DNA from: Bacteroidota bacterium
GTDB lineage: Bacteria; Bacteroidota; Bacteroidia; UBA8524
Assembly: GCA_008933805.1 (NCBI GenBank)
Contig: WBUH01000010.1
Span: 1 to 37,819, forward strand
Direction of reading: 5' to 3'
Length of the DNA stretch: 37,819 nucleotides
Made by a program: the position numbers and the translations under genes. Below, piece by piece: positions 1 to 37,819 of the stretch (the stretch's first letter is position 1; every line of letters begins with the position of its first letter). The notes beneath the pieces are model-generated. The model did not search any database and had not been told where the DNA came from. It worked only from the letters and a program-made list of their open reading frames with translations.

Positions 1-64
1 GTCTATAGGTTATTTAGTAAAAAATCAAATATAAATAAATTGTTAACTTAACCAAGAAAAGGTC

Positions 65-96
65 GTTGACGAGGGTTTAAAAAATTAGTAACTTCG
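65..96 (+). promoter_or_regulatory. Probable promoter of tRNA-Leu
   Basis: GTTG at 65-68 is followed after 20 bases by TAACTTCG at 89-96. This matches the Bacteroidota pattern TTTG-N17-23-TAnnTTTG with one mismatch in each box. It ends 10 bases before the tRNA, which is a sensible distance. Motif match only. Confidence 0.45.
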
Positions 97-106
97 CACG
101 CTCACT

Positions 107-188
107 GCGGTCATGGTGAAATTGGTAGACACGCCATCTTGAGGGGGTGGTGCCTTCGGGTGTGGGGGTTCAAATCCCCCTGACCGCA
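107..188 (+). tRNA. tRNA-Leu (anticodon GAG)
   Basis: A complete class II tRNA fold can be drawn. The acceptor stem GCGGTCA (107-113) pairs with TGACCGC (181-187), and A188 is the discriminator base. The anticodon stem CCATC/GGTGG encloses the loop TTGAGGG, with anticodon GAG at 141-143, which reads CUC and CUU leucine codons. A long variable arm, typical of tRNA-Leu, precedes the T arm GGGGG-TTCAAAT-CCCCC (164-180). The 3' CCA is not encoded and must be added after transcription. Confidence 0.97.
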
Positions 189-205
189 CTCTTCTTATTT
201 TGTCT

Positions 206-535
206 ATGTCAACTGAAACATCCCCCGATTTTATCGCTTCAATAAATTATTTAACTGCCGATAAAGGTGGATTAAAAACTCCGTTATCCTCAGGATTTAG
301 GTGCAGGATTGCATTTGATTACATTGATAAGCAAGGCATTTGTGAGCAGGTTTTTGAACACCAAGAATGGATATTTCCGGGCGACACTGTGGAGGCAACC
401 GTTAAATTATCCGACACTGATTTATTCGCTAATAAACTTGGAGCAGGCACTTCGTTTGAATTACAATTAAATGAAAACACCGTGGGAACGGGTGTTATAT
501 TGCAATTACTAAATGACGAATTAGTGAAAAAATAA
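206..535 (+). CDS. Small protein resembling the EF-Tu C-terminal domain
   Basis: This 109-residue protein has no signal peptide or membrane segment. It resembles the third (beta-barrel) domain of elongation factor Tu: an early run like ASINYLTADKGG, then a GFR...AFDY strand pair, then FPGDTVEATVKL, which is a PGD-type turn followed by a strand. Free-standing proteins of this sort occur in Bacteroidota, and their role is unknown to me. I chose ATG at 206 over an in-frame TTG at 200, because the TTG adds only two residues. The gene starts 18 bases after the tRNA, so co-transcription with the tRNA is possible. It has no GTPase domain, so it cannot act as a translation factor by itself. Confidence 0.7.
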   Translation: MSTETSPDFIASINYLTADKGGLKTPLSSGFRCRIAFDYIDKQGICEQVFEHQEWIFPGDTVEATVKLSDTDLFANKLGAGTSFELQLNENTVGTGVILQLLNDELVKK

Positions 536-546
536 CAAAAATTTAT

Positions 547-633
547 CGTCATTGCGAGGTCTCCCGAAGCAATCCCTCCGAACTGTACAAACGGATTGCT
601 TCGTCAGCCGAGGACGGCTTTCTCGCAATGACG
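547..633. repeat. Nested palindromic intergenic repeat (GTCATTGCGAG type)
   Basis: CGTCATTGCGAG (547-558) and CTCGCAATGACG (622-633) form a perfect 12-bp terminal inverted repeat. Inside it, GAAGCAATCC (566-575) and GGATTGCTTC (593-602) form a perfect 10-bp stem, and AGCCG/CGGCT (606-610/615-619) form a third small hairpin. The whole 87 bases can fold into a branched structure. Elements with this terminal sequence are dispersed between genes in many bacterial genomes and behave as REP- or MITE-like repeats. Only one copy lies in this window. Confidence 0.85.
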
Positions 634-670
634 AGCATCCGTATACATTTTTTGTTAAAAAGATATAAAT

Positions 671-704
671 AGAACGGGCATTGCCTAATAACAATGCCCG
701 TTCT
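671..704 (-). terminator. Rho-independent terminator of the 725-2482 gene
   Basis: AGAACGGGCATTG (671-683) pairs perfectly with CAATGCCCGTTCT (692-704) around an 8-base loop. Read on the minus strand, the stem is followed by an AT-rich tract that includes TTTTT. It lies just after the stop codon of the minus-strand gene. Confidence 0.8.
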
Positions 705-724
705 ATAAACAAACTAAAAATCAA

Positions 725-2482
725 TTATTTAACTAATAAGGTTAAGTTTTTATTAAAATCAATCCCTGTTATTTTAACTATATAAGTTCCTTGCGCCATG
801 TTAATACCTGAAATATTAATTGGCAAACGATTGTCGCCGCTGCTAAGATGTTGCATACCGCTGTAGTATTGCTTGCCCAACATATCATAAATGGCCACCT
901 CAACATCCACAGGCACTTCGGTGTTCACTTCTAACAACAATGCCGATGCACCTTGTGGTACAGGGTTTGGACTCATTTTGGCCTCACGGTCGGCTTTCTC
1001 CTCTAAAGGTGCTACTTTGGCGTTGCTTCCCCCAGGAATGCTTGTATTGAAGCACATTGGTACTACTGTTGGGAATGGTGTTGGTGTTACATTTAAGCTT
1101 CCGCCAACTGCAATAACATTTGGTATGGGGTTAGTCGGAACAGGAATAAAAAGCGGAGGAGGTATCAACTGTAGTATGGGTAACTGTAAATCTTCATTAC
1201 AGCCTGATTGACCATTAAAATACGACTTAACATGATGAAAGTCCATATTTGTTGACATGGCAGTGGGGGTCAAATTTGCAAAGGTGCTCAATCCATCGCT
1301 ACCTGTTCCATCGTAGCCATCCAAATCCACCCCTACACCCGGAAATGGGTTTCCGTATGTAAACTGTCCTACAGGGTTTAAGTTAACATCTAACTTATAA
1401 ACCATGGCATCCGTTCTGAGCATATTACCATCTGTGGCAGTTCCTGCTACATAAAATTCAGCCATGCCGGGGGGCGTTACGGAAGTTCGTGTGTATATAT
1501 CTGAAGGTTCAACATTTGTGGGATTTCCCAAAGTATTATTATACTGCATTACCGTACCCCAAACAGGTGGAGCAGGAGGCGGTATAATTAACATTGTTAG
1601 CACATCCCTTTGACCAAAAAAATCGAAATTACCACAGGTAGCAAATAAGCCCGTAGCTGTTGAAAAGTGAATTGCTTTTAAGTCTTCGTTAAATCCCCAA
1701 TCATATATCAAGCTTGGCCCCAACCATCCGCCTGTGGTTATATCAAGCAACATATAAAAGCCATCATCGCCAATAGTAAATCCTGGCGCTGTTGATTTCC
1801 CAACCACACCCAGCCATCCCGAAGCCGGCAACAATGCACAATCGTGTGCCCGAACATTAATGGCAGGAGTAAATCCTGTTGCATGGTCATAATAGGTTGA
1901 CCAATTAATAGTGCCGGTGGCTATATCAAAACTATAAGCGAATGGGTATTCTTGAGCGATAGTAAAGTTATTATCAATAATGGTACCCACAACAATAGCA
2001 TCCATATTGGTTAAATCATTAACTACCACATGGGCTATCAGAGCCGTTTGACCCGCAGTAGTTGGAGCGTGCAATGCAATAAAGGTTGGATTACCCATAG
2101 GATCTAAATTAAGATAGGCTAATCCGTTGGTGTTACCGCTCACTTCAACAACAATACCAAAGCCTGTTGCCCCGGGGATTTCGAAAGAACGTGCCCTTCC
2201 TGCCAGCAGGTTAAAACTGCCGTCGTCAATTAAGTAATTGTTTGCAAAGTTTGGAGCAAAAAAGGGTGCCCCGTTTACATCGGTTCTTACTGCTGTTAGC
2301 GGCATCGTTCCCGAGCTTGTCAACGAATTTCCCACCATAAAATGGCCAAAACCCAGCACATTGGTATTAAACCCGTGCGTAAGCTGATCATGGTCGTTAG
2401 GAATACCGTAGTTACGCTGGAAGAATTGAGCGTTAGTGCTTACATACAGTAGCACTGCTGCAATTAGTAGAAGTTTTTTCAT
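725..2482 (-). CDS. Secreted protein with T9SS type A sorting domain
   Basis: The 585-residue product begins with a signal peptide (MKKLLLIAAVLLYVSTNA, then QFFQ). It ends in a domain of about 80 residues with the layout of a T9SS sorting signal: SPNPVPQGA near residue 503, then IYDMLGKQYYSG, GTYIVKITG and a final LTLLVK. The body (about 20-480) is rich in G, T, N and P, has repeated short beta-type motifs and two proline-rich stretches (for example IIPPPAPPVWG), and I recognise no catalytic domain. The protein should be exported by Sec, then moved across the outer membrane by T9SS and anchored or released. It is divergent from the OmpA-like gene and has its own terminator. The specific function is unknown. 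Confidence 0.88.
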   Translation of the reverse strand: MKKLLLIAAVLLYVSTNAQFFQRNYGIPNDHDQLTHGFNTNVLGFGHFMVGNSLTSSGTMPLTAVRTDVNGAPFFAPNFANNYLIDDGSFNLLAGRARSFEIPGATGFGIVVEVSGNTNGLAYLNLDPMGNPTFIALHAPTTAGQTALIAHVVVNDLTNMDAIVVGTIIDNNFTIAQEYPFAYSFDIATGTINWSTYYDHATGFTPAINVRAHDCALLPASGWLGVVGKSTAPGFTIGDDGFYMLLDITTGGWLGPSLIYDWGFNEDLKAIHFSTATGLFATCGNFDFFGQRDVLTMLIIPPPAPPVWGTVMQYNNTLGNPTNVEPSDIYTRTSVTPPGMAEFYVAGTATDGNMLRTDAMVYKLDVNLNPVGQFTYGNPFPGVGVDLDGYDGTGSDGLSTFANLTPTAMSTNMDFHHVKSYFNGQSGCNEDLQLPILQLIPPPLFIPVPTNPIPNVIAVGGSLNVTPTPFPTVVPMCFNTSIPGGSNAKVAPLEEKADREAKMSPNPVPQGASALLLEVNTEVPVDVEVAIYDMLGKQYYSGMQHLSSGDNRLPINISGINMAQGTYIVKITGIDFNKNLTLLVK

Positions 2483-2506
2483 AAAAACGCAATTTGGTTA
2501 GTACAA

Positions 2507-2537
2507 TAAAGATACTAATTGATTGATAAAAAACAAG
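2507..2537 (-). promoter_or_regulatory. Possible promoter of the 725-2482 gene
   Basis: On the minus strand CTTG (2537-2534) is followed after 19 bases by TATCTTTA (2514-2507). This is close to the Bacteroidota consensus, with one mismatch in each box, and would give a 5' leader of roughly 20 bases. Motif match only. Confidence 0.35.
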
Positions 2538-2613
2538 ATACCAACCAAAACGTTTATCGAAAAAAAATTAAACAATCATTGTATCTAACCCCTCTTACGA
2601 TTATTATAGAAGT

Positions 2614-3897
2614 ATGAAAGTACCAGCCTTGTTTTTTGCCCTTTTTCTTTCCACCACGGCTTTGTTGGCACAGCAATCAACCATTAAGACAAGTATTTAT
2701 TTTGAGGTTGATACGTTTACCCTCAGCAAGGAGCATCAAAAGCGCCTCGACAAAGTTACCGATACACTAAAAAAACTGAACATACAGGAAATTGTATTGC
2801 GGGGTAATACTGATGCTGATGCAGACAGTATATACAACATTCGTCTTTCGGTTAAAAGGGTAACCTCAGTCAAAAACTATTTGGTAGCAAAAGGAATTGA
2901 CATATCAAAAATTAAGGCGGACTACTATGGTGAAAACAAACCTATATCGGATAATGAAACTGAGACCGGTAAACAGAAAAACAGACGAGTAGATATAATT
3001 GCCAGTACACTAAATAATAAAGTAATAGAAATCACTACAATTGTTCAAGATTCAATTTCGGCAATCACAGAAATAAGGGATACCTGCGGTTTTGATACTA
3101 CCTTCACGCTTCCGAACGGAACCATTGTGATAATGAATCGTTGTGAACTGTTAGAACAATTGCAATGTGGAGGGATTAAAATAACTGAATTTATACAGCC
3201 TCAAACTCTTCGTGATTCAGCAATATACACCATGGATGTTAATGGTAATACTCTTATCTCTGGAGGAATGCTTGAATTTAAAACATGTAATGGTTTATGC
3301 TTACAACACCCTATAACATTTCTCATTAAAGTTAAGGAAGATTGTGAACCTCCTTGCACAATGAGCCTTTGGGAAGAAACTACAGCTTGGAAACCCTTAA
3401 AGAACACTTCCGTCAAAACAGTATTTCATAATGGAAAAAAATATCTTGAATTCAAAATTACTTGTCCAGGCTTTTTCAACCTAGATTGTAGCTACAGTAT
3501 GCAGAACTTAACAATAAAGATACCAAGGAAATATCAGCTATTAGAGGTAAGAGTTACCAATGATTGTCCAATGTGGTCATATAAAACAACAATAAACACC
3601 AACGAGAAAACACATAAAGTAAAAATCTGCATTATTTGTCAACCAACGGACAGTATAAAAAATAATTATATTTATGTAAAAGCAATTTCTCCTAAAGGAG
3701 ACACAGTAATAGTAAATCATAAAAGAGTACACAACCTCTCTTTCAGATATAAACTGTTTCCTGGACATAAATGTCGAGGACCAAAACAAAAAGAACCTTG
3801 TCCCAACATCTTATATTATTTTGGAAGAGGAAAATCAAAGATTAAAATCCGAGAAAAGGATTTTGACATTATCATACCCAGAAAAAAACAAAACTAA
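2614..3897 (+). CDS. OmpA-like envelope protein with long Cys-rich C-terminal region
   Basis: A signal peptide (about 1-19, ...STTALLAQ) leads directly into an OmpA C-terminal-like domain at about 24-130. Its peptidoglycan-binding residues are visible: Asp67 in GNTD and Arg82 in LSVKR have the 15-residue spacing of the D271/R286 pair of A. baumannii OmpA. The domain closes with GKQKNRRVDI. The remaining 300 residues match nothing I know; they contain about 14 cysteines in scattered or paired positions (LCLQ, EPPCT, KICIIC) and a basic end. The usual order, with a barrel or other module before OmpA, is reversed here. No sorting domain is present, so the protein probably stays in the periplasm on peptidoglycan. 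The 3' half is noticeably A+T-rich. Confidence 0.85.
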   Translation: MKVPALFFALFLSTTALLAQQSTIKTSIYFEVDTFTLSKEHQKRLDKVTDTLKKLNIQEIVLRGNTDADADSIYNIRLSVKRVTSVKNYLVAKGIDISKIKADYYGENKPISDNETETGKQKNRRVDIIASTLNNKVIEITTIVQDSISAITEIRDTCGFDTTFTLPNGTIVIMNRCELLEQLQCGGIKITEFIQPQTLRDSAIYTMDVNGNTLISGGMLEFKTCNGLCLQHPITFLIKVKEDCEPPCTMSLWEETTAWKPLKNTSVKTVFHNGKKYLEFKITCPGFFNLDCSYSMQNLTIKIPRKYQLLEVRVTNDCPMWSYKTTINTNEKTHKVKICIICQPTDSIKNNYIYVKAISPKGDTVIVNHKRVHNLSFRYKLFPGHKCRGPKQKEPCPNILYYFGRGKSKIKIREKDFDIIIPRKKQN

Positions 3898-3909
3898 AGC
3901 CCCATAGAG

Positions 3910-4548
3910 CTACAACGTAACAAAACCAAACTCTCTGATAAAGGTATCCCCCTCGATACTTTGGTTTTTAATAGCGTTTTGCGGGGCATCTTTATCGGTA
4001 ATGGATAATGTACCCAACCCATCAAAAGTGCCCGTGTAAGTTCCAAAATCAGTAGTTGCAAAGCTATCAGCCAATGTGGTGTTTGATTTTTTTTCTCTTC
4101 CAACAGCCGGTTGTTTAATAAATATTGTATCGTACACTTTTACTTCTTTGGCAGGCAGTTGATTTTCGATATACACGGTATCACGTTGCAACACCGTTTG
4201 TGTACCTTTGTTTGTGGGTGGGTTATTAACCAATAAAAATCCCATATAACCTACAGCTAACAATAAAATTGCCGCAGCAGCTTGCCACAGGCGTAGTGGT
4301 AAAAGTATCGGCATATTCTTTTTTCCGTATTTTTCATCAAACCTATCCGTTAGAGCCACAAAAACATTGGTAATTTTTGCTTCAGGCTGGGTCGCAAAAA
4401 ACTGTCTCGCTTCCGCAGCCGCCAAATGCAACTGTGTATATTCAACCTTATCTAAATGCTGCAATACTTCCTGCTTTTGTTCAGCAGTGAGAACTTCATA
4501 AGGAATATGCTCTATCCAATCATATATATGAGCGGGAATATTTTCCAT
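3910..4548 (-). CDS. Probable anti-sigma factor (single-pass membrane protein)
   Basis: The 212-residue product has an acidic, helical N-terminal region of about 75 residues (cytosolic), one membrane helix at about 88-107 (AAAILLLAVGYMGFLLV), and a polar C-terminal region of about 100 residues that should lie in the periplasm. This is the topology of anti-sigma factors that hold ECF sigma factors at the membrane. Its start lies 4 bases after the sigma factor stop, so the two are co-transcribed and probably translationally coupled. I see no clear zinc-binding anti-sigma motif, so the role rests on topology and gene order. It is convergent with the OmpA-like gene, with a gap of 12 bases. Confidence 0.7.
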   Translation of the reverse strand: MENIPAHIYDWIEHIPYEVLTAEQKQEVLQHLDKVEYTQLHLAAAEARQFFATQPEAKITNVFVALTDRFDEKYGKKNMPILLPLRLWQAAAAILLLAVGYMGFLLVNNPPTNKGTQTVLQRDTVYIENQLPAKEVKVYDTIFIKQPAVGREKKSNTTLADSFATTDFGTYTGTFDGLGTLSITDKDAPQNAIKNQSIEGDTFIREFGFVTL

Positions 4549-4552
4549 AATT

Positions 4553-5134
4553 TTAACTATTAGGGTTAAAGTGGGGTATTTTTTTAGCTATTCGCTTTAG
4601 GAGATAATAAATGCCTGATTTAACAGTTCCCTCAGGGCAATCCATTATTTCAGCTATTTCTTTTATTGATAACTCTTGTTGAAACCGTAACGTAATTATC
4701 AATTGTTCTTTCTCACTAAGCTCGGTATATATTTTATTTAATTCTGTTGCAAAAAGCGAAGCATCCATTTTTGCAACGTAGGCAGGGTTGTACATTGTTT
4801 CCTGTTGTTTACCTGCATCTGTTGCCAAACGAGCTCTGTTAGCACTGTTTCGCAATTCGTTTAAACACATATTTTTAGCCAATGTATACACCCAAGTGCT
4901 AAACTTTTTGGTGGTATCAAACCGTTCGGGTTTTTCAATTATCTGTACAAAAATATCGTGTAAAAAATCGCTGGCTTTCTCGGCATCGTACTGCAATATT
5001 TTAAGCATAAAATAGTGCAGCTTTTTATCATACCTGTTGTATAACTCATTAAAAGCCGCTTTAACGCCTTTACCGACAAGGCCCATAAGTTCCTCATCGG
5101 TAAAATTGTTGTATGTTTTATTAAATAAACCCAA
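4553..5134 (-). CDS. RNA polymerase ECF-type sigma-70 factor
   Basis: The 193-residue product has the two-domain ECF layout. Region 2 spans about 26-97 and includes the core-binding stretch around DFLHDIFVQIIEKPERFD and the -10-recognition helix around FSTWVYTLAKNMCLNELR. Region 4 spans about 138-187, with a helix-turn-helix in LSIKEIAEIMDCPEGTVKSG. It lacks regions 1.1 and 3, as expected for ECF factors. It directs RNA polymerase to a subset of promoters, probably under control of the membrane protein encoded 4 bases downstream. It starts 3 bases after the stop of the upstream gene (5138-6310), so all three genes form one operon. Confidence 0.93.
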   Translation of the reverse strand: MGLFNKTYNNFTDEELMGLVGKGVKAAFNELYNRYDKKLHYFMLKILQYDAEKASDFLHDIFVQIIEKPERFDTTKKFSTWVYTLAKNMCLNELRNSANRARLATDAGKQQETMYNPAYVAKMDASLFATELNKIYTELSEKEQLIITLRFQQELSIKEIAEIMDCPEGTVKSGIYYLLKRIAKKIPHFNPNS

Positions 5135-5137
5135 GGC

Positions 5138-6310
5138 TTATTTCTTAAAATATTTTTTCACCTCATTTTCTTCGTCAGTGCCTTCAACAATTTTCAGCAC
5201 TCTTTGTTTCACTCCATCAGCCAGTTGCACCTGTCCTGCAAGCATATAATGGTCGTAAAGTTTCACCATCGGCACCACATAATTGGTATTTATATGCTTT
5301 ACAAAATCTATAGAAATATCGGCTACAAAGTATCTATCAAGGTAATCAAGTGCATAGTTTTGCTCAAAGTTTTTCTTTAGTAAGGCTGTATTATCAAGTG
5401 CTGTTTTACTATACTCGTAAGCAAGTCCTGTAAGATAAAGGTTGGCCGCATTTGTCTCCAGCATTTTACCTTCACACTCATTGCTGGCAGTTAATGCCAA
5501 ATACACGGGGCGGTTTGTTTCGTTAGCTGTCAGTATTTCCAATAATTCATTTCTGAATTTTGCTCCCAATTCGCCCGACGCAGAAGGATCGTATGTTAGC
5601 GGCGCAACTCCCAACTCTTTAAATAACTTATCCCTGTATTCTTTAATCATTATCAGGCTGGTATTAATTACTGCAATATCTTTTCTAAAACCTTTCTCTG
5701 CCTGCAAAATCCATATCGGGTAAGTATCATTATCTCCGGTAGTTATTAAAATTGCATTTTCTTTTAAACCGGCCATCACATTGTAATTATAATTAAGCAT
5801 ACCTGCCGATGTTTCACCTGATGTAAACCAAAGCTTTGCATACTTGTCCCGCTTTGCAATATCGCGGCTTATCTCGCCCCAATTTATCATATCAGAACAT
5901 AACATAGGGTTATCAGGTTGTAGCTCCGCTGCTTTTTGCAAGTAGTTAACTTTACTCATATCTCCTAAGCCTACTGATATCCAGCGCGCCAAATTATATT
6001 CAAAGCTACTGGGCACAGCCTTTTCCATATCATTTACGATACCGTGTAAATAGCTGCCCTTTTCTTCATTCGTACGTTTGTCTGTAGTATCAAGTCGTAC
6101 CAGCACCCTACAAACTCTAAAGTAGTTAAGCCACGCATTTGCATTGGTTTGGCTTTTATCTATTTCACCCTTCCATAGTTTCTGTTGTTGCCTGTACCAA
6201 TCAATTGATTTACGCACCTTTGCATAGCTATGTATAGTTTCAGGGGTTTGTGCAATAACTGTGCTATGCAGCACTGCTAATAAAAAAATTACTTTTAATA
6301 CTGTTTTCAT
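5138..6310 (-). CDS. Periplasmic protein with a DUF2723-C-terminal-like segment
   Basis: The 390-residue product has a signal peptide (about 1-20, ending in STVIAQ) and no later membrane helix. Residues 85-165 are helical and TPR-like (YLQKAAELQPDNPML). Residues 186-219, around AILITTGDNDTYPIWILQ and KDIAVINTSLI, closely resemble the soluble C-terminal part of the large Bacteroidota DUF2723 membrane proteins, in which a similar GDNDTFPLWY...VRVVNLSLL run occurs. That resemblance is from memory. The membrane part of DUF2723 is absent, so this is a free periplasmic version. It is the first gene of an operon with an ECF sigma factor and a probable anti-sigma factor (gaps of 3 and 4 bases), which suggests it either senses the inducing signal or is the main target. 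Confidence 0.72.
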   Translation of the reverse strand: MKTVLKVIFLLAVLHSTVIAQTPETIHSYAKVRKSIDWYRQQQKLWKGEIDKSQTNANAWLNYFRVCRVLVRLDTTDKRTNEEKGSYLHGIVNDMEKAVPSSFEYNLARWISVGLGDMSKVNYLQKAAELQPDNPMLCSDMINWGEISRDIAKRDKYAKLWFTSGETSAGMLNYNYNVMAGLKENAILITTGDNDTYPIWILQAEKGFRKDIAVINTSLIMIKEYRDKLFKELGVAPLTYDPSASGELGAKFRNELLEILTANETNRPVYLALTASNECEGKMLETNAANLYLTGLAYEYSKTALDNTALLKKNFEQNYALDYLDRYFVADISIDFVKHINTNYVVPMVKLYDHYMLAGQVQLADGVKQRVLKIVEGTDEENEVKKYFKK

Positions 6311-6381
6311 TTGTTACGGTTTTGTAGATTATACCCGCAAGTGCTATCACAGGTTCAAAAAAAATTTACGCTGGTTTTAAA

Positions 6382-6389
6382 TATATTTG
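6382..6389 (+). promoter_or_regulatory. -7-type promoter element upstream of the bestrophin gene
   Basis: TATATTTG is a perfect match to the Bacteroidota -7 element TAnnTTTG. No good -33 TTTG lies 17-23 bases upstream, so support is partial. Its last three bases are the in-frame TTG at 6387, which argues against that TTG as a start codon. Confidence 0.35.
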
Positions 6390-6407
6390 GAGAAAACAAC
6401 CCTTTTT

Positions 6408-7427
6408 ATGCACGCAGGTCGCCATTATAGCATCAAAGAAGTTTTATACTGGACCCGTAGGGATATTATTGTAATAATAATATTATCGGCCATACCCGCT
6501 ACATTGTACGATGTGTTCGACATTAAATGGCTGAATATACCGTGGCTGCCTATTGCACTTATTGGTACCGCCGTGGCCTTTATCATCGGTTTTAAAAACA
6601 ATGCTACGTATGGCCGCACCTGGGAGGCACGACAAATATGGGGAGCTATTGTAAATAGCAGCCGCACTTGGGGTATTATGGCTAAGGATTTTGTCACAAA
6701 TAATCATGCAAAATCACCGGTAAGCGGAGAGGAACTAAAGCAAATACAACAATGGTTAATATACAGACACATTGCCTGGCTTACAGCCCTGAGATTTCAA
6801 TTGAGACAACCCAGAAAGTGGGAAAACCTGAATGTAAACTACAATGCTGAATACCGCAGTAATTACAGCATCCCTGAGCTTGAGAACAACTTGGAAGACG
6901 AGCTGGCTAAAGTATTACCGCCGGAAGAGATTCAACTGATTCTTAGCAAACAAAATCCAGCAGCGCAACTAATTACACTACAATCGGAAGTATTGGGCAA
7001 ATTAAATACAGCAGGACTAGTAGATGATTTGCGCCATGTGGAAATGCAGAACATGCTGAAAGACTTTTTTGACCAACAAGGTAAGTGCGAGCGCATAAAA
7101 AACTTCCCTTATCCACGCCAGTTTGCTACACTCAACTTATACTTTGTTCGTTTGTTCATCATTCTTGTTCCGTTTGGAATGCTAAAAGAGTTTGAGAAAA
7201 TAGGCGAGAACTATATCTGGCTTACTGTTCCATTCAGCGCGTTGGTTTGCTGGGTGTTTAATACCATGGAGAAGATAGGAGAAGTAACCGAAAATCCTTT
7301 TGAGGGAACACCCAACGATGTTCCCATATCAGCACTTAGCCGCACCATAGAAATTGACCTTAGGGAAATGCTTGGAGAGACGGATTTGCCTCCAAAAATT
7401 GAGCCTATGCACAATATCTTGATGTAA
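6408..7427 (+). CDS. Bestrophin family (UPF0187-like) anion channel protein
   Basis: The product is about 339 residues, near the usual size for bacterial bestrophins. N-terminal features match the family: YWTRRDIIVIIILSAIP leads into the first helix, and a second helix ends in the conserved stretch GFKNNATYGRTWEARQIWG. A later membrane pair lies around LNLYFVRLFIILVPFGM and WLTVPFSALVCWVF, and the family-typical ENPFEGTPNDVP follows. Bacterial bestrophins form pentameric ion channels in the inner membrane. I chose ATG at 6408; the in-frame TTG at 6387 overlaps a -7 promoter-like element. The stop overlaps the start of the next gene by one base (TAATG), so the two are translationally coupled. 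Confidence 0.9.
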   Translation: MHAGRHYSIKEVLYWTRRDIIVIIILSAIPATLYDVFDIKWLNIPWLPIALIGTAVAFIIGFKNNATYGRTWEARQIWGAIVNSSRTWGIMAKDFVTNNHAKSPVSGEELKQIQQWLIYRHIAWLTALRFQLRQPRKWENLNVNYNAEYRSNYSIPELENNLEDELAKVLPPEEIQLILSKQNPAAQLITLQSEVLGKLNTAGLVDDLRHVEMQNMLKDFFDQQGKCERIKNFPYPRQFATLNLYFVRLFIILVPFGMLKEFEKIGENYIWLTVPFSALVCWVFNTMEKIGEVTENPFEGTPNDVPISALSRTIEIDLREMLGETDLPPKIEPMHNILM

Positions 7428-8074
7428 TGAAGTGCGGGGTAACAGCATTATTTCTTTTACTGGTTTTTACGGCCTGCAAAAACAACACTGAAGTAAAAAC
7501 CTTAGGTAACGACAGCTTTTTAGCCGCCTTATCCGATTCGTTGACTGAACTCCCCCTTTTGACTGAAACAGACACGGCAGATGAACTTGAAGAATCTATT
7601 ACAAGTCCATTATTAACCGACGACGCTTTTACATTGTTTGAGAAACAACTTACAAAAGCTTACGGGGACACAATTTACAAGGCATTTATACCCTACGAAA
7701 GAGCCCTCGACAGTTGCGGATGGCTGGCTGATACTAGTGGCAAAGCATATCTGGCTTTGCTTGAAAGCATAATTAAAACCAATAATCTTAGATTAACTGA
7801 CAGTTGCAGCAATTACATGACGGATGAAGAGATTTTTGCTTTTAGTAACTTGGTTTCAGCCTTTGTGAATACTGTAAATGATGTTTCATCAGAACGAGAT
7901 AAGCACTCGGTAGGATTTGCTTTAGGAAACAGTATTAAACGGGTAGTGAGGAATAAAAACTTTAGCACAAAGCTGTTGATTGACGAAATCACCGACACGC
8001 TGGGCAAACCCCATTTCAACAAAAAGATTTGCAGGATAGCAGCTGTTTGTTATTTGGTGAGCATGGTCATATAA
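7427..8074 (+). CDS. Predicted lipoprotein of unknown function
   Basis: The 215-residue product has a lipoprotein signal peptide with Cys17 in the lipobox FTAC, followed by polar residues. The mature part is acidic and mostly helical, with threonine- and leucine-rich stretches near the start (SDSLTELPLLTETDTADELEES). I recognise no domain. Its ATG overlaps the stop codon of the bestrophin gene, so it is co-expressed and may act with that channel at the envelope, although no shared role is known to me. There is no clear terminator after it. Confidence 0.8.
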   Translation: MKCGVTALFLLLVFTACKNNTEVKTLGNDSFLAALSDSLTELPLLTETDTADELEESITSPLLTDDAFTLFEKQLTKAYGDTIYKAFIPYERALDSCGWLADTSGKAYLALLESIIKTNNLRLTDSCSNYMTDEEIFAFSNLVSAFVNTVNDVSSERDKHSVGFALGNSIKRVVRNKNFSTKLLIDEITDTLGKPHFNKKICRIAAVCYLVSMVI

Positions 8075-8232
8075 ATTGATTATTCATCCTCATTACATTT
8101 AATACCTTTAAAAAATAATTCAAGAATAAAACAGCTTAAAGGGCTCATTACTAAACTTAAACCATTGTTTATTCGAAATCAAATAATCCCTATTTTCATT
8201 ACCCTAATTTTTCGACAAACAAATAATTAATA

Positions 8233-8264
8233 TTTGTATTAACGCCATTAATATTCAATCTTTG
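8233..8264 (+). promoter_or_regulatory. Probable promoter of the LamG-domain gene
   Basis: TTTG (8233-8236), 20 bases, then AATCTTTG (8257-8264), which has one mismatch to TAnnTTTG. The leader to the ATG at 8294 would be about 24 bases. Confidence 0.45.
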
Positions 8265-8293
8265 TACATATCATATATTCAATTTCTTAATAC

Positions 8294-9298
8294 ATGAAAA
8301 TAAAACTACTTTTAGCTTTACTTTTTACTTCTGCTTCAATTTTTTTAACGGCTCAAGTAAACCTAACCAATGGTTTGGTTGCATTTTATCCTCTAAACGG
8401 AGATGCATCAGACTCTAGTTCGAATGGATTAGACGGCACTCTAATCGGAACCTCATCAACTTCTAATCGATTCGGAAACTCAAACTCTGCTATATCATTT
8501 AATGGCTCAAGCGATGCCATTACAGTTGCCCACAATTCATTACTAAATCTTACTAGCGACAAAACCATTTCAGTATGGTATAAAATCATTGACAGCAGTA
8601 GCTTTAACCCATACCCTACTCTTATCTACAAAAAGGGTTCTACTGATTACCCAACTTTTGGTTTATATTTTCGTGAGGAGATCGCCTATGGATCATCACG
8701 TTTTAGGCCATGTTTTATTCAGGGCTCTACTATCAACAAAGAAGTATACACTAAAGAACGATACAGAGACTATATAAACCAATGGGTTCATCTTTTGGTT
8801 TCATATTCTTCATCTGATGGGTATATGCGCATATATTTCAACGGAGTTCTTTCAGATTCTTTGTCGACACCTTCTTTTGTATCAAATACTTCAACTGAAA
8901 GCCTTCAAATTGGTCGTGGTAATTCAATTAATTTCTCTGCCAATTACTTTAAAGGGTCACTAGATGACATTAGGATTTACAATAGGGTGCTTAATAATGC
9001 TGAAATCAATGCTGTTTTTACGGAAACATTTTCAACAAGCATAGGTGATGTATACTCTGATGCAAAGACCTTTATAGTTTACCCCAACTCATTTTCTACA
9101 ACCGTAACGATATATTCACCTAATGCTGCGGATAATGAAGTAGTAGTTAAAATATTTGATTTACAAGGAAAACTTGTAGGAGAGACGATGTTTGTTAACG
9201 GCGATGTTGTAGACTTAACACATCTTAAACAAGGTAACTACATCTTCCAGATTGAAAACAACAATATTATTGAAAGACATAGGGTTGTTAAACAATAA
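8294..9298 (+). CDS. Secreted LamG/concanavalin A-like protein with T9SS sorting domain
   Basis: The 334-residue product has a signal peptide (ending FLTAQ at about 21) and one LamG-like jellyroll domain at about 25-240. Visible family motifs are LVAFYPLNGDASDSSSNG near the start, a central TISVWYK strand, WVHLLVSY, MRIYFNG, and FKGSLDDIRIYNRVLN near the end. Such domains bind carbohydrate or protein ligands. The last 80 or so residues form a type A-like sorting domain (VYPNSFSTTVTIYSP, IFDLQGKLVGE, GNYIFQIE, a basic end). The usual PNP is PNS here. The protein is probably a surface adhesin. It sits alone between its own promoter and a strong terminator, and its DNA is more A+T-rich than that of nearby genes. 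Confidence 0.88.
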   Translation: MKIKLLLALLFTSASIFLTAQVNLTNGLVAFYPLNGDASDSSSNGLDGTLIGTSSTSNRFGNSNSAISFNGSSDAITVAHNSLLNLTSDKTISVWYKIIDSSSFNPYPTLIYKKGSTDYPTFGLYFREEIAYGSSRFRPCFIQGSTINKEVYTKERYRDYINQWVHLLVSYSSSDGYMRIYFNGVLSDSLSTPSFVSNTSTESLQIGRGNSINFSANYFKGSLDDIRIYNRVLNNAEINAVFTETFSTSIGDVYSDAKTFIVYPNSFSTTVTIYSPNAADNEVVVKIFDLQGKLVGETMFVNGDVVDLTHLKQGNYIFQIENNNIIERHRVVKQ

Positions 9299-9320
9299 AC
9301 CCATCTAAGTCAACATAAAA

Positions 9321-9350
9321 AAAGCCCCAAATCAAATGATTTGGGGCTTT
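9321..9350. terminator. Bidirectional rho-independent terminator
   Basis: AAAGCCCCAAATCA (9321-9334) pairs perfectly with TGATTTGGGGCTTT (9337-9350). A-rich sequence on the left and T-rich sequence on the right give a U tract in both directions. It serves the convergent LamG gene and the formiminotransferase gene. Confidence 0.93.
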
Positions 9351-9353
9351 TTT

Positions 9354-11039
9354 TTATTTTATCGCTGCTTCAACCTTTGCGATAAGATCATCTGCTTTAG
9401 CATGGTTCACCGCCAATAGTTGTTGAGCTCGGTCTTTTATATCATCGGCAAAAGCACGGTCTTTTAAACCCTGTGCATTCACAAGCACATTAAAGTATGC
9501 CCCGCGAACGGCTGTTTTCACGCATAGTACTCCCACACCTGCATCAGTGATACTATTGGGGTTACCCTTTTCAATCATTTGTCCTAGCAATACCAATCCG
9601 CTGTAAGCAGTTTCCATTACTTTATACGGAACTTGGCAAGCATATTTCGTGGCTTCTTCAATAGCCAATGAACGGGCTTTTTTCTCCTCGTCGTTAGACT
9701 TAGGCAACCCAAATGCTTCCATAATGCGATTAAATGCGCGGGTGTCTTCATCCACATCAGCAATCAATGCCTTTTTAAGTTCTTGGCCGTTTTTAGCCCA
9801 TTCTGAAAAGAACTCGCGTTTGTCTTCCCATCCGCGTTTATCTGCGCTTAAATTGGCTACCATTGCGCCTAATGACACGCCCAATGCTCCAACATAGGCA
9901 GCTATTGAACCACCACCCGGTGCCGGGCTATCGCTGGCCGTTTCATTGGCAAACTCTTTTAAAGTCATGTTTACCAATCTTTCATCGGCTATGCTGCGCA
10001 GTTTGTATTCAATAATTTTCTCGTTAGGATTAAACGGACCTAACTCGTCCAGTCCCATTGATTTAATCGCAATAAAGATTAGTTCTTCTTCGCTCACCCC
10101 TTCACTGCGGCCTTGCTTGTTCAAAAAGTAGCGTCCGGCCTCTAACATTGCTTGTAAGGGTATCAATCCTACCAATTCTGAACCTGTAACTCTCACTCCC
10201 CTTGCAGTAGCTTTGTTGCACACCTCATCAAAAGCCATGTGCACCGAGGTTACATTCATATTGGTAAGGTTCATGCTTATTTGCGCCACACCGTATTCTT
10301 CAATGTACCAACCAATGGCTTTTACCGCCTTTAATGTACCCGGAATACGGACAGGCTCGCCGTTTTCATCCAACACCAATTCGCCTAATACAGGGTGGCC
10401 GATGCGTTTGTTACGACCTGCTTCGCGCACATCAAACGCTATTGCGTTGGCTATACGGGTTGATTTTGTATTTAGGTTAACATTATAGGCAATTAGAAAA
10501 TCGCGTGCCCCAATTACTGTAGCACCGCGTTTTGCATCAAACACCGCAGGCCCGAAATCAGGCTTCCATTCAGGTAATTTGATTTTATCAAAGAAGCCTT
10601 CGTATTCACCGGCACGTATTACCGAAAGATTGCTGCGGTTTTTGTCTGCTTGAGCCTCTTCGTATAAATAGATGGGCAGGTTCAGTTCTTCTCCTACCCT
10701 TTTTGCCAATTTTTGAGCATACTTGGCAGTTTCTTCCATACTGATGCCTGCAACGGGTATCAACGGGCACACATCTGTAGCACCCATACGTGGATGCTCA
10801 CCGGTGTGTTTGCTCATATCTATTACTTCACCGGCCTTTTTTATTGCTTGGTAAGCCGCTTCTATCACAGCATCAGGTTCACCCACAAAAGTTACTACGG
10901 TGCGGTTAGTAGCTTTGCCGGGGTCTACATCTAACAACCTTACCCCCTCAACGGCTTCAATTACATCTGTAATCTGCTTTATTACCGCCATATCGCGGCC
11001 TTCACTAAAATTAGGCACACACTCTATAATTCTTTGCAT
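9354..11039 (-). CDS. Bifunctional formimidoyltransferase-cyclodeaminase
   Basis: The protein of about 561 residues fuses two folate enzymes. The N-terminal part (about 1-300) is glutamate formimidoyltransferase: it opens with MQRIIECVPNFSEGRD and carries the signature HTGEHPRMGATDVCP with the family's catalytic histidine. The C-terminal part (about 350-560) is formiminotetrahydrofolate cyclodeaminase, marked by SDSPAPGGGSIAAYVGALG. Together they move a formimino group from formiminoglutamate to tetrahydrofolate and release ammonia, giving 5,10-methenyl-THF; this is the last step of one histidine degradation route. I start at ATG 11039; an in-frame TTG at 11060 overlaps the promoter -7 box. 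No other hut gene is in the window. Confidence 0.96.
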   Translation of the reverse strand: MQRIIECVPNFSEGRDMAVIKQITDVIEAVEGVRLLDVDPGKATNRTVVTFVGEPDAVIEAAYQAIKKAGEVIDMSKHTGEHPRMGATDVCPLIPVAGISMEETAKYAQKLAKRVGEELNLPIYLYEEAQADKNRSNLSVIRAGEYEGFFDKIKLPEWKPDFGPAVFDAKRGATVIGARDFLIAYNVNLNTKSTRIANAIAFDVREAGRNKRIGHPVLGELVLDENGEPVRIPGTLKAVKAIGWYIEEYGVAQISMNLTNMNVTSVHMAFDEVCNKATARGVRVTGSELVGLIPLQAMLEAGRYFLNKQGRSEGVSEEELIFIAIKSMGLDELGPFNPNEKIIEYKLRSIADERLVNMTLKEFANETASDSPAPGGGSIAAYVGALGVSLGAMVANLSADKRGWEDKREFFSEWAKNGQELKKALIADVDEDTRAFNRIMEAFGLPKSNDEEKKARSLAIEEATKYACQVPYKVMETAYSGLVLLGQMIEKGNPNSITDAGVGVLCVKTAVRGAYFNVLVNAQGLKDRAFADDIKDRAQQLLAVNHAKADDLIAKVEAAIK

Positions 11040-11057
11040 AACACGTTCAGTTTGCGG

Positions 11058-11088
11058 CAAAAATAGTGGGTATTACCACAATATGAAA
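11058..11088 (-). promoter_or_regulatory. Probable promoter of the formimidoyltransferase-cyclodeaminase gene
   Basis: On the minus strand TTTC (11088-11085) is followed after 19 bases by TATTTTTG (11065-11058), a perfect -7 element. The start codon at 11039 follows after a leader of roughly 12-15 bases. Confidence 0.5.
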
Positions 11089-11124
11089 GCAGACGGTGCC
11101 TAATAATATATCGTTAAATGCGGA

Positions 11125-11553
11125 TTAGTTTATTTGGTTCCCTTCGCAATCTTCATTGCTTATTTCAATGGGCAGCTCTACCCCATCTAATATTCTCGCA
11201 CGGTGTTGTGAGCCCCATTCGTGCAAAGCACGTATTACTTTCCCAAGTGTTTTTCCGTACTCCGTCATTTCATATTCAACAGTAACGGGGGTTGTTGCGT
11301 AAACTTTGCGTGCAACTAATTGGTTCACCTCCAAATCCTTCAACTCTTTAGAGAGCATTTTTGCAGTCACACTTCCAATTTGTCGTTGCAACTCCATAAA
11401 GCGCAAAGGTGTTCCTTGGTGCAGCAACTCAAACAATATAGGCAGTTTCCACTTACCACCTACAATTTCAAGCGTATCAGTTATTGGCCTCATGTGGGCC
11501 TTACATTCTACCTTGGTTCTCACCTGTCCATCCATAACTACTGTCGTTTCCAT
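11125..11553 (-). CDS. HxlR family winged-helix transcriptional regulator
   Basis: From ATG 11553 the product is 142 residues, slightly longer than most members. The HxlR pattern is clear: an N-terminal cysteine (Cys17), then ITDTLEIVGGKWKLPILFEL, LRFMELQRQIGSVTAKML, the helix LKDLEVNQLVAR, and the wing TTPVTVEYEMTEYGKTL. Members are dimers that often sense reactive electrophiles or oxidants through the N-terminal cysteine and repress a divergent gene. That layout is seen here with the DoxX-like gene at 11648. An upstream in-frame TTG (11592) would lie upstream of the promoter's -7 box, so I reject it. A palindrome between the two genes is a likely binding site. Confidence 0.9.
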   Translation of the reverse strand: METTVVMDGQVRTKVECKAHMRPITDTLEIVGGKWKLPILFELLHQGTPLRFMELQRQIGSVTAKMLSKELKDLEVNQLVARKVYATTPVTVEYEMTEYGKTLGKVIRALHEWGSQHRARILDGVELPIEISNEDCEGNQIN

Positions 11554-11563
11554 AAATATACTC

Positions 11564-11581
11564 TTGTAAACTACTATACAA
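11564..11581. promoter_or_regulatory. Candidate HxlR-type operator
   Basis: TTGTA (11564-11568) and TACAA (11577-11581) form an inverted repeat with an 8-base spacer. It overlaps the end of the regulator's -7 box and its likely transcription start, where a bound dimer would block transcription. Found by eye only. Confidence 0.35.
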
Positions 11582-11609
11582 AAGTAAACCAATATATTTT
11601 ATATACCAA
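11579..11609 (-). promoter_or_regulatory. Probable promoter of the HxlR regulator
   Basis: On the minus strand TTGG (11609-11606) is followed after 19 bases by TACTTTTG (11586-11579), a perfect -7 element. The leader to the ATG at 11553 would be about 20 bases. Confidence 0.5.
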
Positions 11610-11647
11610 CATCATCCATCTTTGTTCCAACATTAATTTTTTTAACA

Positions 11648-12025
11648 ATGAAAAAAGCAACAACGATAGCCCGCATTCTGTTGGGCGCAATCTTTACATT
11701 ATTCTCTCTGATGTACTTCTTTAATATGATGCCTGCACAAGAAATGCACGGTGCAACAGCAACCTTCATGACGGGCCTGTTCAGCTCTGGCTATATGATG
11801 ACTCTGGTAAAAGCGATTGAACTTATTTGCGGAATTGCATTAATCACGGGGCAATTTGTACCACTAACCACTGTTGTAATCTTCCCGATTACCCTTAACA
11901 TTTTCTTATTTCACGCTTTTCTTGAGCCTGCTTCAGTAGCCATGTCGATAGTGTTGCTGGCATTAAACCTGTTTCTCGCCTACACACAAAAAGAGCGTTA
12001 CCAACTAATACTTGCGCGTAAATAA
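11648..12025 (+). CDS. DoxX-like small membrane protein
   Basis: The 125-residue product has four predicted membrane helices: about 5-25 (ARILLGAIFTLFSLMYFF), 45-70 (YMMTLVKAIELICGIALITG), 74-90 (LTTVVIFPITLNIFLF) and 95-112. The spacing, the G/A-rich first helix and the basic C-terminus (QKERYQLILARK) fit the DoxX/DoxD-like family, whose members are often linked to redox or thiol stress. It is divergent from an HxlR regulator with 94 bases between the starts, which suggests control by that regulator. A weak -7-like CATCTTTG lies at 11617. The family call is from helix pattern and context; the biochemical activity is unknown. Confidence 0.8.
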   Translation: MKKATTIARILLGAIFTLFSLMYFFNMMPAQEMHGATATFMTGLFSSGYMMTLVKAIELICGIALITGQFVPLTTVVIFPITLNIFLFHAFLEPASVAMSIVLLALNLFLAYTQKERYQLILARK

Positions 12026-12050
12026 GCCCTGTACAAGAATTCAATAAAGC

Positions 12051-12082
12051 AAAAAAGGAGCAACCAAGGTTGCTCCTTTTTT
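12051..12082. terminator. Bidirectional rho-independent terminator
   Basis: AAAAAAGGAGCAACC (12051-12065) pairs perfectly with GGTTGCTCCTTTTTT (12068-12082). It ends both the DoxX-like gene (+) and the second gldM gene (-). Confidence 0.93.
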
Positions 12083-12101
12083 ATTATCAGCTTCGCAAAA
12101 T

Positions 12102-13625
12102 CTATCTAACCGTGTAAGAAATATCAGGCATTGTATTAGCACCCAAAGGGCCTGTTCCCTTTATCTCGCTAAATATGATAACATCGCCCTTTTTAAGCGT
12201 GTTAATTTGGTCTTTAATATTTTGAGGAACAGCACTGCCTATTATGGATATAGGCCCTATAAAATCATTCTTACGGCGGATAAGACAACTGTAGGAGGTT
12301 ACCTTATAAGAGACCCCTGCAAAACCTATATCGTAAGCAGGCACAGCAAACAAGTTGTTTTGTGCTAAAATAACCCCTTTTGATTCAGTAGATGGTTTTA
12401 AACCGCCCAATTGCGCACTTGGGGGAGGCGGAGTTTTAGCTCTAAACACATATTGCCCGAAACTTTTAATTGAGCCGTCATCATTACGTACAGAAATATT
12501 TATCGTAACATTTCCTTTGGCGTTTACCCTCGCGATGTATTGATTGTCGCGGACTTTTGCCAAAGACCCGTTACTGATAGTGGCGATAACCCTATCGGTT
12601 GGCACACCGGGCACTGAAATTGAAATAGGGTTTTCTAATCCCATATACAGTACTTTCATTGCATCGGCAGATACTGCTGCAAACCCGCTAAAAACATTGT
12701 AGGTAGTGCTAAACGGATATTCTTTCAAACCGTCGCGTCCTTTCACCTTTATCACCCCTTTTACGGTTTGTTCCCCTTGAGTTGTTGCCTGTTTTGAATA
12801 GTTAAACATCCCATTTGGAGCAGCATAAGTTTGCCCGTCAAGCACTATCTCTGCTGCCTGCTTACTATCCGATGCAGCAAGAAAAATATCGGCTTCAAAC
12901 TTATCACCGGCCATCACAAAAGGTTTTTTCGGAACAATATGAGCCTCAAGCACATCAATGGTAACAGGCCCAACGCCGGTTTTACTGTAAAGCACATTCA
13001 AAACATCGGCATAGGTATTTTTGCAATCGTTCTGAAGCTTTGTCATAGTTGCCATTACCGCGGCAATGGGAACCCCCTCAAAGTTTATCACCTCCCATGT
13101 TTTACCGTTTTCATCAAGGGTATATAAATCAGTACGGATATTCTTGCGGTCTTCTTGGGGCACTAAGGCAATCATGCGGTCGCGTGCTTCATTAATTCGT
13201 CGTTTCAATTCGGCTGCTTTACCTTTATTCAGTAAAATATTGGCATGTTTCTCTGTATTGTCACTGTTTTTTAATTCAGCTTCTTTACCTGAGTCATCAA
13301 CAACTCTGCCGCCGCTTTCATCTGCCAATTCTTTCTTTAATTGCTCAATGTACTTTACAAAGTCTTCAGAAATCACTCTCCCCTGCTGTGCTTTCGCTTC
13401 CCATTCTTTGGTACGTTCGGGCTGGTTTTTCATCAAATCGGCAAAACTTTGTAACACGAAGTTGTTTTTTGCATCGATATTCTCACCCGTTTTGCGCATG
13501 CTTACCTCCATCATATAAAAGGCTTTCAGCACTTCCGCACTCACATTTAAGGCCAAAATGGCCAATAGCACCAGATACATCATGTTGATCATCTTTTGGC
13601 GCAAGCTTAGTTTTCCTGTTGCCAT
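12102..13625 (-). CDS. Second GldM paralogue (T9SS motor arm), GldM'
   Basis: The 507-residue product is collinear with the gldM product in the same cluster (511 residues). Both start with the same cytosolic-plus-helix segment, RQKMINMMYLVL followed by ALNVS, which is the single membrane helix that sits inside the GldL pentamer. Then comes a long periplasmic region of helical and beta domains, sharing FEADIFLAASDSKQ / FEADVLLVAYDSKQ and MGLENPISISVPG / IGLDNPISISVPG. The C-terminal domain contacts GldK/GldN in known systems. It is last in a separate gldN'-gldM' unit, 106 bases after gldN', and ends at a strong terminator. The frame is intact, so it is probably functional. Confidence 0.93.
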   Translation of the reverse strand: MATGKLSLRQKMINMMYLVLLAILALNVSAEVLKAFYMMEVSMRKTGENIDAKNNFVLQSFADLMKNQPERTKEWEAKAQQGRVISEDFVKYIEQLKKELADESGGRVVDDSGKEAELKNSDNTEKHANILLNKGKAAELKRRINEARDRMIALVPQEDRKNIRTDLYTLDENGKTWEVINFEGVPIAAVMATMTKLQNDCKNTYADVLNVLYSKTGVGPVTIDVLEAHIVPKKPFVMAGDKFEADIFLAASDSKQAAEIVLDGQTYAAPNGMFNYSKQATTQGEQTVKGVIKVKGRDGLKEYPFSTTYNVFSGFAAVSADAMKVLYMGLENPISISVPGVPTDRVIATISNGSLAKVRDNQYIARVNAKGNVTINISVRNDDGSIKSFGQYVFRAKTPPPPSAQLGGLKPSTESKGVILAQNNLFAVPAYDIGFAGVSYKVTSYSCLIRRKNDFIGPISIIGSAVPQNIKDQINTLKKGDVIIFSEIKGTGPLGANTMPDISYTVR

Positions 13626-13731
13626 AGGTTTAGTTATTAGTTAAGGTTATTGGTTTGTATATGAAATAAGGGAGCCGTTCGGGCTGCTTACACAACCCGT
13701 TACCAGCATTTATATGAAAAAAGTTATTTGA

Positions 13732-14547
13732 TTAGTATTCCCACAAATCGTGTTCGGTTTCCATCAGCTTTAATCTGATTTGCTCCGATTGATAAAGGGC
13801 GGCCAGTGAATTATCCGCAAACTCTTCCATTTGGCTTATTGGTAAATCAAATGCATTGGGGTATTTGGTTACATAACTGCTAAACAGCCGACCTTGAAAG
13901 AAATGGTCGAAGGAAACGCTAGCACGTTCATTGTGTACATTCAACATCTTATTTTGCACCAGTTGCGGGCGCAAATCATCATACTTCACCCAAAACAAAG
14001 GCATCTCAGGCAATTCAACACCGGCTACAATAGGTTTATACATTAGTGCCATGCCCACAATGCGGGGTATCATTCTACTTTGCTCGCTGTCAAAAATCCA
14101 TTCTTCAACAATCTTCCATTTGGTCATTTTCTCCAAATCAGGCTCTTCACAAATCGTTTGTTCACATAAATCCTCAGGGTCAACAGCGTCGGGACAAAGA
14201 GTATATACAATGTGGCAATAGCGTCCTAATGTAGGAATTGTTGTATCTACATAAATTTCTGTAAACTCATTGTTTTTATAGGCGGGAACCTGTCCCGTTA
14301 AAACAGCTTGATAAACCAACGCACTTAAACTGTTTTGCGGCCAGTTAAGGGCAATATTCTGCTTCTCACGTGTATCAATAATACGTTCAAGCGTCCATTG
14401 GAATGCTGCATCTGCTTCGCGTAAAGGCTCATAAGGGACGGCAGTAGCAGTAATATCTCGGGTAGGTTCTGGCAGGGGTTGAGCATTGCCAAAAGTACAT
14501 AGCATTGTCACCACACCCCATAAGGTGTATTTCAAAAATTCAGGCAT
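13732..14547 (-). CDS. Second GldN paralogue with a four-cysteine insertion, GldN'
   Basis: The 271-residue product has a signal peptide ending in FGNA-QP. It shares with GldN the block LREAD.AFQ...ER.IDTREKQN, the block KW.V.E.WIFD...S.MI.RI, ELPE.PLFWV, and the identical end EHDLWEY. Residues 105-137 differ: they carry Cys111, Cys118, Cys128 and Cys133, none of which is in GldN, and probably form a disulfide-bonded loop in the periplasm. F. johnsoniae also has a second GldN-like protein (GldO), so a paralogue as such is known. It follows a terminator after gldN and is paired with gldM'. It may build an alternative periplasmic ring with GldK. Confidence 0.92.
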   Translation of the reverse strand: MPEFLKYTLWGVVTMLCTFGNAQPLPEPTRDITATAVPYEPLREADAAFQWTLERIIDTREKQNIALNWPQNSLSALVYQAVLTGQVPAYKNNEFTEIYVDTTIPTLGRYCHIVYTLCPDAVDPEDLCEQTICEEPDLEKMTKWKIVEEWIFDSEQSRMIPRIVGMALMYKPIVAGVELPEMPLFWVKYDDLRPQLVQNKMLNVHNERASVSFDHFFQGRLFSSYVTKYPNAFDLPISQMEEFADNSLAALYQSEQIRLKLMETEHDLWEY

Positions 14548-14696
14548 AACAAATTGGTTTAAAGTGGAGTAGCTATATTTTCATAGCGGCGATTTAATGT
14601 ATAACGCCCTCCTTAAACACCTTATTGTTATACTAAAGAATTTGTTCAGGCTTTTCGATGAATGGAAACCAAACTACCAGAATCAAATAAAACAAA

Positions 14697-14722
14697 AAAG
14701 CCATCCCGTTTGGGATGGCTTT
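14697..14722 (-). terminator. Terminator between gldN and gldN'
   Basis: AAAGCCATCCC (14697-14707) pairs perfectly with GGGATGGCTTT (14712-14722) around a 4-base loop. On the minus strand it is followed by TTTTGTTTTATTT. It closes the porP-gldKLMN operon and separates it from gldN'-gldM'. Confidence 0.9.
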
Positions 14723-14739
14723 AAATATTATGTGGGGTA

Positions 14740-15576
14740 TTAATACTCCCAAAGGTCATGCTCCATTTCGAAAAGCTTTTGTTTCATACGCTCACCTTCA
14801 AGCAAGGCAGCCATACTATTGTCTTTAAACTCTTCGTAATCACGGATCATGTAATCGTATGCGTTGCTCCACTTAATGATGTAGCTGCTAAACATTCTTT
14901 TTTCAAAGAAATGAGCCATTGAAATACGGGCAGCATCATTAAAGGGGTTAAACATCTCTTGGTTTGTAAGTACTTTCTCACGAGTTTCATCCCAACGAAC
15001 CCAAAACAAAGGAGTTTCCGGTAATTCTAAACCGGCAGCGATAGGCTTAAACAAAGGAGCAATTGCAATAATACGTACAATCATTACGCTATGTTTAGTA
15101 TCGAAAATCCAGTCTTCCATTACCCTCCACTTTTGAATTTTTTCAGCATCAAACTCAGTGGTAATAACAGTATCAATCAAATCGTAGATATCGTCTGGGT
15201 TATTGGGGTTTGGTATTTGCTTTTGCTCTTTAATCGCACCGCGGTCAATAACTTCCTCAGCAGTAAATACTGATGAAAGAGAATCATTACGGTAGGCAAC
15301 CAAAGTACCATCCAACACCTTGCCGAAAACTATTTTACCCATGTGATTCCTTGGCCATGTAAGGCAAAGGTTTTGTTTCTCGCGGGTGTCAATTACCCTT
15401 TCAACCCTTTTTTGGTAAGCCACATCGGCTTCACGCAAACCTGGGTAAGGGATTGCTTTGCGTTCTTTTACAGCATCGTGAGAAAACGTGAAGTCTTCAA
15501 AATTTTGCTGAGCATTGGCAAACCCTGCAACAAAAAGCAGGATAAAAATTCCGAAATATTTTTTAATACTGTTCAT
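14740..15576 (-). CDS. gldN: T9SS/gliding protein GldN (PorN)
   Basis: The 278-residue periplasmic protein has a signal peptide ending in GFANA-QQ. It belongs to the GldN/PorN family, shown by the block READVAYQKRVERVIDTREK, the block KWRVMEDWIFDTKHSVMIVR, ELPETPLFWVRWDETREKV and the final EHDLWEY. In P. gingivalis, PorN and the lipoprotein PorK form large periplasmic rings that help couple the inner-membrane motor to the outer-membrane translocon. Its start lies 8 bases after the gldM stop, so the two are co-transcribed. It is the last gene before a strong terminator. Confidence 0.96.
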   Translation of the reverse strand: MNSIKKYFGIFILLFVAGFANAQQNFEDFTFSHDAVKERKAIPYPGLREADVAYQKRVERVIDTREKQNLCLTWPRNHMGKIVFGKVLDGTLVAYRNDSLSSVFTAEEVIDRGAIKEQKQIPNPNNPDDIYDLIDTVITTEFDAEKIQKWRVMEDWIFDTKHSVMIVRIIAIAPLFKPIAAGLELPETPLFWVRWDETREKVLTNQEMFNPFNDAARISMAHFFEKRMFSSYIIKWSNAYDYMIRDYEEFKDNSMAALLEGERMKQKLFEMEHDLWEY

Positions 15577-15584
15577 AATACTTT

Positions 15585-17120
15585 TTATCGGGCTGTAATA
15601 ACCACAGGGGCCAAACCACGTGTACCATCAGGACCTGTAGCTCTAATCTGGTCGATGATAATCCTATCGCCTGATTTCAAGCTGCTGATTAATGATGAAG
15701 CAGCGTTAAGTGTAGCACCTGTACCTTGTACCTGACGTATTTCACCACGTTTTGGTACTAAAAGGAAGGTATAGCTAATGATATTGTAACTAACACCTTC
15801 GTATGCAAAACCTTCTCCAAGAGAACCAATCATACGTACAGCGTTAGCTTTAATAGTACCTGTTGTTTCAGTAGCACCGTTTTGCAAGGTACCCAATTGG
15901 GCAACCGGCATAGGGATTTTACGAACACGGAACTTAGCTGAACCCATTGGGCGTGAACCACCTTTATCGTCTTTAACAGTTACGCTAATGGTAACTTCTC
16001 CCCTGGTAGTAACATTAGCTATATAGCTTGTGCTACCGGTTTTCTTAAGAGTACCGCCACCACTTAGGCTAGCAGTAACACTTTCAGGAGGGAAACCAGG
16101 AACTGAAATCGAAATAGGGTTATCCAAACCTATGTACAACACATTCATTTTGTCTGCAGAAATTGTAGCAGCACCTTTAAATACTGTGTACTGGGTTTCA
16201 AACTCAAGTTTTTGAGCACCATCTTTACCTTGGAAATCGATATAACCTTTAACTGTCTGTGTACCTTCGGCACTAGTAGGAGTTTCGTACTTAGCAACAC
16301 CGTCAACAGGCTTGATAGTACTTCCGTTGATGATTACATCATTGCTTTGTTTTGAATCGTAAGCAACTAGTAAAACATCAGCTTCAAACTTACCGCCTGA
16401 AATAACAAAACCAGATTTTGGGATAATTTTAGCAACTACCTTGTCAAAAGTTTGGCTTGATTTATCAATAGCTTTAGCTAGAGTTTCCAAAACTTGAGCT
16501 TCAGTATTTTTAGCGTCGTTTTTGATTTTTTCGAACAAGGTAACAACCGCAGCAGCAGGAGAGTGTTCAAACAACTCCGATTCCCATGTTTGGGGGGCTT
16601 TCTTGGGGTCATCAATTGCCATCAAATCAGATTTGATACGCTTTTGGTCTTCTTTGTCTAGCAGTCCTAAAAGCTTATCACGGGTTTCGTTAATTTTAGC
16701 TTTTAGTTTCTTGCCTTCACCTTCATTGATAAGCATGTTAGCATGCATTTCAATGTTATCGTTCATTGCAAGTTCTGCTTCGGGGCTGTTATTTTCTTTA
16801 CGGCCGCCGGCACCAGTTTCAACCTTTTTCTTTAACTCGTCAACGTATTTAATAAAGTCAGAAGCGATTTTATCGGCTTCTTGAGCTTTCTTATAGTAAG
16901 GACCTACTTTTTCAGGTCTCTTAGCATTATCAGCAGCAAAAGCAGCTAATATGTCTTTGTTTTTTCCGTCAATATTTACACCTGACTTACTCATGGATAA
17001 CTCCACCAGGTGAAATGCATGCAGGATGTCTTTTGATACGTTTAGCGCCAACAAAGCTGTTAACACCAAATACATCATGTTGATCATCTTCTGCCTTACT
17101 GTGGTTTTACCTCCAGCCAT
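15585..17120 (-). CDS. gldM: T9SS/gliding motor protein GldM (PorM)
   Basis: The 511-residue product starts with a short cytosolic tail and one membrane helix (about 14-30, MMYLVLTALLALNVS), the standard GldM N-terminus. It continues with a long periplasmic part: a helical bundle (about 40-220) and beta domains in the second half (motifs FEADVLLVAYDSKQ, IGLDNPISISVPG, and a final ATGPDGTRGLAPVVITAR). Two GldM copies sit in a ring of five GldL; proton flow through that complex is thought to turn GldM and power secretion and gliding. It lies 45 bases after gldL and 8 bases before gldN. Confidence 0.97.
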   Translation of the reverse strand: MAGGKTTVRQKMINMMYLVLTALLALNVSKDILHAFHLVELSMSKSGVNIDGKNKDILAAFAADNAKRPEKVGPYYKKAQEADKIASDFIKYVDELKKKVETGAGGRKENNSPEAELAMNDNIEMHANMLINEGEGKKLKAKINETRDKLLGLLDKEDQKRIKSDLMAIDDPKKAPQTWESELFEHSPAAAVVTLFEKIKNDAKNTEAQVLETLAKAIDKSSQTFDKVVAKIIPKSGFVISGGKFEADVLLVAYDSKQSNDVIINGSTIKPVDGVAKYETPTSAEGTQTVKGYIDFQGKDGAQKLEFETQYTVFKGAATISADKMNVLYIGLDNPISISVPGFPPESVTASLSGGGTLKKTGSTSYIANVTTRGEVTISVTVKDDKGGSRPMGSAKFRVRKIPMPVAQLGTLQNGATETTGTIKANAVRMIGSLGEGFAYEGVSYNIISYTFLLVPKRGEIRQVQGTGATLNAASSLISSLKSGDRIIIDQIRATGPDGTRGLAPVVITAR

Positions 17121-17165
17121 TTTACTCCTTAGTTTTAAATGTTAAACTTCAAATTACAAAAAGGC

Positions 17166-17822
17166 TTAGGCACCTTGTTTACCCATAGCTGAAAGCATGC
17201 TACCATAAATAGTATTAAGGCTAGAAAGGTTTTGAGTAAGCCTGTTCATTTCGGTAGTAATATGCTCAACTTGGCTTTGGTATTCTTTAGTACCTTGTGA
17301 AATTGCAGCCAAAGTATTCATGGCGTCAGCAGCACGGTGGTATGAAGAGTTAACTTCTTCCAAAGATTTTGAAGCTTTTTGAACGTTATCAGTATATTCT
17401 GAAGTAGCCACAGAAGCATTTGTAAGATTGCTCATGCTTGAAACGTTATCGCTCAATGATTTCAAACCTGAACCTAGGCTGTTAATCAAATCAGGAGTAA
17501 CTTTTGCTTCTTCTAGCATTTTATCCAACTGCTGTGAAATAGTACCTTTATTGGTCTCAACCTTTTTGGTGTTCTCGCTGGGTTCCATACCTGCTAATTC
17601 AGGATAAACAAGAGTCCAATCTGGTTCTTGGTGAGGAGGTTCAAATGCAGATACAAAGAAGATAAGAGCTTCAGTGCCCAAACCTACAATCAACATCACG
17701 TCGGCACCCGGCCAGTGCATGATCTTAAAAAGTGCGCCTATGATTACCACGGCGGCTCCAATACCATACATCTTAGCCATTATGTTCTTGCCGGCTTTGC
17801 TTTCGAAGAAATTTTTGCTCAT
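17166..17822 (-). CDS. gldL: T9SS/gliding motor stator protein GldL (PorL)
   Basis: I start at ATG 17822 (MSKNFFESKAGKN), giving 218 residues; an extension to 17891 adds 23 non-conserved residues. There are two membrane helices, about 19-35 (YGIGAAVVIIGALFKIM) and 42-60, linked by HWPGAD. Glu51, in GLGTEALIFF in the second helix, corresponds to the glutamate essential for proton use in F. johnsoniae GldL. The cytosolic C-terminal part (about 70-218) is polar and helical, with coiled-coil character. GldL forms the pentameric proton channel around the GldM helices. It is in the order K-L-M-N typical of this operon. Confidence 0.96.
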   Translation of the reverse strand: MSKNFFESKAGKNIMAKMYGIGAAVVIIGALFKIMHWPGADVMLIVGLGTEALIFFVSAFEPPHQEPDWTLVYPELAGMEPSENTKKVETNKGTISQQLDKMLEEAKVTPDLINSLGSGLKSLSDNVSSMSNLTNASVATSEYTDNVQKASKSLEEVNSSYHRAADAMNTLAAISQGTKEYQSQVEHITTEMNRLTQNLSSLNTIYGSMLSAMGKQGA

Positions 17823-17931
17823 TTTTTGGTGTTTGTTAAAGGTTAAAACTTGGTTTTTTAAGGTGTTTTTTGGTTTAACGCTGTCACGCAAAACCTTAGT
17901 ATAAAGTTAAGTTAATTTTTGCTTAATTATA

Positions 17932-19191
17932 TTATTCTTTATCCCTGTTTGAACGGCCTATGTAGCTCATCACACAACGGAAACCGATGTATGATTTTGC
18001 AGTATCCTGGAACTCGAATGCACGGCTACCGGTTTGTATGAAGAATGACACATCCTTCCATGAGCCACCACGGATAACTTTACGTTTAAGCGAAGCAGGC
18101 TCATCATTTTTGGCATCGTATTGCAAATCTGAGTTCAAATCGTGAGTAACAATATGTGATTCATCAGCATATGCGCTCACAGTCCATTCTGATACGTTAC
18201 CAGACATACCGTATAATCCATAATCATTGGGGAAGTATGAGTAACCCCTTACCGGATATACACCACCATCGGCTTGGTAATCACCACGACCGGGTTTAAA
18301 GTTGGCTAAGAAACAGCCTTTTGAGTTACGAGTGTAAGGACCACCCCAAGGATACATGCTACCATCACGTCCACCGCGTGCTGCAAATTCCCATTCGTAT
18401 TCTGTTGGAAGACGGAAAGGAGTTACAATAGGCTCACCCAAAGACACATAATAGTCATTTAGGTAACCGGTACGCCAGTGGCTGAATGCACGAGCTTGGT
18501 GCCAATCAACGCCTACTACAGGATAGTCATCGTATTTTGGATGCCAGTAGTACATCTGGGTCATTGGTTCGTTAAACGAGTATGTGAAATCACGTACCCA
18601 AACCAATGTATCAGGATAAATTCCAACGGTTTCTTTACGAATAAACTCGTTACGTTTGGCACCCTCAGCAGCATGTGCAGCAGCTCTTAGGTCAATCCAT
18701 TCGTAGTAGTAAAGAAGTTTACGAGAATCTACACCTGCTTGTCCGTAGTATCTCTCGCTTTCAGGCACGTACATATCGGCTTCTAATTGCTCCACTATTT
18801 CCTGGTCGTTCCAATCAATAACCTCATCGCGGTTAATACGTTGGTTGCCATTATCATCTTCTGAAACATAAGGGTCTCCTAAGATGTAGCGAGCCATAGA
18901 GTCGATAACGTACTCTACAAATTGCCTGTACTCGTTGTTGGTAATTTCGGTGTCATCCATGTAAAAAGCAGTTACAGTAATCTGCTTGTTAGGTGCCCTA
19001 TGGGTAAAGAAAACGTCCATATCGGCCTGACCCGCATGAAATGTACCTGTGGGCACGTAGATGGTTCCGTACGGTTGAGGATGGAACCAAGGCTTACGGC
19101 CCTGAACGCCAATCAGTTCCCCTTCCATATTATTGGCACAGCCAGATAATACAAGGGTTGCTACGATCAGCAGTTGAGTGAGGTTTTTCAT
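17932..19191 (-). CDS. gldK: T9SS/gliding lipoprotein GldK (PorK)
   Basis: I start at ATG 19191, which gives 419 residues and a proper lipoprotein signal (MKNLTQLL...LSGC, with the Cys at about 18); a start at 19257 would add 22 residues before it. The mature protein has a sulfatase-modifying/formylglycine-generating-enzyme-like fold: PVVGVDWHQARAFSHWRTG, FRLPTEYEWEFAARGG, YPWGG, GLYGMSGNVSEW, VIRGGSW and GFRCV are all visible. In GldK/PorK this fold has a structural role. It sits on the inner face of the outer membrane and forms rings with GldN. It lies 109 bases before gldL and 135 bases after porP/sprF. Confidence 0.96.
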   Translation of the reverse strand: MKNLTQLLIVATLVLSGCANNMEGELIGVQGRKPWFHPQPYGTIYVPTGTFHAGQADMDVFFTHRAPNKQITVTAFYMDDTEITNNEYRQFVEYVIDSMARYILGDPYVSEDDNGNQRINRDEVIDWNDQEIVEQLEADMYVPESERYYGQAGVDSRKLLYYYEWIDLRAAAHAAEGAKRNEFIRKETVGIYPDTLVWVRDFTYSFNEPMTQMYYWHPKYDDYPVVGVDWHQARAFSHWRTGYLNDYYVSLGEPIVTPFRLPTEYEWEFAARGGRDGSMYPWGGPYTRNSKGCFLANFKPGRGDYQADGGVYPVRGYSYFPNDYGLYGMSGNVSEWTVSAYADESHIVTHDLNSDLQYDAKNDEPASLKRKVIRGGSWKDVSFFIQTGSRAFEFQDTAKSYIGFRCVMSYIGRSNRDKE

Positions 19192-19326
19192 CACAAAGTT
19201 TTTTTTCAATTTGGCAATATTAAAAATTTCCACAATATGTTCCAACATCTTCTTCATATTTCACCTATAATCCTTCTAACGGTAGTGGTTTTTATTTTAT
19301 TGTACAGTATGTGAATAAATTGTTGA

Positions 19327-20352
19327 TTAGCGGTAACCTCCCAGTCGGCGTTGGTCTATCAGCCATTTTGGTACTGGGGCTGGGGTTGTAATATTAAAGC
19401 AATAGCTTGCAAAAATTTCATGGGTACCTCCTCCTGCTAATCCGCGGGTAATGGGTACATCGTAAGCATAGCCTAGGTAAAATTGAGGCTTAACATAGTA
19501 TCCCAATTGCAAGCTAAACGCATCTAAGTATGAACTTTTACCACCATCACGGTATGATAAACCGGCAACGTATTGTTGGTTAAACAAAGCGCGGCAGTTT
19601 AAATCAACCTGTGTGGTTGCAAAAATTGTTTTTACCCAAATGTTTGGCTGTAATATTATTCCATTTGCTAATGGGTGTGTTGTACTTGCTACAACGTATA
19701 TGTTACGTGCAATAGCAACATTTTGTGTTTGACCTAGAACGTCGTAAGAAACCGAACCACCTAATAAGTGGGTAGCAGAAACACCAACCTCTAAATTTTC
19801 AAGAGCTTCATTATTATAGAACAAGCCGGCACCTAAATCCATTTTGCGGCCTGAAGTAACTCCATTAGGAATCAAGGGGTCGTTAGGGTCGCGAGGGTTG
19901 TAATAGCTACCGTCAAATTCTTTTTGAAGCATGCCTACATCCAAGCCCATTTGAAGACGTTGTCCTCTGCTAAGTTTTAGATGGTATGCATAGCTGAATT
20001 TAACGTTAATGGTACGCTCATAACCAACAGCGTCACTCATAAACACTAAGCCTACACCGCTGTTGATTTTTTTGATTGGCATGGTAACGTTACCAAAATA
20101 GGTTTGCGGACCTACGGCACGTCTTTCTAAAGACTGTCCCGTCGGAGCTTTGTACTCCAAACTACCGTCTTTATATCCAACCCATTGCCTGTGGGCAAGT
20201 ACGTTGGCACAAATAGCATCTTTAAAACCTGCTGCACCGGGATTATACGCAATCCGGTTTAGCATAAAATGGCTATAATAAGGATCTTGCTGGGCTTTTG
20301 CCGCGTATGCTACCACTACAAGAAATAATACAATGGTAAATCTTTTAATCAT
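19327..20352 (-). CDS. PorP/SprF family T9SS outer-membrane protein
   Basis: The 341-residue product has a signal peptide ending in AAKAQQ, then the PorP/SprF family start QDPYYSHFMLNRIAYNPGAAG. Alternating aromatic and glycine-rich strands through the rest (GVGLVFMSDAVGY, FSYAYHLKL, LQLGYYVKPQFYLGYAYDVP, HEIFASYCFN) are those of an outer-membrane beta-barrel. The last 15 residues form a short periplasmic tail. P. gingivalis PorP is part of the T9SS, and F. johnsoniae SprF is needed to secrete SprB. Being first in the gldKLMN operon, as porP is in P. gingivalis, favours a core role. Whether to call it porP or sprF cannot be settled from sequence alone. Confidence 0.93.
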   Translation of the reverse strand: MIKRFTIVLFLVVVAYAAKAQQDPYYSHFMLNRIAYNPGAAGFKDAICANVLAHRQWVGYKDGSLEYKAPTGQSLERRAVGPQTYFGNVTMPIKKINSGVGLVFMSDAVGYERTINVKFSYAYHLKLSRGQRLQMGLDVGMLQKEFDGSYYNPRDPNDPLIPNGVTSGRKMDLGAGLFYNNEALENLEVGVSATHLLGGSVSYDVLGQTQNVAIARNIYVVASTTHPLANGIILQPNIWVKTIFATTQVDLNCRALFNQQYVAGLSYRDGGKSSYLDAFSLQLGYYVKPQFYLGYAYDVPITRGLAGGGTHEIFASYCFNITTPAPVPKWLIDQRRLGGYR

Positions 20353-20385
20353 CTGTTATAGGTTAGTGTGTTATAGCGCAATATG

Positions 20386-20417
20386 CAAATATTAGTGATT
20401 GCAAGCAATAATACAAG
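20386..20417 (-). promoter_or_regulatory. Probable promoter of the porP/sprF-gldKLMN operon
   Basis: On the minus strand CTTG (20417-20414) is followed after 20 bases by AATATTTG (20393-20386), with one mismatch in each box. The leader to the ATG at 20352 would be about 27 bases. hemD ends at 20477, so there is room for an independent promoter here. Confidence 0.42.
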
Positions 20418-20476
20418 CGTCACGTATAATTAAAACGACAAACGCAGTTAAAAAATTTTACGAGTGTTGAAAATTT

Positions 20477-21220
20477 TTATTTATTCACCTCAATAACATA
20501 CTTTTCAATAGCCATAACCATTGACGGAGTTTCGGGTGTAGGGGCAGGAATATTAACAACCAGGCCTGCATCTTCGATAGCTTTTTGGGTTGCTGCACCA
20601 AAGCCTGCAATGCGTGTATTGTTTTGTTTAAAGTTGGGGAAATTTTCGAATAACGACTTTATATCCGATGGGCTAAAGAATACAATTACGTCGTAGTTTA
20701 CGTGCGTAAGGTCTGATAAATCACTTGCCACAGTGCGGTATAATATGGTTTCCCTGAACTTTATCTTGCTCTTTTTTAGAAAATCAGGGATTTGAGGTGC
20801 CCTAACGTCAGAACAAGGATATAGATAGTTTTCGTTTGAATGTGACTTTATAAGGTCTAACAGTTCTTTTGTGCTGCCTTTGCCATAAAATACCTTGCGC
20901 TTGCGCAGCACAATGTATTTTTGAAGGTAATAGGCCATGCCTTCATTTACACAAAAGTATTTCATCTCCGGCGGCATCTCAACCTTCAATTCGGTGGCCA
21001 CCCTAAAGAAATTATCGACTGCGTTGCGAGAGTTAAAGATAACTGCAGTGTAGTTAAGCTCGTTAATCTTCTCCTTACGCAATTCCTTTACAGGTATCGG
21101 CTCAACTTGAATAAACGGGCGGAAATCAATCTTAAGGTGATGTTTATCAGCCAAATCAAAAAATGGCGAACGTTCACCCTCAGGGCGTGGTTGTGAAACC
21201 AATATGCTCTTTACTTTCAA
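20477..21220 (-). CDS. hemD: Uroporphyrinogen-III synthase
   Basis: The 247-residue product has the HemD two-domain pattern: VKSILVSQPRPEGERSPFFDLA at the start, then AVIFNSRNAVDNFFRV, YLYPCSDVRAPQIPDFL, VIVFFSPSDIKSLFENF, and IAGFGAATQKAIEDAGL near the end, followed by the PTPETPSMVMAIEKY helix. It closes hydroxymethylbilane into uroporphyrinogen III, inverting the D ring, on the way to heme. Its start is 4 bases after the DUF4271 gene stop, so they form one transcript. The heme-related gene hemW lies just across the divergent start. Confidence 0.93.
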   Translation of the reverse strand: MKVKSILVSQPRPEGERSPFFDLADKHHLKIDFRPFIQVEPIPVKELRKEKINELNYTAVIFNSRNAVDNFFRVATELKVEMPPEMKYFCVNEGMAYYLQKYIVLRKRKVFYGKGSTKELLDLIKSHSNENYLYPCSDVRAPQIPDFLKKSKIKFRETILYRTVASDLSDLTHVNYDVIVFFSPSDIKSLFENFPNFKQNNTRIAGFGAATQKAIEDAGLVVNIPAPTPETPSMVMAIEKYVIEVNK

Positions 21221-21224
21221 AGTT

Positions 21225-22229
21225 TTATAAGCCGGTTTGTTTTAGTACTACCTTAAAAATAGCAAGATATGGAGCTATTTCAAGGGCGCAAAGATATAAA
21301 ATTAAATAAATAATTGAGTGCGGAAATGACGGTGCCGCTTGTATAATAACTCTTACCTGCTTCACTATCAGAAAAATAAGCAGCATTGCAGCTAAGTATA
21401 ACTGTGGCGATGTGGCATTGAAATGAATGAAGGCGGCATTAAGCAACCCCATCAAAGGCATTAGTATTATTGCCAGCCACATATTGCCCGATACCGTTAC
21501 CTGCACCAAAACGCCATAGGTGTATTCTGCTTCTAATATTGCTGCTGCAAACATTATAAAGGTGTAGCGCAACAGATAAAACACCGAAATGGCTACAAAC
21601 ACCAATAAAAACGATACGGTTAAGTTGTTGTGTAAAGTTATCCAGCCGGTTTTGATTACAGTAAACCAAATAAACAGGGCATAGATGAGGGCACAAATAA
21701 GCGTGGCGGCAAGGTTATAGATGTTTACAGGGGTATCGTGTTCTCGAAGGGCTTCCTCGCAATACCGAGGACTGGCAAACGACAAGAATAGCAAGTTAAA
21801 CAGCCGAAGGTTGGCATACTTTAAGAATACTAAACCTAACAACACCAACAATACTATCCAGAAAACCCACTGGGGTATGGGCTTCTTCATTAAAACACCT
21901 GCATCAGCAGGGGGGTAATTTGAGTACGGTTGTAATACGACTGTAGTATCAAATCGACCAAAAAACATTCGGTCTTTCAACATACTGTCGCCCATTACAG
22001 AATCAAGAAACCGCTGATTGTCTAACACATAAAACAACGAGTCTTTGGTCCAACGCTCAGGATATAAGGCCTGATACTCAAGCACCAGCGAATCGGATAA
22101 CGACTCCCAATCGTAGTAGGGTTTATACCCTTCGGGTAGGCGCAACGTATCCTGTCCCGAGGAAAACGCGGGAAAAAAGACAAGTAGTAAAAAGAGGATT
22201 CGAAGACGTTTCAAATGTTGGTGCAACAT
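21225..22229 (-). CDS. DUF4271 family membrane protein
   Basis: I start at ATG 22229 (MLHQHLKRLRIL), giving 334 residues; a longer version to 22289 would overlap the hemW start. The N-terminal helix ends in PAFSSGQ, like a signal peptide, followed by a periplasmic region of about 100 residues. After that come about six membrane helices, for example WVFWIVLLVLLGLVFLKYA, LTVSFLLVFVAISVFYLL and IIYLILYLCALEIAPYLAI. That layout fits the DUF4271 family of Bacteroidota, whose function is unknown. Its coupling to hemD (4 bases) and position opposite hemW suggest a link to heme metabolism or to the T9SS cluster downstream, but this is inference. Confidence 0.82.
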   Translation of the reverse strand: MLHQHLKRLRILFLLLVFFPAFSSGQDTLRLPEGYKPYYDWESLSDSLVLEYQALYPERWTKDSLFYVLDNQRFLDSVMGDSMLKDRMFFGRFDTTVVLQPYSNYPPADAGVLMKKPIPQWVFWIVLLVLLGLVFLKYANLRLFNLLFLSFASPRYCEEALREHDTPVNIYNLAATLICALIYALFIWFTVIKTGWITLHNNLTVSFLLVFVAISVFYLLRYTFIMFAAAILEAEYTYGVLVQVTVSGNMWLAIILMPLMGLLNAAFIHFNATSPQLYLAAMLLIFLIVKQVRVIIQAAPSFPHSIIYLILYLCALEIAPYLAIFKVVLKQTGL

Positions 22230-22256
22230 TACAAAAATAGCCAATACGCCTTTACT

Positions 22257-22264
22257 TACATTTG
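22257..22264 (+). promoter_or_regulatory. -7-type promoter element of hemW
   Basis: TACATTTG is a perfect TAnnTTTG match, with only 8 bases between it and the hemW ATG. No -33 TTTG is found at the usual distance. If real, the mRNA would be almost leaderless. Confidence 0.3.
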
Positions 22265-22272
22265 CAAAAAAA

Positions 22273-23394
22273 ATGCAAGGGCTGTACATCCATATTCCGT
22301 TTTGTAAAAAGGCATGCCATTACTGTGATTTTCATTTCAGTACTTCGCTGGCACACAAAGCCCCATTAGTAGAGGCCCTTGCCGCTGAAATAAGGCTTCA
22401 AAAAAGCTACCTGCCCTCCCCTACGCTTGATACCATTTACTTTGGCGGCGGTACCCCATCATTACTTGAGCAGGAGGATTTAAAAAAGATATTGGAGGCT
22501 GTTTATCAAAACTTTGAATTAAGCAAGACGGCTGAAATTACGTTGGAGGCAAACCCCGACGATGTAAACAAAGAAACTGTTTCGATGTGGAAAGGTTCGG
22601 GCATTAACCGTTTGAGTATAGGGATTCAAAGTTTTTTTGAGGAAGACCTTGCTTGGATGAATCGTGCCCATAATGCTGAACAAGCTGCAAACTGCATTGA
22701 TATTGCCCTGCAAAGCGGCATTGAAAACATAACTGCCGATCTTATTTATGGCTACCCCCAACTAAGTGATACTAAATGGACAAAAAACATTGAAACGATG
22801 CTGAGCACGGGCATAAACCACCTATCGGCATACAGCCTAACTGTTGAGCCCAAAACGGCTTTGGCACATAAAATAAAAAAGGGTGAGCCTGCCCCGCAAA
22901 GCAACCAAGCTGCACGTCATTTTGAAATGTTAATGGATGCTATTGCCGCAGCCGGCTGGGAGCATTATGAAATATCAAACTATTGCAAGCCGGGCAACTA
23001 TGCCAAACACAACACCAACTACTGGAAAAACCAACCCTATTTAGGTATCGGTCCCTCAGCCCATTCTTATGACACCCGTAAACGTACTTGGAATGTGAGT
23101 AATAACGCATCATACATTACAAGTATTAATGCTGGCACTATACCCAATGAAGAAGAGCTGCTAAGCACTGATGACTTATTTAACGAATATGTGATGACAG
23201 GCTTGAGAACCCAATGGGGAATAAACACCCAATATGTTGAAGAAAAATGGGGCGGCAGCTATGTAAAGCACATTGTAAGCGAAGCCGAATCTTACATTAA
23301 AAACGGCCAATTGATTTACAGCTCCAACAATCTGACTTTGAGCCGGGAAGGAAAATTACTTGCCGATTATATAGCTTCCGAACTGTTTATTTAA
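22273..23394 (+). CDS. hemW: Radical SAM protein HemW (heme chaperone)
   Basis: The 373-residue product opens with LYIHIPFCKKACHYCDF. Cys11, Cys15 and Cys18 form the CxxxCxxC iron-sulfur site of radical SAM enzymes; HemN proper has a further nearby cysteine and is longer. Other family motifs are IYFGGGTPSLL (SAM binding), EANPDDV, INRLSIGIQSF, ITADLIYGYP and YEISNYCKPG...HNTNYW. Proteins of this type were long annotated as oxygen-independent coproporphyrinogen oxidase but act as heme-binding chaperones. It is divergent from the DUF4271-hemD operon, with 43 bases between the starts. Confidence 0.95.
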   Translation: MQGLYIHIPFCKKACHYCDFHFSTSLAHKAPLVEALAAEIRLQKSYLPSPTLDTIYFGGGTPSLLEQEDLKKILEAVYQNFELSKTAEITLEANPDDVNKETVSMWKGSGINRLSIGIQSFFEEDLAWMNRAHNAEQAANCIDIALQSGIENITADLIYGYPQLSDTKWTKNIETMLSTGINHLSAYSLTVEPKTALAHKIKKGEPAPQSNQAARHFEMLMDAIAAAGWEHYEISNYCKPGNYAKHNTNYWKNQPYLGIGPSAHSYDTRKRTWNVSNNASYITSINAGTIPNEEELLSTDDLFNEYVMTGLRTQWGINTQYVEEKWGGSYVKHIVSEAESYIKNGQLIYSSNNLTLSREGKLLADYIASELFI

Positions 23395-23719
23395 AAACCC
23401 ATTACCCCCTAATTTCAAATCATTTTTTATCCCTAACTTGCTTAGCAAACAATACACTGTTGTTACTACACTCTTTATAAAAAAGGGCAAAATCTTTTAG
23501 TTTTTTAACAGTTTGTTTATATTGCGCTAGAAGGTATCCCTGTAAACTAACTTTCACACACACGGGTAAATAAATGGAATACAAACTCTGGGGAATAAGT
23601 AGGTTAAACATTAGTTCCATTACAACTGGGCACAATTACTTCTTGTTGCCGCAAATTCTTAATGCCCGCAGATTTTCTTTCTTCACTTTGTTTAGTAATA
23701 CACTTTTCTTGCTTAAATA
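23395..23719. other. Intergenic region without a supported gene
   Basis: These 325 bases lie between hemW and the histidine kinase. There is no convincing hairpin terminator or RNA. TCACTTTG at 23683-23690 is one base away from a -7 element but has no -33 partner. A 71-codon minus-strand frame here is not supported. Confidence 0.6.
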
Positions 23720-26257
23720 ATGCTGAACAAACTACTGCAACGTCAAATAAACCGCTACTTAGCCAACGGGAAAGAACTTCCGGAAGGGTTTAACGAGTTG
23801 CTTGCAAGTATCAGCGCACAATACGATTCTTACGATGAAGAAAAGCGGATGCTTGAACGTATTGTTGATGTTAGCTCCGAAGAAATGCAACGGCTGCACA
23901 AAAGACTGCAAGCCGATATTGAGGTCAGAAAAAAGACAGAAGATGAACTACTATTAAGCCAGCAACGCTATCAATCGTTTATAAATAATAGCCACGAAGG
24001 AATTTGGAGGGTTGAGTTTTTACAACCTATCCCCATTAACCTGCCGATTGAAAAACAAGTGGATATGTTTTATGATAGTACCCTTGCTGAATGCAATACT
24101 GAATGGGCCATGATGTATGGCCTTGACAGTATCGAAAACCTGATAGGGTCACACGTAACCAGTTTTTTTCCAAAATCACCTATTAACAACGAATACATTG
24201 CCAACTTTATAAAAAGTAATTACCAGCTACAGCGTCAAGAAACGGATGAAGTAGATTTGAAAGGCAACAGTAAAACATTCATTAACTCGTTATCAGGAAT
24301 TATTGAAAACGGTTTCTTGGTTCGCTGTTGGGGAATAAAAATTGACATTACAGACTGGAGTACATACCGCAAAAAAATTGAAAAAAGCGAGACCCACTTG
24401 AAGGCTTCGCAGCAAATTGCAAAAGTGGGTAGTTGGGAAATAAGCATTGATATAAATGCCACACCAAGAGTAACCCATTTTTGGCTCTCAGAAGAAGCCT
24501 ACAGTATTTATGAAATTGTACCTAACGAAGGGATACTTACCTCTGAATTCTTAACAACGTTCGTTCATCCTGCCGATAAAGAAAAACTTCTACAAGCATT
24601 TAAGCACACCATAGACACTGGCGAAATGCTTAATATAGAGCACCGTGTTGTACTTAAAAGCGGGGTTGAAAAAATAGTATTGCAAAAGGGCCAAATGGAT
24701 TACCATCCAACAACAGGTCTCCCTTCAAAACTTGTAGGGGTATTGCAAGACATCAGCGAAGAAAGAATGGCTGATGCGGCATTAAAAACAGCGGAAGCCA
24801 ACCTTAGAAACCTGCTTGAACATAGTGACACCGCCTACACTTTGCTGGATACTGATGGCAGGATTGTATCGTATAACGGGCTGGCCGATGAAATAGCAAA
24901 AACATACGCAAACAGAAGTTTTGTAATTGGTGAACGATACATTGACTTTATGCCTGAAAACAGGCGGGCTGATGTAGACAAATCGCTTAAAAACATAATT
25001 AAGACTAAAACAGGGGTTGAGTATGAGGTAAACTACAAAATGCCGAATGCCCCTGAAAGTTGGTTGCTGGTTAAGATAAACCCCATCATTAATGCCGACG
25101 ACACTCTTATAGGGATTAACGTAGGAGCATCAAACATTACTAAACGCAAGAAAACTGAGCAGTTGCTTGAGGAAAGCAATGAGCGCTACATAATGGCCAC
25201 TAAGGCTACCAATGATATTGTGTGGGACTGGGACATTGTGAACAAGAGGTTTTACCGCTCTGCCAACTACGGAAGTGTATTTGGCTTCCCCACAACCGAT
25301 AACAACATTTATTACGACAATTGGGTATCGAACATACACCCTGACGATAGAGAGAGAGTTGAGAAAAGTGTTGCTGAAAAAATTAACGATCCAAAGGCTA
25401 CTAAGTGGGAAGATGAATATCGGTATTACAGGCAAAACGGCGAAATAGCTTATATATCAGACAAAGGATATATACTGCACGATGACAATAAAAAAGCGGT
25501 GCGGATGGTAGGTGCCATGCAGGACATTACTGAAAAGTATCTGGCCGAAATGGAACGCAAAAAACTAACCGACGAATTGCTGCAGCGTAATAAAGACCTT
25601 GAGCAGTTTGCTTATATCGTATCGCACAACTTGCGGGCACCGGTTGCCAATATTTTAGGCTTTGTAAATATGCTTAAAGTGGGGGCTTTGGAAGAACAGG
25701 ACCAAAAGGAATACATTAATGCTTTATCACTATCTATATCAAAGTTAGACGAAGTAATACTTGACCTTAACACCATTTTGCAGGTGAAGCGGGAACTGAA
25801 TGAAATGAAGAAGCCCGTAACATTCTCAGAATTGGTAAGTGACATTACAAACAGTATCAGCAACTCAATTAAAAATGAAAATGTGCTGATAAAAACCGAC
25901 TTTAGTCAAATAAACCAGTTCACCACTTTAAAGACCTACTTGTACAGTATTTTTTACAATTTAATATCTAACAGTATCAAGTATCGCAGGCAAAACGAAC
26001 GACCTGTAATCGAAATAAAAAGTGCTAAAGAAGGTAATGTATTAAAACTTACTTTTAAAGATAACGGAATGGGGATAGATTTGCACAAAAAAGGGAAACA
26101 CGTTTTCGGACTATATAAAAGATTTCACTCACAAATTGAAGGTAAAGGAATGGGGTTATACATGGTAAAAACACAGGTTGAGACACTTGGCGGGAAGATA
26201 GAGATACGAAGCGAAGTAAATGTGGGCACTGAATTTGTTATTGAGTTTGCCCTATGA
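23720..26257 (+). CDS. Soluble multi-PAS sensor histidine kinase
   Basis: The 845-residue product has no membrane helix, so it senses inside the cell. After a helical N-terminus (about 1-75) come four PAS-like units at about 80-215, 225-355, 357-485 and 486-625, several ending in the PAC-type GxxxDIT/S signature (GVLQDISEE, GAMQDITEK). The HisKA helix holds the phosphoacceptor His636 in VSHNLRAP. The ATPase domain has the N box around Asn747-Asn751 (FYNLISNS), the G1 box D781-NGMG, an F box (VFGLYKRFH) and the G2 box GKGMGL at 808-813. It autophosphorylates and should pass phosphate to the receiver protein whose ATG overlaps its stop (ATGA). The ligand is unknown. Confidence 0.94.
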   Translation: MLNKLLQRQINRYLANGKELPEGFNELLASISAQYDSYDEEKRMLERIVDVSSEEMQRLHKRLQADIEVRKKTEDELLLSQQRYQSFINNSHEGIWRVEFLQPIPINLPIEKQVDMFYDSTLAECNTEWAMMYGLDSIENLIGSHVTSFFPKSPINNEYIANFIKSNYQLQRQETDEVDLKGNSKTFINSLSGIIENGFLVRCWGIKIDITDWSTYRKKIEKSETHLKASQQIAKVGSWEISIDINATPRVTHFWLSEEAYSIYEIVPNEGILTSEFLTTFVHPADKEKLLQAFKHTIDTGEMLNIEHRVVLKSGVEKIVLQKGQMDYHPTTGLPSKLVGVLQDISEERMADAALKTAEANLRNLLEHSDTAYTLLDTDGRIVSYNGLADEIAKTYANRSFVIGERYIDFMPENRRADVDKSLKNIIKTKTGVEYEVNYKMPNAPESWLLVKINPIINADDTLIGINVGASNITKRKKTEQLLEESNERYIMATKATNDIVWDWDIVNKRFYRSANYGSVFGFPTTDNNIYYDNWVSNIHPDDRERVEKSVAEKINDPKATKWEDEYRYYRQNGEIAYISDKGYILHDDNKKAVRMVGAMQDITEKYLAEMERKKLTDELLQRNKDLEQFAYIVSHNLRAPVANILGFVNMLKVGALEEQDQKEYINALSLSISKLDEVILDLNTILQVKRELNEMKKPVTFSELVSDITNSISNSIKNENVLIKTDFSQINQFTTLKTYLYSIFYNLISNSIKYRRQNERPVIEIKSAKEGNVLKLTFKDNGMGIDLHKKGKHVFGLYKRFHSQIEGKGMGLYMVKTQVETLGGKIEIRSEVNVGTEFVIEFAL

Positions 26258-26643
26258 CGAACGAACTTGACTTTATTGTTATTGACGACGACCCCTTTAA
26301 CAATAAAATATGCACTCTTTTCTTGCGCAAGTACTTTGGCGATATTGCGGTTAAAACATTTACTGAACCCGAAGCAGCCCTTAGTTTCCTTGCAGGTCAT
26401 ACACCGGGTACCAAGCAATCGATAGTGCTGTTGGATATAAATATGCCTACTATGTCGGGTTGGGAGTTCTTGGATGAATACGAACACGTTGATTCTACCA
26501 TTAAAAACTCACTTAAAATTTACATCTTATCATCATCTGTAGATGAAAGGGATAAAGAACGTGCCGAACAAAACAAAAATGTGGTTGACTATCTAATAAA
26601 ACCACTGACAACAGATGCTGTAGCCAAGTTGCTAAAAAACTGA
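26254..26643 (+). CDS. Single-domain response regulator (CheY-like receiver)
   Basis: The 129-residue product is one receiver domain. The acidic pocket is Asp11-Asp12-Asp13 (VIDDDP), the phosphoacceptor is Asp61 in VLLDINMP, the switch Ser is near 93 (ILSSSVD), and Lys116 is in the IKP motif. There is no DNA-binding or other output domain, so it must work by binding a partner or by relaying phosphate to another protein. The ATG overlaps the stop codon of the kinase gene by 4 bases, which makes them a cognate pair. Confidence 0.94.
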   Translation: MTNELDFIVIDDDPFNNKICTLFLRKYFGDIAVKTFTEPEAALSFLAGHTPGTKQSIVLLDINMPTMSGWEFLDEYEHVDSTIKNSLKIYILSSSVDERDKERAEQNKNVVDYLIKPLTTDAVAKLLKN

Positions 26644-26734
26644 TTACGTTCAAAATCTGTCATATTTTTCTTTACACTTTTATCATACAATATGTATGAG
26701 CCTAAGGCGTTTATAATGCAACCTATAACCATTT

Positions 26735-28222
26735 ATGAAAAAAGTTGCGTTTGCTGCACTATGTGCCGCTTTTGGGATTCTTCATACCCTGTTGTTTTAT
26801 AAGCAACAGTGGGGTATTAACCTCTTACTTTTTGAAACTCCGCTTTTTTTGTTGTTGTATGCATACAACAAACCTTTGTTTAGCAACCGCACTCCCCTAT
26901 TGTTATTAGCAGGCTGTTTTTTATCCATGCTTGCCGTGTTGGTAACCCACAGCTCCCTATCCTGCTTTGTTCACACCCTGTTTTTTGTTCTGCTTAGCGG
27001 AGCCACATTGCAGCCTATCAGTAATCCTGCTGCCTACTTTGTAAGCGCTTTAGAAAAAATCCCGGAAATTTTGCTCCTCCCCTTTAGCAAACAAAAAACA
27101 ACAACTGTTGCTGATAAAAGCTACCGAACAACTTTTGTACTTAGGGCTACCATTGTCCCGCTGCTAATCATCGTTGTGTTTGTTTACTTTTACTCGCTGG
27201 CTGTACCCCGTTTTGACAGGCTGTTGGGCGATTTCTTTCAGCTGTTTCCCCAACTGAATTTTACCACCGTTTGGTTGTTCATTTCAGGCACAGTGCTCAC
27301 TGTTTTTGTTCTTCGTGTCTCAAAATCAAATACCGTTTCAAATTTTGATGCCGTTCAACCTGACACTTTGCAGCGCACAAAAGGTTTCAACAAGTTTAGA
27401 ACCCTAACATTGGGATTAAAGAAAGAACACCTTTCTATGCTGATACTACTTGTTGGGCTAAACCTGCTTATAGCAATTATAAACGGCCTTGACATAGCCT
27501 CGTATTGGTTTTCATACTCCCCTGTTTCTTATGAAGACATGAAGATATTGGTACACGAAGGAACCTACCTGCTTATTTTCTGCATCATGCTTTCGGTGGG
27601 TGTTGTACTGTATGCGTTTAGAAAGAACCTTAACTTTTATCCCAACAACAAAACAATAAGGTATTTGGGTATAGCTTGGATGGTACAAAACGGCATTATG
27701 GTGTTATCAGTTGCCTGGCGCAACTACTGGTATATACAAAGTTATAATCTTGCCTACAAACGCATTGCCGTGTTGGTATTTTTAGCAGCCACCTTGTTTG
27801 GTATAGCTACGGTTATTTTTAAGATACAGCAGCGCAAAACCGGCTACCACTTACTTAAACTCAACAGTTTTTTTGTGCTGGTATTGCTTGCCGCTCTTGC
27901 CTTTGTTAACTGGGATTTACTTATAACCCGCTATAATCTTACCCATAAAGACACCGCTTACATACACAAAAATTACCTTGCCGATATGAGCAATGCCGCC
28001 CTACCCGTGTTGTTGGAGTATCAGGATGTTTTTGATTCGCCGATTGAAAAACAAATGAGCTACAACCATTTATACAGGCAGTATGGGGATAGCGGCACTT
28101 ATAAACGAATTATAGACGCAAAGGCTCAGAAATTTATGGAGCAGTATGAAAACAGGCATTGGCTGAGTTATAACATAAGCGATGCGCGAACCGCTGAATA
28201 TTTAAAACAGCAGGGATACTGA
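26735..28222 (+). CDS. DUF4153/DUF4173-like multi-pass membrane protein
   Basis: The 495-residue product has about ten to twelve hydrophobic helices, first in a cluster at 1-95 and then from about 140 to 400. The C-terminal 90 residues are soluble. The segment ALAFVNWDLLITRYNL followed by a tyrosine-containing YIHKNYLADMSNAALPVLLEY resembles the end of DUF4153/DUF4173 proteins, where R-N-x-D/N-repeat and DALP-type motifs occur. Function is unknown. It is 91 bases after the response regulator and in the same direction, without a visible terminator, so it may be in that transcript. The family assignment is from memory of the pattern and is moderate. Confidence 0.65.
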   Translation: MKKVAFAALCAAFGILHTLLFYKQQWGINLLLFETPLFLLLYAYNKPLFSNRTPLLLLAGCFLSMLAVLVTHSSLSCFVHTLFFVLLSGATLQPISNPAAYFVSALEKIPEILLLPFSKQKTTTVADKSYRTTFVLRATIVPLLIIVVFVYFYSLAVPRFDRLLGDFFQLFPQLNFTTVWLFISGTVLTVFVLRVSKSNTVSNFDAVQPDTLQRTKGFNKFRTLTLGLKKEHLSMLILLVGLNLLIAIINGLDIASYWFSYSPVSYEDMKILVHEGTYLLIFCIMLSVGVVLYAFRKNLNFYPNNKTIRYLGIAWMVQNGIMVLSVAWRNYWYIQSYNLAYKRIAVLVFLAATLFGIATVIFKIQQRKTGYHLLKLNSFFVLVLLAALAFVNWDLLITRYNLTHKDTAYIHKNYLADMSNAALPVLLEYQDVFDSPIEKQMSYNHLYRQYGDSGTYKRIIDAKAQKFMEQYENRHWLSYNISDARTAEYLKQQGY

Positions 28223-28274
28223 TGCAACAATTGCTGAATAAGCAATATATTGGCAATAGTATAAGCCACCTTAT

Positions 28275-28979
28275 ATGCGAACAAAAATTGCCGAAAGCAG
28301 CCGAAAAAATAAAGAACTGATTGTTTGGCGGGGAAAAGAAACCCAGCGAATTGAAGCGTTTAGCGACTCAGTATTTGCGTTTGCCCTTACGCTGTTAATT
28401 GTATCATTAGAGGTACCCAAAAGTTTTAGCCAACTTAGCGATGTGCTAAGCGGCTTCTTCATATTCGGGCTTTGCTTTATTCTGCTGTTTCAGGTTTGGT
28501 ACTGCCAAAACCTATTTTTCAGACGATACGGACTGCACGACATTAAAACCATTGTACTAAACGGGGCTTTACTGTTTACGGTGTTGTTTTACGTATATCC
28601 CCTAAAGTTTTTGTTTTCACTGTTCGCAGTGGGCACAAAGTTGTCAGTCTCAATATTGCCGCAAGAAGTACCTACTTTAATGCTCGTTTACGGATTGGGC
28701 TTTTGCGCCATTTTTTTGCTGTTTGCTTACATGTATGCCCACGCTGCAAAATGTGCCGATGAGCTAAACCTTACAGAACTTGAAGTGTTTGAAACTAACA
28801 CCCACAAGTTCATATTTTTAACGTTTGTGGTAGTGGGAATCATTGCAATAATAGTTGCCTTTATTGTGCCCCCGCAATGGGCAGGGCCAACAGGAGCATT
28901 GTACAGCCTAACGGGTTTAGGGGTTAGTATGGTAACTTCGCGAAGGGAAAAAATCAGGAAAAAGAGATTTCCTTCATAG
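28275..28979 (+). CDS. TMEM175-like (DUF1211) cation channel
   Basis: The 234-residue product carries the TMEM175 signature RxxxFSD at Arg25-Phe29-Ser30-Asp31, inside RIEAFSDSVFAFALTLLIV, which forms the pore-lining first helix in known structures. About six membrane helices follow: around 50-72 (SGFFIFGLCFILLFQVWY), 88-108, 132-155 and 176-200 among others. The C-terminus is basic (RREKIRKKRF). Bacterial members have one six-helix unit and act as tetrameric potassium-permeable channels. It starts 52 bases after the DUF4153-like gene, so co-transcription is likely. Confidence 0.82.
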   Translation: MRTKIAESSRKNKELIVWRGKETQRIEAFSDSVFAFALTLLIVSLEVPKSFSQLSDVLSGFFIFGLCFILLFQVWYCQNLFFRRYGLHDIKTIVLNGALLFTVLFYVYPLKFLFSLFAVGTKLSVSILPQEVPTLMLVYGLGFCAIFLLFAYMYAHAAKCADELNLTELEVFETNTHKFIFLTFVVVGIIAIIVAFIVPPQWAGPTGALYSLTGLGVSMVTSRREKIRKKRFPS

Positions 28980-29041
28980 GCTACAATGTTAACAAAACCA
29001 TTTCCCACAGCGGATTGAATTTCAGTTTTTTACAAGTTTCA

Positions 29042-29072
29042 TTTGCTATACAAAATATATTTGTTAACTTTG
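29042..29072 (+). promoter_or_regulatory. Promoter of the small membrane protein gene (near-consensus)
   Basis: TTTG (29042-29045), 19 bases, then TAACTTTG (29065-29072). Both boxes match the Bacteroidota housekeeping promoter perfectly. The start codon at 29103 follows after a leader of about 25 bases. Confidence 0.65.
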
Positions 29073-29102
29073 CGTTAACATTAAGATAACATTTGAATAA
29101 CA

Positions 29103-29420
29103 ATGAAACAAGAAACTAAACAAAGGCTTGATTATAAGCTGGATAGAGTGGTAATCATCATAATGATTGCAACTGTTATCGGGTTTGCGGCTATCCGCAT
29201 ATCAGCCACTCTGTTTGGTATCAGTGCATTATGGTCGTTACTGGCCCTGGTTGTTGGGCTAAGCGCTTTAATAGCAGCAATGTTGCTAAAAGGCGCGTTG
29301 ACAGGAAAAAGATATATGCAAGGTGCCAAACACAGGCGCGAAAAATGGTTTCCGTTCTTCTTCAGGAAAAACGAAAGCCTTGCTGACGAAGCTTTTAAAA
29401 GCTGGGAAGGCAAAAATTAA
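29103..29420 (+). CDS. Small two-helix membrane protein of unknown function
   Basis: The 105-residue product has two hydrophobic helices close together, about 16-36 (RVVIIIMIATVIGFAAIRIS) and 40-65 (ISALWSLLALVVGLSALIAAMLL). Both ends are basic and face the cytosol; the tail contains KHRREKWFPFFFRKN. I recognise no family. The near-perfect promoter upstream and the terminator downstream show it is a single-gene unit and support it being real and well expressed. Confidence 0.72.
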   Translation: MKQETKQRLDYKLDRVVIIIMIATVIGFAAIRISATLFGISALWSLLALVVGLSALIAAMLLKGALTGKRYMQGAKHRREKWFPFFFRKNESLADEAFKSWEGKN

Positions 29421-29445
29421 TCAAATTCTCATCTAATTAAATACA

Positions 29446-29494
29446 CCCCGCTTTAGTAATACGCCCCAGTGGCGATTGCCAAAGCGGGGTTTTT
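29446..29494 (+). terminator. Terminator with nested hairpin
   Basis: CCCCGCTTT (29446-29454) pairs with AAAGCGGGG (29481-29489), followed by TTTTT. The 26-base loop holds a smaller hairpin, CGCC/GGCG (29462-29465/29471-29474). Confidence 0.8.
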
Positions 29495-29633
29495 GTTTGT
29501 ATAAACTACTGATTGTTGTTGTTTCCACTTATCTAAAAATACATCCCACTTATGGGTATAATCGGTCACTTGTAAAGCGGCCCTATGTAAATACAAATAA
29601 CAATTGCTACTTGTATGAATACTAACAACATCA

Positions 29634-31058
29634 ATGAAAAAAAATACCCAACTGGTAATTGCATTAGCTTTACTATGGACAACCGGTAAAAGCCAAAATG
29701 CAAACACGCAACTACTACAGCAAGCTGAATTACTAACTGCAAGTGCCCAAGAAAATCACTGGGCAGCTTATGAAGTTTATAATACACTAAGCAATAATGG
29801 AGTGCAACGCAAAAGCACACGCTACCGCATAACAGGTTCAAGCGCCACCGAACTAAATGCCATTACAGATACGGCACGTATTAAATATACGGGCAACCGC
29901 GAATCGGTAGGACTTGTAAATAATTCGTACTTGGCATACCAAGTCGCTTATCCCTACGAAAGCAGCCCGTATGACGAACTGATTAACTATAAAAAGGTGG
30001 GAAGCAATTTCAGCCCCAATACAAAGTACATAAGGAAATACAATGCTGATGGCACCGTATCGCAAACTTCCGACTCACTTTTTGGCCAAGTTACACGCTA
30101 TTCATACACCTATAACTCAAATAAGAAAGTTGAAACTGCCCTTGGGGAAGTGAATTATGGCAGCGGTTATCAAAACTTAGCCAAACATGAATACACCTAC
30201 GCAACCGGGTTACAAACAAAAAAGGTGTTTAGCTGGTCTTCCGGAGCATGGAATTTAACGGCTACCGAATATACTTATGGCACAACAAAAGCCGACTCTA
30301 TCATTTATGGTTCATCAAAAAAGTACTACACGTATGATGGAAGCGGAAACATTTTAACCTACACTGAACATAATATTAACGGTCCTCTTAAGAGAGAAGA
30401 ATGGACTTATAACTCATCAGGCAAAGTAACTGAAGTTTTAACGCTTACTTGGAGCCAATCGACATGGGTGAACCAATCTAAGAAAAGATACACTTATAAC
30501 TCAGGCGGCCACCTTGACAGCTTTATGAATTTATCATGGAACACCTCGGTGTTTACTAACGTTTTGCTAACCGTTTATAGTTACCAAAGCGGAAAATTGA
30601 GTGAGTACACCAACTACAACTGGGGCGGCACATGGCAAACTACCAACAGGTTTGAGTTTAAACTTAATGCCCAGCAAAACCTAAGTCAAGTACATCTTTA
30701 TACCAACCAAGGTGGTAACCTTACATTTACACGCCGCTACCGCTACTATTACGAGTCGTACAACAATACTACCGGTATTGAGACTGATGTGCAACAATCC
30801 AATAAAATGGTGGTTTACCCCAACCCTGCTTCGTTTGAATTAACTTTTGAAGCAGAAATACCTCAAGAAGATGCGGTTACGCTTCGCATTTATGATTTGG
30901 CAGGGAAACAGATTACGGAAAAACTTACTTTGCCTGAAATGGGTTTAGTAAAAACCACTTTGAACTTACGTGAGTTTAACTTACAAAACGGTGTGTATTT
31001 ATATACACTGGGCACTGCAAAAGGCACGCAAACAGGCAAATTTATGATAGCTCGCTAA
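29634..31058 (+). CDS. Secreted aromatic-repeat protein with T9SS sorting domain
   Basis: The 474-residue product has a signal peptide (about 1-20, ending TTGKSQ) and an N-terminal region of about 100 residues. From about 150 to 385 it carries irregular repeats of roughly 30 residues built on a strand like EYTYATG / RYTYNSGG / EWTYNSSGKVTE, each followed by WSSGAWN- or WSQSTWVN-type strands. This recalls RHS/YD-type beta repeats but without a canonical RHS core. The end is a clear type A sorting domain (VVYPNPASFELTFEAE, IYDLAGKQITE, NGVYLYTLGT, FMIAR). It is probably displayed on or released from the cell surface. It is a single-gene unit ending at the 31097 terminator. Ligand and function are unknown. 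Confidence 0.87.
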   Translation: MKKNTQLVIALALLWTTGKSQNANTQLLQQAELLTASAQENHWAAYEVYNTLSNNGVQRKSTRYRITGSSATELNAITDTARIKYTGNRESVGLVNNSYLAYQVAYPYESSPYDELINYKKVGSNFSPNTKYIRKYNADGTVSQTSDSLFGQVTRYSYTYNSNKKVETALGEVNYGSGYQNLAKHEYTYATGLQTKKVFSWSSGAWNLTATEYTYGTTKADSIIYGSSKKYYTYDGSGNILTYTEHNINGPLKREEWTYNSSGKVTEVLTLTWSQSTWVNQSKKRYTYNSGGHLDSFMNLSWNTSVFTNVLLTVYSYQSGKLSEYTNYNWGGTWQTTNRFEFKLNAQQNLSQVHLYTNQGGNLTFTRRYRYYYESYNNTTGIETDVQQSNKMVVYPNPASFELTFEAEIPQEDAVTLRIYDLAGKQITEKLTLPEMGLVKTTLNLREFNLQNGVYLYTLGTAKGTQTGKFMIAR

Positions 31059-31096
31059 GCCAACCGAGAGCACCAACATACACCTGCATTTAATTA

Positions 31097-31126
31097 AAAA
31101 AGGCTCCCGCAAGCGGGAGCCTTTTT
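31097..31126 (+). terminator. Rho-independent terminator
   Basis: AAAAAGGCTCCCGC (31097-31110) pairs perfectly with GCGGGAGCCTTTTT (31113-31126), giving a strong stem ending in a U tract. It lies 38 bases after the stop of the aromatic-repeat gene. Confidence 0.92.
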
Positions 31127-31414
31127 AGGATATGCAAACTGATAGCTAAACTCTACTTACCGAGACGTTGACAAGAACCACTATGTTGCGCCGCATTTGA
31201 GGAAAATTTATTCCCACACCTTCAATTAAGTCCAAAAATCAAGAAATTATTTTGCTATAAACTAAGAATTAACCACTTAGAAAAACTGTCAAATTCTAAC
31301 ATTATCTAATCATTAAAAATTTTGTTGTTTATACCCCACCAATAGCATTTGAGTATGATTGCGCTGCCAAGTGGCAACGGTTTTAGCAGCCCGGGCACTA
31401 TCAAACTGCATTTT
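31127..31414. other. Intergenic leader region
   Basis: A+T-rich DNA between the terminator and the next gene. The only signal I see is the possible promoter at 31321-31351. I see no RNA gene or repeat. Confidence 0.5.
31321..31351 (+). promoter_or_regulatory. Possible promoter of the helical-protein gene
   Basis: TTTG (31321-31324), 19 bases, then AGCATTTG (31344-31351). The TTTG core and spacing fit, but the TA of the -7 box is missing. The TTG at 31349 is part of this element. Confidence 0.3.
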
Positions 31415-32833
31415 ATGAACTATTTTGTTGGCATTGTAAGAACCCTAAAGGGGAAACAAAAACTATTGTTACTTAAACGGATAAGAAGCCAGCCGCTAAA
31501 ACTCAAACTGTTTAATTATGTGGTTGAAAATGATGAAACCGATAACGAGTCATTAAACAGTTTTTTGGGGCAGGGCAAAAACTTCAGCAGCCTGTACACA
31601 CTTAAAAACCGCTTACTGGATGATATAATAGCAGTGAAGCAAGAGTTTATCACTCACGAGGTGGTGAAGGTGAAAGAACAAGTACAGCACTTAACCTTGC
31701 TGCTTGCAAGCGGAGAAAACGAGATACTGCAACGCGAACTAAAGAAGCTTGAAAGAAGTGCGCTGAGATATGAATTAACCACAGAGTTAACAACGATATA
31801 TTACTGCTACTATCTTATCAGCGATGCAAAAAAGCGTGATAAGTACCTAAAGCAGCTTGAAAACCTGAACAAAAAGACGGAGGTGGCTTTTGAGCTTGAT
31901 AAACTTTTTTACACCAGAATCTTACATGCACAGGAGCTTTTTTATTTTTCAAACAAACGACTACTTGATGAGTTAAGAACCATTCGCGAAAAGGTAAATT
32001 ACTACCACAGCCAACTGCAAAGCCAAACATCACGGTTTTACCTGTTGTTTACTGATGTTGTACTCTCCCTATCCGGCAATGAGCTGTTCACTGAACAAGC
32101 TGCGCAAGCCTTTAAGCAGTTGCAACAGTTAAGCAAGTTGTATTTGTACTCGTTTTTAAAGCGTACCATGCCTATGGGGCAAATGGCCATAGATTGCCTT
32201 TACTTGCGCTTTTACTACCTCACCAATAACAATACACAATTTAACATATTGCAACGCGGCCTGTATCCCGACATTATGAAGCTTCAAAAACACTATTTGT
32301 TTGATTGTTGCTTCACAGTTTTTGCAATGCACATTGTTTACGACAGCGCCAAACAAGGTAAAGCACACAGCATTATTGCACAGCTAAGTAAGATTATCAA
32401 AGAAGAGAGTATAACCCAGCTGCCCAATAACTACAATGCACACGCCTACTACCTGCTGGCGCTAAAAGAGTATCACCTTGAAAATTATGCGGGTTGCAGC
32501 AGTTTATTAATTAAGGGTAGAAGTTGTCCCATAAACCCCGCCTCTGCATGGATATTGTTTGAAATTACATTGCTAAGCCTGCTAACCATGCTACACAGGC
32601 ACGAATACCTGTACATTGAACATGAAATCAACCTTTTGCGCAGGTATTTTGTAAAATATAAAATCGAAGCGGCACATATTAAAGCACTTAATCCCTTGTT
32701 TAAAACATTAAGGGAATTTGAAAAAACACAGGATATGTGCCGAGTTAAAAATGCTGTAAACAGGGTGTGTGAAGAAACGGGATTAATGAAACTGATTGCA
32801 ACGGCAACAGTACCGGAATCAATATCACACTGA
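31415..32833 (+). CDS. All-helical cytosolic protein of unknown function
   Basis: From ATG 31415 the product is 472 residues; other in-frame starts are ATG 31355 and TTG 31349. I prefer 31415 because the upstream ones overlap or touch a promoter-like element. There is no signal peptide or membrane helix. The sequence is almost all helix, with TPR-like pairs in the second half (AHAYYLLALKEYHLENYAGCSSLL). The start (KGKQKLLLLKRIRS... and LKNRLLDDIIAVKQEF) resembles a group of Bacteroidota proteins in which such a segment precedes helical repeats; their role is unknown to me. It lies between two T9SS cargo genes and could be a scaffold or regulator. Confidence 0.8.
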   Translation: MNYFVGIVRTLKGKQKLLLLKRIRSQPLKLKLFNYVVENDETDNESLNSFLGQGKNFSSLYTLKNRLLDDIIAVKQEFITHEVVKVKEQVQHLTLLLASGENEILQRELKKLERSALRYELTTELTTIYYCYYLISDAKKRDKYLKQLENLNKKTEVAFELDKLFYTRILHAQELFYFSNKRLLDELRTIREKVNYYHSQLQSQTSRFYLLFTDVVLSLSGNELFTEQAAQAFKQLQQLSKLYLYSFLKRTMPMGQMAIDCLYLRFYYLTNNNTQFNILQRGLYPDIMKLQKHYLFDCCFTVFAMHIVYDSAKQGKAHSIIAQLSKIIKEESITQLPNNYNAHAYYLLALKEYHLENYAGCSSLLIKGRSCPINPASAWILFEITLLSLLTMLHRHEYLYIEHEINLLRRYFVKYKIEAAHIKALNPLFKTLREFEKTQDMCRVKNAVNRVCEETGLMKLIATATVPESISH

Positions 32834-33231
32834 TTATTAAACACCTACACCTTACTTAATGTAAGCCAAGGGTAGTTCATCAACGCTTAACTCTACACTG
32901 AAACGAACTAATCATTTGATTTCCAACACAAACCGAATTTCTCATTCCACAAAGCCGGTTTGTAAACTCCCGTTTTTTCCCAAATTAACTATTTATTGAG
33001 GGTGTTTCATGCAAACCCAAACTTAGTATATGGATGATAGTTTACAGCAAAAACCAGTGTTCTGTTTGTTTTTGGTTCAAACAGAAACCCAGAAAGAAGT
33101 AACGCTCCATTAATGTAAACCCAGCAGGGGGTTAACTGTAGGATAACGGTTTTGCTACACAGCGCATGTTTAAGCACCTCTACCTTTGTCGCTGCCTAGG
33201 CCTTGCATTTAACTATCAAAAACCAAAAACA
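32834..33231. other. Long leader region with two hairpins
   Basis: This gap of 398 bases has no gene I can support. Two hairpins lie close together: TTCTGTTTG/CAAACAGAA (33060-33068/33078-33086, 9 bp perfect, 9-base loop) and GTAAACCC/GGGTTAAC (33115-33122/33129-33136, one mismatch, 6-base loop). Neither is followed by a U tract, so they are not ordinary terminators. A short ATG-led extension of the next gene (from 33166) lies at the end. Confidence 0.45.
33181..33188 (+). promoter_or_regulatory. -7-type promoter element of the lamin-tail-like gene
   Basis: TACCTTTG is a perfect TAnnTTTG match. The nearest -33 TTTG (33151-33154) is 26 bases upstream, longer than the usual 17-23. It lies inside the extension from 33166, which supports the start at 33232. 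Confidence 0.35.
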
Positions 33232-35289
33232 ATGAAAAAACTTATCTTACAAACTAAGATGCTGTTTTTAACAGCCATTTCGTTATTCTCCCTAGCCGCC
33301 ACGGCTCAAGCTGAAAAAGGTGTACTTTTATTGAATGAATTCTCAAACGGTGCCAACGGAAACAAAGAATGGGCGGAGCTTGTTGTAGCCAACAACTCAA
33401 CCGGTTTAACTGTAAACGTTGACATTACCGGCTGGTTGTTTGATGATAACAACGGCGTATTTAACGGTTCAACCGTTTCAGGTGCAGGTATCTCTCCCGG
33501 ACACTTGCGTTTTGCTGACAGCAGCATTTGGAAAAACGTTGAGATTGGTACTTACATCGTACTTTTTAACGGTGCCGATACTTCTGAGTTTGACCAAACA
33601 AACCCTGCTTTTGTAAATGCATTTACCGACCCTAACGGTGTTTATGCGTATGATAACGGTACTGACAGCGTATTTATATTTGTTGCAGTAGGTGTTAGCC
33701 CATACATCGTTTACAAAACAACTACTCCAATTGTAGGTACAGTTAACAAAAGCGGCTATTGCAGCCAAGATGCTTACACGTTGAACAACAACGCTTGGAA
33801 CGGTGTTTCGCTACGTAACGGCGACTCAGTTTTGGGTGATGGTTTCCAAGTGAGGTGCCCCGGTTGTATTGACAACCCTAATTTTTCTGACGACCCTGCG
33901 TTTTACCACGGTGTATCATACAGCGCACAAAACAGCCACGTGTCTATCACTGTAGGTGAGCAAGGCCCACACATTGTTGTTGACTCTAACGGTGGTACCG
34001 GAAGGGCATTTGAGTTTTTCCAAGGTACTGCTACCAGCTCTATAGGTGCTGATGCTAACTGGCGTGCTATCAGCTACTCTGCTGCAACCCCGGGTACTGC
34101 TAACTCTACAGACAACCTTGATTTTAGAAACTACATTATCGACCTTGTAAACACCTACCCTATTTGCTATGAATTTGAACCTGACACTACCCCTGTAAGA
34201 GGTGTATTGGTTGTTACAGAATGGTCTAACGGCCCCAGCGGTAACTGTGAGTACATTGAACTTTTAGTAGCTACTTGCGGTGCTGATGCAGTAACAACAG
34301 AAGTAGATATCCGCGGCTGGGTTGTTGATGACAACAACGGCGTATTCGGTTCAGGAACCGGTAAAGGTATCACCAACGGACACGTTAAATTTGCCAACCT
34401 TGATACCTTGAAAAAAGTTCCCGTAGGTACTGTTATTGTATTGTACAACGGTGCTGACAATTGCTACAACTTTACTGTTGACCAAGACTATTCTGACAGT
34501 ACATTGGTATTGCAAATAGGCGGAACAGGTCCTACTTCATTTATTGTTAGCAATAAATCAGCTTCAGGTGTTAGTGTAAAACCAACTACAACTGATAGCA
34601 CCTATTGTTTAGCTGCTTACGAAACTACAGCCACTGATTGGAACGGAAGAATCAGCTTTGGAAATACTGCTGACGGTGTACAAGTACGTTGCCCAGAGTG
34701 TGAACCTGTATTCTACCACGGTGCTAGCTACGGAACAGCTTTAGTAGCCCGTGCACAAACACCAAGCGATTTGGGAGGCCCTAAACTTGCTACAGGTAGC
34801 CAAGGTGGCAAAACCTTTATACTAAGCCAAGGAGGTTGCAACGTTGGTACAGCAGGTAACTGGACTATTGCTACTGCTGCTACTGCGGGTTCTGCTCCTG
34901 CAACTGCCGGTGTTGTTGATACTGCTGTTTACAACCCTATCATCACTAACAGGTCTTGTAACTTCCCATGCTGCGAGGCTCCCGGCGGAAGCAAAACAGG
35001 TAGCTTTGAAAGCGGAGAAATTAACGCTGAAGAACTAGGCTTTGTAGTAGGTGATGCTTACCCTAACCCTGCTTCAACTGCATTGAGCATCGATGTAAAC
35101 TCTACCGAAGACTTCACTCTTACTTTTGTTGACATTACCGGTCGTGTTGTTTACACAAACAACTACAGTGCTACTAAAGACCTTTCAACAATAACTGTAA
35201 ACCTTTCTGATTTCGCTGCCGGCACATACTTCTTCAACGTGGTTAGCAACTCAAACAACCACACAGGCCGTGTAGTAATCAGCCGCTAA
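33232..35289 (+). CDS. Secreted protein with two lamin-tail-like domains and T9SS sorting domain
   Basis: I start at ATG 33232, giving 685 residues and a clean signal peptide (MKKLILQTKML...ATAQA). The body is a tandem duplication. Unit 1 begins at about 29 (KGVLLLNEFSNGANGNKEWAEL) and unit 2 at about 323 (RGVLVVTEWSNGPSGNCEYIEL). Both continue with DITGW / DIRGW, DDNNGVF, GH.(R/K)FA and G(T).IVL(F/Y)NGAD, and each is followed by an FYHG-containing region. The pattern of an LNE strand, a W.EL strand and then a GW strand is that of lamin-tail domains, common in secreted bacterial proteins. The end is a type A sorting domain (AYPNPASTALSIDVN, ITGRVVY, GTYFFNVV, RVVISR). The role is probably surface binding. 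Confidence 0.87.
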   Translation: MKKLILQTKMLFLTAISLFSLAATAQAEKGVLLLNEFSNGANGNKEWAELVVANNSTGLTVNVDITGWLFDDNNGVFNGSTVSGAGISPGHLRFADSSIWKNVEIGTYIVLFNGADTSEFDQTNPAFVNAFTDPNGVYAYDNGTDSVFIFVAVGVSPYIVYKTTTPIVGTVNKSGYCSQDAYTLNNNAWNGVSLRNGDSVLGDGFQVRCPGCIDNPNFSDDPAFYHGVSYSAQNSHVSITVGEQGPHIVVDSNGGTGRAFEFFQGTATSSIGADANWRAISYSAATPGTANSTDNLDFRNYIIDLVNTYPICYEFEPDTTPVRGVLVVTEWSNGPSGNCEYIELLVATCGADAVTTEVDIRGWVVDDNNGVFGSGTGKGITNGHVKFANLDTLKKVPVGTVIVLYNGADNCYNFTVDQDYSDSTLVLQIGGTGPTSFIVSNKSASGVSVKPTTTDSTYCLAAYETTATDWNGRISFGNTADGVQVRCPECEPVFYHGASYGTALVARAQTPSDLGGPKLATGSQGGKTFILSQGGCNVGTAGNWTIATAATAGSAPATAGVVDTAVYNPIITNRSCNFPCCEAPGGSKTGSFESGEINAEELGFVVGDAYPNPASTALSIDVNSTEDFTLTFVDITGRVVYTNNYSATKDLSTITVNLSDFAAGTYFFNVVSNSNNHTGRVVISR

Positions 35290-35323
35290 TTAAAATTTAG
35301 CTTACATTCTTCCATAGCCTTCC

Positions 35324-35350
35324 AAGCCACCCCAAAAGGGTGGCTTTTTT
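35324..35350 (+). terminator. Rho-independent terminator
   Basis: AAGCCACCC (35324-35332) pairs with GGGTGGCTT (35338-35346) around the loop CAAAA. A run of six T ends at 35350. Confidence 0.93.
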
Positions 35351-35564
35351 GTTTTATACCGCTGCTATTTAAACCTGCGTAATGTGAGAACTGCATATAT
35401 ATACACTGAAAAAACAAAGGAAAATACAGCAAAACAAAGCCCTACTTAACCAAAATTTAAAAGATAGAGGCATTAGAAAAGCTGCATTTTTCGCCATTGG
35501 GTTTTACTATTCAATAATGCTACTGCTACTTATTGCTGATGGAAATTTCTAAACCACTATCATC

Positions 35565-37715
35565 ATGAAAAAAATCCGCATTTTATTTTTACTGTTCAAT
35601 TTGCTTTGGGTACACATTGCCCTTATTGCACAAACCAATCCAACGGCAGTATCACTGCCCTTCTCACTCACCGGCCAAAGCTCTGCCACCTTACCAACGG
35701 GGGTTGCCGTGCATAGGTTTACCAGCATCCCTACTACCCGCACCCTTTCAGCCGCTACGGGCGATTTGCCCAATCAAGGCAGTTCACCAACATTGGCCAC
35801 AGGCGGCTGGTATCATTTAGGTACAGATGGAATAGGCATACTTTCATCGGGCACCAATCCTGCGGGGGCTGTTGTTGTTGCTATTAACACCACAGGTCTT
35901 ACCAACATACAAGTTTCATGGTTGTGTAAAACCATTAAGAATCAAAGCTCACGCGACAACAGCATTGCATTGCAATACCGTGTAGGTACCTCGGGCAGCT
36001 TTATTAATGTGGGAACCACCACTACTTACAGCAGTACGGGTATGATCGACGGACACAGTTCATCGACCTTAACAGAAACATTGCCCGTAGGTGCCGAAAA
36101 TCAATCAGTAGTTCAAGTACGCTGGATTTACTGGGAATCAGTAAGTACCAGCGGCTCACGTGATAAAATCTCTGTAGATGACATCTCTATCACAGGCTCA
36201 AGCTCTTCATCGTGTGCTACACCAACAGGTATTTCAGCATCAGGTATCACTACAACATCTGCTACTATTAGCTGGAATACAGTATCAGGTGCTTCATCGT
36301 ATGAATATGCCGTTACTACTTCGTCAACAGCACCTTCATCGGGCACTAACACTACATCCACATCGGCAGCGGTAGGTAGTTTAACACCTAACACCCTTTA
36401 TTATGCGCACGTTCGCGCCAATTGCGGCGGAAGTACATTTTCAAGCTGGGGCACTAACACGTTTACCACCAACGACTCAACCGGAGGCGATACCGGCAAC
36501 TTTGTAATAATGACGTATAACCTGCTTAACTACCCCGGCAGCACTGGCTCGTCTCGCGAGCCAAGTTACCGCACTATTATTGATGCTGTGAACCCCGATA
36601 TTGTGGTTTGCCAAGAGGTATTACAATCTACAGGAGCTACTAATTTTTTGAGTAACGTGCTAAACTACAGTGCCAGCAACTACAACATGGCCACGTTTAT
36701 TGACGGCTATGACACTGACAATTCATTGTACTACAAAAGTGCTAAATTCCAATTCATCAGTAACACAGCCATTTCAACATCGTTAAGGGATATTAACCAA
36801 TTCCTGCTTAAGCACATTGCTTCGGGCGACTCACTATACATATACTCTGTGCATTTAAAAGCCGGCAATACCAGTAGCGATGAAACCCAACGCGAAGGTG
36901 AAGTAGATGACCTTAGAGCTGTAACTGACGCTTTCCCCGCAGGAAAGTATTTCTTAGTATGCGGTGATTTTAACATTTATAGCGGTAGCGAAACTGCGTA
37001 TCAAAAAATGGTAACCAACGGCAGCAATGCTAATGGTAAATTTAACGACTTATTAAGCCTGTCAGGTAGTTGGAATAACTCATCGTATGCCATCCACCAT
37101 ACACAATCGCCCCGCACAACTTCATTCGGTGGCGGAGCCACGGGAGGGCTTGACGACCGTTTTGATATGTTGCTGTTTTCAACCGCTATTACCCAAACAG
37201 GGGGTTTTGACATTGTGCCTAACACTTACAAAGCATTTGGTAACGACGGACAACACTATAACCAGGCCCTTAACACACCTCCTTATACCATGTATTCGTC
37301 AACCATTGCTTCTGCCCTGCACGATGCCTCTGATCACCTTCCTGTAGTGGTAACATTTACACATACATCAGGGTCGCCTATGTTGGCACCAGTGCAAAGC
37401 TCGGCGTCAAATACATCGGCAACCGATAATACTGTGTTTACTTACTCATCTGTAACTACAGGTGCAACCACTCCTTCTGTAACCATTTACCCAAACCCTG
37501 CAACACAAAGCTTTACGTTACAAGTAAATGTAGGTGACGCTTTAAATACCCCGCTAAAGCTATACGATGCCACAGGAAAACTAGTATATCAAGTTGAGTT
37601 AGCTGCCGCAAACAGTGAAACTGTGAAAGTAGACGTAAGTCACTTAAACCTTGCCAAAGGAATATACTTTATCCATACACAAGTTTCATCGCCTGTGAAA
37701 TTGATTATTGAGTAA
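35565..37715 (+). CDS. Secreted endonuclease/exonuclease/phosphatase family enzyme with FnIII and T9SS sorting domains
   Basis: The 716-residue product has, in order, a signal peptide (ending ALIAQ, about 23), a beta-sandwich region (about 25-212) ending DDISITGSSSS, a fibronectin type III domain (about 217-302), the enzyme domain (about 311-600) and a type A sorting domain (IYPNPATQSFTLQVN, LYDATGKLVYQ, KGIYFIHT). The enzyme core has the family's metal and catalytic residues in place: Asn319 in MTYN, Glu351 in QEV, the strand SVHLKA, Asp468/Asn470 in GDFN, and Asp590-His591 in SDHLPV. It probably cleaves phosphodiester bonds, as an extracellular DNase/RNase or a phosphatase; the substrate cannot be read from sequence. 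It is a single-gene unit between terminators. Confidence 0.93.
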   Translation: MKKIRILFLLFNLLWVHIALIAQTNPTAVSLPFSLTGQSSATLPTGVAVHRFTSIPTTRTLSAATGDLPNQGSSPTLATGGWYHLGTDGIGILSSGTNPAGAVVVAINTTGLTNIQVSWLCKTIKNQSSRDNSIALQYRVGTSGSFINVGTTTTYSSTGMIDGHSSSTLTETLPVGAENQSVVQVRWIYWESVSTSGSRDKISVDDISITGSSSSSCATPTGISASGITTTSATISWNTVSGASSYEYAVTTSSTAPSSGTNTTSTSAAVGSLTPNTLYYAHVRANCGGSTFSSWGTNTFTTNDSTGGDTGNFVIMTYNLLNYPGSTGSSREPSYRTIIDAVNPDIVVCQEVLQSTGATNFLSNVLNYSASNYNMATFIDGYDTDNSLYYKSAKFQFISNTAISTSLRDINQFLLKHIASGDSLYIYSVHLKAGNTSSDETQREGEVDDLRAVTDAFPAGKYFLVCGDFNIYSGSETAYQKMVTNGSNANGKFNDLLSLSGSWNNSSYAIHHTQSPRTTSFGGGATGGLDDRFDMLLFSTAITQTGGFDIVPNTYKAFGNDGQHYNQALNTPPYTMYSSTIASALHDASDHLPVVVTFTHTSGSPMLAPVQSSASNTSATDNTVFTYSSVTTGATTPSVTIYPNPATQSFTLQVNVGDALNTPLKLYDATGKLVYQVELAAANSETVKVDVSHLNLAKGIYFIHTQVSSPVKLIIE

Positions 37716-37755
37716 TTGAATGCGTTGCGCATGGGGTTTTAACCCGTTTTAATGC

Positions 37756-37790
37756 AATCCCCAAAGGACTTAGCTCTTTTGGGGATTTTT
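37756..37790 (+). terminator. Rho-independent terminator
   Basis: AATCCCCAAA (37756-37765) pairs with TTTGGGGATT (37778-37787), and the T run continues to 37790. It lies 40 bases after the stop of the secreted enzyme gene. Confidence 0.92.
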
Positions 37791-37819
37791 CATTAACACC
37801 AAAACCGACGGGCATAAAG

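Follow-up and report, generated by a model that had tools for sequence, protein, structure and literature searches.

In a Bacteroidota bacterium, the T9SS operon is followed by a second GldM gene (gldM') and a second GldN gene (gldN'), and we read this pair, with a probability of about one half, as encoding a second motor arm with a retooled tip together with a variant ring subunit, both set on the single GldK and the operon GldL. The argument turns on where the second arm has changed. As far as the alignments can tell, the change in M' is concentrated in its D4 domain, and so it is in second GldMs of other origins. D4 is the domain of PorM that binds PorN on its own (Leone et al., PMC5790014), and a D4-specific change would fit the alternative arm that the first-pass annotation of this DNA had proposed.

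The locus and its two gene pairs

The window, by which we mean the whole stretch of 37,819 nucleotides that was analyzed, lies in contig 10 of G000, a genome of 4.29 Mb assembled in 40 contigs. Its minus strand carries, in series, a porP/sprF-family gene (19327..20352; PF11751, TIGR03519), which is the first of the cluster, then gldK for the outer-membrane ring lipoprotein (17932..19257; TIGR03525 561 bits), gldL (17166..17891; TIGR03513, PF22827), gldM for the canonical motor arm (15585..17120; 511 aa), and gldN for the canonical ring subunit (14740..15576; 278 aa). The listed start of gldL is a TTG, and the true start is probably a later ATG. After a terminator-like hairpin in the gap between the two gldN genes (14697..14722, minus strand) come gldN' (13732..14547; 271 aa) and gldM' (12102..13625; 507 aa), and another terminator-like hairpin follows gldM' (12050..12083, minus strand); the hairpin between the gldN genes is a consensus match. 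Further on, an HxlR regulator on the minus strand and a DoxX-like gene on the plus strand (11125..12025) separate gldM' from a minus-strand gene that we name, from its sequence, a glutamate formimidoyltransferase-cyclodeaminase-like gene (9354..11060), and which serves below as an anchor.

The same-strand order gldM-gldN-gldN'-gldM', with its coordinates, is as the first-pass annotation had given it, and its description of the second copies as intact and full-length is borne out: all four genes have full-length open frames with zero internal stops, and the copies pass the curated cut-offs of their families. The GldM model TIGR03517 (cut-off 180) gives 358 bits to gldM and 340 bits to gldM', and each of the two has the four GldM Pfam domains over their cut-offs (PF12081, PF21601, PF21602, and PF12080). 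The GldN model TIGR03523 (cut-off 86) gives 159 bits to gldN and 119 bits to gldN', and both pass PF19841, gldN' with 173 bits. The N-terminal or C-terminal signatures that had been noticed as common to the pairs are indeed in both copies, RQKMINMMYLVL in the two GldM and EHDLWEY in the two GldN. The identity of M to M' is 44% across 514 aligned columns (E 6e-140), that of N to N' is 43% across 280 (E 2e-79), and the likeness within each pair is far beyond chance.

The second copies also retain the parts by which they would join the machine. M' has an N-terminal TM helix followed by domains D1-D4, of which D4 is the most diverged, and R9 and Y17 of the GldM motor helix are invariant in 25 of 25 aligned GldM, M' included. 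The AF2 model of M' (pLDDT 82) has PorM and GldM structures as its top matches. M' retains every one of the GldM domains as well as the helix that binds the motor in GldM, and its own binding to GldL is predicted. The AF2 model of N' (pLDDT 83) matches PorN structures with Z 17-20, the next match scoring 2.6; the fold of PorN is thus preserved in N', as is the C-terminal helix on the GldK side, and assembly with GldK into a 1:1 ring or track is predicted.

The window has one gldK and one gldL, upstream of gldM. The supposition of a single GldK/GldL set stands in its GldK half, as the GldK-family search of the genome matches one GldK and one GldJ only; the GldL half needs refining, as another contig of the same genome carries a divergent GldL-GldM pair, whose GldL is very divergent with respect to the operon GldL. 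The genome has at least 150 T9SS C-terminal signals.

With regard to transcription, a terminator scan of the region gives 3 matches versus 3.7 in shuffled sequence, and we take the hairpin after gldN seriously only because a comparable stem with a T-run occupies the same position in three relatives. Since gldN' and gldM' follow this terminator-like hairpin, they probably form their own transcription unit. Shared by the window and three relatives, it suggests separate control, even though shuffled sequence yields such hairpins just as often. A scan for sigma-70-type promoters finds fewer sites than in shuffles, that consensus not being informative for Bacteroidota, and a search for TAnnTTTG-like sites finds one weak near-match upstream of gldN'.

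Relatives, trees, and the spread of second copies

Three of the four same-family genomes (G001, G002, and G003, whose loci match the public contigs WGMZ01000038, SBGR01000079, and DQHT01000111) carry porP-K-L-M-N-M'-N' and then the anchor gene that the window, too, has downstream of the pair. Because the same formimidoyltransferase-cyclodeaminase-like gene lies downstream, we take the window pair to be at the same locus as that of the relatives. Among the loci of the relatives, this gene is downstream in L120-L123, with the order K-L-M-N-M'-N'-anchor in L120-L122. The mirrored order, offered earlier as part of the pattern, is therefore not a shared feature: with respect to the relatives, N' and M' are swapped in the window, and the HxlR and DoxX-like genes, absent here in the relatives, are inserted before the anchor. 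The fourth relative (G004), whose genome is 80% complete, has a fusion of residues 1-208 of M', an in-frame stop among them, to the second half of N'; this is either a decayed pair or an assembly fault.

In two GldM trees, of 124 and 81 sequences, the window M' groups with the M' of the relatives (SH-aLRT 97 and 98) and the window M with their M (96 and 95). The duplication thus predates the spread of the family, and a very recent duplication of M' in this strain only is disfavored. A clade of only the window M and M' is 21.5 log units worse, though with an AU p of 0.09 the test does not reject it. For N', the grouping with the relatives has support 56/94, and a clade of N and N' has an AU p of 0.46; the data fit either an N' that is the ortholog of the relatives' N', or a fresh gldN copy with the old N' lost, as far as sequence comparison goes. 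Orthology counts from diagnostic residues are weak (6/39 columns for M', 2/18 columns for N').

How common are such pairs? Our sample of the class has 158 genomes, in which doubtful split genes were left out and extra copies need not be linked. Ignoring kinship, 29 of the 41 genomes with at least 2 GldM also have at least 2 GldN, versus 20 of the 107 others; the association of an extra GldM with an extra GldN is strong across genomes, and it is not corrected for kinship. The linked order M-N-M'-N' is found in group B (L033, L043, L052, L054, L058, and L064) and in f24 (L157), and the pair is missing in some group B relatives (L047 and L061). A linked M' without N' occurs in most of f9 (L159, L076, and L090), in f2 (L124), and in L027, an extra N alone is found in many genomes, and several other families share a deeper clade made up of unlinked second GldMs. 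Surplus copies of GldM or GldN are common in the class. Because a second GldM can be present with no second GldN linked to it, the M+N pair is not obligatory.

A single old M' clade for the whole class does not survive: joining the window's family (f1) with group B is rejected (AU p 2.6e-45), and so is a single M' clade of f1, group B, f24, and f9 (p 4e-26). By these trees, the M' and N' duplications have arisen repeatedly in separate lineages. The expectation that M' and N' would form clades of their own thus holds for M' within the family and fails class-wide. Their co-occurrence is seen in the window and in G001, G002, and G003, the pair is apparently decayed in G004 and missing from some group B members, and a matched pair of second M and second N recurs independently elsewhere, as do second GldMs that have no such linked partner.

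In one family, a large adhesin-like protein with Ig-like repeats follows the second GldM in three genomes. This neighbor is a possible clue to a dedicated load.

Where the copies have changed

Set against its relatives, the window shows about 70% identity in K and L, 55-57% in M and N, and 40-43% in M' and N'; the second copies change at 1.5-4 times the rate of M and N. For the M' of G001-G003, dN is 0.25 and dS is saturated, and because of that saturation we do not give dN/dS figures. The low protein distances against saturated synonymous change indicate that the copies are under purifying selection, and they look retained, not decaying.

The distribution of the excess along the protein is uneven. 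The ratio of the divergence among M' to that among M, which treats sites as independent and uses few genomes, is in the window's family 1.6x for TM, 1.3x for D1, 1.0x for D2, 2.0x for D3, and 3.6x for D4 (D4 vs. the rest, p about 1e-9 to 2e-9). The D4 ratio is 2.4x in group B (p 0.004) and 4.5x in f9 (p 2e-10), and for unlinked second GldMs it is 5.7x in f37, 3.3x in f43, 2.7x in f21, and 2.0x in f4+f10+f45+f25; these unlinked groups share an older origin and so count as one event. The D1-D2 ratios across groups lie between 0.6x and 2.4x, except for D2 in f9, and D1 and D2 of the unlinked second GldMs are mostly at or below the canonical rate. D4 acceleration in the absence of a linked second GldN is seen in 3 of the 4 genomes of f9 and in an orphan clade. 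Since second GldMs with a changed D4 also exist where no second GldN is linked, the change of the tip cannot depend on N' alone.

In the window's family, the excess change of N' lies in residues 81-157; the C-terminal helix that binds K has none of it and is conserved as in the family's canonical GldN. In group B, N' changes faster throughout, with the excess spread more evenly. In the PorKN ring paper of 2025, PorM S460, in D4, cross-links to PorN A241, and PorM sits on PorN loops 4 and 6, while the N- and C-terminal helices of PorN and its loop 7 are on PorK (PMC12421860). Judging from the order of the labelled regions, loops 4 and 6 would fall within residues 81-157 of N'. A second 2025 paper argues that the motors push on contacts given by GldN (PMC12635249).

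Could M' and N' simply be spares, that is, partly redundant back-ups or dosage copies that, being less needed, drift faster and are sometimes lost? This is how GldO relates to GldN, with which it is partially redundant (PMC9127263), and the faster rates, the decay in G004, and the absence of the pair from L047 and L061 are all in line with it. But drift should spread along the protein, yet the excess is largely confined to D4, and from the TM helix to D2 the unlinked second GldMs change no faster than canonical GldM. Moreover, both copies are intact in four genomes whose M are 55-60% identical to one another. We regard simple redundancy as rather unlikely.

The reading that we prefer, a second arm on the same motor, can be put as a series of steps. 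By an old duplication next to the T9SS operon, the ancestor of the family would have gained an extra GldM and an extra GldN. M' may sit in the operon GldL motor as an alternative arm, its altered tip would push the ring or the track, and N' would replace or accompany N on the shared GldK. The outcome would be a drive for secretion or gliding that is tuned or regulated in another way, perhaps used for another load or condition. Several observations go against this reading: the apparently decayed pair of G004, the change in group B N', which is not confined to one face, the D4 acceleration where no second GldN is linked, and the weak support for the orthology of N' between window and relatives.

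A different arrangement would have M and M' together in one motor, as a heterodimeric arm with a mixed ring of N and N', so that the copies are asymmetric parts of a single machine. M' keeps the TM, D1, and D2 region by which the arm dimerizes, and as only one D4 of the GldM dimer is thought to touch PorN, the other being free (PMC12421860), one of the arms could lose its contact with the ring. On the other hand, the strands swapped in D2 and D3 would need to be compatible between proteins that are 40-49% identical in those domains, and a unit set apart by a hairpin suggests separate control. We find this arrangement quite improbable.

The mirrored order of the window is best read as a secondary local rearrangement, or as a fresh N' copy plus the loss of the old one, which would simply account for it, and as having no functional meaning of its own. 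That it is an assembly error, the true locus being gldM-gldN-gldM'-gldN', is very hard to believe: the genome is in 40 contigs, no second member of the genus is among the genomes compared, and the relatives carry the other order, but a search of the joints found no repeats of 20 bases or more, the intergenic stretches are clean, with no remnants of the ancestral order, and the order N-N'-M' is seen independently in L087 and also in L158, where an ABC-type ATPase gene separates N' from M'.

Comparison with known motor systems

Extending the second-arm reading beyond this family, we tentatively suggest that the second GldMs of the Bacteroidota may be exchangeable arms, in which the GldL-binding end is kept and the tip is changed, such that one type of proton-driven GldL motor could push a variety of rings, tracks, or adhesin carriers; some lineages would have a second GldN to match. 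GldLM is one of the few known proton-driven rotary motors, and the change centered on the tip would suit the use of one motor type for a range of loads. Natural second arms with a changed D4 are ready variants for the study of force transfer from arm to ring and of arm exchange on one motor, and could show whether gliding and secretion use different arms. In genome annotation, the D4 rule offers a way to separate canonical from alternative GldM.

Parts of this picture are already published. The GldN paralogue GldO does exist in F. johnsoniae (PMC9127263), as the first-pass annotation stated, and so do extra porM orthologues (PMC5790014). In the open-access papers searched, neither a second gldM-gldN pair linked to the operon nor the D4 pattern of second GldMs is described.

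With respect to the GldKLMN/PorKLMN core, M' and N' belong to the same families by cut-offs, domains, and fold, and adjoin gldKLMN; the differences are a second M and N without a second K or L beside the operon, and an M' whose D4 has strongly diverged. The extra porM/gldM genes of F. johnsoniae are likewise additional full-length GldM in one genome, but here the second GldM stands beside the operon and is matched by a second GldN, and PMC5790014 gives no account of D4 or of function for the extra genes. GldO is alike in being an additional gene of the GldN family that lies immediately downstream of gldN. Here the additional GldN comes with a second GldM, in a pair that is old within its own family, and its origin is probably independent of that of GldO.

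Finally, flagellar motors have alternative stators, such as MotAB with PomAB or MotCD. If our reading is right, the two cases are alike as exchangeable force-transmitting units on one machine; they are unrelated in sequence, and what is duplicated here is the arm and the ring subunit that it touches, not a whole stator.

A divergent GldL-GldM pair on contig 9

Besides the genes of the window, its genome (G000) carries on contig 9, at about 71.5-77.5 kb (L008:7464-13488), a third and very divergent GldL-GldM pair. In a profile search, the GldM of this pair, a protein of 509 aa, scores 102 bits against TIGR03517, which is below the cut-off. Two further proteins come next, 3′ of the pair: the first carries a PorG-like barrel, which scores 128.7 bits vs. 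a cut-off of 130, and the second is an OmpA-domain protein whose PorG-like barrel is weaker. Among the neighbouring genes at this locus neither GldK nor GldN adjoins the pair. Together, the pair and the barrel proteins appear to be a separate module that combines a motor with an outer-membrane part. When this GldM is used as a query against the other members of the family, ordinary GldM proteins are the only matches. A second, weak GldL match is found in each of three relatives (G001, G002 and G003).

Isolated domains and unlinked copies

Contig 17 of the same genome encodes a secreted-looking protein (L010:4352-5656) in which a match to the third domain of GldM is followed by MORN-variant repeats; this is a GldM domain standing alone, in a different setting. 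On contig 16, residues 212-323 of a 368-aa protein (L009:9728-10834) match GldN weakly, and the protein has a repeated NPNNPDDIYDLID-like motif.

In family f37 (L160, L161 and L162), a conserved adhesin-like protein of ~750 aa lies directly 3′ of the unlinked second GldM, on the same strand. Several further loci have a sigma-factor-like gene beside the unlinked copy or close to it.

Fused, broken and duplicated genes at gldKLMN loci

One relative in the family has the start of gldM′ (the second gldM) joined in frame to the end of gldN′ (the second gldN), with a premature stop (L123:2527-3609). At L087, a locus elsewhere in the class with the window's N-N′-M′ order, the first gldM is broken into several pieces (L087:5277-6722) while gldN, gldN′ and gldM′ are intact; sequencing error is the likely cause, because gldK is split there too. 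A complementary kind of duplication is the second GldK directly 3′ of gldN (K-L-M-N-K′), which is carried by Prolixibacteraceae and their kin (L070, L071, L078, L079, L081 and L083-L086).
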